From contig JABAAT010000038.1 in NCBI GenBank assembly GCA_014238615.1, positions 1-64,000 on the forward strand: 64,000 nt of DNA, in the 5' to 3' direction. Made by a program: the position numbers and the translations under genes. This document shows positions 1 through 64,000 of the stretch, piece after piece. Positions within the stretch are counted from its first letter, which is position 1. Every line of letters starts with the position of its first letter. Under the pieces are notes generated by a model. That model was not told the DNA's origin. It saw only the letters and a program-made list of their open reading frames with translations, and did not search any database. The stretch comes from Gammaproteobacteria bacterium (GTDB lineage Bacteria > Pseudomonadota > Gammaproteobacteria > Porifericomitales > Porifericomitaceae).

Positions 1-1443
1 CGGCAGGGGATACAGCCCCATGCCGAGCACCGGCAGGGCCAGGGCCCAGAGTACCAGCCGCTCCCGCGGGACCAGGTCCGGCAGCGCGGCGATGCGCTCA
101 TTGGCTGCTTCTCCGAAAATGACCCGCTTGTACATCCACAAGGTATAGGCGGCACCCAGCACCAGGGTGAGCGCGGCGCCGAAGGCAATCCACGGGGCCG
201 CCTGGAAGCTCGCCAGGATCACCAGGAACTCTCCGACGAAACCCGAGGTGCCGGGCAGTCCGGAGTTGGCCATGGCAAAGAGCATGAGCAGGGCGGCGTA
301 GTGCGGCATGGAGTTCACCACGCCGCCGTAATCCTGGATGTCGCGACTGTGCAGGCGCGTGTAGATCATGCCGACGCAAAAGAACAGGGCGCCGGAGATG
401 AAACCGTGTGAAAGGATCTGGGCCAGCGCGCCCTGAACGCTCAGCAGGCTCACCTCGAAGGCGGTGGTCGCGGGGAACATGAGAAACACGAACAGGCCCA
501 GGGTCACAAAGCCCATGTGGGCGATGGACGAATAAGCGATGAGTTTTTTCATGTCCCGCTGCGCCAGGGCCACGAAGCCGATGTAGATCACCGCCACCAG
601 GGACAACAGCACCATGGGCAAGGCGAACTCCCGGCAGGCGTCCGGGGTGATCGGCAGGCTGAAGCGCAGCAGGCCGTAGGCGCCCATCTTAAGCAGCACG
701 GCGGCCAGGATCACGGAGCCCTCGGTGGGCGCCTCCACGTGCGCGTCCGGCAACCAGGTATGCACCGGCCACATGGGAAGCTTGACCGCGAAAGCCAGCA
801 GAAAGGCCCCGAACAGCCATTTCTGCTCGGTTAAACCGAGGCGCGTATCGTGCATCTCCAGGATGGAAAAGCTGCCCGCCCGGCTGTATAGATAAAGCAA
901 CGCCACGAGCATGAGCACGGAGCCCAGGAAAGTGTAGAGGAAAAACTTTAAGGCCGCGTAGATGCGCCGCGGCCCGCCCCAGACACCGATGATCAGGAAC
1001 ATGGGGATCAGCATGGCTTCCCAGAAGACGTAAAACAGGAAGGCATCCAGGGAAACAAAGACGCCGTTGATCAGGCCCATCAACAGCAGGAAGGCGGCCG
1101 GGTAACGGTGCGAGTGGGACAGGTCCGCGGGGCGCGTGTGCAGGATCAGCAACAGGGTGATGAAATGATTGAGCAGCAGCAGCGGCAGGGAAATGCCGTC
1201 CACGCCCAGGGAATAGTGCAGCTCCAGCTTTTCCACCCAGGGAAACTGCTCGAGAAACTGCATGCCGCCGACCAAGGGGTCGTAGTCCAGCCACAGTTTG
1301 AGGGACAGCAGCAGGCCCGCAAGCGGCGCTCCGACGGCCAGCATGCGTGCCGGCAGGGCGCGCAGGCCGGGCCACAGCAGAAGCGTAAGACCGGCCAGCA
1401 GCGGCGGCCAGATCAGCAGACTCAGCAGGGGTGTTTCAGACAT
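1..1443 (-). CDS. nuoM: NADH-quinone oxidoreductase subunit M (partial, runs off left edge)
   Basis: Antiporter-like proton-pumping membrane subunit of complex I. The ATG at 1443 opens a frame that stays open for 481 codons to the edge of the window, so the C-terminus is missing. It is built of successive hydrophobic helices. The conserved Glu of the FWEAM motif is near residue 142, and the lysine starting KLPMWPVHTWLPDAH is near residue 221; both are proton-path residues in the family. It starts 28 bases after the end of nuoL, as expected for a nuoL-nuoM-nuoN order, so nuoN probably lies just outside. No internal break was seen. Confidence 0.96.
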   Translation of the reverse strand, partial: MSETPLLSLLIWPPLLAGLTLLLWPGLRALPARMLAVGAPLAGLLLSLKLWLDYDPLVGGMQFLEQFPWVEKLELHYSLGVDGISLPLLLLNHFITLLLILHTRPADLSHSHRYPAAFLLLMGLINGVFVSLDAFLFYVFWEAMLIPMFLIIGVWGGPRRIYAALKFFLYTFLGSVLMLVALLYLYSRAGSFSILEMHDTRLGLTEQKWLFGAFLLAFAVKLPMWPVHTWLPDAHVEAPTEGSVILAAVLLKMGAYGLLRFSLPITPDACREFALPMVLLSLVAVIYIGFVALAQRDMKKLIAYSSIAHMGFVTLGLFVFLMFPATTAFEVSLLSVQGALAQILSHGFISGALFFCVGMIYTRLHSRDIQDYGGVVNSMPHYAALLMLFAMANSGLPGTSGFVGEFLVILASFQAAPWIAFGAALTLVLGAAYTLWMYKRVIFGEAANERIAALPDLVPRERLVLWALALPVLGMGLYPLP

Positions 1444-1471
1444 GTCCGGGTTTTCTCAAGCGGCGTCGAGC

Positions 1472-3421
1472 TCAGGCGAAAAATATCAAGCCCAGCAGCA
1501 GCGCCAGCAAGCCAAGAATCATAGAAAAGGCATAGTGGTACAGGTAGCCGCTCTGCAGGAGTCGCAGGTTCCGGGATAACTTTTGCACGAAGCGCGCGGA
1601 GCCATTCACCACCACCCCGTCAATCAGGCGCTCGTCTCCCAGGCGCCATAACAAACCGGCGATCCCTCGACCGCAGGCGGTGACCCCACGCTCATAGAAC
1701 AGGTCGAAGCCGTACTTGTGCAGCAGCAGGCGGTGCAGCAGGCGCAAGTGCCGCGCCAGCAGGGCCGGCACCTGGGGACGGTGCAGATAGCAGTACCAGG
1801 CCACCAGGACCCCGGCACCCGCCAGGTAGGGCGTGGGAGTCAGGAAGGAATGCGCCAAGTAGCTCCATGGACCGTGGTAGCTCTCACCCAGTTCGGCCAG
1901 CACGTCGTGCTCCGGGGCGACATGGATGCTGTTGCGAAAGTAATCGCCGAAGAGCATGCCATCGATAAGCCCGATGCCGGCGACGGCGGCGGGCACGGCC
2001 AGCAGCAGCAGGGGTATGCGCACGCTTTGAGGGGATTCACGCACCTGCTCCGGGTGTTCCATGCGCCCCGTCCCGCAGCAGGCCAGGAACAGCATGCGAA
2101 ACGTATACAGGGCGGTGACAAAAACCCCCGCCTGCAAAGCCAGGGCGGCGACTCCGGCGCCCGGCATCCGGGCCAGCGCCACCGCCTCAATGAGCGCGTC
2201 CTTGGAATAAAAACCGGAAGTGGCGGGGAACCCAATCAAGGCCAGCGCGCCGATGAACATGGTAAAGCTGGTGATCGGCATGGAATGGCGTAGACCGCCC
2301 ATGCGTCGCAGATCCTGCTCGTGATGCAGTGCGATGATGAAAGAACCGGCCGCCAGGAACAGCAATGCCTTGAAGAAGGCGTGGGTGACCAGGTGGAAAA
2401 TGGAGGCGGCATAGGCCGAAGCGCCCAGCGCAGCGGTCATGTAACCGAGTTGCGAGAGCGTGGAATAGGCGATGACGCGCTTGATGTCGTTCTGCACCAC
2501 GCCCAACAGGCCCATGGACAGGGCGGTGAAGGCACCCACCGCCAGCACCAGGGTCAGGGCGGTCTCGGAGAGCTCAAACAGCGGCGACAGCCGCGCCACC
2601 ATGAAGATCCCGGCGGTCACCATGGTGGCGGCGTGGATGAGCGCCGAAATGGGGGTCGGGCCCTCCATGGAGTCGGGCAACCAGACATGCAGGGGCGCCT
2701 GGGCTGATTTCCCCATGGCGCCGATAAACAGGCAGATGCAGATCAGGGTCCAGGCGTGCCACTGCTGCCCGGGCCAGGGGCTGATCAGCTGCTCCGAATT
2801 CAGGGGCGCGAGTTCAAACACCTCCTGGTAGTCCAGGCTGCCGCATACCGCCAGCACCCCGGCGATGCCAAGCAGGAATCCCAGGTCCCCCACGCGGTTC
2901 ACCAGGAAAGCCTTGAAATTGGCGAAGATCGCCGAGGAGCGTCGGAACCAGAAGCCGATCAGCAGGTAAGAAACCAGCCCCACGCCTTCCCAACCGAAGA
3001 AGAGTTGCAGAAAGTTGTCCGCCGTGACCAACATCAGCATGGCGAAGGTAAACAGCGAAATGTAGCTGAAGAAGCGCGTGTAGCCGGGATCGTCGCGCAT
3101 GTAGCCGATGCTGTAGATATGCACCATCCAGGAGACGAAGGTGACCACGGCCGTCATGGTGACGCTCAGTGGATCGATGAGGAAGCCGATATGCAGGTTC
3201 AGGGCGCCGCCCTGCTGCCAGACATAGAGCGTCTCACGGTAAATCGCGCCGTCCGCGCCGAAAACCCTGGCGCAGAGACCGAGCGAAAACAGGAAGGACA
3301 GGCCGACGGCTGTGCTGGTCAGCCAATGCACGGCGTGCGTCCCCAGGCGCCGCCCCCCCAGGCCGGCCAGCAGGGCGCCGGCCAAAGGCAGGAAGACAAC
3401 GGCCAGGCAGAGAGCTTTCAT
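1472..3421 (-). CDS. nuoL: NADH-quinone oxidoreductase subunit L
   Basis: Largest antiporter-like membrane subunit of complex I, 649 aa, full length for the family. Hydrophobic helices span nearly the whole protein. The key Glu in GWEGVGL is at about residue 145, and the pumping-path Lys in GKSAQAPLHVWLPD is at about 238. The C-terminal stretch is predicted to form the long lateral helix and final membrane anchor typical of NuoL. It follows nuoK by 12 bases and precedes nuoM by 28, so all are read as one transcript. Confidence 0.97.
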   Translation of the reverse strand: MKALCLAVVFLPLAGALLAGLGGRRLGTHAVHWLTSTAVGLSFLFSLGLCARVFGADGAIYRETLYVWQQGGALNLHIGFLIDPLSVTMTAVVTFVSWMVHIYSIGYMRDDPGYTRFFSYISLFTFAMLMLVTADNFLQLFFGWEGVGLVSYLLIGFWFRRSSAIFANFKAFLVNRVGDLGFLLGIAGVLAVCGSLDYQEVFELAPLNSEQLISPWPGQQWHAWTLICICLFIGAMGKSAQAPLHVWLPDSMEGPTPISALIHAATMVTAGIFMVARLSPLFELSETALTLVLAVGAFTALSMGLLGVVQNDIKRVIAYSTLSQLGYMTAALGASAYAASIFHLVTHAFFKALLFLAAGSFIIALHHEQDLRRMGGLRHSMPITSFTMFIGALALIGFPATSGFYSKDALIEAVALARMPGAGVAALALQAGVFVTALYTFRMLFLACCGTGRMEHPEQVRESPQSVRIPLLLLAVPAAVAGIGLIDGMLFGDYFRNSIHVAPEHDVLAELGESYHGPWSYLAHSFLTPTPYLAGAGVLVAWYCYLHRPQVPALLARHLRLLHRLLLHKYGFDLFYERGVTACGRGIAGLLWRLGDERLIDGVVVNGSARFVQKLSRNLRLLQSGYLYHYAFSMILGLLALLLGLIFFA

Positions 3422-3433
3422 GCGGCGGTCCGC

Positions 3434-3739
3434 TCAACCCCGCATGGAATCGAGGTTGTCAACATTGATGGTCGCGCGCTTCCGAAACAGCAGCACCAGG
3501 ATGGCCAGCCCGATGGCGATCTCGGCGGCGGCCACGGTGAGCACGAAGATCACGAACACCTGCCCGTGCAGATCCCCGTGATAATGCGAGAAAGCCACGA
3601 AATTCAGGTTCACGGAAAGCAGCATCAGCTCGATGCACATGAGCAGGATCAGCAGGTTCTTGCGGTTCAGGAAGATGCCGGCGACGCTGATGCAAAACAG
3701 CAAGGCCGCCAGGCCCAGTACGTCCAGCAGCTCAGGCAT
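3434..3739 (-). CDS. nuoK: NADH-quinone oxidoreductase subunit K
   Basis: Small three-helix complex I subunit (MrpC-like), 101 aa from the ATG at 3739. The frame is open further upstream, but that extension lies within nuoJ and is not NuoK-like. A second ATG directly in front (3742) would add one residue. The conserved membrane Glu of the [16 protein letters not shown] segment and the second one in [10 protein letters not shown] are both present; both matter for proton translocation in the family. The start overlaps the 3' end of nuoJ by 8 bases, indicating translational coupling. Confidence 0.96.
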
Positions 3740-4349
3740 CATCGCCTTCCTTCCCGGGCTTAACCGGGTCCAACCGCACCAGGCGCACCCGATCGTCGCG
3801 CCGCGCCCGCAGCTGCTCAGGCACCGTCGGCGCACGCGGTGCGCGGCGCCTCCGCAGGGTCAAGCCGATGGCCGCCACGCTCGCCACCAGCAGCAAGGCG
3901 CCGGCCAGCTCAAAGGCATAGTAATAGCGCTCAAAAAGCAACTCACCCAGAAGTTGCGTATTGCCCGTCTCGGAAGACGTTGCACCGGGACCGGGCTTCA
4001 TAATGTGAAATTCACCCACGCCGCGCAGCAGCCACCAGAGACTCAGGAACAGTGTCACCGCCACGCCCAGGCCCAGCAGCAGGTGGCGCACAAAGCCTTC
4101 GTGCAGCGGCGCCAGGTCGATATCCAGCATCATCACCACGAACAAAAACAGCACCATCACCGCGCCCACGTAGATCAGCACCAACAGGATGGCGAGGAAT
4201 TCGGCGTGCAACAGCAGCCACACGCCGGCGGCGCAAAAGAAAGCCAACACCAGGAACATCGCCGCATGCACCGGGTTGCGCACCGATATGACCATCAGGC
4301 CCGCAAACAACAGCAACAAGGAAAAGCAGTAATAGACGATTTGCTGCAT
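3732..4349 (-). CDS. nuoJ: NADH-quinone oxidoreductase subunit J
   Basis: Complex I membrane subunit J, 205 aa from the ATG at 4349 (MQQIVYYCF); the longer open frame upstream is arginine- and proline-rich and not NuoJ-like. Five hydrophobic helices are visible. The conserved segment with [17 protein letters not shown], which forms the pi-bulge helix in the family, lies at about residues 60-77. The basic C-terminal tail (RRRRAPRAP onward, about 40 residues) is longer than in many homologues. It lies 10 bases after nuoI. Confidence 0.95.
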
Positions 4350-4359
4350 GTCCCGGCGC

Positions 4360-4845
4360 CTAGCGGTACCGGCTGTCCCGGGCCCGGGCCGCGGCAATCT
4401 CGGGCTCCGCCCGATCCCCCACGGCAAGCAGTTTTTCCTTGTTCATGATCAGATCGCCGCGCTGTTCGCCGTGGTACTCAAAGATGTGCGTCTCCACGAC
4501 GGCATCCACCGGGCAGGACTCCTCGCAGAAGCCGCAGAAAATACATTTGCCGAGATCAATGTCGTAGCGCGTTGTGCGCCGGCTGCCGTCGGCGCGTTGC
4601 TCCGAGTCAATGGTAATCGCCACCGCCGGACAGACCACCTCGCACAGCTTACAGGCGATGCAGCGCTCTTCGCCGTTCGGATAGCGGCGCAGGGCATGCA
4701 GGCCGCGGAAGCGCGGCGACTGCGGGGTCTTTTCCTCCGGGTACCGGACGGTGACCTTGGGACGAAACATTTGAGAAAGGGTCAGGCGCATACCCTTGAG
4801 CAACTCCAACAACAGCAGGGTGGAGATGCCGGAGCGGATTTTCAT
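4360..4845 (-). CDS. nuoI: NADH-quinone oxidoreductase subunit I, two [4Fe-4S] ferredoxin-type
   Basis: Peripheral-arm subunit carrying clusters N6a and N6b, passing electrons towards the quinone site. Two CxxCxxCxxxCP motifs are intact: [12 protein letters not shown] and [12 protein letters not shown], about 40 residues apart. The ATG at 4845 is preferred because an AGGA sits seven bases upstream; the ATG at 4863 would add six residues (MFAGIA). The protein is 161 aa from the preferred start, normal for the family. It sits between nuoH and nuoJ as in most nuo operons. Confidence 0.95.
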
Positions 4846-4884
4846 GGCGATTCCTGCAAACATGGCGGCAGTCTCCCTGAAGGA

Positions 4885-5982
4885 TCAGTTGAACCAAGGG
4901 GGCAGCTGGACCCGCACCAGCACGGCCGTGACCAGCAGCCAGCCCAGGGTAAGCGGAAGGAACACCTTCCAGCCAAGACGCATGATCTGGTCGTAACGGA
5001 AGCGCGGCACGGTGGCGCGCAGCCACAGGAACACGAACAGAAACAGCGAAGTCTTGAGCAAGAGCCAGAAGATCCCGGACGGCAGGAAAGGCAACGGCGC
5101 ATCCCAGCCACCCAGGAACAGCAGCGAGGCGAGCATCGAGATGAGGATCATATTGGCGTATTCGGCGAGAAAGAACAGGGAAAAACCGACGCCGCTGTAT
5201 TCCACGTGAAAGCCTGCAACGATCTCCGATTCCCCCTCCGCAACGTCAAATGGCGCCCGGTTGGTCTCGGCCACGCCGGAGATAAAGTACACCACGAAGA
5301 GCGGAAACAGCGGCCACATGAACCAGTTCCAGAAGCCGCCCTTCTGCATCTCCGTCAACACACCCAGGTTCAGGCTGCCGGCGGCCATGACAACCCCTAC
5401 CAGGGCGAAGCCCATGGCCAGCTCATACGCCACGATCTGCGCCGCCGAACGCATGGCGCCGAGGAACGCATACTGGGAGTTCGAGGCCCAACCGGCGATG
5501 ATGATGCCATAGACCCCGAGCGAAGCCAGGGCCAACACGTAAAGCAGGCCGGCGTTCGTATTCGCAAGCACCAGGTCGGTGTCAAAAGGCAGCACCGCCC
5601 AAGCGGCCAGCGAGGGCGCCAGGGCCAGCACCGGGGCCATCAAGAACAGCTGCCGACTGGCGCCGCGTGGCAGGATCACCTCCTTGCAAAGCAGCTTGAT
5701 GGTATCGGCGATGGGCTGCAGGAGACCGCCGGGACCCACCCGGTTCGGCCCCACGCGGCACTGGATGGAACCGATGATTTTGCGCTCGGCGTAAGTCAGG
5801 TAGGCAACGCAGAACAAGAGCGGCAGCAGGATGCAGGCGATGAAGAAGAGCGTTTGCAAAAACAGCGCTCCCTGCAGTGCCAACTCCTCCGGCAACACCC
5901 AGGCGGCAAGCCGCTCGGTGAGAGTACGCAGCAGTTCCACCACCGCTTGCACGCTGGAAGCCGCACCAGGCCGATCCGCCAT
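4885..5982 (-). CDS. nuoH: NADH-quinone oxidoreductase subunit H
   Basis: Quinone-binding membrane subunit joining the peripheral and membrane arms of complex I, 365 aa from the ATG at 5982. The frame is open further upstream, but that part overlaps nuoG and is not homologous. Family hallmarks visible are [20 protein letters not shown] (about residues 65-84), the acidic loop [20 protein letters not shown] lining the quinone cavity, and [11 protein letters not shown] near the C-terminus. The start is two bases after the end of nuoG. Confidence 0.97.
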
Positions 5983-5984
5983 GT

Positions 5985-8384
5985 TCAGGACACCGCTTCC
6001 AGGGTCACCCGGCCATGGGGCGCGCCCACCTCTGCAAGCAGCGGGTGCCCCATGCGCAGGTACAGACAGTCTTCCGGAACCCGCGGATCGCGCACCACCG
6101 GCAACACCCATGCTTCACCATGGCGCCGCAAACGCGCCCGCGCACCCAGGCCCAGGCGCGCGGCTGCAGCGGGATGCAGGCGCAGCGTCGCGTCTGCCGC
6201 ATGCACGGTAGCCTGCAGGGCGGATGCGCGGCGCGCCAGCGCATCTACACTGTACATGGCGCGATCCACGCAGAGTTCCAGGGCCATTGGATCGTCCCGC
6301 GCCGCGTCCTGCACGCTGTCAGGCGGCGCTATGGACGTCTCGGACGGCACCCCGGAATCTCCCGACGGCCGTACCGGCAGGTCGGCGCGCAGTTCCTCTA
6401 CGCGGTGCTGCCCAAAACCTTCCAGGCCCAGCTTGTCACCCAACACACGCAGCACCCGCCAGGCCGGGCGCGCCTCACCGGGCGGGCGCGCCGCGGCGGA
6501 GAAACTCCGCAGGCGGCCGTCCAGGTTGAGGTAGCTGCCCTCGTTCTCGGCATACAGGGCGATGGGCAACAGCAGGTGAGCATATTCCAGCATGGCCGGA
6601 GTGCGATAACCGCTCAGGGATATGACCAGTCGCGCCTGGCGCAGGGCCTGCGTGGCCAGGCGGCCGTCCCAGCAATCCAGTTCCGCTTCCAGGCCAAGCA
6701 GCAGGTAGGCGGCGCGCGGGTCGCGCAGCATGCCGAGCGCGTCTAAGGGAGTGGATGCGCCGTTCGACTCGGCGGGCGCGTACGCCGCCTCCCCGGGCTT
6801 AGCGACGGTGCCGGGCAGAGCGTTAATAAACCATGCGCCATAGGCATTCGCGCCGGGCGCCAGGTAACCCAAGGTCGCCCCGCAGCTTTGCGCCAGCGTC
6901 GCCGCCAGGCGCTGCAACTCGTCGTAACGTGGATGCGCCAAGGCGCTCTCGCCAAGCAGCACCCGCGCATGGCGCGCTTCCCGCAGCGGCCTGGCGGCGG
7001 CGGTAACGGCGGCCTCGGCATACTCCGCGCCGGAACCCTGGCAGGCGGCCGTCAACGCGGCCAAGGCTTCCGGCAAACGCGAGGGCGCCGCCACCCGCGT
7101 AAAAGTCAGCTCATAGTTGAAATCATAGCGTATCGAATTCAAGGCCATCACGGACGCGCCGCGCAGCGCCGCCTTGCGCAGGCGGTGATTCAGCAACGGC
7201 TGCTCCTGGCGCGGATTCGCGCCGATGAGCAGCACGGCGTCCGACTCCTCCAACTCCCGCATGCTGCAACCCAGCAGGGGCGGCGCGCCGCTGTCGCCGA
7301 AAGACCCCTGGCGCAGGCGGTGATCGAGATGCGGTGAACCCAGGCCGCGCACCAGGCGGCCGAAGAGCCGCAGCTCCTCCAGGGTCGAGGAAGGCGAGAT
7401 CAGGCCACCCAGGGCAGCTCCGCCGCCGGCTTCCCGCAACACCTCGCGCAACCGCGCGGCGGCGAATTCCAGGGCCGTCTCCCAGGTCACCGGGCGCCAG
7501 CCGTCCGCCGCCCGCAGCAGCGGCTCACGCAAGCGATCCTCGCTATACAGACCTTCATAGCTGAAGCGGTCCCGATCGGAGAGCCAAACCTCGTTCACCT
7601 CCTCGTCTGGTGCCGGCGCCACCCGCATGACCCGGCCCTCGCGCAGATGCAGGAGCACTCCGGAGCCCACCCCGTCATGCGGCGCCACCGAGGCATGTTC
7701 ACGCAGTTCCCAGGTGCGCGCCGTATAGCGGAAAGGCTTGGAAGTGAGCGCCCCCACCGGACACAGATCAATGATATTGCCGGACAACTCCGATTCCATG
7801 GCGTGCGCCACGTAGGTGCCGATCTCCATGCCCTCGCCGCGTCCCGTGGCGCCCAGCTCGCGCAGGCCGGCAATCTCCTCACCGAAGCGCACGCAACGCG
7901 TGCAATGGATGCAGCGCGTCATGTCGGTCTGCACGAGGGGACCGATATCCCGATCCACCACGGCCCGCTTGCTCTCCTGGTACTGCGAAACGCCGCGTCC
8001 GTAGCCCATCGCGAGATCCTGCAGCTCACACTCTCCGCCTTGATCGCAGATGGGACAGTCCAGCGGGTGGTTGATGAGCAGAAACTCCATCACCGCGCGC
8101 TGCGCTTCCAGGGCCGCCCTGGAGCGGGTGTGCACGCACATCCCCTCGGTGACCGGTGTGGCGCAGGCCGGCAGGGTTTTCGGCGCGCGCTCCACCTCCA
8201 CCAGGCACATGCGGCAGTTCGCCGCCACCGACAACTTGGAGTGGTAACAGAAACGCGGTACATAGATGCCGTGCGCGTCCGTCACCTCGATCAGCATGCT
8301 GCCCGGAGCCGCGTTCAGGCTCCAACCGTCCACCTCGATCCGCACCTTCCGCGCCGCGGCGTCGCGCTCCATGGATGTGCTCAC
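5985..8384 (-). CDS. nuoG: NADH-quinone oxidoreductase subunit G
   Basis: Large iron-sulfur subunit of complex I, 799 aa. The N-terminal [2Fe-2S] ferredoxin domain has [15 protein letters not shown] followed by CATPV. The HxxxC region ([18 protein letters not shown]) binds N5 and neighbouring clusters, and a ferredoxin-like pair [15 protein letters not shown] with a later IDLCPVGAL completes N4. The C-terminal two thirds resemble molybdopterin oxidoreductases, as in the family, without molybdopterin function. It starts four bases downstream of nuoEF. Confidence 0.96.
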
Positions 8385-8388
8385 CGTT

Positions 8389-10350
8389 TCAGGCCGCCGT
8401 CGACAGGCGCTCCACCATGCTGCGGCCGTCGTGTTCGATCATGTATGTGAATTCGTCGTGGAACTCCCGCAGGAAACTGCGTACCGGCCAGGCCGCGGCA
8501 TCGCCCAAGGCGCAGATGGTGCGCCCCTCGATTTTCGCGGCCACGTCGTCCAGGCGCTCCAGATCGGCGAGCAGGGCGCGCCCCTGCACGATGCGATCCA
8601 GCATGCGGTACAACCAGCCGGCGCCCTCACGACAGGGCGTGCACTGTCCGCAGGACTCGGCGTAGTAAAAACGCGAGATACGCCGCAGCACCCGCACCAT
8701 GCAGCTTTGCTCGTCCATGACCACCACCGCGCCGGAGCCCAGCATGGAACCGGCCGCACTGATCGCCTCGTAGTCCATATCGGTTTCCAGCATCCTCTCT
8801 CCACGCACCACCGGCACCGAAGAGCCCCCCGGGATCACGGCCTTCAGACGGCACCCGCCGCGCACGCCGCCGGCCAACTCCAGTAGTTCCTGGAAAGGGA
8901 TGCCAAGCGGCACCTCGTAGTTGCCGGGCCGCTCGACATGACCGCTCACCGAAAAGCATTTCACGCCACCGCTTTTCTCCGTGCCCAGGTCGGAGAACCA
9001 GGCGCCGCCCCGGCGCACGATGGCAGGCACCGAGGCGAAAGTCTCGGTGTTATTCACCGTGGTAGGCCGCGCGTAAAGACCGCGGCTGGCCGGGAACGGC
9101 GGCTTGAAGCGCGGCAGTCCTTTTTTGCCCTCCAGGGATTCCAGCAGGGCGGTTTCCTCGCCGCAGATATAAGCGCCCGCGCCCAAGGTATTCACTACCT
9201 CTACGGAAACCCCGGAACCCAGGATGTCGCGGCCCAGCAGGCCCGCCGCGCGCGCCTCCGTCAAGGCTTCCTCACAGCGCCTGTAGGGCTCATGCATGAA
9301 TTCCCCGCGCAAATAGTTGTAGGCGGTATCGGCACCCATGGCGTAACAGGCCAGGGCCAGTCCCTCAAGCACCGCGTGCGGATTGTAGCGCAGGATATCC
9401 CGGTCCTTACAGGTGCCCGGCTCACTCTCGTCGGAGTTGCACACCACGTACTTGGGCGACGGTTGTTCGACCATGAAGCTCCACTTGATGCCAGTAGGAA
9501 ACCCGGCACCGCCGCGGCCGCGCAGACAGGAAGCCTTGACCTCCTCCAGGACATGTGCGGGCGGCACACGCTCTCGCAGCACTCGGCTCCAGGCTTCGTA
9601 CCCGCCGACCTTGCGGTAGCTCTCCAGGCTCCACGGCGGCTCCAACCCCAGGGTGGCGTAACAGACCTGGTTCAGCGCACCATCCCGGGCACCTCCCGCC
9701 GCTTTCTCCGGGGCACCTCCCGCCGCTTTCTCCGGGGCACCTCCCGCCGCTTTCTCCGGGGCACCTCCCGCCGCTTTCTCCGGGGCACCTCCCGCCGCTT
9801 TCTCCGGGGTATCTTCCACCGCTTTCTCCGGGGTCGCGACAGGCGCGGCGCGCTCCAGATCGTCCAGGATCGCATCCACCCGGGCCGGGGTCAGCCGCTC
9901 GTGGTACTCGTGGTCGATCATCATCATGGGGGCGCCGCAGCAGGCGGCCAGGCATTCCTCCTCGCGCTTCAGGTAATAACGGCCATCCGGGGTGGACTCA
10001 CCCGCCCGGATGCCCAGGCGCTGCTCCAGGTGCGCCAGGATATCCTCCCCGCCGCACAGGAAACAGGACAGGTTGGTACAAACCGAGATGCTGCAGCGGC
10101 CCACCGGCCGAGTCTCGAACATGGAGTAGAAGCTGGCCACTTCGTACACCGCGATGGGCGGCAACTCCAGGCGCACCGCCACCTCGTCCATCAGTTCGCG
10201 GCTCAGCCAGCCGCCGTTCTGGTGCTGCGCCACGCGCAACGCGGCCAGCACCGCGGAGCGCTGCTTGCGCGGCGGGTACTTGCGGCGCCAGCGATCGATT
10301 TCTCCCTGGCTGTGCTCGTTCAGCAACTCCGCCGCGGCCGCTTCGCTCAC
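8389..10350 (-). CDS. nuoEF: Fused NADH-quinone oxidoreductase subunits E and F with a repeat linker
   Basis: One 653-aa frame encodes two subunits that are separate proteins in E. coli. Residues 1-165 are the thioredoxin-like [2Fe-2S] NuoE, with ligands C91, C96, C133 and C137. Residues about 171-225 form a linker of six 8-residue units of the type (T/A)PEKAAGG. Residues 228-653 are NuoF, with the FMN/NADH-binding glycine-rich [10 protein letters not shown] (278-287) and N3 cluster ligands in SCGQCTPC (C567, C570, C573) plus C613. The start at 10350 overlaps the end of nuoD by four bases. All catalytic residues are intact, so the fusion looks functional. Confidence 0.95.
9687..9830. repeat. 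24-bp tandem repeat array inside nuoEF
   Basis: Five identical 24-bp units (9687-9710, 9711-9734, 9735-9758, 9759-9782, 9783-9806) are followed by a sixth with several changes (9807-9830). Each unit is a multiple of three and encodes eight residues of the PEKA-type linker on the minus strand, so gain or loss of units would keep the frame. The identity of the five units at DNA level suggests recent expansion or homogenisation. Confidence 0.98.
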
Positions 10351-11600
10351 CGGTCCACTTCCCCGAAAACGATGTCCTGGGTGCCGATCACCGCCACCAC
10401 GTCGGCCAGCATGTGGCCGCGCACCATTTCGTCCAGCGCCGCCAGGTGCGCGAAACCCGCGGCCCGGATCTTGACCCGGTAGGGCTTGTTGGAACCATCC
10501 GAGACCAGGTAAATCCCGAACTCCCCCTTGGGATGCTCCACCGCCGCGTACACCTCCCCCTCCGGCACACAGTAACCCTCGCTGAACAACTTAAAATGGT
10601 GGATCAGGCTTTCCATGTCCAGCTTCATCTCTTCGCGCTTCGGCGGTGCCAGCTTGGCATCTTCCAGCATCACCGGCCCCGGATGCGCGCGCAGCCACTG
10701 CACGCACTGGCGGATGATCCTGGTGGACTCCCGCAACTCTTCGATACGCACCAGGTAGCGATCGTAACAATCGCCGTTCACGCCCACCGGCACCTGGAAG
10801 TCCAACTCATCGTACACCTCGTAGGACTGCTTGCGGCGCAAATCCCAGGCCACCCCCGAACCGCGCAACATCGGGCCGCTAAAGCCTAACTGCAGGGCGC
10901 GCTCCGGGCTCACGACACCGATGCCCACGGTGCGCTGCTTCCAGATGCGGTTCTCGGTGAGCAGCGTTTCGTAATCATCCACGCAACCCGGAAAACGCCC
11001 GGTGAAATCCTCAATGAAATCCAGCAGGGAGCCCTCGCGTGCCCGGTTCAAGCTTTTGACCTCCGCCGCATCATGCCACTTGGATGGCGTGTAGCGCGGC
11101 ATCTCCCCGGGTAGATCGCGGTACACCCCGCCGGGCCGGTAATAGGTGGCATGCATGCGCGTGCCGGAGACCGCCTCGTAGCAATCCATGAGATCTTCAC
11201 GCTCCCGGAAGCAGTAGAGAAACATGCTCATGGCACCGATATCCAGACCGTGCGCCCCCAGCCACATCAGGTGATTCAGGATGCGGGTCACCTCATCGAA
11301 CAACACCCGGATATAGCGCGCCCGCAACGGCGGCTCGATCTCCAGAAGGCGTTCAATGGCGAGCACGTAGGCGTGCTCGTTGCACATCATGGACACGTAG
11401 TCCAGGCGGTCCATGTAGCCGATGCTCTGGTTGTAGGGCTTGCTCTCGGCCAGCTTTTCGGTGGCCCGGTGCAACAGCCCGATATGCGGATCGGCCCGCT
11501 GGATAAACTCGCCATCCATCTCCAGAACCAGGCGCAACACCCCATGCGCGGCCGGGTGCTGCGGCCCGAAATTCAAGGTCATGTTGCGGATGCCAGGCAT
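10347..11600 (-). CDS. nuoD: NADH-quinone oxidoreductase subunit D
   Basis: 49-kDa peripheral subunit that shapes the quinone site, 417 aa from the ATG at 11600 ([20 protein letters not shown]). The frame is open further upstream, but the extra residues have no NuoD character. The family signature [21 protein letters not shown] and the matching C-terminal DIVFGEVDR are present. It is a stand-alone NuoD, not the NuoCD fusion of E. coli. No nuoC, nuoB or nuoA lies upstream; the next gene on this strand is an ABC permease 451 bases away. Confidence 0.95.
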
Positions 11601-12051
11601 TATCCTTGTCAAACTCGTCGGGAGCCAACAACGAGAGAACATCCAGAAGCCAAGGGTCCACTTCCAGGCCGACCGCCGACCGCCCGCTTCACGCGAATCG
11701 CCCCGGTCCACGGAAGCCACTCCGGGGGTAGATCTGGAAAGCGAGAGTTGCGGCGGATCTTAGCATATTCCGCCCCACCCCACGCTTCCGGCGCCACCGC
11801 CGCCAGCCACACCGTGGGGGAATCCGGCTCCCACGTCCCCGGGCACACGACGGCCCGCATCCGGCCGGCCGTCACCATCACCAGCACGCGGAAATCATCC
11901 AAGGCAGCACCCGCTCCGCCCGGGAGTTTAAGCGGGGGCCACCTGTTGACAGTATCCCCCGGAGCGGCTTGACGCACCCCTTCAAGCAAGCGCCGTTCCC
12001 CGCCGGGACCGCGCGGCGATCGGGCCCCATCCCCCGCCGCCTGCAGGAAGC
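11601..12051. other. 451-bp gap upstream of nuoD
   Basis: No convincing gene. A minus-strand frame covering most of it (to about 12112) has no NuoC motif and no domain that I recognise. A possible -10 element for nuoD on the minus strand reads TATGCT (plus 11762-11767), inside an AT-richer patch, but without a clear -35. A separate minus-strand stretch with acidic, protein-like composition (11689 to 11600, reading [18 protein letters not shown]) lies out of frame with nuoD. It could be the remnant of a gene once located here. Confidence 0.5.
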
Positions 12052-13404
12052 TTAAGTCGCGGACCACCGCCGCGTCGTCTGCCGGGACACGGCCCGTTGT
12101 CCCTCGTACCACACCCAGAAGCTGACCAGGGCGATCTCCACGACTATCGGCAGGTAAACAAAGTCCGCTTCAAATACGAAGAAGGATCGTAACCACGGCT
12201 CAGTCAGCCTGCCTTCAAAAGCAATCAGCGGCAGCAGGTACAACATCCCGAACACCAGCCCCACGGCCCTCAACTTGCCGCCCCCGTCTTCCCGCCGCAG
12301 GCAAAGCGCCCAGAACAGCCCGGTGTCACGCAGCAGAAACAAGAAGGCCGCCATGCCCAGCTCCGGTTGTACGAGGAAAAAAGTCAATCTCGTCGAGGAG
12401 TCAAGAAACAGCGCCGTCAACGTTGTGGGTAACGTGAAAAGCAGGACACCCGGCAAGACCCAGATGCTGAGCGGCAGTTCCTCCAGGGCGCGTTGCGGCG
12501 CGCCGCGCCGCCAGGCGCCGACACAACGGCGGCATTGCATCAGGCTCATCTCGTCCCACAGCAATGCAAAGTAGGCCAGCAGCAAGCCCGCGGTGGAGAA
12601 AGCACCCAGGGTCTCCGGCAACGAGGGATGTTCTATAAACCCCATGCCATAAGCTCCCAGGAATAAACAGAATCCCCAAAACCCCCAGGGCAGATTGCGA
12701 TACCCCAACTGCAGGCGCAGCAACCGATAAGTGCAGAAGACCATCCAGAAGCAAAACAACAGGCAGCTGAAAATCCAAAAGTCCCAGGTTTCCCATATCA
12801 ATCCCGCATATTGGATAGGTTCAGTCTCCCCCTTGGACAGGACTTCAGCGCCGTCCTGAAATCCAAACCATAGCAGCAACCCCGCGACCATTCCCCCTAT
12901 ATCAGCAATGTAGGTATAGCCTGACGGGATACGCTGCGCCCTTGCGAACAGCACGCCAAGGAAGTAGGCCGCAAGCTGTGCACCGAACGCGGCCAACAGG
13001 TAGCCCCCAAAGGCGCGCGGATCAATAGAGTCATCTATCAAAAGCACGCACAGGCAGATCCACAACAGGCAATACCAGGGATAAGAAACAGCTCCCAGGA
13101 ACTTGCCCCATGTCATACTCCAGGCTGACAAGACGCTCATGCGCTGGGCGTCCCAGGTACGTCCCTTGATCTCGTCCAGTACCGCGCCGGACGCCAGGCG
13201 TGGCCCCCAGAGCACGCCTACGCAAAATATTAAGGGCACCAATATAAAGCGACCCTCCCCGTATCCAAAGAATCCAAGAATTCCAAAGAAACTGTCCTTG
13301 ATGCTCATGGCCAGAAGGATGAAGAACAGCGGCGCCAGGACCAACCGCCACCGGCTGAACTGCAGGCGCAGGTTGCGCAGCAGCTCCGGATTCACCGCAG
13401 GCAT
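12052..13404 (-). CDS. ABC-2 type transporter permease (putative)
   Basis: Integral membrane protein of 450 aa with about a dozen hydrophobic segments separated by short basic loops. A soluble N-terminal stretch and a DEIKGRTWDAQR motif are seen near residue 78; similar motifs occur in ABC-2 permeases next to the first transmembrane helix. The start codon overlaps the stop of the upstream ATPase gene by one base (TGATG), so the two form a single exporter. The substrate cannot be deduced. It could also be a gliding/copper-type (NosY-like) permease, but no neighbouring genes support that. Confidence 0.75.
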   Translation of the reverse strand: MPAVNPELLRNLRLQFSRWRLVLAPLFFILLAMSIKDSFFGILGFFGYGEGRFILVPLIFCVGVLWGPRLASGAVLDEIKGRTWDAQRMSVLSAWSMTWGKFLGAVSYPWYCLLWICLCVLLIDDSIDPRAFGGYLLAAFGAQLAAYFLGVLFARAQRIPSGYTYIADIGGMVAGLLLWFGFQDGAEVLSKGETEPIQYAGLIWETWDFWIFSCLLFCFWMVFCTYRLLRLQLGYRNLPWGFWGFCLFLGAYGMGFIEHPSLPETLGAFSTAGLLLAYFALLWDEMSLMQCRRCVGAWRRGAPQRALEELPLSIWVLPGVLLFTLPTTLTALFLDSSTRLTFFLVQPELGMAAFLFLLRDTGLFWALCLRREDGGGKLRAVGLVFGMLYLLPLIAFEGRLTEPWLRSFFVFEADFVYLPIVVEIALVSFWVWYEGQRAVSRQTTRRWSAT

Positions 13405-14363
13405 CAGGAGGCTCCCGACGGCTTTGGCGGCCCGCCCCGCAAGCGCCGCACGTAAGCCTGCTGCAGGCTGGCGGGTTGCTCCAGCGAGACCAGCGGCACA
13501 CCATCCTCCAACAGGCGCTTCAGCAACTTCCCCTGCTCCTCCTGGTCCCCGCGAAAACTGAAAGTCCCGGCCCGCTGTCCAGCGCCCTCCCAGGCGAATT
13601 CCCCCACTCCATCCAGCTTTCCCAACAACTCCGGCAAGTCAGCGCGGGCCTCGCTCAATACCACGCGCAGGCGCCGCCGCTCGTGCCCCTCTTCGTACAG
13701 AAGCTCTCGCAGATTTTGGTGGCTCATGATCCGGCCCTGTTCCAGGAGCAACACCCGATCCGAGTATTCCTGGAGTTCGCCGAGGATATGCGAGGAGACC
13801 AGCAGGGTCTTGCCCTGCTCGCGCAACTTCAGCAGCAATTTGGATAAATCGGCGCGCGCCAGCGGATCCAGACCCGAGGCCGGCTCATCCAGCACCACCA
13901 CCTCCGGATCGTGTACCAGGGCCTGGGCCAGCGCCACACGCTGCCGTTGCCCCCGCGACAGGGAGCCGACCAGGTGGGATTGCAGCCCCGTCAGATCGGT
14001 CAGCTCCAGGATCTCCCTGATGCGCGGTACCCGGAAGTCATCCGCATCCGCACCCACGTGCGAGGCGTACGCGTACTCCACGCAATGCTTCACACTGAGT
14101 CGATCGTAGAGTCCAAAGAGATCCGGCATATAGCAGCACAGGCTGTGCACCAGGCGCGGGTTCTCCACGGTGTCCACCCCTTTCACCAGGATGCGCCCGC
14201 TCGTCGGCACGGACAGGGCCGCGATGCAACGCATCAGGGTCGTCTTGCCGGCCCCGTTAGGCCCCACCAGGGCGGTGATGCGGCGCGGCTCCAATTCGAA
14301 GCTCACGCCCTCCAAAACCCGCTGCCCTGGATAGTCAAAATCCAGTTCCTGCACGCGAATCAT
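13404..14363 (-). CDS. ABC transporter ATP-binding protein
   Basis: ATPase of a two-gene ABC exporter, 319 aa. Walker A GPNGAGKTT is at 34-42, signature LSRGQ at 135-139 and Walker B VVVLDEPASGLDP at 155-167, followed by a switch His in SSHILGEL. The last 100 residues form an accessory domain common in ABC-2 (CcmA/NatA-type) ATPases. The ATG at 14363 is chosen over 14393 because CAGGAG sits seven bases upstream and the Rossmann-like start MIRVQELDFDYPG follows at once. It is coupled to the permease that follows. Confidence 0.93.
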   Translation of the reverse strand: MIRVQELDFDYPGQRVLEGVSFELEPRRITALVGPNGAGKTTLMRCIAALSVPTSGRILVKGVDTVENPRLVHSLCCYMPDLFGLYDRLSVKHCVEYAYASHVGADADDFRVPRIREILELTDLTGLQSHLVGSLSRGQRQRVALAQALVHDPEVVVLDEPASGLDPLARADLSKLLLKLREQGKTLLVSSHILGELQEYSDRVLLLEQGRIMSHQNLRELLYEEGHERRRLRVVLSEARADLPELLGKLDGVGEFAWEGAGQRAGTFSFRGDQEEQGKLLKRLLEDGVPLVSLEQPASLQQAYVRRLRGGPPKPSGAS

Positions 14364-14542
14364 CTCAAGCTCCTGTCCAAAAATTGATGTCACACCGCGG
14401 CATAAAAAACCACGTCACCGGCAAACCCTCATGGAAACTAACACTCCGCGCCGGGGCACGCGACAGGTTCAGGCGGTGCTCAGAGCCTGAAGCCTTAAGC
14501 GCTTCGGCCAAAGTCGGGGTGAAAGGAAATCCTGATACCCGG

Positions 14543-15412
14543 TCAGCCGCCGACGCGGGCCACGAGGTTCGCCACGAAGCGCTTGGGAGGAAGCCGGGCG
14601 TCCAGCCGGATGCGTTCAGCACCATGGTAAACCAGGAAATGTCGGCCCTGGGCGCGGGCGATGAGGGTGACCCCGGTGCTCCGGGCCAGGCGCAGTCCCA
14701 TGCTGGTGACGCCGGAGCGTGACACCAGCACCGGAATCTCCATCCACGCCACCTTCATGACCATCTCGGAGGTCAGACGGCCGGTGGTGTAGAAGATTTT
14801 GTCGTGCCCCGGGACGGACTCCAGCCACATGCGCCCGGCGATGCTGTCCACCGCGTTGTGACGGCCCACGTCCTCCACGAAGTGCAGCACTTCCTCCGCG
14901 CGACAGAGCGCACAGCCATGCACGGCGCCGGCTTCTCGATAGACTTCGTTGCAGCGGCTCACTTTGCGCAGCAAGGCGTAGAGCGTCGTCTGGCTGAGCA
15001 TGGGAGCGTGCAGCCGCAACCGTTGGATGCGCTCCTCCATGTCGCCGTACACGGTGCCCTGCCCGCAGCCACTGGTGACCGTGCGGGTCGCGGGGCGGCC
15101 GTGCCAGTCGCCGGCATGGGTGGCGACCGCAGCGGCGCCCGTCTCCCAGTCCACCTGCACCGAGGCGATCCGCTCCAGGTCCTGAAATAAGCCCTGGTTG
15201 TAGAGGTAACCCAGCACCAGCAACTCCGGCTCCCGGCCCAGGGTCATGAGGGTTACAAGCTCCCGGCGGTCCACGTAGATGGTCAGCGGGCGCTCCTCGG
15301 CGACCTGCAGGCGACGGGTATTGCCGTACTCGTCGCACACCTCCGCCGGGATGGTGCGCGGCGGCGGCGCGACGCTCAGGCGGGGACGGCGGTGGACAAG
15401 CGCTTCAGCCAC
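14543..15412 (-). CDS. fdhD: Formate dehydrogenase accessory sulfurtransferase FdhD
   Basis: Transfers sulfur from a cysteine desulfurase to the molybdenum (bis-MGD) cofactor of formate dehydrogenase. 289 aa, normal length. The sulfur-carrying CxxC is at C167-C170 (GCALC), and the upstream TSGCGQG and downstream EDVGRHNAVDSIAG motifs are conserved in the family. It overlaps the end of moaA by eight bases, so cofactor synthesis and enzyme maturation are co-expressed. No formate dehydrogenase structural gene is in the window. Confidence 0.95.
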   Translation of the reverse strand: MAEALVHRRPRLSVAPPPRTIPAEVCDEYGNTRRLQVAEERPLTIYVDRRELVTLMTLGREPELLVLGYLYNQGLFQDLERIASVQVDWETGAAAVATHAGDWHGRPATRTVTSGCGQGTVYGDMEERIQRLRLHAPMLSQTTLYALLRKVSRCNEVYREAGAVHGCALCRAEEVLHFVEDVGRHNAVDSIAGRMWLESVPGHDKIFYTTGRLTSEMVMKVAWMEIPVLVSRSGVTSMGLRLARSTGVTLIARAQGRHFLVYHGAERIRLDARLPPKRFVANLVARVGG

Positions 15413-16457
15413 CGGTGAGGTTCATGTAGCGCAGGAGGACGGGGGCGCCGCGCAAGTCAAAATCATGTCCCTTGGGCTTGATGTCCATGGAGTCCTGAAC
15501 GGCCTGGCGCAGGGCCTCTTCGTCTCCGGGATGCTCGCGCAGCACGCGGCGCAGGTCCACGGAATGCTCCTGCCCCAGGCACAGCAACAGGCGCCCCTCG
15601 CAAGTGAGCCGAACCCGATTACAGTCGCCGCAGAAGTTATGGCTGTGCGGGGAGATGAAACCCACCAGGGTGCCGGTCTCCCGCACCCGGAAGTAACGTG
15701 ACGGCCCACCGCTGCGCTCAGGGCTGGGCAGCAGACTGAAGCGTCGTTCCAGGGCGCTCCGCGTCTCGTCGCTGGAGAAGAAGACCGCGGCCCGGTCGTG
15801 ATCCCCGATGACGCCAAGCGGCATCTCCTCGATGAAGCTGATATCCATACCGCGACTGCCGGCGAACTCCAGGAGATCACACACCTCGTCCTCGTTGCGC
15901 CCACGCAGGATCACGGAATTAATCTTGAGCTTCTCGAACCCCGCGTCCAGGGCCGCGTCTATGCCGGCCAGCACCCGCGTCAACTCCCCGGTGCGGCTGA
16001 GGCGGCGGAAGCGTTCCGGGTTCAGAGTGTCCAGGCTGATGTTGAGGCGACGCACCCCCACGCGTCGTAATTCCGCGGCGTAACGCGGCAGCTGCGAGCC
16101 GTTCGTGGTCAGCACCAGTTCGCGCAGGCCCGGCAGGCTTCTGAGTTCACGCAGCAGGGACATGAGGTTGCCACGCACCAGGGGTTCCCCGCCGGTGATG
16201 CGAATCTTGTCGACGCCCAGGGAGCAAAAAACCCGTCCCACCAAGGCCAGCTCCTCCAGGGTCAACAGGCGCTCCCGCGGCACGAATTGCATGTCCTCGC
16301 TCATGCAGTAAACACAGCGGAAGTCGCAGCGATCCGTGACCGACATACGCAGGTAGGTGACCACACGCTGATAGCGATCCACCAGGCGCGGAGCAGCGCC
16401 GGGCACACCGGCAGGGCTCTCGGGAACGGCCGTGGGCTTGAAAGCAAGGCTGCTCAT
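15405..16457 (-). CDS. moaA: GTP 3',8-cyclase MoaA (molybdenum cofactor synthesis)
   Basis: Radical SAM enzyme making 3',8-cyclo-7,8-dihydro-GTP, the first step of molybdopterin synthesis. 350 aa. The radical SAM cluster CxxxCxxC is at C44, C48 and C51; the second cluster lies in FCGDCNRVRLTCEG near the C-terminus, and the protein ends in the functional Gly-Gly (LTGG). A TATAAT-like box (minus strand, plus 16467-16472) lies only about ten bases upstream of the ATG and there is no clear ribosome binding site. The mRNA may therefore be leaderless or nearly so. Confidence 0.96.
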   Translation of the reverse strand: MSSLAFKPTAVPESPAGVPGAAPRLVDRYQRVVTYLRMSVTDRCDFRCVYCMSEDMQFVPRERLLTLEELALVGRVFCSLGVDKIRITGGEPLVRGNLMSLLRELRSLPGLRELVLTTNGSQLPRYAAELRRVGVRRLNISLDTLNPERFRRLSRTGELTRVLAGIDAALDAGFEKLKINSVILRGRNEDEVCDLLEFAGSRGMDISFIEEMPLGVIGDHDRAAVFFSSDETRSALERRFSLLPSPERSGGPSRYFRVRETGTLVGFISPHSHNFCGDCNRVRLTCEGRLLLCLGQEHSVDLRRVLREHPGDEEALRQAVQDSMDIKPKGHDFDLRGAPVLLRYMNLTGG

Positions 16458-16466
16458 ATAGCAGGA

Positions 16467-16472
16467 ATTATA
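16467..16472 (-). promoter_or_regulatory. Candidate -10 box of moaA-fdhD
   Basis: TATAAT on the minus strand immediately in front of moaA, preceded by a GC-rich stretch without a good -35. If used, transcription would begin within a few bases of the moaA ATG at 16457. The call rests on sequence match only. Confidence 0.4.
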
Positions 16473-16584
16473 GCGTAACCGTCACGCTACGAAGGCCTCC
16501 GGCACCCCTCAATCGTCATGCTTTGTCGGAGAACATCCCCGCCGCCTTGAACACGGCACCATCGCGTTCGTGGAAATGGGGAGA

Positions 16585-17337
16585 TCAGAGGAACTCGGCC
16601 AGGCGGCGCAGCAGGGGCGGCACATGTTGCATCGCCCCGGCCAGCGTCTTGAGAATCTCCTCCTGGCTCAGGCTATCCTCGTCCCGCACCCCGGCAGCCC
16701 AGTTGGAGACCACCGCGCAGCAGGCGTACGGCAGTCCCAGTTCCCGCGCCAGGGCAGCCTCGGGCATACCGGTCATGCCCACCAGGTCACAGCCGTCCCG
16801 GCGCAGGCGGTGGATCTCGGCGGCGCTCTCCAGGCGCGGCCCCTGGGTGGCGGCGTAGGTGCCGCCATCCCGCACCCGCACCCCGGCGGCGGCGGCGGCC
16901 TTCAGCAGGCGGCGGCGCAGGTGCTCATCATAGGGTCGCGTGAAATCCACATGCATGGGGGGGAAACCATGCCCCTCGCCTTCGTGGAAGCTGTGCTCCC
17001 GCCCCCAGGTGTAGTCAATGATCTGTTCCGGGATCGACAGGCGGCCCGGTGGCAGGGCGGTATCAATACTTCCCACGGCGTTCACGGCCACCACCCAGGC
17101 CGCGCCCTGCTCACGCAGCAGCCACAGGTTGGCGCGGTAGTTGATGCGATGCGGCGGCAGCCGGGGCCCGGTTCCATGGCGCGGCAGGAACAGCAACCAG
17201 CGACCCCCCCAGCGACCCAGTTGGGGAGCTGCGGAAGCCTTCCCGTAAGGGGTTTCCACGGTGTTCAGAGTGCGCACCTCCTCCAGTTCCTCCAGGCCTT
17301 TCAAGCCGGTGCCTCCGAGTACGCCCAGGCGCGCCAT
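16585..17337 (-). CDS. mtnP: S-methyl-5'-thioinosine phosphorylase (MtnP/PNP family)
   Basis: Family 2 purine nucleoside phosphorylase, 250 aa from the ATG at 17337; the frame opens upstream in arginine-rich shadow sequence. Features of the MTAP/MTIP group are LGVLGGTGL at the N-terminus (phosphate site), PRHGTGPRLPPHRINYRANLW and GMTGMPEAALARELGLPYA. MTIP enzymes of Pseudomonas type phosphorolyse methylthioinosine to hypoxanthine and methylthioribose-1-phosphate. The adjacent hypoxanthine phosphoribosyltransferase supports MTI rather than MTA as substrate, but sequence alone cannot settle it. The start overlaps the hpt stop (TGATG). Confidence 0.88.
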   Translation of the reverse strand: MARLGVLGGTGLKGLEELEEVRTLNTVETPYGKASAAPQLGRWGGRWLLFLPRHGTGPRLPPHRINYRANLWLLREQGAAWVVAVNAVGSIDTALPPGRLSIPEQIIDYTWGREHSFHEGEGHGFPPMHVDFTRPYDEHLRRRLLKAAAAAGVRVRDGGTYAATQGPRLESAAEIHRLRRDGCDLVGMTGMPEAALARELGLPYACCAVVSNWAAGVRDEDSLSQEEILKTLAGAMQHVPPLLRRLAEFL

Positions 17338-17897
17338 CACGCCTCCGGCAGGGCGCGCAGGGCCAAGCCGCCGCGGCCGTACTGATCGCAGTCCAGACCG
17401 CAACCGACCACGAAGCGATTCGGTACTTCCAAGGCCACGAAATCGGCTTCCACGCACGGCTCATGAGACAGGCGCTTGCGCGCCAGCACCGCGCTCCAGA
17501 CTCGCGACGCGCCACGCTCCCGGCAGGCCTCCAGTACCGCCGCCAGGGTCTTCCCCTCATCCAGAATATCGTCCACCACCAACACCACCCGGTCGCGCAG
17601 GGTCGCGGCCGGACGGTGACGCCAACGTACGCTCCCACCACGCCGCGCACGGTAGCGCCCCAGGTGCGCGTAATCCAGGCACAACGGGAAAGCAAAGCGC
17701 TGCAGCAGCATGGCCGTGGGCTGCAGACCGCCTAACATCACGCACAGCAACACCGGGTCCGTCTCCCACAAAACACTGCTGATATGCGCTGCCATCCGAT
17801 CCATCGCGGCGTTTACCTGGGTTGGTGCATAGAGTAGTTCTCCTTCCAGCGCCGTGGAACTCCGCGGGGCGGCGCGTCCTCCCTGCTCAGGACTCAT
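17337..17897 (-). CDS. hpt: Hypoxanthine (guanine) phosphoribosyltransferase
   Basis: Type I phosphoribosyltransferase, 186 aa from the ATG at 17897. The PRPP-binding motif VVLVVDDILDEGKT is at 104-117, and the flexible-loop region SVRWRH precedes it. It converts hypoxanthine (or guanine) and PRPP to IMP (or GMP). It sits directly upstream of mtnP, with a one-base overlap, so the hypoxanthine released by MtnP could be captured at once. Its start lies 11 bases inside the ATPase gene that precedes it. Confidence 0.92.
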   Translation of the reverse strand: MSPEQGGRAAPRSSTALEGELLYAPTQVNAAMDRMAAHISSVLWETDPVLLCVMLGGLQPTAMLLQRFAFPLCLDYAHLGRYRARRGGSVRWRHRPAATLRDRVVLVVDDILDEGKTLAAVLEACRERGASRVWSAVLARKRLSHEPCVEADFVALEVPNRFVVGCGLDCDQYGRGGLALRALPEA

Positions 17898-18843
17898 AGC
17901 GTACACGACCGGCCCAATCACAGGCAAACTGGTAGGCGGCCCGACCGCTGCGCGAACCATTGGCCAGGGCCCACCGCAACGCGGCACGGCGTATCTGCTC
18001 ATCCTCCGGCCCCTGCTCCTCACCCAGGCGCCGCAACCAGTGCGCGGCAATGCGCAGGTATTCCTCCTGGTTGAAGGCATGGAAGGCCAGGGACAGGCCA
18101 AAGCGCTCGGCCAGGGACAGGCTTTCCTCGGCGGCTTCCACCAAGTGCAGCTCACCGCTCTCATCCAGACGGCCGGCCAGGTTGTCAGACATGAGCTCCG
18201 GCATCAGGCGCCTGCGGTTGGAGCTGACATAGATCAGGCTGCTCTTCGGTCGCCCGTTCAGAGAGCCTTCCATGGCGCTTTTGAGAGAACGCGTTTCCGG
18301 GGTGCTGCCAGCAAAGGAAAGGTCATCGCAAAGCACAATGCTGCGCGGCCCTCGCTCCAAAAACTCAAGGCATTCACGCATCCCTTCCAAATCGCGCTTG
18401 TCCAGTTCCACAAAGCGCAGCTTCGGGCCGGCAAAGCGCCCGGCCAAGGCTTGCAGCATGGAGGATTTACCGGTGCCCCGAGGTCCCCAAAGCAGCACGT
18501 TGTTGGCTGGCAGCCCATCCCGGAATTGAAAGGTATTACGCAGCAACGCCTCCTTCTGTCGCTCCACGCAGAGCAGATCATCCAGTGTCAACGCGACCGG
18601 GCGCGATGTCGCTTCCAGGCGACCCCGGCCGTTCTCCACCCGCCAACGGTACACGGCCTCCGGGGTGATTTCATTCGCTTCCTCATGGGTAGCCCCGATA
18701 TCCCCAGGGCTTTCCCCGGAACGCCCCACGGCCTCCTCCGCAAGCCCGGCGGCGGACGGCCCAGCCGGCGACCGCAGGGTGCGCTGTTCAAGCTCCTCCA
18801 GGAGGTTGTTGATATTACGGAACAAGCTTTCCAGTTCTGCCAT
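17887..18843 (-). CDS. AAA-type ATPase, DUF815 family
   Basis: 318 aa. Residues 1-80 are a variable acidic region. Walker A GPRGTGKSSML begins at residue 120, a Walker B-like SIVLCDDLSF follows, and a sensor region SNRRRLMPE is visible. DUF815 proteins are single-domain AAA ATPases of unknown role found across bacteria. It leads the hpt-mtnP unit and overlaps hpt by 11 bases, but nothing in the sequence ties it to purine salvage; co-transcription is the only link. Confidence 0.88.
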   Translation of the reverse strand: MAELESLFRNINNLLEELEQRTLRSPAGPSAAGLAEEAVGRSGESPGDIGATHEEANEITPEAVYRWRVENGRGRLEATSRPVALTLDDLLCVERQKEALLRNTFQFRDGLPANNVLLWGPRGTGKSSMLQALAGRFAGPKLRFVELDKRDLEGMRECLEFLERGPRSIVLCDDLSFAGSTPETRSLKSAMEGSLNGRPKSSLIYVSSNRRRLMPELMSDNLAGRLDESGELHLVEAAEESLSLAERFGLSLAFHAFNQEEYLRIAAHWLRRLGEEQGPEDEQIRRAALRWALANGSRSGRAAYQFACDWAGRVRYES

Positions 18844-18855
18844 GCCAAGGTTCCC

Positions 18856-19020
18856 TTAGACGCTCCGGGGCTCCACCAGACTTCCCCCTCGATTCATCAA
18901 AAGCTCTGCGGCCTTCCCCGAACCACTGCAAACGCCTTCGGTGCCTCCCACCTTCAGGCTCCCTTTCAGGACCGCCTCCCTCAGCTTCCATGGGCGGAAC
19001 ACAACACGGCGCTTCTCCAC
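18856..19020 (-). CDS. Possible small protein upstream of the DUF815 ATPase
   Basis: Weak candidate of 54 aa beginning with GTG at 19020 (a TTG lies directly in front). It follows a good extended -10 promoter and ends 12 bases before the DUF815 start. The product is basic (VEKRRVVFRPWKLREAVLKG) and I do not recognise it. The frame is open further upstream to 19311, across the promoter and the nfeD start, which speaks against the longer version. It could equally be untranslated leader. Confidence 0.25.
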   Translation of the reverse strand: MEKRRVVFRPWKLREAVLKGSLKVGGTEGVCSGSGKAAELLMNRGGSLVEPRSV

Positions 19021-19056
19021 CAACCGGCCGCACTCCGCCAAGGCGCCGGGATCAGA

Positions 19057-19065
19057 ATTATAGCA
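19057..19065 (-). promoter_or_regulatory. Extended -10 promoter for DUF815-hpt-mtnP
   Basis: The minus strand reads TGCTATAAT, a perfect extended -10 element; no good -35 hexamer is present at the usual distance, which extended -10 promoters can tolerate. The leader to the DUF815 start would be about 205 nt. Confidence 0.5.
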
Positions 19066-19201
19066 GGAAGCATCCGGCGTCCGGGATGCAGACGCCGCCT
19101 CTGCGCAGGTTCCGGTCAGGCCCGCTCCCCGGATGCTTTCCGCGCGATCCAGATGCCCCCATTTCCGGGCCTGCAAAACTCCGCCATAACGCCTCCCCAA
19201 A

Positions 19202-19211
19202 GTGCTATCCT
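19202..19211 (+). promoter_or_regulatory. Candidate promoter of nfeD-slipin
   Basis: The plus strand reads GTGCTATCCT, an extended -10-like element (TGCTATCCT) about 58 bases before the nfeD ATG. The -35 region is poor. The 425-bp divergent region 18844-19268 otherwise holds only the facing promoter and the doubtful small ORF. Confidence 0.35.
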
Positions 19212-19268
19212 TTAAGGTTCTTCCAGGCTCCTGAAAGAGCACCGCACCCGGAAGCGAAGGCTCCATCG

Positions 19269-20843
19269 ATGAACGGAACAACACAAAGATCAGCGCCACG
19301 GTACAGCGCATTCCGGCCCGCGGTTCCGGGCCGCTTCCGGAAACGGCGCCGCATCCAGGGACTCCACGCCGCCGCGATCTGGCTGGCGGCGCTGTGCGCG
19401 TCGGCGGCCTGGCAACCCGCCCAGGCGACGCCGACCGTCGTGCGCATGGACATCAATAATGAGCCCATCGGGCCTGCCACGCTGGACTACCTGGAGCGCG
19501 CCCTACAGCAAGCCATCGACACCGAGGCGCGGGCATTGCTGATCTTCATGGACTCTCCGGGTGGACTTCTGGAGAGCACCCGCTCCATGGTGAGCCGCAT
19601 CCTGCGCTCCCCCGTGCCAATCATCATCTACGTCGCTCCGGCGGGCGCGCGCGCCGCCAGCGCCGGCACTTTCCTGCTGTACGCCGCACACGTCTCGGCG
19701 ATGGCGCCCACGACCCACGTGGGCGCCGCCACCCCGGTGCAACTGCATGTCGGGGAAGCGCGGGACGAGTGGGAAGACACGCCGCGGCAAACGGAACAAC
19801 CGGAAGAGCAGCGAACGGCGGATCAGGGAGGAGAGCCGCGGCCGGATGCCGCGGACAACCAACAGGCGCGCTCCGGGCAGCGGGGAAACGATGCGGATTC
19901 CTCCCGGAAATTGAAGAATTCCGAAGCTTCGGACAAAACCATCACTTCAGAAGAAGCCATGATGAAGAAAATCACGAACGACTCCGTGGCCTACATTCGC
20001 GGCCTGGCTGAGCGGCGCGGCCGCAACCCGGACTGGGCCGAGCAGGCGGTGCGCGAAGCCGTGAGCATCACGGCCCGGGAAGCACTGGAATTGAACATCA
20101 TTGACCTGGTGGCGGCAAACACCCGGGAACTTCTGAACGAAATCGACGGCATGGAGGTGCTGATGGAAGACGGGCCCACGATGATGGCAACCGCCGACGC
20201 GGCCGTGGTCGTCTATGCACCGGATCTGCGTTACCGGATCCTGGCGCTGATCTCCCATCCGGCGATACTGAGCATCCTGTTGTCGGTGGGCCTCATCGGC
20301 ATCCTCGTGGAAATCCAGAATCCCGGCTTGATCCTGCCCGGCGTGGTGGGCCTCATCGCCCTGGTGCTCCTCCTGTACGGCACCCAGGTACTGCCCATCG
20401 GGCAGGCCTGGCTGATTCTCGTCGCCCTCGGCCTGTTCTTCATCATCCTGGAGTTTTTCATTCCCAGCATGGGGATCCTGGCCATCGGCGGCTCCGCCTG
20501 CCTGGCCCTGGGGATGGTCATGACCCTGCGCGAGTCCCTGGATGTATATAATTACATCACTTGGTTGTTCGGCCTGCTGCTGTTTGCCGTCTTCGCGCTC
20601 GTCTCCCTGCTGATCGTGCTGATGCGACGCCTGTATCGGCGCCCGGCGATGAGCGGGGCAGAGGAGATGGTCGGCTCGGTCGGCACCGTGTTGAAGGTGG
20701 ACGGGAAAGGTTGCCTCATCCATTTGCATTCCGAAACCTGGAAGGGCCGCTGCGAACAACCCCTTCAGATTGACCAACAGGTGCAGGTAAAATCCATTCA
20801 CGGCCTGACCTTGGACCTGGAAGCTCTCCCGACGGAGGAATAA
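19269..20843 (+). CDS. nfeD: NfeD-type membrane serine protease (long form)
   Basis: 524 aa from the ATG at 19269. Signal-like hydrophobic segment at about 31-52, then a ClpP-like protease domain with DSPGG near 95. The catalytic Ser is S131 (AASAGTF) and the Lys is in AMMKKITND (about 233), matching the Ser-Lys dyad known for archaeal PH1510-type stomatin proteases. Between them is an acidic, low-complexity insert (about 158-230). Four to five membrane helices and a C-terminal OB-fold (NfeD) domain follow. It is four bases upstream of a slipin gene, the usual partner and likely substrate. Confidence 0.92.
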   Translation: MNGTTQRSAPRYSAFRPAVPGRFRKRRRIQGLHAAAIWLAALCASAAWQPAQATPTVVRMDINNEPIGPATLDYLERALQQAIDTEARALLIFMDSPGGLLESTRSMVSRILRSPVPIIIYVAPAGARAASAGTFLLYAAHVSAMAPTTHVGAATPVQLHVGEARDEWEDTPRQTEQPEEQRTADQGGEPRPDAADNQQARSGQRGNDADSSRKLKNSEASDKTITSEEAMMKKITNDSVAYIRGLAERRGRNPDWAEQAVREAVSITAREALELNIIDLVAANTRELLNEIDGMEVLMEDGPTMMATADAAVVVYAPDLRYRILALISHPAILSILLSVGLIGILVEIQNPGLILPGVVGLIALVLLLYGTQVLPIGQAWLILVALGLFFIILEFFIPSMGILAIGGSACLALGMVMTLRESLDVYNYITWLFGLLLFAVFALVSLLIVLMRRLYRRPAMSGAEEMVGSVGTVLKVDGKGCLIHLHSETWKGRCEQPLQIDQQVQVKSIHGLTLDLEALPTEE

Positions 20844-20847
20844 AGCC

Positions 20848-21612
20848 ATGTTCAGCATCTTCGTAACTGTCCTGGTCGCCCTGGCCTTTCTGATCTTCTC
20901 TATCTTCAAAATCCTGCGCGAATATGAGCGTGCGGTGGTGTTTACGCTTGGGCGCTTCAGTAGAGTCAGTGGGCCGGGCCTGGTCATCGTGATTCCGGGC
21001 ATCCAGACCTACGAGCGCGTGAACCTGCGCACTTTCACGCTGGATGTACCGCCCCAGGACATCATCTCCAAGGACAACGTCAGTATCCACGTGAACGCCG
21101 TTGTCTATTACCGCGTCATCGATGCCCAGCGCTCCATCATTCAGATCGAGGACTATACCGAGGCCACCGGTCAAATGGCGCAAACCATTCTGCGCTCGAT
21201 ACTGGGTCGCCACGAACTTGACGAGATCCTCTCTGAGCGCGAAACGCTGAACAACCTGCTACAGGAGCAGTTGGATAAAATGACCGATGCCTGGGGCATT
21301 AAGATCAGCAGCGTAGAGATTAAAAACGTGGACATCGGTAAAAGCATGATCCGCGCGATCGCGCGGCAGGCCGAGGCCGAGCGTGAGCGGCGCGCCAAGA
21401 TCATCCACGCCCAGGGCGAATTGCAGGCTTCCCAACAGCTCGTGGAAGCCTCGAAGAAGCTCTCCGAAGACCCCAGCGCCATGCAATTGCGCTACCTGCA
21501 GACCCTGACCGAGATCAGTTCAGAACAGAACCAGAAGGTCATCATCTTTCCGTTGCCGCTGGAATTAATCAAACCCCTGCTGCACAAGTCAAAACCCGGC
21601 GACAACACCTGA
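20848..21612 (+). CDS. Slipin (SPFH/stomatin-like membrane protein)
   Basis: 254 aa: one N-terminal membrane helix (about 2-20), then a stomatin/PHB domain (REYERAVVFTLGRFSRVSGPGL onward) and a long charged helix RQAEAERERRAKIIHAQGE for oligomerisation. The C-terminal LPLELI region resembles the sites cut by NfeD partners. It immediately follows nfeD, forming the widespread NfeD-slipin membrane microdomain pair thought to act in membrane protein quality control. The exact role here is unknown. Confidence 0.93.
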   Translation: MFSIFVTVLVALAFLIFSIFKILREYERAVVFTLGRFSRVSGPGLVIVIPGIQTYERVNLRTFTLDVPPQDIISKDNVSIHVNAVVYYRVIDAQRSIIQIEDYTEATGQMAQTILRSILGRHELDEILSERETLNNLLQEQLDKMTDAWGIKISSVEIKNVDIGKSMIRAIARQAEAERERRAKIIHAQGELQASQQLVEASKKLSEDPSAMQLRYLQTLTEISSEQNQKVIIFPLPLELIKPLLHKSKPGDNT

Positions 21613-21633
21613 CATTTTTGAGGAGGAGCCTTG

Positions 21634-22896
21634 ATGTTCCATAAAGGCATGCGCGTTGCGGATCTCGATCCGGAGTTAGAGGAGGCCCTGCGCGGCGAAG
21701 CGCGGCGCCAGGAAGAGCATCTGGAACTGATCGCCTCGGAGAATTACACCAGCCCACGCGTCCTGGAGGCACAGGGCTCGGTGCTGACCAACAAGTACGC
21801 GGAAGGCTATCCGGCGAAGCGCTACTACGGCGGCTGCGCCTACGTGGACGTGGCTGAACAGCTCGCCATCGACCGCGCCAAACAGCTCTTCAAGGCCGAC
21901 TACGCCAACGTGCAGCCACACTCCGGCTCGCAGGCCAACGCCGCCGTTTACCTGGCCCTGCTGCAGCCGGGCGACGTCATCCTCGGCATGAGCCTGGCTC
22001 ACGGCGGTCACCTGACGCACGGCGCCAAGGTCAACTTTTCCGGTAAGGTTTACCGGGCGGTGCAATACGGCATCGACCCGGAAAGCGGCCTGATCGACTA
22101 CGACGAGGTGGAAAGGCTGGCCCTGGAGCACAAGCCGCGCATGCTGGTCACCGGCTTCTCGGCTTACTCCAGGGTGTTGGATTGGGAGCGCTTCCGGGCG
22201 ATCGCCGACAAGGTGGACGCCCTGCTCATGGCCGACATCGCCCACGTCGCCGGTCTCGTGGCCACCGACCTTTATCCCAGCCCGGTGCCCTGGGCCGACA
22301 TCGTCACCAGCACCACCCACAAAACCCTGCGCGGCCCACGCGCCGGCATCATCTTCAGCCGCTCCAACCCCGCATTGGAAAAGAAGATCAACTCCATGGT
22401 GTTCCCCGGCATGCAGGGCGGCCCCCTGATGCATGTGATCGCCGCCAAGGCAGTGGCCTTCAAGGAAGCCCTGCAACCCGAGTTTCGTGCCTACCAGGAG
22501 CAGGTCCTGTTAAACGCCAAACGCATGGCCGAGGTGTTCATCCGGCATGGCCACCGCGTGATCTCGGGCGGCACCGACAACCACCTGTTCCTGGTCAGCT
22601 TCGTGGAGCGCGGCCTGACCGGCAAGGAGGTAGACGCCGCCCTGGACCGCGCCCACATCACCGTGAACAAGAATGCCGTGCCCAACGATCCCCAGTCCCC
22701 TTTCGTCACCAGCGGCATCCGCATCGGCAGTCCGGCGCTGACCACGCGCGGCTGCGGGCCGGAAGAAGCCGGCCGCACCGCCGAACTGATGTGCGAAGTG
22801 ATCGACAACCTGAAAGACGATCAGGTCATTGAACGCGTCCGGAAAGAGGTGATCTCCCTGTGTCAACGCTTCCCGGTTTATCCCGAGCGGCGCTGA
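21634..22896 (+). CDS. glyA: Serine hydroxymethyltransferase
   Basis: PLP enzyme interconverting serine and glycine with tetrahydrofolate/methylene-THF. 420 aa from the ATG at 21634, with GGAGG seven bases upstream; a TTG directly in front (21631) is possible but less likely. PLP-binding Lys is K230 ([11 protein letters not shown]), and [17 protein letters not shown] and [13 protein letters not shown] motifs are intact. It begins a glyA-nrdR-ribD run as in other gammaproteobacteria. In a serine-cycle or mixed methylotroph it would also serve C1 assimilation (inference). Confidence 0.97.
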
Positions 22897-22919
22897 TCGA
22901 AACACCACTGGCCCCATGA

Positions 22920-23426
22920 GTGAATTGCCCCTTCTGCAATCCCCCCCGGAAAACCAAGGTACTGCAATCGCGCGCCAGCTCCCACGGCCGGCTGCGACGT
23001 CGGCGATGCTGCCCAGACTGCGGCAAGCGCTTCACCACTTATGAGGCGGCGGCCCTGGCGTTTCCCAGGGTCGTCAAACACTCCGACCGGCGCCGCGAAG
23101 ACTTTGAGACAGGGAAGTTGCGCGAGGGCGTCAACCGTGCCCTGCACAAGCGTCCCATCTCCGAAGAACAGATACAAAACATGCTGGACGAGATCCACAC
23201 GGAGCTGCAAGGCCACACGGAAAAGGAGATCGATACCCGGCAGCTGGGCGCGATGGTCATGCGCCGCCTGCGCGCACTGGACCAGGTGGCCTACGTCCGC
23301 TTTGCCTCCTTCTACCATCGGTTTGAAGACGTGGAGGAGTTCAAGCGCGAGATCGATGCGCTGAGCAACGCCCTCTCCCCCCTGGACGATCAGCTCCAGC
23401 TGTCCCTGGGCGCCGAGGATTCTTGA
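22920..23426 (+). CDS. nrdR: Transcriptional repressor NrdR
   Basis: Zn-ribbon plus ATP-cone repressor of ribonucleotide reductase genes, 168 aa from a GTG at 22920. Zinc ligands are C3, C6, C31 and C34 (MNCPFC and CCPDCGKRFTTYE). The ATP cone follows (VVKHSDRRREDFETGKLREGV). The loop between the zinc knuckles (NPPRKTKVLQSRASSHGRLR) departs from the usual DTKVxDSR form but keeps its length. Binding sites for it (NrdR boxes) were not seen in the window. Confidence 0.94.
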   Translation: MNCPFCNPPRKTKVLQSRASSHGRLRRRRCCPDCGKRFTTYEAAALAFPRVVKHSDRRREDFETGKLREGVNRALHKRPISEEQIQNMLDEIHTELQGHTEKEIDTRQLGAMVMRRLRALDQVAYVRFASFYHRFEDVEEFKREIDALSNALSPLDDQLQLSLGAEDS

Positions 23427-24535
23427 GCGACCCGGGAGAGGACCGGCGCCACATGGCGCGCGCCCTGCAACTGGCCGCACGCGGCCTCCATGGCACCACT
23501 CCCAATCCCCGCGTGGGCTGCGTCCTGGTCAAAGGGGGGCAAGTCATCGCCGAAGCCTGGCACGCATACGCGGGAGGTCCCCACGCCGAGCGGCAAGCCC
23601 TGGAGCAGGCCGGCGCTGACGCGCGCGGCGCCGTCTGCTACCTCAGCCTGGAGCCCTGTGCCCATCACGGCAGAACCCCCCCCTGCGCCGGGGCACTGCT
23701 GAAAGCCGGGGTCCGGGAAGTCATCGTCGCCATGCAGGATCCCGATCCACGCACCAGCGGCAGGGGCCTGGAGCTCCTGCGGCAACATGGAGTCAAGGTG
23801 CAAAACGGACTCATGGCGGAACAGGCCGCGGAGCTGAACGCCGGTTTCATCAGCCGCCACCGGCATCACCGTCCTCGACTCAGCTGCAAACTGGCAACCT
23901 CCATGGACGGACGCAGCACGGCGCCGGACGGCGGCAGTCAGTGGATCAGCAGCCCCCAGGCCCGCCGGGATGTCCAAAAGCTGCGGGCCCGGAGCTGCGC
24001 CATCCTGACCGGAGCGGGCACCGCAAAGATCGACCGGCCCAGACTCACGGTGCGCGACCCGGAACTCCTCACCCTCCGGGGCCAACCCCTGAGAGTCGTT
24101 CTGGAACGCCGCATCCGACTCCCCCTGGACAGCCCCATGTTGCGCGAGCAGGGGCGCACCCTGATCATCACCGCCAGCGGCCCGGAGCACCCCAATACCA
24201 CCGCCCTCACCGCCCGGGGCGCACAGATCATCACCCTGCAAAAACGAAACTTCCTGCACCGGGCAATGCACCACCTGGCCGGGAAAGAGCACATCAACGA
24301 AGTCCTGGTGGAAGCCGGTCCCACCCTCAGCGGCGCCCTCATCCGGGCGGGACTGGTGGATCAAATCATCCTCTACCTGGCCCCCCGGCTCCTGGGACAC
24401 AGGGGCAACCCCCTGCTCCGGCTCCCGGGCATCGACCAACTGCGGGACGCCATCCACCTTGACATCCTGGACCTCAGGCAGGTCGGCCCCGACCTGCGCC
24501 TCACCGCCCGCATCCGGACAAAGGAGCAGGAATAA
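23423..24535 (+). CDS. ribD: Bifunctional riboflavin deaminase/reductase RibD
   Basis: Catalyses the deamination and the reduction steps early in riboflavin synthesis. 370 aa from a TTG at 23423 that overlaps the nrdR stop (TTGA); an ATG at 23453 is a shorter alternative but would remove the start of the first helix. Deaminase zinc ligands are in HAE (54-56) and PCAHHGRTPPC (C79, C88). The reductase half begins at about 150 (LSCKLATSMDGRS) and ends with LVEAGPTLSGALI. Confidence 0.94.
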   Translation: MSDPGEDRRHMARALQLAARGLHGTTPNPRVGCVLVKGGQVIAEAWHAYAGGPHAERQALEQAGADARGAVCYLSLEPCAHHGRTPPCAGALLKAGVREVIVAMQDPDPRTSGRGLELLRQHGVKVQNGLMAEQAAELNAGFISRHRHHRPRLSCKLATSMDGRSTAPDGGSQWISSPQARRDVQKLRARSCAILTGAGTAKIDRPRLTVRDPELLTLRGQPLRVVLERRIRLPLDSPMLREQGRTLIITASGPEHPNTTALTARGAQIITLQKRNFLHRAMHHLAGKEHINEVLVEAGPTLSGALIRAGLVDQIILYLAPRLLGHRGNPLLRLPGIDQLRDAIHLDILDLRQVGPDLRLTARIRTKEQE

Positions 24536-24702
24536 TGGAAACGGCCGTTAGCCTGAAAACGCCCCAGGGCAGGCAACATCCACCGCCGACACGGCAACCA
24601 GGAGACCACTGCATCACGCTGCCGCGCGAAGCCCCGGGGCTTTCCCACCCTGTCCTGTTACGGCTGAGTTCCGAGGCGCGTAGCTTAGGATAAACTGCTT
24701 CC
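24536..24702. other. Gap between ribD and moxR
   Basis: 167 bp without a gene. An AT-rich GCTTAGGATAAACT patch just before the moxR ATG may be its -10 region. No FMN riboswitch core was recognised. Confidence 0.4.
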
Positions 24703-25677
24703 ATGGCAGCTTCCCCCGCCTTCGCCCGAATTTCAGCGAGTTCCACGCGCGACGCCGCCGCGGCCTTACAGCAGGTCCTGGAGCTCGCCGGCGAGGTGCT
24801 GCTCGGTAAAGATCGCGTCATCCGTCTGACCCTGACCTGCCTGTTGGCCCGGGGGCACCTGTTGATCGAGGACATTCCCGGGGTCGGGAAAACCACCCTG
24901 GCCCTGCTGCTGACGCGCCTGCTGGGCTTAAGCTTTGTGCGCCTGCAGTTCACCAGCGATTTGCTGCCGGCCGATATCCTGGGCTGCTCGGTGTATCACC
25001 GCGAGGAAGAGGCTTTCCGCTTCCACCCGGGGCCAGTGTTCCACCAGGTGGTCATGGCGGATGAAATCAACCGCGCCACGCCGCGCGTGCAGAGCGCCCT
25101 GCTTGAGGCGATGGAAGAAACCCAAGTGACCATTGACGGGCAGCGCCACCCATTGCCCCGTCCTTTCTTTCTCATTGCCACGCAGAACCCGGGCACCCAG
25201 ATCGGTACCTACGCGTTACCCGAATCCCAGCTGGACCGCTTCACCATGTGCCTGGCCCTGGGACATCCAGACCAGGAATCCGAACGCCGCCTGCTGCGCG
25301 GCAAGCCGCGGCGCCAGCTGATCGAGGACCTGAAGCCACCGCTGCCGCCGGAGCGCCTGGCACAGTTTCAGCAGGCGGTCAGCCAGGTGCGGGTCGAGTC
25401 CGCCCTGCTGGATTACCTGCTCGCCCTGTTGCGCTACACCCGCGAGAGCGGCCGCTACGGCATGGGACTGTCGCCGCGCGCCGGCCTGCGCCTGCTGGAC
25501 TGCGCGCGCGCCTGGGCGCTGCTACACGAACGCGATATCGTGCTGCCCGAGGATTTGCAGCAGATTCTTCCGGCCGTCGCAGTGCACCGCCTGCAACAGG
25601 AGCAGTCGGCGGTGCACGACAAGGCCGCTGCGGAAAAATTGGTCTCGGAACTGCTTCACCGGGTACCTATCCCCTGA
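24703..25677 (+). CDS. MoxR-family AAA+ ATPase
   Basis: 324 aa. Walker A GVGKTT at about 60-65, Walker B VVMADEINR, sensor 1 in TQNPG and a C-terminal lid with SPRAGLRLLDCARAWAL. MoxR ATPases act as chaperones for the maturation of partner proteins; here the partners are the DUF58 and transglutaminase genes that follow, the common MoxR-DUF58-TgpA triad. MoxR was named from methanol oxidation clusters, but no methanol dehydrogenase gene lies here. Confidence 0.93.
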   Translation: MAASPAFARISASSTRDAAAALQQVLELAGEVLLGKDRVIRLTLTCLLARGHLLIEDIPGVGKTTLALLLTRLLGLSFVRLQFTSDLLPADILGCSVYHREEEAFRFHPGPVFHQVVMADEINRATPRVQSALLEAMEETQVTIDGQRHPLPRPFFLIATQNPGTQIGTYALPESQLDRFTMCLALGHPDQESERRLLRGKPRRQLIEDLKPPLPPERLAQFQQAVSQVRVESALLDYLLALLRYTRESGRYGMGLSPRAGLRLLDCARAWALLHERDIVLPEDLQQILPAVAVHRLQQEQSAVHDKAAAEKLVSELLHRVPIP

Positions 25678-25772
25678 ACAACGGGAGCAACGGACTGAGG
25701 AATATAGCGGGCGGCGAGGTCTCCGGGCGACATCCGACTCCGGATACCGCCACGGGGAGGAATTCTGACCGC

Positions 25773-26801
25773 CTGCGGGTCTCCCTGCGCAACCTTTACA
25801 TCTTTCCGAGCCGGGCCGGGCTGGTGTTTTGCCTCGTGCTAACCGGCATCGTGACCGGGGGGGCGAACTACGACAATAACCTCATCTACGCCTTGGCATT
25901 CCTCGGCTGCGGCTTGTTCCTGACCTCCCTGGTGCAGACCTACCTCCAGCTTCTGGCGTTGGAACTGGAGTGGTTGCCGCCTGCCCCGGTGTGCGCCGGA
26001 GAACAGGCGCGCTTCCCCCTGTTGGTGTGGACCCCGGGGGGGACGCCGCGCCGCGCCCTGAAGTTGGCCTGGCGACCGGCGCGCCGCGGCCCAGGCCTGG
26101 ACTTCGTCATTCATCGCGGCAGAATCCGCGGACTGCGCCTGGTCTGGCGCGCGGCGGGGCGTGAGCCCGGTGCTCGGAAGCAGCCCGGCTTGTCCGTTCC
26201 GGCGCGCTCCAGCAGCGCCGACGCCCTGCCGGGCATGACGCGCCTGGTACTCGCCGTGCCCACGTCGCGGCGCGGACAGCTGGTGTTACAGGCGGGGCGC
26301 GTCAGCCTGTCCACACACTTTCCGCTCGGTCTGTTCCGCTCCTGGCTGTACCTGCCACAAGCCCCTCCCTGCCTGGTGTACCCCCGACCGGCCGGGCGCG
26401 CCTTGCCGCCGTCCACCAGCCAGGGCGCGCGCTCGAGTGACGCGGTTGGTGCCCGGCAGCCAGGCAGCGAGGATTTCATCGGTGTGAGCGCCTACCGTCC
26501 GGGTGATCCGATACGGCGCATCTCCTGGCGCGCCGCGGCTCGGGGTGAGGAGCTGTTGGTCAACCGTTTCGGCGCCGCCGGGCGGACCGAGCGACTGCTG
26601 TTCCGCTGGTCGGAGCTCGCGTGGCTCCGGGATAACGAAATGCGCCTGGCACAGTTGTGCCGCTGGGTGCTGAACGCAGAGAATTTGGGGCTACGCTATG
26701 GTCTGCACCTGCCGGGCTTTACGGCGCCGCCGGGGCTGGCCGGTAAACACCGGGAGGCCTGCCTGCGCGCCCTGGCCCTGTTTCCGGGAGACGCGACGTA
26801 A
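25773..26801 (+). CDS. DUF58 domain protein (von Willebrand-like), start uncertain
   Basis: About 342 aa. Two N-terminal membrane helices (GLVFCLVLTGIVTGG and FLGCGLFLTSLVQTY), then a soluble region with the DUF58 core GVSAYRPGDPIRRISWRAAARG. No ATG, GTG or TTG occurs in frame between the moxR stop and the conserved N-terminus (RNLYIFPSRAG). The CTG at 25773, 12 bases after GGGGAGG, is used here as a placeholder, and the frame is open upstream. It is the middle gene of the MoxR-DUF58-TgpA unit and probably acts at the membrane with both neighbours. Confidence 0.85.
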   Translation: MRVSLRNLYIFPSRAGLVFCLVLTGIVTGGANYDNNLIYALAFLGCGLFLTSLVQTYLQLLALELEWLPPAPVCAGEQARFPLLVWTPGGTPRRALKLAWRPARRGPGLDFVIHRGRIRGLRLVWRAAGREPGARKQPGLSVPARSSSADALPGMTRLVLAVPTSRRGQLVLQAGRVSLSTHFPLGLFRSWLYLPQAPPCLVYPRPAGRALPPSTSQGARSSDAVGARQPGSEDFIGVSAYRPGDPIRRISWRAAARGEELLVNRFGAAGRTERLLFRWSELAWLRDNEMRLAQLCRWVLNAENLGLRYGLHLPGFTAPPGLAGKHREACLRALALFPGDAT

Positions 26802-26803
26802 AG

Positions 26804-28846
26804 GCGCCCCGAAGGGCCGCGGCGCCGCGCGGCATCGGCTGGCTCGGCCTCAGCCTCGTCCTGGCCCTGGCGGTGCATGTCACCCGCTTTCCTTACTGGC
26901 TGAGCCTGATCTGCGCCCTGCTCATCGGCTGGCGTTTCTGGGCGGGACGGGCTCCCGCTACGCCGCGACGCCTGCATCAAATCCTCTACCAGGGCTGCGC
27001 CCTGCTGCTGTTGCTGACCTTGGTGGCCTACTACCGGAACTGGCTGGGACCGCAGGTGGGCCTGGCCATGCTGGCGCTGCTTTGCGGCTTCAAGATCCTG
27101 GAGGCACGCCAGGGGAGAGATTTCTACCTGCTGGCCTACATGATCCTGTTTTTACTGCTTAGCCATTTTTTCTCCAACCAATCGATCTTCGCGTTGCTAC
27201 ATGCCTTGGCGGTGCTGTTCCTGTTGTGCGTGGCGCTGTTCGCCCACAACGACCTCGAGGGCTCCCTGGGACGCCCCGCCCTGCTGGCCGGGGCCGGGCG
27301 CAGCCTGCTCATGGCGATTCCCATCGCGGTGTTGGCTTTTCTGCTTTTCCCGCGCTTCCCGGGGCCGCTCTGGGGGAGGATGCCCAACTCCGAAACGGCC
27401 GTCACCGGCCTCAGCGAAACCATGGAGCCTGGCAGCATCGTTCAGGTCATCCGTTCCCGGGAGCCGGTGCTGCGAGCGGAATTCCATGGCCCGGCCCCGG
27501 CGCAAAATCAACTCTACTGGCGCGGCCCGGTGCTGTGGCAGACGAACGGCCGGAGTTGGTCGCAGGGGCCGCCCGCACCGCGCGGCGGCGCGGCGCGCAT
27601 TACGCATCTGAACGCGCCGATACAGTACAGCGTCGTACAGGAAGGCACGGAGCAACACCGCCTGTTTGCCCTGGAACTCCCCGCCCACGCTCCGGCGCCG
27701 TTCAGATTCACCCCGGACATGCAGCTCATCGCTCCGCATAAACTGCGCAGCAGGAGCCGCTACCAGATCACCTCCTTCGTGGACTACCGGTTCTTTGACC
27801 AGAACGCGGATTTCAAGTGGCGCGGTCTGCAACTGCCGCCCGGGAGTCATCCACGAAGCCGCGTTCTGGCGCGGCAGTGGCGCCAAGAGGGACTGAACCC
27901 GCGACAACTCATCGACCGGGCCCTGACCTATTTCCACGAACAGGGCTTCGTCTATACCCTCTCTCCCCGGGCCTTGTCCGGAGACAACATGGACGCTTTC
28001 CTGTTTGAAACCCGCGAGGGCTTTTGCGAGCACTACGCGGCCGCCTTCGTGGTGCTGATGCGCGCCGCCGGGTTGCCGGCACGCATTGTCACCGGCTACC
28101 AGGGAGGCACCTTCAACCCACTCGGCAACTATTACATCCTGCGCCAGAGCGACGCCCACGCCTGGACCGAGGTCTGGCTCGATCAGGTCGGTTGGATGCG
28201 TGTGGATCCGGTGACAGCGGTATCCCCGGAGCGCATCCGCAACGGCATGGACGAAGTACTGCTCTCGCTGAATCCGCCGGAGCTCCTGGAACCCCTGTTG
28301 ACGCCCCTGGTCGCGGGTGACTGGACGCGCTCGCTACGCAACCTGCTGGACAGCGCCGGCTACCAGTGGAGCAAGTGGGTGTTGGGCTATGACATCCGGC
28401 ACCAACGACAATTGCTGCGGCTGCTGAACCTGGAGCGCTTCGGCACTCCGGCCCTGTATGGGCTACTGGGAGCCGGCTTGTTCGGCCTGCTGTTTTTACT
28501 GCTGTTGATCCTGCGCGCCGGCGCACGGCACGCACCCGGAGGCGCGGACGCGGCGCGGCGCTGTTACGATCTGTTTCTCCGCCGTTTGGCGCGCGCCGGG
28601 ATTAGAATCCTGGAATACGAGGGGCCCCTGGACTGCGCCGCGCGTGCCGGGCGGCTGCTGCCCGGCTCGGCCCCGGAGATCGAAGCGCTCACAAAAAGCT
28701 ACATCCGGGCGCGCTATGGCGGGGAACGCGCGGCACTCGCCGAGTTGCACCGCCGGGTGCACGCTTTCCGGCCGCGCCCGGGTCGCACCAGGAGCACGGA
28801 ACACGACCAGGGACTTGCGCCGCGACACCATAACGGCACAGAATGA
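26804..28846 (+). CDS. TgpA-type membrane transglutaminase-like protein, start uncertain
   Basis: Five to six N-terminal helices (DUF3488) are followed by a periplasmic transglutaminase-like domain. Its catalytic triad is visible as the Cys in TREGFCEHYAAAF, the His in QSDAHAWTEVWL and the Asp in WMRVDPV. A last membrane helix (LLGAGLFGLLFLLLLIL) and a DUF4129-like tail complete it. The first canonical start in frame is GTG 26873, but family similarity (WLGLSLVLALAVHVTRFPYW) begins earlier, so initiation probably uses an unusual codon just after the DUF58 stop. The coordinate given is approximate. Confidence 0.85.
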   Translation, partial: APRRAAAPRGIGWLGLSLVLALAVHVTRFPYWLSLICALLIGWRFWAGRAPATPRRLHQILYQGCALLLLLTLVAYYRNWLGPQVGLAMLALLCGFKILEARQGRDFYLLAYMILFLLLSHFFSNQSIFALLHALAVLFLLCVALFAHNDLEGSLGRPALLAGAGRSLLMAIPIAVLAFLLFPRFPGPLWGRMPNSETAVTGLSETMEPGSIVQVIRSREPVLRAEFHGPAPAQNQLYWRGPVLWQTNGRSWSQGPPAPRGGAARITHLNAPIQYSVVQEGTEQHRLFALELPAHAPAPFRFTPDMQLIAPHKLRSRSRYQITSFVDYRFFDQNADFKWRGLQLPPGSHPRSRVLARQWRQEGLNPRQLIDRALTYFHEQGFVYTLSPRALSGDNMDAFLFETREGFCEHYAAAFVVLMRAAGLPARIVTGYQGGTFNPLGNYYILRQSDAHAWTEVWLDQVGWMRVDPVTAVSPERIRNGMDEVLLSLNPPELLEPLLTPLVAGDWTRSLRNLLDSAGYQWSKWVLGYDIRHQRQLLRLLNLERFGTPALYGLLGAGLFGLLFLLLLILRAGARHAPGGADAARRCYDLFLRRLARAGIRILEYEGPLDCAARAGRLLPGSAPEIEALTKSYIRARYGGERAALAELHRRVHAFRPRPGRTRSTEHDQGLAPRHHNGTE

Positions 28847-28876
28847 GACACCGCCGTCCTCGGCGCCCAGATTCCC

Positions 28877-29752
28877 ATGTCACGCAACCATCCCATCGTC
28901 GCCGTTACCGGTTCCTCCGGATCAGGCACCACGAATGTGCGTGTCGCCTTTGAGCATATCTTCCGGCGCGAAGGTCTGAGTGCGGCTTTCGTCGAAGGCG
29001 ATTGTTTCCACCGTCACAACCGGGAGCGTATGGAAGAAGAGGTGCGCAAGGCCGCGCGCCAAGGCCGCATCATCACCCACTTCGGGCCGGGCGCCAACCT
29101 CTTTGAGGAATTGGAGTCGTGCTTTGCAAGCTATGCGGAGCACGGCGGCGGCAAGCGCCGCCACTACATTCATAACGAGAAAGAGATGGTCCGCTACGGC
29201 GCGCCGCCCGGCTCCCTGACCGCCTGGGAGAAACTGCCTGAAAACACCGACCTGCTGTTTTACGAAGGGTTACACGGCGGGCTGGTGCTTGATAACCTGA
29301 ACATTGCCAAGCACGTGGACCTGCTCATCGGCGTCGCCCCTATCATCAACCTGGAGTGGATCCAGAAAATCCAGCGTGACAAGGCGGTGCGCGGGTATTC
29401 CGAAGACGCGGCCATCCGCATGATCCTGAATCGCATTGAGGACTATGTGCGTTACATCGTGCCGCAGTTCTCGCGCACCGACATCAACTTCCAGCGCATA
29501 CCTACCATTGACACCTCGAACCCGTTCACGACCCAGGACATTCCCACCAACGATGAGAGCTTCTCAATCGTGCACGTACGCAACCCGAAAAAAATTCAGG
29601 TGGACTACCGCTACCTGCTGGATATGCTGGACGGCTCCTTCATGTCGCGTCCGGACACCATCGTGGTGCCTGCCGGCAAGAAGATTTTCTGCATGGAGCT
29701 CATTATCACACCGAGCCTGCAGCACATGATGGAACAACGCGACAACGCCTGA
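28877..29752 (+). CDS. prkB: Phosphoribulokinase
   Basis: Phosphorylates ribulose-5-phosphate to ribulose-1,5-bisphosphate for the Calvin cycle. 291 aa, the length of proteobacterial class I enzymes. The P-loop is GSSGSGTTN (12-20) and the family motif AFEHIFRREG follows. EGDCFHR, HFGPGANLFEELE and LLFYEGLHGGL match substrate- and metal-binding regions of the family. It stands alone, with no rubisco or cbb genes nearby, and starts 30 bases after the transglutaminase gene. Confidence 0.95.
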   Translation: MSRNHPIVAVTGSSGSGTTNVRVAFEHIFRREGLSAAFVEGDCFHRHNRERMEEEVRKAARQGRIITHFGPGANLFEELESCFASYAEHGGGKRRHYIHNEKEMVRYGAPPGSLTAWEKLPENTDLLFYEGLHGGLVLDNLNIAKHVDLLIGVAPIINLEWIQKIQRDKAVRGYSEDAAIRMILNRIEDYVRYIVPQFSRTDINFQRIPTIDTSNPFTTQDIPTNDESFSIVHVRNPKKIQVDYRYLLDMLDGSFMSRPDTIVVPAGKKIFCMELIITPSLQHMMEQRDNA

Positions 29753-29813
29753 AGCCCCCGGCCGGGGCTGGATGCCAGGGCCGAACGCACGCACCGCGCG
29801 CACGCCAGGCTGT

Positions 29814-29819
29814 TATACT
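29814..29819 (+). promoter_or_regulatory. Candidate -10 box of the ParA-like gene
   Basis: TATACT within CTGTTATACTT, 52 bases before the ATG at 29872; the -35 region is GC-rich and unconvincing. A ribosome binding site GAGG follows at 29861. Confidence 0.35.
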
Positions 29820-29871
29820 TCACGGTGCGGGTGTGCAGGCCCGCCTCGTAAGCTGGATAAGAGGTAAAGCG

Positions 29872-30516
29872 ATGCACTCGATCCTGGTGGCAAACCCGAA
29901 AGGGGGCTGTGGCAAAAGCACCTTGGCCGCATGCCTGGCGGGCTTTTACGCTTTCTCTGGAAAGCGCAGCGCGCTTCTGGACGCGGACCCGCAAGCCTCC
30001 TGCCGGGCCTGGCTGGAGCGGCGCCCGGCGCGGCGCCCGCCGGTGGCAGCCGCGGAACTCCTGAACGGTCGTCCACGCTTACCCCGGCGCACCGAATTCC
30101 TCGTCATCGATACACCGGCCGGCCTGCGCGGCCGACGCCTGGAACAGTTGCTGGGCTTCGCCGATACTTTGCTGCTGCCGGTGCTCCCCTCGTTTTTTGA
30201 CATGCGCGCAGCGGAGCTGTTTCTGCTCAACCTGGAGCAAAGCTGTCAACGTCTCCGCTTGCGGCTCAAGGTAGCCCTGGTGGCGAATCGCGTTCGGGAA
30301 GACACCTTGGCGGCCGCCAGGCTGGAGGTCTTCCTGGAGGGCTTGCGGACCCCTCATGGCTCGAAAATCCCATTCCCCACGGTACTGCGTTCCTGCCAAA
30401 ACTACGTGACGGCCATGGACAGGGGGCTGAGTGTTTTTGAACTGCCCCCTTCCCGCACGCTTTACGATCGCGCGCAGTGGCGACCCCTGCTGAGCTTCCT
30501 GGGGCGCGCCGCCTGA
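29872..30516 (+). CDS. ParA/MinD-family ATPase
   Basis: 214 aa from the ATG at 29872, preceded by GAGGT. A deviant Walker A KGGCGKST begins at residue 10, with LLDADPQASC and VIDTPAG as switch and Walker B motifs. Such short ParA proteins position chromosomes, plasmids or protein complexes. There is no ParB partner beside it, which argues for an orphan ParA; the cargo is unknown. It faces the glycosyltransferase gene, with a GC-rich hairpin (30524-30550) between the two stops. Confidence 0.88.
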   Translation: MHSILVANPKGGCGKSTLAACLAGFYAFSGKRSALLDADPQASCRAWLERRPARRPPVAAAELLNGRPRLPRRTEFLVIDTPAGLRGRRLEQLLGFADTLLLPVLPSFFDMRAAELFLLNLEQSCQRLRLRLKVALVANRVREDTLAAARLEVFLEGLRTPHGSKIPFPTVLRSCQNYVTAMDRGLSVFELPPSRTLYDRAQWRPLLSFLGRAA

Positions 30517-30550
30517 ATGCGGCGCACGCCTGCTTCCAGGCTTGCGCGCA

Positions 30551-31669
30551 TTACAATCCGGGCGCCTCCCGGACCGTATCGACCTCCCGACCTGCTTCAG
30601 GCACCACGAACCTCCGGTAAGCATCGGTTAACCGCGGCAGTAACTTCTCCTGATGGAAATTCTTTCGGCAATGCTCCAGGGCCAGCCGGGCCTGCTGCAC
30701 GCGCAGTTGGGGCAGCAGGATGGCCTGGCGCATGGCGTTAAAAAGCTCCACGGGGTCACCCGGTTGCACCAGCCAGGCGAGTTTCGGAGTCAGTATTTCC
30801 ATGGGGCCGGGAAGACGGGTTGAGATGACAGGCACCCCGGCGGCCATCGCCTCCAACAACACCAGGCCGAAGGCCTCATCCAGAGATGGCAGTACGAAAG
30901 CGTCGGCGCACTCCAGCAGGGCACGCGGCTCCACGGCGCGGCCCATCATGATGAGATGGGACTGCAACCGCAGGCGACCGGCCAGTCTCCACAGGCGATT
31001 CTGCTCCGGCCCTGCGCCGCCCAGAAGCAGGCACACGTTGATCTTTTGATCCAACAACAGGCGCAAAGCCTGCAACAGAAAGTGGAAACCCTGGTGCGGG
31101 ACAAGACGCCCCATGGCGGTAAAGTAGAAGCACTCCCCAACCTTGCTTGCCGGACGCGGCGTGTTCCGCCTGGGGGTATGGAAGTCGTGCACCAGGTGGA
31201 TGCGCCGCACGGGCGCGTGATGCCGCTGCAAGATCCGTGTTTGCAGCTCGTTACAAGCCAGGTAGCAGGGCGGTGGGGAAAGGGAGCGGCCCAGACCCCC
31301 GTATTGCGGCCCGCGCCAACCGGTTGCTCCGCCTTCGTCATACAAACGGATCGCGAGCGGCAGGCGCAGTTTTTTGCAGACCGCGGCGGCCAGCCGCGTC
31401 GCCGGCACGCCATGCGCTTCCACGAGATCCGGTTGAAACTCCTCAAGCGCGGCTTTCAACGCGCCCCCTGCCAGGGGGCGCCAGGCGCGCGCCCGGATTT
31501 TGACCACCTTCAGCGCGGCGTCCGCACGCAGGTAAGAACGATACGCAAAGTTTCGATCGATGATCGCCTGGATTTCGTAGCCCCCGGCGCCCAGTGTCCG
31601 GCAGAGGTCGGCGAAGTATTTCTCGTAAACCCCCGGGTAACGGCTCAGCAGAACACGGGACAGTCGCAT
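30551..31669 (-). CDS. Glycosyltransferase family 4 (GT-B)
   Basis: 372 aa, two Rossmann-like halves. The C-terminal half has AMGRLVPHQGFHFLLQAL, then LLLGGAGPEQNRL and the nucleotide-sugar ExxxxxxxE motif in DEAFGLVLLEAMAAG. The N-terminal acceptor half contains LVEAHGVPATRLA. A retaining hexosyl transfer in lipopolysaccharide or capsule synthesis is likely, but donor and acceptor cannot be read from sequence. It is transcribed like the hem cluster, 82 bases after hemY. Confidence 0.9.
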   Translation of the reverse strand: MRLSRVLLSRYPGVYEKYFADLCRTLGAGGYEIQAIIDRNFAYRSYLRADAALKVVKIRARAWRPLAGGALKAALEEFQPDLVEAHGVPATRLAAAVCKKLRLPLAIRLYDEGGATGWRGPQYGGLGRSLSPPPCYLACNELQTRILQRHHAPVRRIHLVHDFHTPRRNTPRPASKVGECFYFTAMGRLVPHQGFHFLLQALRLLLDQKINVCLLLGGAGPEQNRLWRLAGRLRLQSHLIMMGRAVEPRALLECADAFVLPSLDEAFGLVLLEAMAAGVPVISTRLPGPMEILTPKLAWLVQPGDPVELFNAMRQAILLPQLRVQQARLALEHCRKNFHQEKLLPRLTDAYRRFVVPEAGREVDTVREAPGL

Positions 31670-31751
31670 GCCGTTCAGGCTCCCCGCGCGCCGCGGTCTT
31701 TATTCCGGATCGGCATGGAGCAACATTCAGGATAGAAAAGCCTGTCCGGCT

Positions 31752-32987
31752 TTATGCGGCGGATGAGGGAGCTTCCAGATCCCGACTTGCTGCCTGCGCC
31801 GCGTCCGCACCGTCACGCACGGCGGTTTCCAGACCCCGGCGGTAACACTCCAAAACCCGCCCGGAATCCTTCTGCCTTTTCAGAACATCGGCCAGTTCCA
31901 GGTAGAGTCGAGGTGTGGGTTGGATGCCCAGGGCCGCTTCGTACAGGGAGCAGGCTCTGCCCCAGAATTTCAGGCGTGCACAGAGCATGCCGGTCGCCTC
32001 CAGAAGCGCGGGTTGCCGCGGGTTGTCCCGCAGCAGGCCCTCCAGAAAAGCGAGCTGTTTCTCCGCGTCCGCGCCGTCCAAACGCGCGTAAAGCCTGACC
32101 AGTTCCGGGTTGACGGTGCGCCGCAGTGCGGCGCGCAACGGAGCTTCACAGGTACCGTCACCACCGAAGTGCATTTGTGCGCGGGTGTAGATCTCCAGCA
32201 GTTCCGGTGTCCGCGCCAGGCGCCGGGGCAAGGCGCGCCAGGCCTGCTCCATGGCTTGCGGGGTGTCTTGCCGGACCGCTTCATCAAAGCATTGACGGAA
32301 AGCCTGGATGGAGACCCGATCGTGGCGCTCCCGCGGCCAGCGTAGCCGCGAGAGGTGGAACAACGCCGCACGCCAGTCATTCAGCGCCAGGGAAGACTCC
32401 AGGAGTAATTCACGCAGATAGATCTTGTCCGGATATTGCTTATCAAGCTGTTTGAGCAGCGTGTCAGCCTGTTCCCAACGGCCCTCGGAAATATGGATAC
32501 GGGCGCGTAGCACCCCTATGTATAGATCCGCTTCAGGACAGCAGTTCCGGGCACGGCTCAGAAAGCGCTCGCAATCTTCCATACGGCCGCGCCGCCAGGA
32601 GGCGCGGGCGGCTCCCAGGCAACGCAGCAGGCACTCGTAGCCGCCAGGCGCTGAGTACGGTTCCAGGTGGCGCGCCGCGCCCAGCCAGTCGCCCTGTTCC
32701 AGGTCCGCCAGGCCCCGCAGCAGGCGATCCCGGGCGCGCTGCACGGAAGACTTGGACCAACGGCCCAGCAGGTTGCCGGGAACCCGGCCAAGATCGCGCA
32801 GGAAACGCTGTGAAAAGAAGACGATGAGCAACACCAGGGCCATGAGGAACAGCAGGGCATAGAGACTGAAGCGCAGATATTCATCGCCCAGGTCAATCAA
32901 TACATGGGCCGGATAGTGGTTGACCAGGATCATGCAAATCACACCAGCCAGCAACGCAAGCATGGTAAGCGCCATGAAGCGGAACAT
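31752..32987 (-). CDS. hemY: HemY-family TPR membrane protein
   Basis: 411 aa. Two N-terminal membrane helices (about 5-25 and 40-60) are followed by a tetratricopeptide-rich cytoplasmic domain, as in gammaproteobacterial HemY (not the protoporphyrinogen oxidase of the same name). Its role in late haem or tetrapyrrole metabolism comes mainly from gene linkage. It is the last gene of hemC-hemD-hemX-hemY, ten bases after hemX. Confidence 0.93.
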   Translation of the reverse strand: MFRFMALTMLALLAGVICMILVNHYPAHVLIDLGDEYLRFSLYALLFLMALVLLIVFFSQRFLRDLGRVPGNLLGRWSKSSVQRARDRLLRGLADLEQGDWLGAARHLEPYSAPGGYECLLRCLGAARASWRRGRMEDCERFLSRARNCCPEADLYIGVLRARIHISEGRWEQADTLLKQLDKQYPDKIYLRELLLESSLALNDWRAALFHLSRLRWPRERHDRVSIQAFRQCFDEAVRQDTPQAMEQAWRALPRRLARTPELLEIYTRAQMHFGGDGTCEAPLRAALRRTVNPELVRLYARLDGADAEKQLAFLEGLLRDNPRQPALLEATGMLCARLKFWGRACSLYEAALGIQPTPRLYLELADVLKRQKDSGRVLECYRRGLETAVRDGADAAQAASRDLEAPSSAA

Positions 32988-32997
32988 GGTATGGGAC

Positions 32998-34182
32998 TCA
33001 GTGCGCCCCAGGCGCCTTCAAGGGTTCGCGCTGAAACGCCTGCACGTGATAGACGCGCAAGGCCTCCAGCGTGGCGACGGGAAGGGGCAACTCCGGTCGC
33101 AGTTCACTACGCGCAAGCTCCCGCAGTTGTTTCGAGATGCCACGCACCAGTGGGCTCTGAGAATCAAAGTGACTCTGCAGGGTGGTGGCGACATCGGCCA
33201 TGGAAGCATCAAAATTCGCCTGGTCGCGCCGCAGCGCCGCGAAACGGGCGCTTTCCAGGTACAGTCTCAACAGGGCGTGTGCGTGAGCCTCCTGGTGTTC
33301 CGGCAACACGACACCATCTGTTACCTTGGGAATGCGTTGCAGCTTGAATTGACCACGCAATCCGGCGGCCAAAGCTGCGAATAAAGTATTTATCCCCGCC
33401 TCTTCCGACGTCACGCCGCCCGTTTCCGGAAGCCGCGGGCGCTCCCGTGCGCCAGGATCCACGCCGGCGGCGCCGCGTAAGGGCAAATCCCGGACCCGGC
33501 GGCCCAGCACCGATAACTGCAGGGCCAGGTCAGCCAGATCCAGCGTTTCCACCGCGTGCAGGCGCACCAGGTCCTTAGCCAGTTGTTTGCGCACCCCGTT
33601 CAGGTCCGGGTAGTCCATTTCTTCCAGCCTTGCCGCAGCGATTTCCAGGGTCTTGATGGCGTCCCGTGGAGCGTCCAACAAGGATACCTGGCGCGTCGCC
33701 GTGCTGAACAGGTGCTCTAACTCCGCGAGACGCCAGTGCAAGGGATCGCGCGCGTCATAAGCTTCCAGCTGACTCAGGGATACCTGCAGTTCCTGGTGGA
33801 ACTGGCGGAGCTCCTCTATCTGCGTGTGCAGGGCTTGCCGCTCGTGCATCGCCACGCGCAGCCGCTCCGAGGTTTCCTGGGCGGAGTGAGTGCTTTCCAT
33901 TGCATCACCCAGGCGCCGCTCCAGGTTCTGGAACGCGCCGCGCGTCTGTTCCTCTCCCCGTCGTATGTCCAGGTACAGCGCCGCCAACAGGACACAGGGC
34001 AGCAGCGCGGCCGTGAGCGCGGGCCTCCAGACGCTTGTGCGCACCGTCGCGGACGGGCTTTGCGCCGGGGGAGGAGACGCGCCATTGTCCGTATCCCCTG
34101 ATCCAACCGATGCAGCGGTTTCCGGCAGTGCGACCTCCGCAGAAGCATCGGACGTCGGAGCTTCTTCCTGATCTTTTCTCAT
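32998..34182 (-). CDS. hemX: HemX-family protein (uroporphyrinogen-III C-methyltransferase-like)
   Basis: 394 aa: acidic N-terminal tail, one membrane helix (about 52-70, ALTAALLPCVLLAALYLDI), a coiled coil (RLRVAMHERQALHTQIEELRQ region) and an extracytoplasmic HemX domain. Despite the historic name, this family shows no methyltransferase motif and its role is unproven. Its ATG overlaps the hemD stop by four bases (ATGA). Confidence 0.93.
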   Translation of the reverse strand: MRKDQEEAPTSDASAEVALPETAASVGSGDTDNGASPPPAQSPSATVRTSVWRPALTAALLPCVLLAALYLDIRRGEEQTRGAFQNLERRLGDAMESTHSAQETSERLRVAMHERQALHTQIEELRQFHQELQVSLSQLEAYDARDPLHWRLAELEHLFSTATRQVSLLDAPRDAIKTLEIAAARLEEMDYPDLNGVRKQLAKDLVRLHAVETLDLADLALQLSVLGRRVRDLPLRGAAGVDPGARERPRLPETGGVTSEEAGINTLFAALAAGLRGQFKLQRIPKVTDGVVLPEHQEAHAHALLRLYLESARFAALRRDQANFDASMADVATTLQSHFDSQSPLVRGISKQLRELARSELRPELPLPVATLEALRVYHVQAFQREPLKAPGAH

Positions 34183-35012
34183 GGATTGTCTTCCCGGGTT
34201 ATTCCTGCAGGTCCACGCCGTGCCCTGAACTCCTTATAGAATACCTGTATTCCCCGCAATAATCCCGCGTTATCGGCCCCCGTGGCGATAGATACCTGGG
34301 TGTCCTCGGCCAGTCGTGCACGCGCCAGGGCGGCCACCCGGGACGCGGGAACCAACAACGGCAAGCGCTCTAAAGTTTGCCGGAGCGACTTTTCTTCGCA
34401 CATGGCATACAAATTTCGCAAGGCGTCACCACTGGTGACCACCGTCAAGTCCGGGGGGTCTTCCCGCAGCAGACGGCCGAGTAACGCGTGACCGTGAGGA
34501 GGTGCGGCGCGGCGGTAAACTTTCAGGCAATGCAGCCGTGCGCCACGGCGACGCAGTTCTCGTCGCAGCAAAGCACGCCCGCCCTGTCCCCGGAACAGCA
34601 GGATCGTGGCCCCGGCAATGTTTGCGTGACCCAACTCTTCCACCTCCAGCAACGCTTCGCTGCCTGTGCCGGAAACCGGGCTCAGCACACGCCGGAAACC
34701 CCGTTGCCGCAACAGGGCGGCGCTTCCAGGACCCGGCGCCAGGGCGGGAATCTCGGCCAGGGCGCGTGGCGCCGGGGCCAAGCGCAACGCCCACTCCACG
34801 GCGTTGCGGCTGACAAAGACGGCGGCCGCTACGCCTCGCAAAAATTCCTCATGCAGCTGCGCCAGGCAACGCGGATCCTCGGGCCCCAGGATCTCCAGTG
34901 CCGGGCAAAGCGTGACGCGCCCGCCGCGCTCCTCCACCGCCCGCGCCAGGGGCGCGGCGAAGCGCTGCGGACGGGTCACCAGTACGTGCAATCCCTCCAG
35001 CCCGTCGGACAC
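34179..35012 (-). CDS. hemD: Uroporphyrinogen-III synthase
   Basis: Closes and inverts ring D of hydroxymethylbilane. About 277 aa from a GTG at 35012 (VSDGLEGLHVLVTRP); upstream in-frame sequence is a shadow of hemC. Two-domain family features are VTRPQRFAAPLARAVEERGG near the N-terminus and LTVVTSGDALRNL in the second domain. HemD is poorly conserved, so position between hemC and hemX is part of the evidence. It starts 11 bases after hemC. Confidence 0.92.
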   Translation of the reverse strand: MSDGLEGLHVLVTRPQRFAAPLARAVEERGGRVTLCPALEILGPEDPRCLAQLHEEFLRGVAAAVFVSRNAVEWALRLAPAPRALAEIPALAPGPGSAALLRQRGFRRVLSPVSGTGSEALLEVEELGHANIAGATILLFRGQGGRALLRRELRRRGARLHCLKVYRRAAPPHGHALLGRLLREDPPDLTVVTSGDALRNLYAMCEEKSLRQTLERLPLLVPASRVAALARARLAEDTQVSIATGADNAGLLRGIQVFYKEFRARRGPAGITREDNP

Positions 35013-35023
35013 GCAAGAGCCCT

Positions 35024-35941
35024 CTACAGTTGCGCGAGAATTGGGCCGGCGCCGGCCCCGAGCAGCAGCTGCGCCAGGCGCCGGCCCAGACGCTCCGGAA
35101 AGCAAGCGCTGCCGCTCCCGCGCACCTTGATAAGCCGTCGGCCGTCGGGGCGGCCGACCAGGGCCTGCAGCCGCAAAGAGGCGTTGCGTTCGGGCACCGC
35201 CCAGGCCGCCACCGGTGACTGGCAGTCGGCGCCCAGGCTCCGGCTCACGGCGCGTTCCGCCTGTACGCAATTCCAGGTCGGCGGATGGTTCAGAGGCGCT
35301 ACCAGGCGCCGCGCGCGCGTATCATCGGCGCGCAGCTGCACACCCAGGGCGCCTTGTCCGATGGCCGGCAACATCAATTGCTCGGGCAGATACTCACTGA
35401 TAAGCTGTTCCAGCCCCAAACGCTGCAGGCCGGCCACCGCCAGCACCACGGCCTCCAGTTCACCGAGGTCGAGTTTTCCGATGCGAGTCTGTACATTACC
35501 GCGTAACGGCAAGATACAAAGTTCCGGATACAGCGCGCTCAGCTGGCAACGGCGCCGTAAACTTGCGGTTCCAACCCGGGAACCGGGCGGCAGTTGCTTA
35601 AGCAGCAGCCCCGCGCGTGAGATCAGGGCGTCTCCGGCGGCGGCGCGACGCAGGATGGCGCCCAGGCACAGGCCCTCAGGTTCCCGCGTGGTGAGGTCTT
35701 TCATTGAATGCACCGCCGCATCCGCGGCGCCGTTGAGCAGACAATCTTCCAACTCCCCGGTGAATAACCCCTTGCCGCCGCGGCCGGCCAGGGGATGCTC
35801 CAAAAGCCGATCCCCGCTCGACGCACGCGGCACCAGGCGCACCCGCAAACCAGGATGCAGCCTGCATAGCTGCCGAGCGGCCAGACGCGCCTGGCACAAG
35901 GCCAGCGGGCTCTTGCGGGTGACGATACGGAAGCTTTTCAT
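35024..35941 (-). CDS. hemC: Hydroxymethylbilane synthase (porphobilinogen deaminase)
   Basis: Polymerises four porphobilinogens into hydroxymethylbilane. 305 aa from the ATG at 35941 (a GTG directly before it, 35944, would add one residue). Motifs seen are RKSPLALCQA, the catalytic Asp in HSMKDLTT, GTASLRRRCQL and RGNVQTRIGKL. The dipyrromethane cofactor Cys lies in LGADCQSPVAAW; the usual GGCQVP context is altered but the Cys is kept. It heads the hemCDXY operon, divergent from gshB. Confidence 0.95.
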   Translation of the reverse strand: MKSFRIVTRKSPLALCQARLAARQLCRLHPGLRVRLVPRASSGDRLLEHPLAGRGGKGLFTGELEDCLLNGAADAAVHSMKDLTTREPEGLCLGAILRRAAAGDALISRAGLLLKQLPPGSRVGTASLRRRCQLSALYPELCILPLRGNVQTRIGKLDLGELEAVVLAVAGLQRLGLEQLISEYLPEQLMLPAIGQGALGVQLRADDTRARRLVAPLNHPPTWNCVQAERAVSRSLGADCQSPVAAWAVPERNASLRLQALVGRPDGRRLIKVRGSGSACFPERLGRRLAQLLLGAGAGPILAQL

Positions 35942-36027
35942 CACGACTCATCACAGCTTAGCACGGGCCCGGGATCGTCATAGCCCGCCTCGATGGCCGC
36001 TGAACGCACAAGAAATGCGGGGCTGAA

Positions 36028-36990
36028 GTGAGACTCTGTGTCATCATGGACCCCATCGCGGGGATTAAGCCGCGGAAGGACAGCACCCTGGCCCTGCTCC
36101 TGGCGGCGCAACGCCGCGGCTGGGAGTTGCACTATGCGCTGCCCGGCAGCCTGCGCGCCGAGGCGGGCGTGGTATGCGGCGAACTATGCGGCCTGCGGGT
36201 CGCGGACGATGCGGCGCATTGGTTTGACCTGGAGGCGCCCGTGGATACGCCGCTGAAGCAGCTGGACCTTGTGCTGTTGCGCAAGGATCCTCCTTTTGAC
36301 AGCGAGTACCTGTACCTGACCCACCTGCTGGAGCGGCTCGAGGCACCCGGCGCGGAACACACCCCACGGCTCGTGAACCACCCCCGCGCGGTGCGCGATT
36401 TTAACGAAAAACTCTCTATCCTGCGCTTTCCCGACTGCATCCCACCGACCTTGGTGAGTAGTGATGCGCACCGCATTGAGACCTTCCTGGAACAGCACAA
36501 GCGCCTGGTGCTCAAGCCCCTGGACGCCATGGGAGGACATTCGGTGTTCCTGCTGCGCCTGGATGATCCGAATAAGAAGGTGATCATTGAGACCATGACC
36601 GGCGGCGGCCGCTACACCATGGCGCAGAAATTTCTGCCGGCGGTGTTGCGTGAGGGCGACCGGCGCATCCTCCTGCTGGAGGGGCAGGCAGTGCCCTACG
36701 CCCTGGCGCGCATCCCCGCTGCGGACGATTTCCGCGGCAACCTGGCCGTTGGCGGTCGCTCCGAGGGGGTCGCGCTGGACTCCCGCGAACGCCGGCTGTG
36801 CGAGCGCCTGGGCCCGATCCTGCATGAACAGAAACTGGATTTTGTCGGGCTGGATGTGATCGACGGCCAGGTCACGGAAATCAACGTCACCAGTCCAACC
36901 TGTGTGCGGGAGTTGGACACCTTCTACGAACTGGATATCGCCGGCCGGTTTTTCGAATTGCTGGAGGCCGGCGCCGTGGGACGGCGATGA
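36028..36990 (+). CDS. gshB: Glutathione synthetase
   Basis: ATP-grasp ligase adding glycine to gamma-glutamylcysteine. 320 aa from a GTG at 36028 (MRLCVIMDPIAGIKPRKDST). KPLDAMGGHSVFLL and the C-terminal VIDGQVTEINVTSPT, with its metal-binding Glu and Asn, are family hallmarks. It opens the conserved gshB-tonB-yqgE-ruvX-pyrR-pyrB gene order known from Pseudomonas. Confidence 0.96.
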   Translation: MRLCVIMDPIAGIKPRKDSTLALLLAAQRRGWELHYALPGSLRAEAGVVCGELCGLRVADDAAHWFDLEAPVDTPLKQLDLVLLRKDPPFDSEYLYLTHLLERLEAPGAEHTPRLVNHPRAVRDFNEKLSILRFPDCIPPTLVSSDAHRIETFLEQHKRLVLKPLDAMGGHSVFLLRLDDPNKKVIIETMTGGGRYTMAQKFLPAVLREGDRRILLLEGQAVPYALARIPAADDFRGNLAVGGRSEGVALDSRERRLCERLGPILHEQKLDFVGLDVIDGQVTEINVTSPTCVRELDTFYELDIAGRFFELLEAGAVGRR

Positions 36991-37518
36991 GGCCGCGGCG
37001 CGCGGCTGCTCCTCGCAACATGACCGGCGGCCCTGCGCATGGGCGGCCGCGACAGGCAACAGCCGCGACAGGGCAGTTTCCCTGCCTTCGGGGTCCTGGT
37101 AAAGCTTAGTCTCTGGAACGCCGAACCCGAACAGGAACGAGCCGCCGCGCGGATGATGCGCGCTGAACTGGAGCATCCGTACCGGCCGCTCCATCCCTGG
37201 AGCCCGGGGGCAGGCCTGGAGCGCCTCAACCGGGAACCGGCGGAAGAGGATGGCGCGGTGCTGCCGGAGCTCCTGCAATGACTGGAGCTTGCGCAGGCCG
37301 CGTGGCACGCCGGCGGTGGGATCTTTGAGCCGGTGCCCGGCGCCTGGGTGGTCTTGCGAGGTTTCCCTGGGTGCGGCCCTGTTCTTGGTATAATAAATGG
37401 TGTGTCGGCAGGGAGATTACTGGCTTTCCGGCGCTCCTCGGGGCCGCCGCCGCCATCTGCCACAAGCGCTTCCACGCGGCCCTGAACCAGGCTTTCCACC
37501 GCATCTTCGACACCGATC
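36991..37518. other. 528-bp gap between gshB and tonB with a possible decayed ORF
   Basis: An open plus-strand frame starting at ATG 37039 (80 codons to a TGA at 37279) has protein-like composition (VLVKLSLWNAEPEQERAAAR) and continues in frame after the stop with AAWHAGGGIFEPVPGAWVVL. I do not recognise it; a gene remnant with an in-frame TGA is one reading. A TATAAT box at 37389-37394, preceded by TTGG, may be the tonB promoter, giving a leader of about 120 nt. Confidence 0.35.
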
Positions 37519-38454
37519 ATGTCTCCGGATCCCAACGACCGGCTCAGCCTGGCCCTGTGCATAGCCGCCATCTTCCACGGTTTCGTGTTGCTGGGCGTGG
37601 GTTTCAATGCGGAACCGAAGCTTGCGCCGAGACAAAACCCCGAGCCACTGGACGTGGTGCTGGTACAGCAACGCAGCCTCAAGCCGCCTCCAGAAGCGAA
37701 CCTGCTGGCGCAGGCGAATTTGCAGGGCGGCGGCGGCCTGGAAGAACCAGAGGTCACCCCGGAAAGCGCGGCTCCGGCCGCGTTTCCAGCGGAACAGCCG
37801 GAATTGACCGCGGCCAAAATTCCTCCGGAAGCGACGCCCCCAACGCCGGAGCCGCCGCAACCCGAGGCCGTTGCCATGGAGCAGGAAGCCCAGGCGGACA
37901 AGGAACTGCTGAGCCGGACCGGCGCCCCCGAAATCCGCGACCCGCGGCCGAAACCACCTGAACCACAACCTGAAGGCACCCGCTCCGAGTCCAGCCCGGC
38001 CGCAAGTCGCCGCCCGGATGCTTCGCGGCTGGTAACCGAAAGCTTGAAGATCGCCACGCTGACCGCGCAACTCCAGCGCCGCATCCGGAAAGAGGCCTCA
38101 CGTCCGCGCCGCAAATTCATCTCCGCTTCCACCAAGGAGTATAAGTACGCCGCCTACATGGAGACATGGCGCGCCAAGGTGGAACGGGTCGGAAACTTCA
38201 ACTACCCGCAGGAAGCGCGGCGCCGAAGACTCACCGGCAGCCTGATCCTGGACGTGGCCCTGAACGCCGACGGCACCCTGAATGACGTCACCCTGCGTCG
38301 CTCCTCCGGACATGCGGTGCTGGACGAGGCCGCCCTGCATATCGTCCGCCTGGCGGCCCCCTACTCGCCCTTCCCCAGGGAATTCCGCCGGGAGGTGGAT
38401 ATCCTGCACATCACCCGCACCTGGCAGTTCCTGGAGAATCAAGGCTTCCGTTAG
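37519..38454 (+). CDS. tonB: TonB-family energy transducer
   Basis: 311 aa. One N-terminal membrane helix (about 10-29) is followed by a long Pro/Glu-rich periplasmic spacer (about 40-165) and a C-terminal TonB domain with YPQEARRRRLTGSLILDVAL and LRRSSGHAVLDEAAL. It couples the proton-motive force to outer-membrane receptors. Its exbB and exbD partners are not here. A tonB-like gene next to gshB is the arrangement found in Pseudomonas. Confidence 0.92.
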   Translation: MSPDPNDRLSLALCIAAIFHGFVLLGVGFNAEPKLAPRQNPEPLDVVLVQQRSLKPPPEANLLAQANLQGGGGLEEPEVTPESAAPAAFPAEQPELTAAKIPPEATPPTPEPPQPEAVAMEQEAQADKELLSRTGAPEIRDPRPKPPEPQPEGTRSESSPAASRRPDASRLVTESLKIATLTAQLQRRIRKEASRPRRKFISASTKEYKYAAYMETWRAKVERVGNFNYPQEARRRRLTGSLILDVALNADGTLNDVTLRRSSGHAVLDEAALHIVRLAAPYSPFPREFRREVDILHITRTWQFLENQGFR

Positions 38455-38643
38455 CCGATGTACGCTCCCGGAGCGAGCGACCCCGGCGCCCGCCTGCCGA
38501 GCCAACCCTGGGGGTAGCCGCAAGATGGCATTGCCCGCGTCTCCCCGCTATACTTGGAATGTTTTCTACTCGAAGATCTTTCCATCAACCATCAAGGAAG
38601 TCTCGAACAAAACATGCTAGGGAAAGTCTCTCCATCTCAAACT

Positions 38644-39198
38644 ATGAACCTGACTGATCAATTCCTGATCGCCATGCCCGGCTTAACGGATCCTAATTTT
38701 CACCAGGCCGTCGCTTACATCTGCGTGCACAGCAAGGAGGGTGCCATGGGGATCATCATCAACCGTCCCCTGGACAGCCTGGTGCTCGGAGACGTGTTGT
38801 CGCAGCTGAAACTCAAGCCTGTCACCAGCAAGATCCACGCCCTGCAGGTGTTCCACGGCGGCCCGGTGCAGCGCGATCGGGGCTTTGTCCTGCACCGGCC
38901 GACCTGTGAATGGGAATCCACCATCCGCACCTCGGACGAGATCGGCGTCACCACCTCAAGCGACATCCTCAAGGCCATCGCCGGCGGCGGGGGGCCGGAG
39001 GAAAGCCTGGTAGCCTTGGGTTACGCCGGCTGGGGAGAAGGGCAGCTGGAATACGAACTGGCCGAGAATACGTGGCTTTGTGCGCCCGCCGACTCACAGG
39101 TGATATTCTGCACGCCCAGCGAGAAACGTTGGGCGGCGGCGATCAGGTTGCTCGGTTTCGACCCCAAAAGCCTTTGCCATATCAGCGGACACGCGTGA
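38644..39198 (+). CDS. yqgE: UPF0301/DUF179 protein YqgE
   Basis: 184 aa from the ATG at 38644 (MNLTDQFLIAMPGL). ATGs at 38614 and 38554 are in frame but precede the conserved start. DUF179 motifs FHQAVAYICVHSKEGAMGIIINRPL and VFHGGPVQRDRGFVLH are intact. Function is unknown; it is almost always adjacent to ruvX, and here overlaps it by four bases. Confidence 0.93.
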   Translation: MNLTDQFLIAMPGLTDPNFHQAVAYICVHSKEGAMGIIINRPLDSLVLGDVLSQLKLKPVTSKIHALQVFHGGPVQRDRGFVLHRPTCEWESTIRTSDEIGVTTSSDILKAIAGGGGPEESLVALGYAGWGEGQLEYELAENTWLCAPADSQVIFCTPSEKRWAAAIRLLGFDPKSLCHISGHA

Positions 39199-39659
39199 AG
39201 CGCGACGAAACCCTGCTCGGTTTCGACTTTGGACGCAAACGCATTGGTGTGGCAGTCGGCCAGACCGTCTCGGCCACGGCTTCTCCCCTGCTCATTTTGG
39301 ATAACCGCAAGAACACGCCCTGGACAGCCATAGGCAGGTTGTTGCGCTCCTGGCGACCCAGTCGCCTGATCGTGGGGGTGCCGTTGCACATGGACGGCAC
39401 CGAGCAGGAACTGACCGCGTGCGCGCGGCGCTTCATGCGCCGGCTCAGCGGCCGTTACCTCCTGCCCGTGCATGGCGTGGATGAGCGCCTCAGTACCGTG
39501 GAAGCGCGCCGCCGCGCCGGACCGCACGCCGCCCACGTGGATTCCCTGGCTGCCCAGATCATCCTTGAAAGTTGGTTGAACGAATGGACGGCGCGGCAAT
39601 CCGGGGAGCCTCCTGCCGAAGCCCCAGGACACACGCACCCGCCCTGTCATGCCCGATAG
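39195..39659 (+). CDS. ruvX: Putative pre-16S rRNA nuclease / Holliday junction resolvase-like RuvX (YqgF)
   Basis: RNase H-fold nuclease, 154 aa from a GTG at 39195 overlapping the yqgE stop. LLGFDFGRKRIGVAVG carries the first catalytic Asp, RLIVGVPLHMDGTEQ and GVDERLSTVEARRR the others. The family processes the 5' end of 16S rRNA in E. coli. The C-terminal tail (about 20 residues, Gly/Pro-rich) overlaps the pyrR start by 11 bases. Confidence 0.93.
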   Translation: MKRDETLLGFDFGRKRIGVAVGQTVSATASPLLILDNRKNTPWTAIGRLLRSWRPSRLIVGVPLHMDGTEQELTACARRFMRRLSGRYLLPVHGVDERLSTVEARRRAGPHAAHVDSLAAQIILESWLNEWTARQSGEPPAEAPGHTHPPCHAR

Positions 39660-40158
39660 ACTACCCGCGCCTGAAGAATGCCTGCGGGAGATGGCCGCGA
39701 CCCTGCGGCAGCGCCTGCCCGCCTCGAACGGAGAGCAACCGCTGCTGGTCGGCATCCAGCGCGGCGGAGTCTGGATCGCGCGGCATCTCTGCCGCCTGCT
39801 GGAACTCTCCGACACGCCCAGTGAGCTGAATATCGCCTTTTACCGCGACGATTTCAGCCGCATCGGTATGCATCCACGCGTGCGACCATCGCGTTTGCCC
39901 CCTACCGTGGAAGGGCGCCGCGTGATCCTGGTGGATGATGTGCTTTACACCGGGCGCACCGTGCGCGCCGCGCTGAACGAACTCTTTGACTTCGGGCGCC
40001 CGCACTCCGTGACCCTGGCGGTGCTCATCGACCGCGGCGACCGCGAATTACCGATACAAGCCGACGTCGTCGGGCACCACCTGCGACTGGGGAAAACCGA
40101 ACAAGTGCGCTTGCACGGCCCGGAGCCCTTGCGCCTGGAACGGGTGCGTCAAATGTGA
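39649..40158 (+). CDS. pyrR: Bifunctional pyr regulator / uracil phosphoribosyltransferase PyrR
   Basis: 169 aa type I phosphoribosyltransferase. PRPP motif [19 protein letters not shown] is at about 91-109, and [16 protein letters not shown] lies near the N-terminus. In Gram-positives PyrR binds pyr mRNA. Whether it regulates RNA here is unknown, since no PyrR anti-antiterminator was seen in front of pyrB, with which it overlaps by four bases. Confidence 0.92.
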
Positions 40159-41132
40159 ACAAGGGTGTTCCGCAACTGGACGCGGAAGGCCAGTTGCGCC
40201 ACCTGCTTTGCATCGATGGACTCAGTCGGGAGCTGCTGCTGCGCATTCTGGACTATGCCGAGACCTTCCGCGGCGTGGACCGGCGGCCGGTCAAAAAGTC
40301 TCCCCTGCTGCGCGGCAAAACCGTGGTGAACTTGTTCTTTGAACCCAGCACCCGCACCCGCATCACCTTTGAACTGGCGGCCAAGCGCCTCGCGGCGGAT
40401 GTGCTCAACCTGGACGTCGGACAGTCGGCCACCCGCAAGGGCGAATCCCTGGCCAACACCCTGCGCACCCTGGAAGCCATGCATTGCGACATGTTCGTGA
40501 TCCGCCATCCGCATAGCGGGGCGGCGCACTTTCTCGCTTCCCGTGCTGTTCCGCACGTGAGCGTCATCAACGCGGGCGACAACTGTCATGCGCACCCCAC
40601 CCAGGCCCTTCTGGATATGTTCACCATTCGCCGTCATCGGCCCGACTTCGGCGCCCTGTGCGTGGCCCTGATCGGCGATGTTCTGCATTCACGGGTCGCG
40701 CGCTCTGAAATCCGCGCCCTGCAGTTGCTTGGCGCCGGCGAAATCCGGATCATCGGGCCGCGTACCCTGATCCCCGCCGATCTGAAACGCGACTGGGGGG
40801 TGCGCGTCATGCACGACCTGCGGGAAGGTCTGCGCGACTGCGACGTGGCGATCTGCCTGCGCTTACAGCGTGAGCGGATGCAAGGCCATTACCTGCCCAG
40901 CCTGGGCGAGTACTACCATCGCTACGGTCTAACCGAGCGGAGCCTGGCCTGGGCCAAGGAGGACAGCCTGGTCATGCATCCGGGGCCGGTGAACCTGGGC
41001 ATCGAGATGGACGCCGCGGTCGCTGAAGGTCCGCGTTCCTTGATATTGGAACAGGTCAGCAACGGCATCGCGGTGCGCATGGCGGTGATGGCGTTGACCC
41101 TGGGCCGCGCGGCTTCACAACGCAGGAAGTGA
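40155..41132 (+). CDS. pyrB: Aspartate carbamoyltransferase catalytic subunit
   Basis: Condenses carbamoyl phosphate with aspartate. 325 aa from a GTG at 40155. The carbamoyl-phosphate motif FFEPSTRTR is at about 61-69, the loop with [11 protein letters not shown] follows, and [11 protein letters not shown] and [12 protein letters not shown] are conserved. The 20-residue extension before the core and coupling to a non-catalytic dihydroorotase match the PyrB-PyrC' dodecamer type of Pseudomonas rather than the PyrI-regulated type; no pyrI is present. Confidence 0.96.
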
Positions 41133-42418
41133 TGAAGATCGCCGTGCGTGGCGGCCGCGTCGTGGATCCGGCCAACCAGTTGGAGACGGTCACCGACCTC
41201 TTCATTGACTCAGGCAAAATCAAGGGCCTGGGACAGGCGCCCAAGGCTTTCCAGGCGGAATTGGATCTGGACGCGCGCGGCAAACTGGTGCTGCCCGGCC
41301 TGGTGGATCTCTGCGCGCATCTACGCGAACCGGGCCAGGAGCACAAGGCCACCATCGCCAGCGAAACCCTCGCCGCGGCCGCCGGCGGCGTCACCAGCCT
41401 GTGCTGCCCACCCGATACCCATCCAGTGGCCGACCTGCCCTCGATCCTGGAACTCATTCAGCGCCGCGCGCGCCAGGCCGCCCGCACCCGTGTGCTGGTC
41501 TGCGGGGCCCTGACCCGCAAGCTGGCCCACCGGGAGTTGAGTGACATGGATGCCCTGCGCCGGGAGGGTTGTGTAGCGGTGGGCAATGCTCGCACGCCTT
41601 TGCCGGACAGCGGCCTGTTACGGCGGGCCATGGAATACGCCACCACCTGCGGCCTTCCCCTGCATCTGTACGCGGAGGAAGGCTCCCTGAGCGGCGACGG
41701 CATGGTGAACGAGGGCCCCGTCAGCACCCGCTGGGGCCTGCCCTCTTTCCCGGAGGTCGCCGAAACCGTTGCCGTGGCCCGTGTCCTGCTACTGGCCGCC
41801 CAGAGCGGGGCGCGTGTGCACTTGTGCCGGTTGAGCACGGCCGCATCCCTGCACATGGTCGCCGAGGCGCGGGCGCGTAACCTGCCGATAAGCGCTGATG
41901 TCGGCGTGAATTACCTGCATCTCTGCGATACGGATCTGGGCCTGTTTGACTCTTCCCGACATCTGCGTCCTCCGCTACGCCCCGAGAGTGATCGGGAGGC
42001 GCTGCGTGAAGCCCTGAGGCAGGGTCTGCTCTCAGTCTGTTCCGACCATCAACCCCATGAACCGGAAGCCAAGCAAGCCCCCTTTCAAGCCACCGAAGCA
42101 GGCTCCTCGTCCCTGGAATTATTCTTGCCCCTGATGCTGCGCCTGGTGCGTGAGGGACACCTGGAATTAAGCCAGGCGGTGTCGGCGGTGACCCATCATC
42201 CGGCCGCCGTGATGGGATTGCCCCGGGGCACCCTGGGCGTGGGCGCGGCCGCCGATCTGTGCCTGGTGGACCCGGAGGCGGAATGGACCGTGTCTCCAGA
42301 AGAGCTCCTCAGCGCCGGCAAGATGACTTCCTGCGACGGCTGGCGCCTGCACGGCCGCGTCACGCACACACTGTTGGATGGCCGCCTGGTGTTTGAGCGC
42401 GCCAGGCAGGAAACGTGA
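41132..42418 (+). CDS. pyrC': Dihydroorotase-like protein PyrC' (probably non-catalytic)
   Basis: 428 aa amidohydrolase-fold protein from the ATG at 41132, whose A is shared with the pyrB TGA; a GTG at 41129 would add one residue. The metal-binding HxHxREPG of active dihydroorotases reads LCAHLREPG here, the first His replaced by Cys. Later ligands also appear changed: YAEEG where DHCED is usual, and HLCRLSTAAS where a second His is expected. SDHQPHE keeps its Asp. Such PyrC' proteins assemble with PyrB and are needed for carbamoyltransferase activity in Pseudomonas. A true PyrC must be elsewhere. Confidence 0.9.
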   Translation: MKIAVRGGRVVDPANQLETVTDLFIDSGKIKGLGQAPKAFQAELDLDARGKLVLPGLVDLCAHLREPGQEHKATIASETLAAAAGGVTSLCCPPDTHPVADLPSILELIQRRARQAARTRVLVCGALTRKLAHRELSDMDALRREGCVAVGNARTPLPDSGLLRRAMEYATTCGLPLHLYAEEGSLSGDGMVNEGPVSTRWGLPSFPEVAETVAVARVLLLAAQSGARVHLCRLSTAASLHMVAEARARNLPISADVGVNYLHLCDTDLGLFDSSRHLRPPLRPESDREALREALRQGLLSVCSDHQPHEPEAKQAPFQATEAGSSSLELFLPLMLRLVREGHLELSQAVSAVTHHPAAVMGLPRGTLGVGAAADLCLVDPEAEWTVSPEELLSAGKMTSCDGWRLHGRVTHTLLDGRLVFERARQET

Positions 42419-43284
42419 GGGCGCCGCGCTTACTGCTGGCGGAGCAGGCCACCGTACTGGAGCAGCGGCGGTGCCCGGAGCAACAGTACCTGCTGCGCCT
42501 GCGGGCACCGCGTATCGCCGGCGCCGCCCGACCGGGCACCTTCGTGCACATGCAATGCGACCCCATGCTCCCCATGCGCCGCCCCATGTCCATCATGCGC
42601 GCCAAGCCGAACTCCGGGGAACTGGAGATTCTTTATGTCGCGCACGGCGTGGGCACCCGCCTGCTGGCCCAGAAGCAAAACGGTGCGCTTCTGGAACTGC
42701 TGGGCCCGGCGGGGCGCCCCTTCAAGCTGGAAGGCTACCGAGAGCGTCCCCTGCTCATCGGCGGGGGCGTAGGTATTCCGCCACTGCTCTTCCTGGCCGA
42801 GCACATGGCGCGGCAACGGCAACACCCGCTGGCATTGCTGGGTTCGGAGCGTCCCTTCCCCTTGACTACTTCCAGGATCACGGCCGTGCGCGAGCACTTA
42901 CCTGGATCAGCCGCCCTCGGTCTCGAAGCGCTGGAAAGGCTGGGCATCGCCTCGGCGTTGGCCAGCGGTACCGGGCAGCCGGGCTGCTACCCGGGCCATG
43001 TCACTGCACTGGCCGAACACTGGTTGCGGCGTTTGCCGCAAGAGACCCGCGCGCAGGTGGAGATTTTCGCCTGCGGCCCACCCTCCATGCTGGCCGCGGC
43101 GGCCGCCCTGGCTGGAAACTACGGGCTACCCTGCGAGGTCTCCCTGGAAGAATACATGGCCTGCGCCACCGGCGGCTGCGGCGCCTGCGTAGTGCCGTTC
43201 CACGACTCACGGGGCAACGTCTCCATGCAGCGCGTTTGCGTGGAAGGCCCGGTGTTTGACGCGCGGGCGGTGTTTCCCGGCTGA
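42415..43284 (+). CDS. pyrK: PyrK-like iron-sulfur flavoprotein (dihydroorotate dehydrogenase electron transfer subunit)
   Basis: 289 aa from a GTG at 42415 overlapping the pyrC' stop. N-terminal FAD-binding barrel (RRPMSIMRAKP), nucleotide-binding glycine-rich LLIGGGVGIPPLLFLAEHM, and a C-terminal [2Fe-2S] motif with four Cys in MACATGGCGACVV and VCVEGPVF. In class 1B enzymes PyrK passes electrons from dihydroorotate dehydrogenase to NAD. No pyrD is adjacent, so the partner dehydrogenase is unproven. Position in a pyr operon supports the call. Confidence 0.87.
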   Translation: MRAPRLLLAEQATVLEQRRCPEQQYLLRLRAPRIAGAARPGTFVHMQCDPMLPMRRPMSIMRAKPNSGELEILYVAHGVGTRLLAQKQNGALLELLGPAGRPFKLEGYRERPLLIGGGVGIPPLLFLAEHMARQRQHPLALLGSERPFPLTTSRITAVREHLPGSAALGLEALERLGIASALASGTGQPGCYPGHVTALAEHWLRRLPQETRAQVEIFACGPPSMLAAAAALAGNYGLPCEVSLEEYMACATGGCGACVVPFHDSRGNVSMQRVCVEGPVFDARAVFPG

Positions 43285-43285
43285 A

Positions 43286-44005
43286 ATGCATCACCTCCCG
43301 CCGCGCCGGGGCTTATGCAGTAACCAGAACCGACCCCACGAGCGGCTGTACGAAGCGCTGCAGCGCGCTTCCAGTGCTTCTTTCGAGAAACCGATCAGCA
43401 CCGGTTGTGTGCGCACCTTCACCCGCGTTGAAGAATTACGCGCCCGGCACGGCGGCCCCCTGCTGCTGGATTCCGGCTGCGGTGACGGCAGCGGCAGCCT
43501 GCGCCTGGCCCGGGCCTGCCCGCATGCCTTGATTATCGGTATTGACAAGTCGGAACACCGCCTGCGCCGCCACGAACTTCAGCAAAACCTGCGGCTGCTG
43601 GGCAACTGTCTGCTGGTGCGCGCTGACCTGGTGGATTTCTGGCGCTTGGCGGCCGCGGCGCGGTGGCGGGCCGCACACCACTACCTGCTCTACCCATGCC
43701 CCTGGCCGAAGCGCAGGCACCTGCGGCGCCGCTGGCATGCCCACCCGATCTGGCCCATCCCGGCCCTGCTGGCTGAACGCCTGGAATTGCGCACCAGCTG
43801 GAAGCTCTATGCCCAGGAGTTCCTCCTGGCCTGGGAATATTCCAAGCTCGGCAAGGCGCGCCTGGAACGTTTCCTGCCCAACACAGAACCCCTGAGCTCC
43901 TTTGAACGCAAGTACGTCGCAGCCGGGCAACCCCTGTACCGCTGCCTGGCGACCAGCGCACCGCGCAAGGTCGCGAGCAGAGCGGTCAGCAGAGCGGTCA
44001 ACTGA
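43286..44005 (+). CDS. TrmB-like SAM-dependent methyltransferase, catalytic Asp replaced
   Basis: 239 aa from the ATG at 43286, one base after pyrK. SAM-binding LLLDSGCGDGSGSLRLA is at about 59-75 and an acidic IIGIDKSEHRL follows. The region equivalent to the TrmB active site (usually FPDPWPKKRHxKRR) reads YPCPWPKRRHLRRRW, Cys at about 138 instead of Asp. The overall fold is TrmB-like (tRNA guanine-N7 methyltransferase), but this may be a paralogue with another substrate or no activity. The 3' end has a short tandem repeat (AGCAGAGCGGTC twice). Confidence 0.82.
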   Translation: MHHLPPRRGLCSNQNRPHERLYEALQRASSASFEKPISTGCVRTFTRVEELRARHGGPLLLDSGCGDGSGSLRLARACPHALIIGIDKSEHRLRRHELQQNLRLLGNCLLVRADLVDFWRLAAAARWRAAHHYLLYPCPWPKRRHLRRRWHAHPIWPIPALLAERLELRTSWKLYAQEFLLAWEYSKLGKARLERFLPNTEPLSSFERKYVAAGQPLYRCLATSAPRKVASRAVSRAVN

Positions 44006-44049
44006 CGGGTAGGCCGTCGACGGGGGCACCGCCGACCGTTGAGTCATTG

Positions 44050-44165
44050 GGGAGATACGATCGGGGATGGGATCGGCGGGGGTCTTGCTCAAACTGGTAG
44101 AGCTGCCAGGGGAAATCAGGGGGGATCAGGGAGAGCTCAGGAGGGAATCAGGGGGGAGATCAGGC
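44050..44165 (+). repeat. G-run-rich direct repeats
   Basis: Many runs of three to six G separated by ATCA or AGAT, with repeated GGGGGATCAGGG-like units. On the plus strand this could fold into G-quadruplex structures in the 3' untranslated part of the pyr transcript, just before the terminator. No coding potential. Confidence 0.6.
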
Positions 44166-44175
44166 CCTATAATAG

Positions 44176-44203
44176 AAAAGGGCGACTGTTCAGTCGCCCT
44201 TTT
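44176..44203. terminator. Bidirectional terminator between the pyr operon and pqqA
   Basis: Perfect 13-bp inverted repeat (AAAAGGGCGACTG and its complement) with a two-base loop, A-run on one side and T-run on the other. It can stop transcription of the plus-strand pyr/trmB-like genes and of the minus-strand pqqA, whose stop codon is 28 bases away. Confidence 0.88.
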
Positions 44204-44230
44204 CGGCTCGCAACAAGTAATCTACTGGAT

Positions 44231-44305
44231 TTACTTGTTGTTGATGTACATCGTCACTTCGAAACCGAAGCGGATGTCGTTGTATTCAGGGGTATCCCAT
44301 TTCAT
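44231..44305 (-). CDS. pqqA: Coenzyme PQQ precursor peptide PqqA
   Basis: 24-codon gene (ATG 44305, TAA 44231-44233). The peptide has the PqqA pattern W-x-x-P, then D-I-R-x-G-F-E-V-T-M-Y; the Glu (residue 16) and Tyr (residue 20) that PqqE links and that become the PQQ backbone are both present with the usual three-residue spacing. GAGGAG lies eight bases upstream of the ATG. The gene is alone: pqqB, C, D, E are not in the window. It is flanked by a promoter-like region and terminators on both sides, so it is a complete independent unit. It may be an extra copy supplying precursor. Confidence 0.93.
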   Translation of the reverse strand: MKWDTPEYNDIRFGFEVTMYINNK

Positions 44306-44360
44306 GATGTAGACTCCTCTCGTGGATGGATGGTGTCAGTTAAAGAATTAATTGCCTTGT

Positions 44361-44381
44361 TTTATAGCATTCCTCATGCCA
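44361..44381 (-). promoter_or_regulatory. Candidate pqqA promoter (sigma-54-like, or sigma-70 extended -10)
   Basis: The minus strand reads TGGCATGAGGAATGCT (plus 44366-44381), with GG and GC spaced as in -24/-12 sigma-54 promoters. It overlaps GCTATAAAA, an extended -10 for sigma-70 (TATAAA at plus 44361-44366). The leader would be about 50 nt. Either reading suits a strongly expressed short gene; sequence alone does not decide. The surrounding 44306-44460 is markedly AT-richer than its neighbours. Confidence 0.45.
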
Positions 44382-44456
44382 AACTCTGGGAGAGGCGCTT
44401 CTTAAACACCTGCTCTTCCTGTAATATCAAGTTAAATCAACGACTTAGCGCATTAT

Positions 44457-44489
44457 AAAAAAGCGCCCCCGGTCCATGAATCCAGGGCG
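44457..44489 (-). terminator. Candidate terminator upstream of pqqA
   Basis: On the minus strand a five-base GC stem (CGCCC/GGGCG) with a 16-base interior is followed by six T (A-run at plus 44457-44462). It would shield pqqA from transcription entering from 44490-44900. The interior loop is large, so strength is uncertain. Confidence 0.4.
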
Positions 44490-44901
44490 GTCCCTCCGAA
44501 GGTTGTCTCCCGCTGGTTATTAACCACCACCGCATCCAAATGCCGACGGCGACCCGGGCCTGAAACCCTCCCAGGCAGGAAGGGAACTCCCAAGCATAGA
44601 GTGACATAAAGCGGCGGAGCAGGCCGGGAGGACACCGGGCAAGTGACGGCTCAAAAATCCTCCCTCCCGCGGGTTTCCTCCCTGCATCCGGCGGAATGAA
44701 CTTGGAAGACCTCCATCCCTGTACATCTTAATGAGCCGGTATCCAAGATGGGCGTGGACCGATACGGAAGTCTCCAACCCGCTCTTGTGTCCTCTTTCCG
44801 GCAGCGCACCGCTCCCGCCGGCCCAGCCTGGATTGCAACTTCTTCAGCATTTCGATGGCGTTCCGCTCTCTACCAGGCCACCGGGAGATAGCAAGGCCCC
44901 C
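44490..44901. other. 412-bp region without a convincing gene
   Basis: A 61-codon minus-strand frame (44728-44913) shows basic, helical composition (RERNAIEMLKKLQSRLGRRE) but has no recognisable family and runs into the junction repeat. It may be the end of something older. Nothing else is visible. Confidence 0.3.
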
Positions 44902-44913
44902 GGCCCGCCGCAC
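44902..44913 (+). repeat. Junction direct repeat, copy 1
   Basis: GGCCCGCCGCAC at the outer left end of the ankyrin segment. The same 12-mer, allowing one C/T change, recurs in the same orientation at 46162-46173 and 46465-46476, exactly between and after the two inverted-repeat-bounded segments. Confidence 0.7.
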
Positions 44914-44914
44914 G

Positions 44915-44957
44915 AGCCTCTAAGAAAGTGGGTTGATGCTTTTTACAACAGATCAGG
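44915..44957 (-). repeat. Inverted repeat arm, left end of the ankyrin segment
   Basis: About 42 bp matching, in opposite orientation and with about six mismatches, the arm at 46120-46161. Shared core on the minus strand: GATCTGTTGTAAAAAGCATC then AAC. The stop codon of the ankyrin gene (TTG TAA) lies inside this arm. Confidence 0.75.
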
Positions 44958-46102
44958 CAGATACCTTCCGTCCCCGTCCCGCAGGAGCTTGACGGTTTCT
45001 GTGTGCCCTCCCGCCTCTGCGTGCGCCAAGGCAGTCCAGCCGTCCTTGTCCCGTAGGTTGGGGTTAGTCTTCTTATCTAGCAGAGACTGTGTGATGCTCG
45101 TGCGCAGAGAGCATGAGTGCCGTGAGACCGGCATCTTCCTGCATGTTGATCTCTGCTCCCTTTTCCAGAAGTAACTCCACGAGCTTATCCTCCCCCAACA
45201 TCGCTGCCAGCATGAATGCCGTTACGCCACCATTCGCCTGGGCAACGACATTCACTCTGGCAGCAAGCAACACCTTGACGACAGCCACGTGTCCCTTTAC
45301 TACTGCATGTATCAATGCCGTCGAGCCGCGCTTGTCTTGTGCGTTGACCTTTGCCTTGGTGGCAAGCAGCAGTTTGACGGTTTCCTCGTGCCCGTTGACG
45401 GATGCGTAGATCAAGGCCGTACCGCCGCGCTTGGCTTGTGCGTTGACGCGCTTTTCCCGTTCACTAGCATTTGCGGCTGATGCACCAATCAGGAGTCGGG
45501 CGATTCCCGCATGCCCGTTGACCGATGCATATTATGAGTGCCGTCTGCCAATCCTTGTCTTGCGCATCGGCATCAGCGCCCGCTTCCAGCAGTAACTGGA
45601 CGGTTGGTTCGAGTCCCTCTTCTGCTGCGAACATTAGTGCCGTTCTTCCGTCCCCGTCATGCGCGTTAGGGGAAAACGGGAGGGGCCCGCCGCCGTGAGG
45701 ATCGATCTCCAGAAGCAACTTCTTAAGGTTGGTCTCGTTCTCCTTGCGTTGCTCTTTTTGTGGCTCTCCTGATCGAGGTCGGATCAGCCGACCAACCCAG
45801 CGATTCAAGGGCTTCCAGATACGGGAGATAAGGACTAGCGAAAATATTGACCCAACGGTTGAGGCGATAATTTGGTTACTGAGCAGTCGGGGGAGGTGCA
45901 GAGCAACCAACTCAAAGCATAATGAAACCCAATCGATTACTAGTGAGACCCAGTCATTTTCTATAGCAAGCCGATCAATAACTCGCGAAGTCCAGCGACT
46001 TGTCAGAGGAACATCCCCATCTCCACATCTCCAGCTCAGTAAGCCTACGGAGCCGATGTGCGGCCACGGCCCCAAAGGCAGATTAGGCCGGTATTTTAGC
46101 AC
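44943..46102 (-). pseudogene. Ankyrin-repeat membrane protein gene with two frameshifts
   Basis: Read from a GTG at 46102, the product has a hydrophobic segment (about residues 80-105, IIASTVGSIFSLVLISRIW), a basic linker and then ankyrin repeats (GRTALMFAAEEG, GTALIYASVNGHEETVKLLL, GSTALIHAVVKGHVAVVKVLL, GVTAFMLAAMLGEDKLVELLL, WTALAHAEAGGHTETVKLL). The repeats continue across two frame changes, one near 45530-45536 (one extra base) and one near 45110. About 385 codons if repaired. Two sequencing errors could also explain it, but the neighbouring small gene is broken too. Lower G+C than the flanks suggests acquisition. Confidence 0.82.
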
Positions 46103-46119
46103 CTGCGGAGGGATGGTGG

Positions 46120-46161
46120 CCCGATCTGTGGTAAAAGCATCAACACACTTTATGAGAAGCT
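46120..46161 (+). repeat. Inverted repeat arm, right end of the ankyrin segment
   Basis: Partner of 44915-44957; core GATCTGTGGTAAAAGCATCA at 46123. It lies just upstream of the ankyrin gene start, so the promoter of that gene would have to be within or beside it. With the arm at 46175-46212 it forms a larger imperfect palindrome of about 93 bp centred on the 12-bp junction repeat. Confidence 0.75.
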
Positions 46162-46173
46162 GGCCCGTCGCAC
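46162..46173 (+). repeat. Junction direct repeat, copy 2
   Basis: GGCCCGTCGCAC, one base different from copies 1 and 3, placed precisely between the two segments. Confidence 0.7.
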
Positions 46174-46174
46174 T

Positions 46175-46212
46175 AGCCGTTACGTTAAGTGTTGATTTTG
46201 CCACAGACCGGG
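46175..46212 (-). repeat. Inverted repeat arm, left end of the small-ORF segment
   Basis: Begins AGCCGTTACGTTAAGTGTTG; the first 22 bases are a perfect inverted match to the arm ending at 46464, and a further stretch (TTTTGCCACAGACCGGG) matches with gaps. Its inner part is related to the ankyrin-segment arms, so all four arms belong to one family. Confidence 0.78.
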
Positions 46213-46248
46213 TGCAAGGCGACGCAAGAGCTAACGGAGGTTGATAGG

Positions 46249-46459
46249 ATGCAGAAAAGGCAGAAATCCACACAGGAGGTGGCGGAGCGGAGGCGCTTGC
46301 AGGGCTTGATGCGGGAAACGGCAGCTAGGGGGGGAGATCGCCGGCGGGATGATGGAGATGGCGGACCTGTTGAGGCGGAGGGCCAAGGAACTGAGGCGGA
46401 AGACCAAGGATCTAAGGGATGCCCGATCTGTTGTAAAAAAGCATCAACACTTAACGTAA
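46249..46459 (+). pseudogene. Small basic helical protein, frame interrupted at a G7 run
   Basis: GGAGG at 46236-46240 precedes an ATG at 46249. The first 27 codons read MQKRQKSTQEVAERRRLQGL and on. After a run of seven G (46328-46334) the protein-like sequence continues in another frame as GGMMEMADLLRRRAKELRRK to a TAA at 46457. With six G the product would be 69 aa, charged and helical. The uninterrupted frame instead gives a low-complexity Gly/Asp tail to 46497. Loss of frame, phase variation at the G run, or a base-call error are all possible. I do not recognise the family. Confidence 0.5.
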
Positions 46460-46464
46460 CGGCT
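46425..46464 (+). repeat. Inverted repeat arm, right end of the small-ORF segment
   Basis: Reads GATCTGTTGTAAAAAAGCAT and ends in ACTTAACGTAACGGCT, the inverted partner of 46175-46212. The end of the small ORF lies inside this arm, just as the ankyrin gene ends inside its own arm. Confidence 0.78.
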
Positions 46465-46476
46465 GGCCCGCCGCAC
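46465..46476 (+). repeat. Junction direct repeat, copy 3
   Basis: GGCCCGCCGCAC directly after the small-ORF segment, identical to copy 1. The 144 bp from here to the recD stop holds no gene. Confidence 0.7.
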
Positions 46477-46620
46477 TCCACGTTCCTTTGCATGTAGCAC
46501 GGTGCTTCCCGCTGCCTCTGACAGCCCTTTAGCACTATTCGGCAGCACCATTCGGCCGCTCCGAAGTCATCTACTCCAGACCCCCGGTCGCCTTCCGGCA
46601 GCAGTGGGACACCTGCGTTT

Positions 46621-48489
46621 TTAGATGGTGGTTCCGGGGCCCACCCGAAGCTGATTTGCGTGGGGCTGTTCCCGCCAGGATCTGGATGGCTCCCGGGAGG
46701 CGCGCAGCATCTCCCCCAGGCCCGAGTTGCGGTGCGCCGGGCGAGCCACGGCTTGCTTCACGGCGGCGGTGGTACCCCATATCTCCAGTTCCCGGCGGGC
46801 GCGGGTGACGGCCGTGTAGAACAGCTCCCGGGTCAGCTGTGGGTGTCCCGGGGGTGGCAGCAACAGGCAGACGCGCTCGAATTCGGAACCCTGGGATCGA
46901 TGCACGGTCAGGGCGAAGGCTGTCTGGTGCGGAGGCGCCACCGCCGGGGGCAGGAGGCGCGCGGAGCCGGTGGGGGATGCGAAGTACAGGCTCGCTTCTG
47001 CTCCGGGTTTTCTCAGGGTGAGACCCAGGTCGCCGTTGTAGAGGCGACGTGCGTGGTGGTTGCGGGTCAACAGCACCGGGCGGCCGGGGTACCAGGGATC
47101 AAACTGGGTGGGGCCTTGTCCTTGTGTACGCAGCCACTGCTCCACCATGAGGTTCAGTCCGTCGACACCATAGGGGCCCTTGCGCAACACGGCCAGCAGC
47201 CTGCATTCCTGGAAGGCTTCCAATGCCTGTTCGGGGTCTTCCCGGCGGAGGGACTCGAGGTAGGGTTCCAGCCAGGGGGGCAGCACCCGCTTCAGGGCTT
47301 TCCGGAGCTCTCCCGTGTTGTCCAGGTTTTGGAAGCGCAGGCCGCCGTCGCCGCCTTCCTCCAGTAATTCCAGGGCGCTTTGTGAGTCACCGGCGCGCAC
47401 TGCTTCGGCCAGGCGGGCGATGCTGCCGGCAGCGCTGAAGCGGTGATTGTGGCGCAACAGCACCACGCTGTCGTCGAAGCCGGGGCGGGGGGCGGCCGGC
47501 AGGATGCCGGGACAGAAGCCGCCCAGTTCTTCGATCAACCCGGGGGAATAGCCCTCGGCATCGCCGCACAGCTCCGCCAGTACGGCGCCTGCCTCCACCG
47601 AAGCCAACTGATCCTTGTCCCCCAGTAAGACCAGGTGTGCCTGCTCCGGCAGGGCCTGTAACAGCGCCGCCGCCAGCTCCAGGTCCATCATGGAGGCCTC
47701 GTCCACCACCAACAGATCCAGCAGCAGGGGATGCTCTCGGGTGTGGCGGAAGCCTCCGTCCCGGCGCGCGCCCAGCAGGCGGTGCATGGTAAGCACCGGC
47801 GGGTCGCGCAAGGCGGAGGGAAGCTCCAGGCGCTCCGCCTCCAGCGCCACCATCTGTCCGAGGCGCGCCGCAGCGCGCCCGGTGGGAGCGGCGAGCGCGA
47901 AGCGAGGCGGGGCAGTGGAATGCTGCTCCAGCCAGAGGGCCAGCAAGCGCGCTACGGTGGTGGTTTTGCCGGTGCCGGGCCCACCGGAGATGATGCACAG
48001 GGGGCGCAATAAAGCCAGCGTCGCCGCCAGGCGTTGACGGTCCGGGCTTTCAGGGGCGACAGCAACGGGGAACAGCTCCTCCAGGCCGGCTGCCAAGCGC
48101 TTGTGATCGATCCTGGGCTTTTGTCGGACGCGGCGGCGCAGGCGGCGTGCCAAGTCGTTCTCCAGGGCCCAGTGGCGGTAGAGATAGAGGCGCCCGCTAC
48201 CGTCCAGAACCAGGGGACGGCGCTCCCCGGGAGCGCCCACCACCGGGCTCTGCTCCAGTTCCCGGCGCCAGGCCGCCCAAGCCTTACCCTGTTGCCGGGA
48301 ACCGGAATTCCGGTCGTCCCCGGTGCTCGTTAAGTCGATGCAGACATGGCCGACGGCCAGCTCCCGGAACAACGTCCGCAGGGCATCCCTGAGCCGCGGG
48401 GCCGTTTTGCCGTGCAGGCGTTCCAGGAGGCCGCCGAGATAGTGGTCGGGGGCCTGTGCAATGGAGTCGGTTGCCTTGGGGGAAGTCAT
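46621..48489 (-). CDS. recD: Exodeoxyribonuclease V subunit alpha, RecD helicase
   Basis: 5'-3' helicase of the RecBCD double-strand break repair machine. 622 aa. Walker A GGPGTGKTTT is at 169-178, a Walker B-like VVDEASMMDLE follows, and the C-terminal UvrD-type motif FALTVHRSQGSEFERV is intact. The variable N-terminal domain ends near residue 150. The start overlaps the recB stop by one base. It is the last gene of recC-recB-recD. Confidence 0.95.
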   Translation of the reverse strand: MTSPKATDSIAQAPDHYLGGLLERLHGKTAPRLRDALRTLFRELAVGHVCIDLTSTGDDRNSGSRQQGKAWAAWRRELEQSPVVGAPGERRPLVLDGSGRLYLYRHWALENDLARRLRRRVRQKPRIDHKRLAAGLEELFPVAVAPESPDRQRLAATLALLRPLCIISGGPGTGKTTTVARLLALWLEQHSTAPPRFALAAPTGRAAARLGQMVALEAERLELPSALRDPPVLTMHRLLGARRDGGFRHTREHPLLLDLLVVDEASMMDLELAAALLQALPEQAHLVLLGDKDQLASVEAGAVLAELCGDAEGYSPGLIEELGGFCPGILPAAPRPGFDDSVVLLRHNHRFSAAGSIARLAEAVRAGDSQSALELLEEGGDGGLRFQNLDNTGELRKALKRVLPPWLEPYLESLRREDPEQALEAFQECRLLAVLRKGPYGVDGLNLMVEQWLRTQGQGPTQFDPWYPGRPVLLTRNHHARRLYNGDLGLTLRKPGAEASLYFASPTGSARLLPPAVAPPHQTAFALTVHRSQGSEFERVCLLLPPPGHPQLTRELFYTAVTRARRELEIWGTTAAVKQAVARPAHRNSGLGEMLRASREPSRSWREQPHANQLRVGPGTTI

Positions 48490-51400
48490 CAGCGGGCTCC
48501 GCCCGGCGGGCTGTCCTGCCGGGAGTTGCCGATGGCTGCTTCACCTTTCGGCGAGGGGGGCTCTCGGCCCATGGCGGCATCCAGTTCTTCAATGAATGCT
48601 TCCGGGAGGCGGGTGCGCCATACTCCGGAAGCGGCCCGCGCGGGCTCCATACCGCGCAGGAAAAGGTAATAGATAGCACCGAAGTGCCGCTCATACTGAT
48701 AGTCGGGCAGGCGCCAGCGCAGGTAGCGGTGCAGGGCCAGGGTGTAGAACAAGTACTGCAGGCCATAACCGTCCTGGCGCATCACCGCGTCCAGCCGCCC
48801 GGGTACGTAGTCGGCGGGGTCCGCCCCCAGCAGGTGGGATTTGTAGTCAACCAGGTGGTAACGCCCTTCAGACTCGAATACCAGGTCGATGCGGCCTGTA
48901 ACGCAGGCGCGCACCGTGCTGAACTTCAGGTTTTGTACCTGCCGCCGCAGGGATTCGGGCAGGCGTTCAGCGTGACGCGCGCCGAGGCCACGCAACAACT
49001 CGGGGGAGAGGCCGGCGGCACGAAAATCAAAGCCCATTTCATCCAGGCGGCGCGTGCGCGGAATGCCACCCAGGCACAGAGCGCCCTGCTCCTCCAGGCG
49101 CGTGGTAAGCACGCGGCGCCGCAGCTCACAGGCCCAGGCGATGCGCCTTGCCCCTTGCTCGTCCTCCCGGTTTTTTGGGCCGATAAAGCCGTGGTGGCGC
49201 AGCACCTCTGCCGCCAGGGTCCGCAACCCCTTTGCCGCTTCTTCCCCTGGCGCGGGATCCTCAAAATCGGTCCGCTCCAGTAATTCGTGCAGGCAGTGCC
49301 CGGCGCGCTCTCCCGCGGGGAAGGCCGTGGGGAAAGAAGCATCCTGCTCCGGGCTTTTCCCTTTCTCGCGGGCACTCCAATCGTAGTCCGGGTGGTGGGC
49401 GTCCCGGCTTTGCACCAGCAGGCTGTAACTGGCAACGCGGATGCCCGGCTCCGGCGGCGCCCGCACGGGGACGCGCGCCTGGAGCCTGCGGCGATCGCTG
49501 GCGGCCGACCACGGGCGCGCCTCTCCGGCGGGCAATTGCCCCACCTGGATAGCTCCATCGGAGGCACGCTCCAGCCAGGCATAGTCCTGCCCTGCTTCCT
49601 GGTCAGACTCTCTTTGCGGAGGCAACAGGCGTGCCAGCGCCTCTCCGGTCGGTACCCCGGCGGCGCGCTGCGGCGCCCAGACCATGTAGCAGCGGCACCG
49701 CGCGCGGGTCAGGGTCACGTAGCTCAGGCGCATGTGCTCTTCGGCGGCGCGCTTCTGCCGCGCTTCTTCCGGCTCACTCTCGAAGTTCAATGCAGCATGT
49801 TCGCAGTCGGGCGGGCGATGTTCCAGCCAGAGTTCCTCCTTCGTTTTGGAGCGAGGTTTGGAGGGCTGCAGAAAGGGACAAAAAACAACGGGAAACTCGA
49901 GGCCCTTGGCACGGTGCATGGTGAAGATGCGTAGCAACTTCTCATCGCTCTCCAAGCGTCTCTCCTCGTCTTCACCGGGAATCCCAAGATTCTGGGCGGC
50001 GGCATGGAGGCAGCTATCCAGGCGCCGCAGCAAGGCACCCATGCCGGCGTGCGCCGCGCTCTCATACTCGTGCAGCAGTTCCCCCAACTGCAGCAGATCG
50101 GCCAGGCGCCGTCCACCTGAGGGCAGGCGTAACAGCCGGCGCGGCAGCCCCTCATCGCGCAGCAATTGGCGGAACATTGCAATGAACCCCTGGCTTTGCC
50201 AGAGCTTGCGCCAAGCGCGGAAACGCTCCAGGAGTTTGCTCCAGGCCGCCTCGTCTCGGCCCAGTCCGTACAGTTCGGGAGCGTTCCGGCCCAGCAGTTC
50301 CGTGGCCAGGGCAGCGCGCACGCAGGATTCCCGCTCCGGTGTATACACGGCCCACAGCAGCATCCACAGTTCCTCGGCTTCCCGCGTGCGATAAACACTG
50401 TCGCGGCCATAGACCACGGCGGCCACGCCCAGTTCGCGCAGGCAGGCGCGCAGTTCCCGGCTCTCCTCATGCGTATGCACCAGGAAAGCCACGTCGGCAC
50501 CGCGCAAGGGGCGGCGTCGCTCCCCCTCCCTCAGCCAGGCGTGGCCGCTGTCACCCAATCTGAGCAGGCGCACCGCCTCGGCGGCCACGGCCGCGGCGAC
50601 CCGCCGACGCCGGGCAGCGGCAAGCTCCCTGCCCCCTGGTGGGGAGTCCAGCCAAATCCGGAAGGGTGCCTCGCCGTCTCCCTCCACCTCCAGGCACGGC
50701 GGTGCCGCGGCGGGCGCCGGGACAGCTGGGCGAAAGTCGATCTCCGGCAGCAGAAAGGGGTGCTCCACCGCCCCGAAAAGGGCATTCACGGCCTGCACCA
50801 GGCGCGGCGCGGCGCGCCAGTTATGCGCCAAGTGGAAACAGGCGTCGGCCGCGGCGCGCGCCTCCAGGAAAACCCGCAGGTCGGCGCCGCGGAAGCCGTA
50901 GATGGACTGCTTGGGGTCGCCCACCATGAACCAGAGACCGGCCTCGGAATGCTGGAATATGCGCTGCAGGATCTCGTGCTGCACCTGGTCGGTGTCCTGG
51001 AATTCGTCCACTAGCGCGGCCCGGTAGCGGGCGCGCAAGGCCGCCGCAAGACGTTCGCCGCCAGGGGCGCGCAGGGCCGCAAGCAAGCGATTCAGCAGGT
51101 CCTGGAAGGTGTAATGACCGAGGCGCCGTTTGCTCTCCCAGAGCGGGCCCGCGGCTTGCACAAGCAGTTTTTTCTGCAAAGCGACGCGGCGACGCGCGCA
51201 AGCCTCGGCAAAATTCCGCAGGCCGTCCAGGAGCGGCGGACAGGCATCAAACAAAGGGTGCCGGAGCGGCTGATGATGCTTCTTGCAGGCGCTGCTCAAG
51301 GCTTCCGGGCCTAAGCGCTCCAGGAACTGAAGCAGATCCCCGGCGGGCCAGGTCATTGCGTCGGCTTCCAGCCAGCCTTGCAGTTTTCCCAGAAGCTTCC

Positions 51401-52193
51401 TGGTCTTATCTTTCCTGAAAAGATTACGCTTCAGTTCCGGGCCGTCCAGCAGGAAGTCCCGCGCCGGCTCCTGGTTCCGCTTCCAGGCGACCCGGAGCGC
51501 GGCGTAGTGCCCCCGGCAGCTTTGCTCCAGGGGCTCCAACTCCGGCGCTTCGGCGGGCTCCCAACGCAGGTCGGGGCGGCCGGCCCAAGTCTCCACGCCG
51601 CGCGCCAGCCACTCCGGATCGCAACCCTCGGCGGCGGCCCAGGAAGCGTAGAGCACCGGCCCGTCGTAGAACTCGCGGCGCCACAGGTCAGTGGCCTCCT
51701 CCAGCAGCGGCGTATCACGCTCCGGGAGGATCTCAATGCGCCCAGGCAAATCATGCAACGGCGCGTAATCGCTCAACACCCGGCGGCAGAGCGCGTGGAT
51801 GGTGCAGATACCAGCCTCGTCAAAGGCATGCAGGGCCAACCACAGCAAACGCGCCGCCCGCTCCACACCGCCGGCCCGCCGCCAGAGTCCAGTACGCAGG
51901 CACACCGCCTCCTCATCGGCCTCCTCTGCGGCCGCGGCGTCACCTTGCTCGCAGCAAGCCAACTCAACGGCCAGGCGCTCGCGCAGGCGCAGGCGCAGTT
52001 CCGCGCCGGCCGCTTCGCTGAAGGTCACCACCAGGATCTGCTCCACCGGCAATTGCTGCTCCAGAAGCAGACGCAGATAGACAGAGGTCAGGGCATGAGT
52101 CTTGCCGGCACCGGCGGCCGCCTCCACCAACACCGTACCCTGAAGCGGCACTTCCAGGGCGTCAAAACCCCTGGAGGAAGGAACGACAACCAT
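48489..52193 (-). CDS. recB: Exodeoxyribonuclease V subunit beta, RecB helicase-nuclease
   Basis: 3'-5' SF1A helicase with the nuclease domain of RecBCD. 1234 aa from the ATG at 52193 (MVVVPSSRGFDALEVPL), two bases after recC; the frame extends upstream inside recC. Walker A AAAGAGKTHAL is at 24-34, VDEFQDTDQVQHEIL carries Walker B, and FTMHRAKGLEFPVVF is a late helicase motif. The nuclease triad is visible in GRIDLVFESEGRYHLVDYKS near the C-terminus. All activities look intact. Confidence 0.96.
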   Translation of the reverse strand: MVVVPSSRGFDALEVPLQGTVLVEAAAGAGKTHALTSVYLRLLLEQQLPVEQILVVTFSEAAGAELRLRLRERLAVELACCEQGDAAAAEEADEEAVCLRTGLWRRAGGVERAARLLWLALHAFDEAGICTIHALCRRVLSDYAPLHDLPGRIEILPERDTPLLEEATDLWRREFYDGPVLYASWAAAEGCDPEWLARGVETWAGRPDLRWEPAEAPELEPLEQSCRGHYAALRVAWKRNQEPARDFLLDGPELKRNLFRKDKTRKLLGKLQGWLEADAMTWPAGDLLQFLERLGPEALSSACKKHHQPLRHPLFDACPPLLDGLRNFAEACARRRVALQKKLLVQAAGPLWESKRRLGHYTFQDLLNRLLAALRAPGGERLAAALRARYRAALVDEFQDTDQVQHEILQRIFQHSEAGLWFMVGDPKQSIYGFRGADLRVFLEARAAADACFHLAHNWRAAPRLVQAVNALFGAVEHPFLLPEIDFRPAVPAPAAAPPCLEVEGDGEAPFRIWLDSPPGGRELAAARRRRVAAAVAAEAVRLLRLGDSGHAWLREGERRRPLRGADVAFLVHTHEESRELRACLRELGVAAVVYGRDSVYRTREAEELWMLLWAVYTPERESCVRAALATELLGRNAPELYGLGRDEAAWSKLLERFRAWRKLWQSQGFIAMFRQLLRDEGLPRRLLRLPSGGRRLADLLQLGELLHEYESAAHAGMGALLRRLDSCLHAAAQNLGIPGEDEERRLESDEKLLRIFTMHRAKGLEFPVVFCPFLQPSKPRSKTKEELWLEHRPPDCEHAALNFESEPEEARQKRAAEEHMRLSYVTLTRARCRCYMVWAPQRAAGVPTGEALARLLPPQRESDQEAGQDYAWLERASDGAIQVGQLPAGEARPWSAASDRRRLQARVPVRAPPEPGIRVASYSLLVQSRDAHHPDYDWSAREKGKSPEQDASFPTAFPAGERAGHCLHELLERTDFEDPAPGEEAAKGLRTLAAEVLRHHGFIGPKNREDEQGARRIAWACELRRRVLTTRLEEQGALCLGGIPRTRRLDEMGFDFRAAGLSPELLRGLGARHAERLPESLRRQVQNLKFSTVRACVTGRIDLVFESEGRYHLVDYKSHLLGADPADYVPGRLDAVMRQDGYGLQYLFYTLALHRYLRWRLPDYQYERHFGAIYYLFLRGMEPARAASGVWRTRLPEAFIEELDAAMGREPPSPKGEAAIGNSRQDSPPGGAR

Positions 52194-52195
52194 GC

Positions 52196-55100
52196 TCAGG
52201 TCTTCTCCAGGTGGGCGAGTAGGGGTTCCCACACGGCACGGGCGCAACTTTCAAAATCCGTTTCCCGCTCCTCCTGACCTTCCCGCCGCCAGCCGTATCC
52301 CCGAAAGGCGGTGCGGAAAAACCATTGCTCGGTCTCTATCGAGTCCCGCGGCATGGGCGGGTCCTCGTTCTGCCGGGTGCGCTCCTTCGACAAGGCAAGC
52401 GCCAACTTGCGCGCCGAACCGGGTGGACAAGGCAGGGGCCGCTCCCGGCCGACCTCGTACAACTTCAGCAGACTCCGCAGTTCGCGGGCGGCGCACCCGT
52501 CATCCAGGTGGCGCAGGCGGCGGCGCTCCACCCCCCCCTCTTCATCCAGACCCAGGGCCAGGGAATCGCCCCGATCGCCTCCCAGGCTCCAGGCCAGGTG
52601 CTCCAGCCACAAGGCGATCTCATCCTTCGGCCGCAACCGACCTGCACGGTAATGCAACACTCCCACGCCGCCCAAGCGACTCAAGCGACACCGCAGACGC
52701 CATCCATCCAGGGTGAATTCCCGTTCCTGGATTTTTTCTTCGGGACGCGGTACTTCACGAATCGCGGTGACCAACCCCTGTACGGCGGCCAGTTCGTCGC
52801 ACAGCAGCGCCGTGCCCACGGCACCGGGCGGCAGCAGCCCGGTGACGTGCAACAGGCGCCGCAATGGCTCCGGTTCGCTTCCGGCCAGCAGCTCCTTCAG
52901 GAGCCGCGTGCGCAACTGGTAGCGGCGCAGTCCATCCAATTGAAAAAACTCGGTCCGCGGCAAGGACTCCTCCGGGCGCGGCGGCCATAGCGAGAAGCGC
53001 CCACGCAACAGGTGGCGTGCCGGATCCTGGAAGAACTCGATAAGCTCACCCAGATCGAGGCTTTGCCCGGGCCAGGGGGAAGGACTCCCCGCGGGCGCCT
53101 GGGGCGGGGCTCCGGACACCGGCTCTGCGGCGGGGAAAAAAGCCTCGGGGGCAGAGGGCAGGGTCTCATCTCGATTGGGGTCCGGGCAAAATTCACTCGC
53201 ATAGCTTTGCAGCGCCGATGTGTCGGGATCGAAGCAACGGTGGCTGAAGGGATGCAGGGGATGCTGGATGACCGGAAATTTCGCGCGGTCCCGTCCGCGC
53301 CCCAGGTAATCCAACAGCTCCTGCAGGGGGCGGGCCGGCGGCAGGGGGGCGTCGTCGCGGCCGCGGCGCCCGGTATAACTCAGGTACAGGCAACGGCGCG
53401 CGGCCAGGATGGCATCCAGGAACAGGGCTCGATCCTCGTCCCGGGGGGAACGATCGCCGCGCCGGCGGGGCGCCTCGCGCAACAGGTCGAAATGAAAGCG
53501 GCGCCGGGGGCGCGGCAGACTACCGTCATTGAGTCCCAGGACACAGACCACTTCAAATGGAAGTCTGCGCAGTACGGCCATGGGGGCACACAGCACCCCA
53601 TCCCGGGAAGACGGCGCGGAGAACGTGGAAAACTGCTCATTCAAGAGCAACACCATCGCCTCTAACTCCAACTTGCCCCTGTAATCGGCGTCAGCGGCGG
53701 CTTTTTCAAAACGCCGCACGGCGCTGCGCAGCGGCGTCAGCTCGGCTTCCCGGCCGGCCTCCGGTTGCAGGCAGCGCCCGATCAGTTCGCGCAACAATTC
53801 CGCCCAGCGCTCCGGGGTCCGGGGTTTTCCCAGGCGCTTGCGCAACTCCCGCAGCGTCTCCAGCAAAGCGCCCAGGCCATTCAAGGTCTTCAGGCCGTCC
53901 CAGTCCAGCACCGGCACCGGCGCCAACCCCATAAAAAGCTCGCCGGCCAAGGGCAACGCGTAACCCAATGACAGCCGATCCAGGGCGGTGCGCCAGGTGT
54001 GCGCCGGCGCGGGCGGCAGGTCGCGATCCCGCCAATCGCTCTCGTCCAGGCCCCAGGCGACCCCGGCGTCCGGTAACCAGCCCCGCACGCGACCCAGATC
54101 TTCCTCGTCCAGATCGAAGCGCCGACGCAGCATCTGCTCCTCCAGCAGGTCCAGAACGTAGTGGCTGTCAACACGTTCCCGGGGCAGGCGCAACAGGCGC
54201 AGGAAAAGCTCCCGCAGACCCACGCCGCGGTCAGCGCCCAGAACGTAAGGAATGCGGCGCTCCGGCGGCGCGGCCCCGAACACCGCGTCCAGGCAACCGG
54301 TGTAGGCGGAGAACTCCGGCGCCGTTACCGCCACCTGCCCGGGCCGAAGCCCTGGATCGTCGTCAAACAGGGACAGCAGCCGGTCATGCAGCGCCTCTAC
54401 TTCGCGCAGCGGACTATGACAGCTGTGCACCTCCAGGGAAGGGTCAGGAGGAAGTACCGGAGTCTCCGGCGCACCGCCCGTGCTCCTGGGCCGCGGCCCA
54501 GGATCGCGCAACTGCAGAAACTCCCGCTGCAGCCGCGGCAAAATCCCATCCCCCGCGGGAGACTCAAAGAGTTCCTCGGAATCGGCGTCCGGGCAATGCT
54601 CCAGCAGCAGCTCCTGCAAATCCCGCCCCTGCCGACCCAACACGGCCAGCAACCGGTTGCCCTCCTCCATGTAGGGCGCCGAGGCGCGCTCGCGCACCTC
54701 CCGGGTCACGATATCGCCCCAGTATTCCTGGCAGGGGTTGAGCACGAAAAGATGCAGTTCGCAGAAGCGCGCCAGCACATTCAGTAATTGCAGGTAACGG
54801 GGGGATAGCTCCGGTAACGCAAACAGGCTGACCCGGTGCGGCCAGGCGGGCGTGGTAAGGGTCCCGGCGGCGGCGCGCTCCAGCAGTTCTTTGCTCCGGC
54901 GCGCCCAATGCAGACCCCCCGCCCCCCCGGCGGCCAGGCACCGCCAGAGCGCCGCCTGGAAACGCGTCTCCGGAGATGCCGCCGCGCCAGCCTCCCGTTC
55001 CCACTCCAGCAGCCAGTCGGGACGATATACCAGGTACTTTGAAAAAACTTCGTCCAGCTGCAGGGCCAGCAACGCCCGCGCCTCACCGCCGCGCGGCAGT

Positions 55101-55423
55101 TCCCGCCAAGGCGCCTCCTCCTCGGCGCTCCCCTCAAAAGCCCCGAGCATTCGCCAGGCCAGGGGCGGCGGCGGCGCCTCGGGCAACTCCGACGGCCCTG
55201 CGGCGCGCAGCAATTCCCAGGCAAAAGCAGCGGGCAGGGGAAACCGCATATGCGCACAGATCCCCAGCTCCCCGGCCAGGCGCAGGCGCAGCCAACGCTC
55301 CATGCCGCGACTCTGCACCACCACCGTCTCCGCCACGAAAGGCGCCGCCGGCGCCTCGCGCAACAACAGGGTCAGGCGATCGGCCAACCGCTCCAGGCGA
55401 TTCCCCTGGTGAAGATGCAACAC
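52196..55423 (-). CDS. recC: Exodeoxyribonuclease V subunit gamma, RecC
   Basis: Chi-recognising subunit, an inactive helicase-nuclease relative. About 1075 aa from the GTG at 55423 (VLHLHQGNRLERLADRL), which matches the usual RecC N-terminus; an ATG at 55549 would add 42 unconserved residues and end four bases from the divergent lpxH. Motifs include SRGMERWLRLRLAGELGICA and LGLNDGSLPRPRRRFHFDLL. It leads the recCBD operon; ptrA, found inside this locus in E. coli, is absent. Confidence 0.94.
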   Translation of the reverse strand: MLHLHQGNRLERLADRLTLLLREAPAAPFVAETVVVQSRGMERWLRLRLAGELGICAHMRFPLPAAFAWELLRAAGPSELPEAPPPPLAWRMLGAFEGSAEEEAPWRELPRGGEARALLALQLDEVFSKYLVYRPDWLLEWEREAGAAASPETRFQAALWRCLAAGGAGGLHWARRSKELLERAAAGTLTTPAWPHRVSLFALPELSPRYLQLLNVLARFCELHLFVLNPCQEYWGDIVTREVRERASAPYMEEGNRLLAVLGRQGRDLQELLLEHCPDADSEELFESPAGDGILPRLQREFLQLRDPGPRPRSTGGAPETPVLPPDPSLEVHSCHSPLREVEALHDRLLSLFDDDPGLRPGQVAVTAPEFSAYTGCLDAVFGAAPPERRIPYVLGADRGVGLRELFLRLLRLPRERVDSHYVLDLLEEQMLRRRFDLDEEDLGRVRGWLPDAGVAWGLDESDWRDRDLPPAPAHTWRTALDRLSLGYALPLAGELFMGLAPVPVLDWDGLKTLNGLGALLETLRELRKRLGKPRTPERWAELLRELIGRCLQPEAGREAELTPLRSAVRRFEKAAADADYRGKLELEAMVLLLNEQFSTFSAPSSRDGVLCAPMAVLRRLPFEVVCVLGLNDGSLPRPRRRFHFDLLREAPRRRGDRSPRDEDRALFLDAILAARRCLYLSYTGRRGRDDAPLPPARPLQELLDYLGRGRDRAKFPVIQHPLHPFSHRCFDPDTSALQSYASEFCPDPNRDETLPSAPEAFFPAAEPVSGAPPQAPAGSPSPWPGQSLDLGELIEFFQDPARHLLRGRFSLWPPRPEESLPRTEFFQLDGLRRYQLRTRLLKELLAGSEPEPLRRLLHVTGLLPPGAVGTALLCDELAAVQGLVTAIREVPRPEEKIQEREFTLDGWRLRCRLSRLGGVGVLHYRAGRLRPKDEIALWLEHLAWSLGGDRGDSLALGLDEEGGVERRRLRHLDDGCAARELRSLLKLYEVGRERPLPCPPGSARKLALALSKERTRQNEDPPMPRDSIETEQWFFRTAFRGYGWRREGQEERETDFESCARAVWEPLLAHLEKT

Positions 55424-55553
55424 GGTCGGCCTAAGGGCAAGGGTCCGGGAAGCAACAGGCGCCGGCCAGCACCCGACTGAAGCTAGAATAGCGGGACCCC
55501 CCGCATCGCCCGTCACCGGCCCCTCCCGGGACGGCGCCTCCACTCCCAAGACA

Positions 55554-56339
55554 ATGGAAATCCTGTTTCTTTCCGATCTGCATCTGGACCCCTCACGACC
55601 GCGCCAGCTGGCGCGCTTCCTGAAACTGTTGCAAAGCGCCGCGACCCGCGCCGCGGCAATTTATATCTTAGGCGACCTGTTTGAAATCTGGGTGGGCGAC
55701 GACCACCCGCAGGCGTTCACGCCGGAAGTGGAAGCCGCCCTGGGCAACTACAGTGGCAGCGGCGGCGCACTCTACCTGCTGCGCGGCAACCGCGACTTCC
55801 TGCTGGGACAGCGCTTCGCACGGCGCGTCGGCGCCCGCCTGCTGCCGGACGCTTCAAAGATAGACCTGGGCGGCGTCCCGGTCCTGCTCATGCACGGCGA
55901 TGCCCTCTGCACCTCCGACCACGCCTACCAATGGTATCGGCGGGCGGTGGACAATCCACTGTTCAAGGGTTGCTTCCTGGCCCTGCCGGGAAGCTGGCGC
56001 AGCCGCCTGGCAAGCTCCTTTCGCCGCCGCCTGCTCGCTCGGCGCGACAGCCTGAAACAAAAGCCGCGTGTCGATGTGGAGCAGGCGACGGTGGAAAAGA
56101 TCATGATCCGGCACCAGGTCCACATCCTCATCCACGGCCACGTACACCGTCCCGGCCACCACCGCTTTGAATTGCCCGGCGGCGGCGGCCAGCGCTGGGT
56201 ACTGGGCGACTGGTACCAAGGCGACAGCCTCCTGCTTTGGCGTGACGGCGAACTACAACTCACCGATGCGGCTCGCTACCTGGGCGACCACGGCGACCCG
56301 CGTGCGGGCCGCCGCGGGACCGCGACGGCCAAGGGCTGA
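55554..56339 (+). CDS. lpxH: UDP-2,3-diacylglucosamine diphosphatase
   Basis: Removes UMP from UDP-2,3-diacylglucosamine to give lipid X in lipid A synthesis, a peripheral inner-membrane enzyme. 261 aa, slightly longer than usual. Metallophosphoesterase motifs are complete: SDLHLD, GDLFEIWVGDD, GNRDFLLG, HGDALCTSD and HGHVHRPG. It is divergent from recC, with 130 bp between the two starts. Confidence 0.95.
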   Translation: MEILFLSDLHLDPSRPRQLARFLKLLQSAATRAAAIYILGDLFEIWVGDDHPQAFTPEVEAALGNYSGSGGALYLLRGNRDFLLGQRFARRVGARLLPDASKIDLGGVPVLLMHGDALCTSDHAYQWYRRAVDNPLFKGCFLALPGSWRSRLASSFRRRLLARRDSLKQKPRVDVEQATVEKIMIRHQVHILIHGHVHRPGHHRFELPGGGGQRWVLGDWYQGDSLLLWRDGELQLTDAARYLGDHGDPRAGRRGTATAKG

Positions 56340-56790
56340 AGGCGTGGACTTCAGTCTCCTCCCTCGCCCCCAGACCGTGCAGACACCTGGGCGGAATCCC
56401 TTGCCCGGCACACTACAAGCCGCGCCCCCGGGTGTGACCCCTACCGGCCAGCGACGACCGAACCGGTGTACAGACATCACTGACCTGCCGCCGCGCGGCG
56501 CATGTCTGCACTTGGTGGCGGGCATGGGTCGGGAGCGCCGCCCGGTGTTGTCCTGGAAACCATCCAACTCGCTGGACCAGTTGCTTAGAAGCCCTGTAGG
56601 AAGGCGCTGAGCGCCCAGGGAAGCAGGAGCGTGCCGCGCTCACGAAGCGGTTGCGCGCCGCGGGGATTCGTTGTCTAAAAGCTCCAGGATCAACGCATTT
56701 CCCAGGCTATCCGGCCCTGAATTCAGGCACGACAACCTGAAAGGCGGGGGAGGCAGGAAGTACAGGTGTCGCATCGTGTCCAGCCGCGAC
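56340..56790. other. 451-bp gap between lpxH and rsmI
   Basis: No convincing gene. A 44-codon minus-strand frame starting at ATG 56774 (MRHLYFLPPPPFRLSCL) directly follows the rsmI stop and ends at 56640; it has no recognised family. A small GC hairpin (GGCGCTGAGCGCC) lies near 56602-56614 and could end lpxH transcription, though without a T-run. No RNase P RNA features were found. Confidence 0.4.
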
Positions 56791-57642
56791 TTATTCGGGC
56801 GGCCTCGCGGAGTGCGGCAGCAGTGCGTAAACCTGGTTGCGGCGCAGCCCGGTGAACTCGGTAACGATCTGAAGGAGCTCCCGGCGCGGCAGACGCCCAG
56901 CCAAAGCCGTGCAGAGGCGCCGCACCCGCTCGGTATCAGGGTCGGTCTCCGGCGCACCCCGGACGATGCAGACGAACTCGCCGCGCGGCTCCGGGGCAAC
57001 GGTGCGGCACAGCTCCCCCAGGGTGCCCGCATGAGCTTGTTCGTGCAGCTTACTAAGCTCTTTGAGCAGCACCGCTTCGCGCTCCGCCCCGAGAACAGCG
57101 ACACAGTCATCGAGACAGGCCCGAATGCGATGTGGAGCCTCAAAGAAGAGCAGCAGGCGGGACTCTCCCCTGAGGGAGCGCAAGCGAGAGCGGCGCGCCG
57201 CCCCGGCGCTCGGCAGAAACCCTTCGAAGGCAATGCGGGTCGCGGGCAGACCTGCGATGGACAAGGCCGCGCTGAGGGCGCTGGGGCCGGGTATACAGAC
57301 CACCGGCAACCGGGCTTCCCGCGCGGCGCGCACCAACAAGGCGCCTGGATCGCTGATTCCGGGAGTGCCTGCGTCGCTGACCAGGGCGATGTTCGCGCCG
57401 TCGCGCAGGCAGCGCGGTAACTCGGCGGCGCGACGCGCCTCGTTATGCGCGTGACAGGAACGCAATTTCAGGCGCAGCTTGAAGTGCGCGGCCAGGCGCC
57501 GGCAACGGCGGGTGTCTTCGGCCAGCACAAGATCCACCCGGCTCAACACGCTCAGGGCGCGCGGACTCAGGTCCTCCAGGTTACCAATCGGGGTGGCTAC
57601 TACGTATAATGTGCCGGTTTTCCCCTTCCTGATGATCTTCAT
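56791..57642 (-). CDS. rsmI: 16S rRNA 2'-O-ribose C1402 methyltransferase
   Basis: SAM-dependent tetrapyrrole-methylase-fold enzyme methylating C1402 of 16S rRNA. 283 aa from the ATG at 57642 (MKIIRKGKTGTLYVVATPIGNLEDL); the open frame extends across the lpoA start but is not homologous there. VVATPIGNLEDLSPRAL, LAEDTRRCRRL, SDAGTPGISDPG and the C-terminal LRRNQVYALL are typical. Its start codon is five bases from the divergent lpoA start. Confidence 0.95.
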   Translation of the reverse strand: MKIIRKGKTGTLYVVATPIGNLEDLSPRALSVLSRVDLVLAEDTRRCRRLAAHFKLRLKLRSCHAHNEARRAAELPRCLRDGANIALVSDAGTPGISDPGALLVRAAREARLPVVCIPGPSALSAALSIAGLPATRIAFEGFLPSAGAARRSRLRSLRGESRLLLFFEAPHRIRACLDDCVAVLGAEREAVLLKELSKLHEQAHAGTLGELCRTVAPEPRGEFVCIVRGAPETDPDTERVRRLCTALAGRLPRRELLQIVTEFTGLRRNQVYALLPHSARPPE

Positions 57643-57647
57643 AACGC

Positions 57648-59606
57648 ATGACCCCCTTACGCCCGCACCCTGACAAAAAGTCCAGTATAGCCTTGGCCCT
57701 ATGCTGCCTGCTGCTGGCCTGCGCACTTCCCCAGCCAAAGCCGGAGCCGGTGAAATCGCCTTCCAGACCGTCTGAGCCGGTTCCCGTGGCCCAGGAACCC
57801 GCGGCCACGGCCCTGGAATTGGAGCGTGCGGAAAACTATCGCGCCGCCGCGAAAATTCACCTGGAACTCGCCGCGACCGATGACGGCCTGCGCACACAGC
57901 ATCTGCTGGCCGCGGGGGAAACCTTGCTGAAAGCCGGTGAACTGGAACAAGCCGAAAGTATCCTGAGTGGGTTGCCGCCGACCGGGGGAATTGGGACGCG
58001 GGAGCGACTGCGGGTATTGGAAGCACACCTGCTTTTGTTGCGCGGCGCGTATGCGCGGGTCTTCCTGTTACTTCCCGAACAGGAAGTGGCCGGCATGGCG
58101 ATGTCCACCCAGGCGGAGGCGCGTCGGATACTGGCCCAGGTCCGGCAGCGGGAGGGACAAAGCCTGGCGGCGGCGCGGGAATGGCTGGCGGCGGCGCAGG
58201 CCACGGAATCCGAGGAACAGCGTACGCGGGATCACGAGCAACTCTGGGCCTTGCTGTCGCAAACAACGGAGCAGTGGCGGGAAAACCTTCCCGCGGCGGC
58301 CTCGATGCGGGACGAATTCAGTGGCTGGGTGAAGCTCGCGCTGATTTTCAGGGAGGCTCTGTGGCAACCTGCCGTTCTGAAGCAGGCCTTGCGTGACTGG
58401 ACCGCCGCCTACACGGGGCATCCGGCGGAACGCGGCATCCTCCCCCGTTTGCGGGAACTGGAACGCCTGCATGCGGCCCCTCCCCGGCAGGTGGCCGTGC
58501 TGTTGCCATTGTCCGGCCCTTACGCCGCCGCCGGCTCCCTGGTGCGCGACGGTATCCTGGCGGCCCATTACCTGCGTCATGGCGCACGCGGCAAAGCCAC
58601 CCCGAAACTGCGTTTCTACGACACCCAGAAAAAAGTAATCGGGCCACTGCTTACCACGGCCCTGGAAGACGGCGCCGAGTTTATCATCGGCCCCCTGCGA
58701 CGGGAACATACCATCGCCATGCTGGAACAGCCTCCCGCCCCGGTGCCGCTGTTGGTGCTCAATCACGCGCCGGAGGCCGCAGCCCGTGTGCAGGCGTGGA
58801 ACCTGGATCGCCTGGTGCCAAGGGTGGTTCAATTTGACCTGCTGCCGGAACAGGAAGCACGGCTCGCGGCCGAGCGCGGCTGGTTTGACGGCATGCTGGG
58901 CGCAATCGTCATCGCACCGGACGAGCCCCGGGGAGGGTCCCTGGCGGAAGCCTTCAACGAATTCTGGGAAGAACTCGGCGGAACCCTGGAACTGCGGCTA
59001 CGCTACACCCCGGAAAATCCCGGTGAATTGCACAACCTGATCGCTCAACTCGTGCCTTATTACGGGATCAAGCAACCAGACGACTCTCCAGCCGAAACAG
59101 CCCCCGGTGCTTCCGCAACGACGCCGGATTCCCCCATGTCCCACCCGAACAGCCTGATCTTTTTCGCGGGCGATCTGACCGCCGCCCGGCTGCTGCTGCC
59201 GCTGCTACGCTTCCATGAATTGCTGCACCTCCCGGTATACGCCACATCCAGGGTGCATTCCGGGGTCACGGAGGCTCGCCTGAACGAGGACCTGGAATAT
59301 CTGCATTTTCTGGACATGCCCTGGCTGCTTGATCCGAGTCCGGAATGGGACACCTTACGCAAGCAATTGCGTCTCATCGGCGGGCGGGATCCGTGGGAAA
59401 ACGGACGTCTGTTCGCCTTCGGCATGGATGCCTATGACCTGGTCGAAGAACTGACGCGCCTGGCGCTGCAACCCTCCAGGCAATACTATGTCGGCCGCAC
59501 CGGCCGCTTGTTCCTGGATCAGCAGGACCGCATCCGGCGCCGCCTGCCGTGGGCGCGTTTTAATTCCGGGCGCCCCCTGGTAGAGGAGGTCTGGCGTTTC
59601 CTCTAA
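57648..59606 (+). CDS. lpoA: Penicillin-binding protein activator LpoA
   Basis: Outer-membrane lipoprotein that activates the peptidoglycan synthase PBP1a from outside. 652 aa. Lipoprotein signal with lipobox LLAC (Cys about 25), a TPR-like N-terminal region rich in Ala/Glu, and a C-terminal periplasmic-binding-protein fold (VAVLLPLSGPYAAAGSLVRDGIL). A Pro/Ala-rich insert (about residues 480-500) precedes the last part. lpoA next to rsmI, yraN and dolP is the E. coli order. Confidence 0.92.
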   Translation: MTPLRPHPDKKSSIALALCCLLLACALPQPKPEPVKSPSRPSEPVPVAQEPAATALELERAENYRAAAKIHLELAATDDGLRTQHLLAAGETLLKAGELEQAESILSGLPPTGGIGTRERLRVLEAHLLLLRGAYARVFLLLPEQEVAGMAMSTQAEARRILAQVRQREGQSLAAAREWLAAAQATESEEQRTRDHEQLWALLSQTTEQWRENLPAAASMRDEFSGWVKLALIFREALWQPAVLKQALRDWTAAYTGHPAERGILPRLRELERLHAAPPRQVAVLLPLSGPYAAAGSLVRDGILAAHYLRHGARGKATPKLRFYDTQKKVIGPLLTTALEDGAEFIIGPLRREHTIAMLEQPPAPVPLLVLNHAPEAAARVQAWNLDRLVPRVVQFDLLPEQEARLAAERGWFDGMLGAIVIAPDEPRGGSLAEAFNEFWEELGGTLELRLRYTPENPGELHNLIAQLVPYYGIKQPDDSPAETAPGASATTPDSPMSHPNSLIFFAGDLTAARLLLPLLRFHELLHLPVYATSRVHSGVTEARLNEDLEYLHFLDMPWLLDPSPEWDTLRKQLRLIGGRDPWENGRLFAFGMDAYDLVEELTRLALQPSRQYYVGRTGRLFLDQQDRIRRRLPWARFNSGRPLVEEVWRFL

Positions 59607-59994
59607 GGAAGACTGGCAGCGCCGGCAACGCACCGGCCGCCACGCCGAAAAACTCGCCCTGGGATACTTGCAGGCCCGGGGATTAAGCTACCTGGCGCGT
59701 AATTTTCGCTGCCGCGAGGGGGAAATCGACTTGGTGATGCGGGACGGCGAAACCCTGGTCTTCGTGGAAGTGCGCGCCCGGCGCAGCCGCAGCGGCTTGG
59801 AACGGGCCGCGGAATCGGTGGGCCTCCCAAAACAGCGGCGGCTGGCGAGAGCCGCCCTGCGCTACCTGCAGCAGCACCACTCGGAGGACCCTCCCCCCTG
59901 CCGCATGGACGTCGTGCTGCTGATCGGCCCGAGCGAAGCCGCGCCGCGGTTGCATTGGATTCGTTCTGCTTATGACAGCGCCGCGGCACCCTGA
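59596..59994 (+). CDS. yraN: YraN-family (UPF0102) nuclease-fold protein, start unusual
   Basis: About 132 aa. The conserved core is RTGRHAEKLALGYLQARGL, then the PD-(D/E)xK-like CREGEIDLVM and LVFVEVRAR. The first canonical start in frame is the TTG at 59668, which would delete the conserved first helix; an AGGAGG at 59584-59589 is followed in frame only by TCT GGC GTT TCC. The GTT at 59596 is given as an approximate start. It overlaps the end of lpoA, so re-initiation coupled to lpoA termination is likely. Function unknown. Confidence 0.85.
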   Translation, partial: VSSKEDWQRRQRTGRHAEKLALGYLQARGLSYLARNFRCREGEIDLVMRDGETLVFVEVRARRSRSGLERAAESVGLPKQRRLARAALRYLQQHHSEDPPPCRMDVVLLIGPSEAAPRLHWIRSAYDSAAAP

Positions 59995-60145
59995 GCCCGG
60001 GGGAACAGCAGGCGCGCGCCGGGGTTACAATAAAGCCTGGTTGCTCCAGGCCCCGGTGGGAGCCCCTGCCTTTTAGACCTGTCCCCCGCCCGGGCGCTCC
60101 GCAACGAAGTCTGTTTCTTACACCCTCAACAGGAGAGAAATCAGC

Positions 60146-60751
60146 ATGACGCAGAGGCTTTACCTCCTTAGACCGACGGCCCTTAAATGTATGGCCGCCA
60201 CCGGTATTCTGTGCTGCCTGGCGGGCTGCTTCCCACTGGTGGCAGGCACCGTGGTCACCGGGGGCACGATGCTGAACGATCCGCGTACGCCTGGGAATTT
60301 CGTGGACGACGAGCGCATTGAACTACTGGTCAACGGCAAGATCGCCGATGACCAGAAACTGAACAAGCAAAACCGTCATATCAATGTGACCAGCTACAAC
60401 AATCGTGTGCTGCTCACGGGCGAGGTGACCGAGCCGGAACTCCAGGAACTGGCAAGCCGCCTGGCGCTCGGTGTGGAGGGAGTCCGTGGTGTATTCAGCG
60501 AATTGCGGGTCGCCCCGCTTTCCTCCCTGGGCGATCGTAGCAAGGACAGCTATATCACCGGAAAAATAAAAAGCCGCATGCTGCTCACCCGGGATTTCCC
60601 CTCCAGCCACATCAAGATCGTCACCGAGGCGCGCGTGGTTTACCTGATGGGTCTTGTCACTCCGGAGCAGGCGGATATCGCCGCGCAGCTGGCGCGCCGC
60701 GCCGCCGGGGTGGAAAAGGTGGTGCGCCTGTTTGAAGATCGAAGTCCATAG
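60146..60751 (+). CDS. dolP: BON-domain outer-membrane lipoprotein DolP (YraP)
   Basis: 201 aa, lipobox LAGC with Cys at about 28, then two BON domains (about 50-115 and 125-195; RLALGVEGVRGVFSELRV and AAQLARRAAGVEKVVRL). Anchored in the outer membrane facing the periplasm; DolP supports outer-membrane integrity and BAM function in E. coli. An AGGAG lies eight bases upstream of the ATG. It completes the lpoA-yraN-dolP run after a 151-bp gap. Confidence 0.92.
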   Translation: MTQRLYLLRPTALKCMAATGILCCLAGCFPLVAGTVVTGGTMLNDPRTPGNFVDDERIELLVNGKIADDQKLNKQNRHINVTSYNNRVLLTGEVTEPELQELASRLALGVEGVRGVFSELRVAPLSSLGDRSKDSYITGKIKSRMLLTRDFPSSHIKIVTEARVVYLMGLVTPEQADIAAQLARRAAGVEKVVRLFEDRSP

Positions 60752-61268
60752 CGGAAAAACAACCCACACGCGACTCCATCTGAAATGGGGCCGGGCCGAC
60801 CCAGGTCGGAATGACTCAACCAACCATGGGCCGACCGCGACCACCGCCCCGGCCTGCTACCCGCCCCACCGCTTCCTTGTCTATAAAGTCCTTGTCTACA
60901 CCAGGGGGAATCCTTTCCGGAAAATCCTTTTTCCTCCCTATGGCAGGGGGCAGGTACCACGCGGGCACGACCACTGATTGCCCGCGACCGGAGGCGCACC
61001 GGGCGGCAACGGTAAGGACGCCGCCCGACACACCATTCATTATCCGGGAAAGTGAGCGGGGGTCCATGCCTTAAACGTCCCGGAATGTGCTGTTCCAGTT
61101 GAGGCCGGAGGGACGCGGCGCCGGGTGAAAAGCCTGAAACCGCTCCTAGGCGCAACGCGTCCGACACGGCATATGCCTTGCACTCAAAGAGGAAAAATCG
61201 ACTTGCAAAGAACGCTTTGCGGAACGTTTTCCCGACTGGCGCAGGGAAGCGGACAAGGCCGGGGGCGG
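60752..61268. other. 517-bp gap without a gene
   Basis: No open frame here has coding character on either strand. A 10-bp direct repeat (TCCTTGTCTA) occurs twice within 25 bp near 60881-60904. The stretch ends the plus-strand dolP transcript and the minus-strand pil transcript, but no clear terminator hairpin was found. Confidence 0.5.
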
Positions 61269-62324
61269 CTAAAAATGTACGCGAGCTTCCAGGTCGGCGC
61301 GGGAATCGGCGTTTTCCAGGGCTTCCTGTATCCCAACCACGCCCGCCTTGTACATGTCATACATGGATTGATCAAAAGTACACATGCCGCGCGCCCCGCT
61401 GGAAGCCATGGCTTCCTTCAGCTCAGAGAATCTCCCGTTCAGCAGAAGTTCCTGAATGTGAGGCGTCCTGACCAGCAATTCCACGGCCGGGCACAGCTTG
61501 CCCTTGACACCCCGCAGTAAGCGCTGGGAGACCACCGCGTTCAGACTCAGACCGACATCCATCAACACCAATTTCTGTTCATCGGAACGTACCATGTTGA
61601 TGAGGCGCTCCATGGTCTGTTGAGCATTGCTGGCATGCATCGTGGCCAGCACTAAATGCCCGGTATTGCACAACTGGAGAGCGGCATCCAGGGTTTCCCG
61701 GTCGCGGATCTCTCCGATCATGACAACGTCCGGATTCTGGCGCATGGATGCACGCAAGGCGGAGGAGTAAGAATTCGTGTCCACCCCAATCTCACGCTGA
61801 TTGATAACGGATCTTACGTTTGCGTGGCTGAACTCGATTGGATCCTCAATGGTCAGGATATGCCCCGCCCTGTTCTTGTTGCGGTGATCAAGCATGGAAG
61901 CCAGGGTGGTGGATTTCCCCGAGCCGGTGGCCCCCACCACGAACAGCAAGCCGCGCTTCGCTAAAACCAGATCTTTCAGCACCACCGGCAATCCCAGCTC
62001 GTCAATGGAAGGGATTCTTGACGGGATATAGCGGATCACCGCCGCCAGGCTGCCGCGCTGGCTGAAGACGTTTACGCGAAAGCGCTCCTCACTGCCCTGC
62101 ATGGCTACCGAGAAATCACATTCCTGGCTGCCCTCGTAACGCCGCACCTGTGTTTTATCCATGATGCCGTACAGCAGGTCGCGGGTGAGCACGGGGGTCA
62201 GGGGCTCGTCACCCACGGAATTCATGCGCCCGTCGATTTTCACTTTGATCGGCGCATTCGCCGTCAGGTAAAGGTCCGAGGCCTTGTGCTCCACCATCAT
62301 GCTTAGATACTGGGCTAATTCCAT
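61269..62324 (-). CDS. Type IV pilus retraction-type ATPase, PilT/PilU family, third copy
   Basis: 351 aa. Walker A GATGSGKSTT is at 131-140, followed by the Asp-box Glu in TIEDPIE, Walker B MIGEIRDRETL and a His box in TGHLVLATMHAS. The ending MCTFDQSMYDMYKAG resembles PilU more than PilT. It is separate from the typical PilU upstream by 106 bp. Three such ATPases in a row point to a specialised motility or uptake role. It may have arisen by duplication of pilU. Confidence 0.92.
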   Translation of the reverse strand: MELAQYLSMMVEHKASDLYLTANAPIKVKIDGRMNSVGDEPLTPVLTRDLLYGIMDKTQVRRYEGSQECDFSVAMQGSEERFRVNVFSQRGSLAAVIRYIPSRIPSIDELGLPVVLKDLVLAKRGLLFVVGATGSGKSTTLASMLDHRNKNRAGHILTIEDPIEFSHANVRSVINQREIGVDTNSYSSALRASMRQNPDVVMIGEIRDRETLDAALQLCNTGHLVLATMHASNAQQTMERLINMVRSDEQKLVLMDVGLSLNAVVSQRLLRGVKGKLCPAVELLVRTPHIQELLLNGRFSELKEAMASSGARGMCTFDQSMYDMYKAGVVGIQEALENADSRADLEARVHF

Positions 62325-62430
62325 ACCAGGCCTCTCCCGCGAGTCGTTCTACAAAACAGGCTGACTACACTCATCCGGGTTCCACGTCCTCTTCCGGGTG
62401 GGTTAAGAATACAGTCCCATTGGATCCGGC

Positions 62431-63606
62431 TCAACGCAGGTTACCGCCCGAACCACCGCGGATGATGCTTTTGTCCAGGTTGAGATGATCCACCTCATCC
62501 AAGAGGTTCGTTTTCTCCGCCGCATTCCCCTCCAGTTTAATTCGAAGACGTACCTCGTTCACGGAATCAGCGAATTTCAAGGCATTCTCAAAACTAATGG
62601 CACTCTTCTGGTGAAGCTCAAAGAGCGACTGATCGAAGCTGCACATTCCAAGCTCCCTGGAACGCTTGATGACCTGCTTGATCTCGTGGAGCTTGCCGTC
62701 GCGAATCAGGTGGGCGATGAGCTCGGTATTGAGCAGTATCTCCACCGCGGGTAACCGCCCCTTACCATTCTTCCGCGGAATCAGGCGCTGCGAAACGACG
62801 GCCCGCAGGTTCGATGCGATGTCCATAAGCAACTGCTCACGCCGTTCTTCGTCAAAAAAGTTAATGATGCGATCAAACGCCTGGTTGGTGCTGTTCGCAT
62901 GCAAGGTGGCCATGGCCAGATGACCGGTATCGGCGAAGGTAATACCGTAACCCATGGTCTCCGCATCTCGGATCTCACCAATCAAGATAACGTCCGGAGC
63001 CTGGCGCAAACTGTTTTTCAGGGCAACCCCCCAATTATTGGTGTCCAGGCCGATTTCGCGCTGCATGATGAGGCTTCTTTTATTTTCGTAAACGTATTCA
63101 ATGGGGTCTTCCAGGGTGATGATGTGATCCATACTGTTATGGTTCCGATAGTTGATCATCGACGCCAAGGTGGTGGATTTACCGGTGCCGGTACCGCCCA
63201 CCAGGATCACCAGGCCGCGTCTGCTCATGGCGATGCGGTTCAGCGTACTGGGCAGATTCAATTCCTTTAAGTTCGGAATCCTGGTCTGGATGGAGCGCAT
63301 CACCAGGCCGCATTGACCGCGCTGCACGAAAGCGCTGACCCGAAAGCGGCCGACTTTTTCGGGGGAGAGAGCAAAATTGCTCTCCTGGGTGGCTTCATAT
63401 TCCTTAAGCTGCCGATCGTTCATGACGGCATAGACAAGATTACGCGAGTCGTCGGAACTCAGGTTTTCCTTGGACGCGGCAGCGATCTTCCCATCCACCT
63501 TGATGGCGGGAGGAAACCCCGCGCTGATAAAAAGATCAGAGCCGCCCTTGCGCACCAGGAGCTTCATCAGGTCGCGCATCATGGCTATCGAGCTTTCCCG
63601 ATCCAT
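62431..63606 (-). CDS. pilU: Type IV pilus retraction ATPase PilU
   Basis: 391 aa hexameric secretion-type ATPase that assists PilT in pilus retraction. Walker A GGTGTGKSTT is at 137-146, TLEDPIEYV and LIGEIRDAETM follow, and GMCTFDQSLFELH plus the acidic Gly-rich tail match PilU. A later ATG pair (63582/63579) could be the true start. It follows pilT by 45 bases, the pilT-pilU order of Pseudomonas. Confidence 0.94.
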   Translation of the reverse strand: MDRESSIAMMRDLMKLLVRKGGSDLFISAGFPPAIKVDGKIAAASKENLSSDDSRNLVYAVMNDRQLKEYEATQESNFALSPEKVGRFRVSAFVQRGQCGLVMRSIQTRIPNLKELNLPSTLNRIAMSRRGLVILVGGTGTGKSTTLASMINYRNHNSMDHIITLEDPIEYVYENKRSLIMQREIGLDTNNWGVALKNSLRQAPDVILIGEIRDAETMGYGITFADTGHLAMATLHANSTNQAFDRIINFFDEERREQLLMDIASNLRAVVSQRLIPRKNGKGRLPAVEILLNTELIAHLIRDGKLHEIKQVIKRSRELGMCSFDQSLFELHQKSAISFENALKFADSVNEVRLRIKLEGNAAEKTNLLDEVDHLNLDKSIIRGGSGGNLR

Positions 63607-63651
63607 AATGGCTTAGTCCACTTCCATCAGAAGCCGTGAGGCTTCCGCACC

Positions 63652-64000
63652 TCAGAAGGACGCTTTATTAACGGCCAGGGCGCGTGCGTCTTTAGACGTT
63701 ACGAGGCCTTTGCGCACCAGTTCCTGGAGAGATTGATCCAAGGTCCGCATCCCGAATTTCGCGCCGGTTTGAATCATTGCATTCATTTGCGCCACCTTGC
63801 TCTCACGGATCAGGTTGCGCACCGCGGGTGTACAGATCATGACCTCATGCGCCGCCACCCGGCCACTGCCTTTACGAAGCACCAGGATTTGTGAAATCAC
63901 CGCCTGCAGAGATTCTGACAACATGGAGCGAATCATGTCCTTCTCAGCCGCGGGGAATACGTCCACGACCCGGTCAATGGTCTTGGCGGCGGAAGAAGTA
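63652..64000 (-). CDS. pilT: Type IV pilus retraction ATPase PilT (partial, N-terminal part beyond right edge)
   Basis: The last 115 codons of PilT. LSESLQAVISQILVLRKGSG, the AIRNLIRE-like AVRNLIRESK segment and the C-terminal GMRTLDQSLQELVRKGLV are characteristic of PilT, which powers pilus retraction at the inner membrane. Catalytic motifs lie outside the window. Confidence 0.92.
   Translation of the reverse strand, partial: TSSAAKTIDRVVDVFPAAEKDMIRSMLSESLQAVISQILVLRKGSGRVAAHEVMICTPAVRNLIRESKVAQMNAMIQTGAKFGMRTLDQSLQELVRKGLVTSKDARALAVNKASF

Follow-up and report, generated by a model that had tools for sequence, protein, structure and literature searches.

A solitary pqqA gene with a candidate sigma-54 promoter and a putative two-component system for PQQ precursor supply in Gammaproteobacteria

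Introduction

PQQ is the cofactor of methylotroph methanol dehydrogenases, and one molecule of the precursor peptide PqqA is consumed for each molecule of PQQ made. The means by which cells adjust PQQ supply to demand are, in our view, poorly understood. According to the accessible portions of PMC4109929, PMC9851590, and PMC11317620, methylotrophs may contain multiple and orphan copies of pqqA. In Azospirillum, a PQQ alcohol dehydrogenase has been described as being under the control of sigma-54 together with a LuxR-type regulator (cited in the available parts of PMC6115532 and PMC12826043), and expression of pqqA–lacZ depends on the ECF factor RpoE6 (PMC12826043, same part). Control of the pqq operon in Pseudomonas has been attributed to AgmR (PMC12997753, in excerpt).

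The locus described here shares features with each of these systems. Like the orphan genes of methylotrophs, this pqqA lies away from other pqq genes; the orphans in the accessible portions of those reports are additional copies, whereas here pqqA is the sole copy. As in the excerpted Azospirillum case, sigma-54 appears to exert control within PQQ-dependent metabolism, although there the target is a dehydrogenase gene and the partner a LuxR-type protein, and here the target would be pqqA. With the ped/pqq regulation of Pseudomonas (AgmR, PedS2/PedR2) the locus would have in common that PQQ supply is regulated and tied to alcohol oxidation, but no sigma-54 step for pqqA was found in the available text of PMC12997753. 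A term search of the accessible text of a broad sigma-54 regulon comparison (PMC12316311) did not return "pqq", and in the literature that we searched, which includes few subscription papers, we found no account of a two-component pair of this kind placing pqqA under sigma-54 control.

Results and Discussion

The analyzed DNA (the window, 64,000 nucleotides) is the first part of a 209,808-bp contig from a MAG (G000: 1,666,869 bases, 75 contigs, 99.27% complete, 0.41% contaminated). The original prediction placed a 24-residue PqqA in this window without naming a strand. The gene is exact on the minus strand, with the ATG at 44305–44303 and the TAA at 44233–44231 (Table 1); the plus-strand reading of the same stretch gives a peptide unrelated to PqqA. 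In a profile search the peptide scored 37.9 bits against PF08042 (cut-off 21.1, E = 5.9e-9). This is the only match in the whole genome, and 14 control genomes gave none. Glu and Tyr, both of which had been predicted, stand three residues apart in the sequence EVTMY, as for cross-linking. These results confirm that pqqA is a genuine gene. Its product resembles PqqA of family PF08042 in length, EVTMY core, and profile score, and differs in being encoded by a sole copy that is unlinked from pqqB and pqqCDE.

Table 1. Sequence features of the pqqA locus (window coordinates)
Feature	Position	Strand	Description
Inverted repeat 3' of pqqA	44175..44204		Likely terminator; fold of transcript end
pqqA coding sequence and stop	44231..44305	minus	24 residues, MKWDTPEYNDIRFGFEVTMYINNK; translation and PF08042 match
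RBS-like GAGAGGAG	44314..44321	minus	8 nt ahead of the pqqA ATG; read from sequence
Sigma-54 -24/-12 promoter site TGGCATGAGGAATGCT	44366..44381	minus	Zero mismatches to TGGCAYRNNNNWTGCW
Putative enhancer (activator-binding) dyad TGGTGGTTAATAACCA	44514..44529	minus	One mismatch to TGGTT-N6-AACCA

The surroundings of the gene agree with the original prediction in several respects. The expected ribosome binding site is represented by an RBS-like sequence. The claim of flanking terminators holds on one side: downstream of pqqA a strong hairpin forms within a 74-nt stretch (-24.7 kcal/mol, z = -3.1), which a terminator pattern scan left unscored, but none could be established on the other side. 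Since an A run pairs with a T run in this hairpin, it could terminate transcription from both strands. Degenerate repeats of the type tcaggggggatcaggg lie past the terminator (44100–44165), and a short reading frame that by eye looks ankyrin-repeat-like lies upstream of the regulatory region (45073–45414).

The gene had also been credited with its own promoter-like region. A pattern scan of 43900–44800 found no sigma-70-type promoter; the promoter site that is present is of the sigma-54 type, with the -24 GG and -12 GC elements of TGGCATGAGGAATGCT at canonical spacing. RpoN is encoded on contig C15 (PF04552, 208.6 bits). The lack of a sigma-70 site, the perfect sigma-54 site, and the presence of RpoN all count in favor of sigma-54. 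Counting against it, TGGCAYRNNNNWTGCW occurs twice in the genome, as often as a reversed-pattern control; the second match falls within a coding frame that is presumably metZ-like. Sigma-54 promoters need an activator to switch on, and the description of pqqA as a strong gene is therefore not supported.

The original prediction had missed this sigma-54 site, a dyad located some 130 bp farther upstream, and a two-component system. By genome scan, this is the only place in G000 where the dyad combines with a nearby sigma-54 site. The genome contains 41 dyads with at most one mismatch (reversed-pattern control: 13), so that the dyad alone is not specific. One perfect dyad (C63:105350) was treated as chance because the sequence looks coding by eye. 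No dyad with at most one mismatch was found in the loci around the two quinoprotein dehydrogenase genes of this genome (L030 and L031).

We then turned to the activator. G000 contains six PF00158 matches, of which four full-length-looking sigma-54 activators were used as tblastn queries. At 11 loci of our survey (below), a close relative of the activator on contig C72 (48–60% identity) is encoded no more than 4 kb from pqqA; the other three activators matched these loci less well. The gene for the C72 activator comes after one for a histidine kinase. At most of the 11 loci the kinase–regulator operon is divergent from pqqA, L077 being an exception. In the present MAG the pair and pqqA are on different contigs. 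The kinase has HAMP, HisKA, and HATPase domains (Pfam), and the regulator a receiver (PF00072), a sigma-54 activation domain (PF00158), and a Fis-type HTH (PF02954), these three over their cut-offs. With these domains, a -24/-12 promoter, and an upstream dyad, the system resembles NtrC-type systems, the closest in NCBIfam being AtoS/AtoC. Unlike AtoS/AtoC, it is tied to pqqA, it reaches no equivalog cut-off (AtoC 341.9 of 714 bits, AtoS 132.8 of 646 bits), and the regulator reads GAFTSA at the position of the sigma-54 contact loop, where such activators usually carry GAFTGA. An AlphaFold2 model of the kinase (mean pLDDT 79.3, pTM 0.46) is helical over residues 12–228; Foldseek matches to the model were mostly kinase cores, and no signal was inferred from the structure.

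A scan of GTDB contigs with an alignment of the kinase gave 196 confirmed loci. Among the best 80 of these, which include USCg_Taylor as well as Thiotrichaceae and Legionellales MAGs, pqqA lies inside the fetched stretch at 39, and at 36 the kinase–regulator operon is divergent from pqqA at a distance of 215–430 bp (<500 bp). The kinase also occurs without an adjacent pqqA, as in Methylohalomonas lacus HMT 1 and at five Methylophilaceae loci, four of which have dehydrogenase genes ~8–9 kb off. Three kinase-bearing MAG records (L189, L192, and L210) are titled Klebsiella pneumoniae, probable mislabels to judge from the distribution of the kinase.

Of the 36 divergent kinase–pqqA intergenic regions from these best 80 of 196 loci, 35 contain TGGTT-N6-AACCA with at most one mismatch (shuffled mean 0.46). 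Several loci labelled Thiotrichaceae or Legionellales retain the -24 element and have TGG or TGA in place of TGC at -12; in the intergenic regions of L154, L155, L159, L164, L166, L178, and L217 the -24 element is likewise kept, with TGG, TGA, or TGT at -12.

To place the locus in context we surveyed 369 genomes of the class. PqqA is encoded in 51 of them, and 90 pqqA matches were examined, a denominator that includes one copy preceded by 26 bp of sequence (G133) and one with an N run upstream (G001). A sigma-54 site within 300 bp (GG and GC fixed, at most one mismatch) precedes 52 of the 90 genes; none was found downstream or with the reversed consensus (0/90 each). The dyad occurs within 500 bp upstream of 45 genes and downstream of one (shuffled mean 1.4), and a perfect dyad upstream of 21 (shuffled 0.02). 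The dyad had been defined on kinase-linked loci, and kinase-linked copies make up 10 of the 45; the other 35 are located away from the kinase. In 35 of the 45 dyad-positive copies a partner site (at most three mismatches) lies at exactly 22 bp, close to two turns of the helix; the runner-up offset accounts for 7. By eye, the dyad of G000 has no such partner.

The pair of dyad and sigma-54 site precedes 45 of the 90 genes, in 13 of 34 families. Scanning 2.34 Mb of loci, with distinct sites counted because some contigs were present twice, we found 40 composite sites, 38 of them upstream of pqqA in a set of loci that is enriched for this gene by its selection for pqqA, kinase, or G000 origin; a control with the dyad on the wrong side gave none. 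The two remaining sites stand ahead of a gene for a PqqU-like TonB-dependent receptor and ahead of a PQQ-associated cluster. The former appears in two records (L208:8863, minus; L077:5211, plus), with dyads and a perfect sigma-54 site upstream of the receptor gene. The closest solved relatives of this receptor are E. coli YncD and a PQQ transporter (368 bits), and it scores 453 bits against NCBIfam PqqU, under the cut-off of 1200. In the latter (L222:12960–16909, from a MAG labelled Alphaproteobacteria) a kinase–regulator operon is followed by the composite site and then by a PQQ-catabolism-associated cluster, in which a beta-propeller protein of that association and an ABC permease adjoin the kinase.

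These data bear on the simplest alternative, namely that this is an ordinary dispersed pqqA as in other methylotrophs, transcribed from a housekeeping promoter, with fortuitous sigma-54 and dyad matches. Dispersed copies are indeed common: 26 of the 90 surveyed genes are isolated, and Methylophilaceae carry 3–12 pqqA copies according to the available part of PMC4109929. The isolation of pqqA is thus not unusual; the conserved upstream switch is the notable feature. The pair is found ahead of 18 of the 26 isolated and 18 of 50 clustered copies. Given that the sigma-54 site and dyad are kept upstream of pqqA in 13 families, and that the stretch around the window gene holds no sigma-70-type site, we consider this alternative unlikely.

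Co-occurrence across genomes provides a second line of evidence. The kinase ortholog is present in 30 of the 51 genomes with pqqA and in none of 29 genomes without it. The weakest match (1.9e-147) is so far under the limit of 1e-50 that the kinase group is sharply bounded; 10 of the 30 genomes had supplied rows of the kinase alignment. When dyad and sigma-54 site are required to be 60–190 bp apart, 25 of the 30 kinase-bearing genomes have the pair compared to 1 of the 21 kinase-less genomes (Fisher 1.3e-8), leaving five exceptions with the kinase and one without it. Counted by family, the pair is found in 13 of 16 with kinase and 0 of 18 without. Kinase, dyad, and pqqA are associated across genomes, at conserved spacing. 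In a phylum-wide sample, 85 loci, a part of all matches, were fetched, and 16 were dropped where the profile recovered no pqqA at 15 bits. The other 69 yielded pqqA genes, 37 from gamma and 32 from non-gamma members, and the pair precedes none of them. The module therefore belongs to a subset of Gammaproteobacteria.

The same comparison addresses the possibility of a genuine sigma-54 promoter that answers to a general activator of nitrogen status, for instance NtrC or NtrX, instead of to the linked pair. G000 does encode further sigma-54 activators, and a sigma-54-like site of looser fit precedes pqqA in 9 of the 21 genomes that lack the kinase, three of them with a different activator gene upstream of pqqA. 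However, the dyad follows the kinase through the genomes, the kinase gene adjoins pqqA in many of them, and TGGTT-N6-AACCA is unlike the NtrC site. A general activator is hence a decidedly improbable driver. The three kinase-less loci with a different sigma-54 activator gene (L042, L107, and L108, from G028, G109, and G304) have it 1.2–3.2 kb upstream of pqqA on the same strand, and perhaps represent a second solution for sigma-54 control of pqqA.

Next, we consider the other genes for PQQ synthesis and use. As originally predicted, pqqBCDE are absent from the window. Profile searches found PqqB (393 bits) on contig C12 and PqqE (553 bits) on contig C64, where pqqC and pqqD adjoin pqqE, so that all four partner enzymes are encoded in the MAG on contigs other than that of pqqA. 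The reported gap of about 44 kb stands on one side; on the other it grows from 20 kb to ~165 kb on the full contig. The expected PQQ-dependent dehydrogenases are represented on contig C41 by an unambiguous quinoprotein dehydrogenase of the methanol/ethanol type (TIGR03075, 689.9 bits, cut-off 480.05) and a second, weaker one that stays under this cut-off (409.3 bits). A genome lacking pqqE and the other PQQ genes, the outcome named in advance as refuting the original prediction, is therefore not what the MAG shows. The suggestion that a separate gene sets precursor supply is consistent with a normal-looking PqqA, its own transcription signals, and the presence of pqqB, pqqCDE, and dehydrogenase genes; it needs correcting in that the gene is not an extra copy, the assembly holding no further pqqA. 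For pqqA2 and pqqA3, the orphan genes of Methylobacterium extorquens, the possibility of a role outside PQQ synthesis, for example in the handling of lanthanides, has been raised (PMC11317620, in the accessible part). For the isolated PqqA described here, such a role is very hard to reconcile with a sole detected PqqA that has the EVTMY core in a genome with pqqB, C, D, and E, where PqqE would otherwise have no known substrate.

The three other genomes of the family carry two pqqA copies each, compared to one in this MAG. In G002 and G003 one copy is located ~220 bp ahead of pqqC, and the second is isolated beside pyrR-pyrB-pyrC-pyrK (names assigned from sequence). The remaining pqqA of G000 sits in this pyr neighborhood with inverted orientation. 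Ahead of its pqqC neither the profile nor inspection by eye of the region examined revealed a second pqqA. This region (L028:8539–9300), where relatives carry the gene, contains direct repeats that copy the start of the adjacent dihydropteroate-synthase-like gene. Because the genome is a MAG, a second copy may have been lost from the assembly.

Taken as a whole, the evidence makes it probable that pqqA, which encodes the PQQ precursor peptide, forms a transcription unit of its own, and that a dedicated two-component, sigma-54 system sets the supply of this precursor. From the genomic data we infer that the C72 pair acts on the pqqA gene of the window. RNA polymerase with sigma-54 (RpoN) would bind the -24/-12 site, and in response to a signal the membrane histidine kinase would phosphorylate the NtrC-type response regulator. 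Bound to the dyad, the phosphorylated regulator would contact the polymerase, spend ATP, and open the pqqA promoter. The signal would in this way set the amount of PqqA made, which PqqE/D, PqqB, and PqqC, encoded elsewhere, would turn into PQQ for the PQQ-dependent dehydrogenases of the genome. Several observations count against this mechanism: the GAFTSA loop of the regulator, the equal count of the sigma-54 pattern and its reversed control, and, in this genome, the kinase pair on another contig, the one mismatch in the dyad, and its missing 22-bp partner.

Conclusions

A broader proposal, to which we give about even chances, is that of a dedicated PQQ-supply regulon. One kinase–regulator pair would sense PQQ demand (methanol, lanthanide, or PQQ itself) and, through sigma-54 and the TGGTT-N6-AACCA enhancer, control how much precursor peptide is made. 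Some lineages would have a PqqU-like importer for PQQ scavenging under the same control. This regulon would extend over 13 or more families of Gammaproteobacteria, which are for the most part uncultured and among which is the USC-gamma methanotroph lineage, and the sole pqqA of the genome studied here would now be a stand-alone target.

With a kinase, a regulator, an enhancer, and a promoter tied to the peptide that is spent per PQQ, the question of supply and demand becomes directly testable. The composite site also offers a DNA signature that may allow the PQQ regulon to be read from sequence in methylotrophs and methanotrophs that are not in culture. The regulatory layout is common to many little-studied bacteria and suggests that a dedicated signalling pair turns their PQQ supply on and off.
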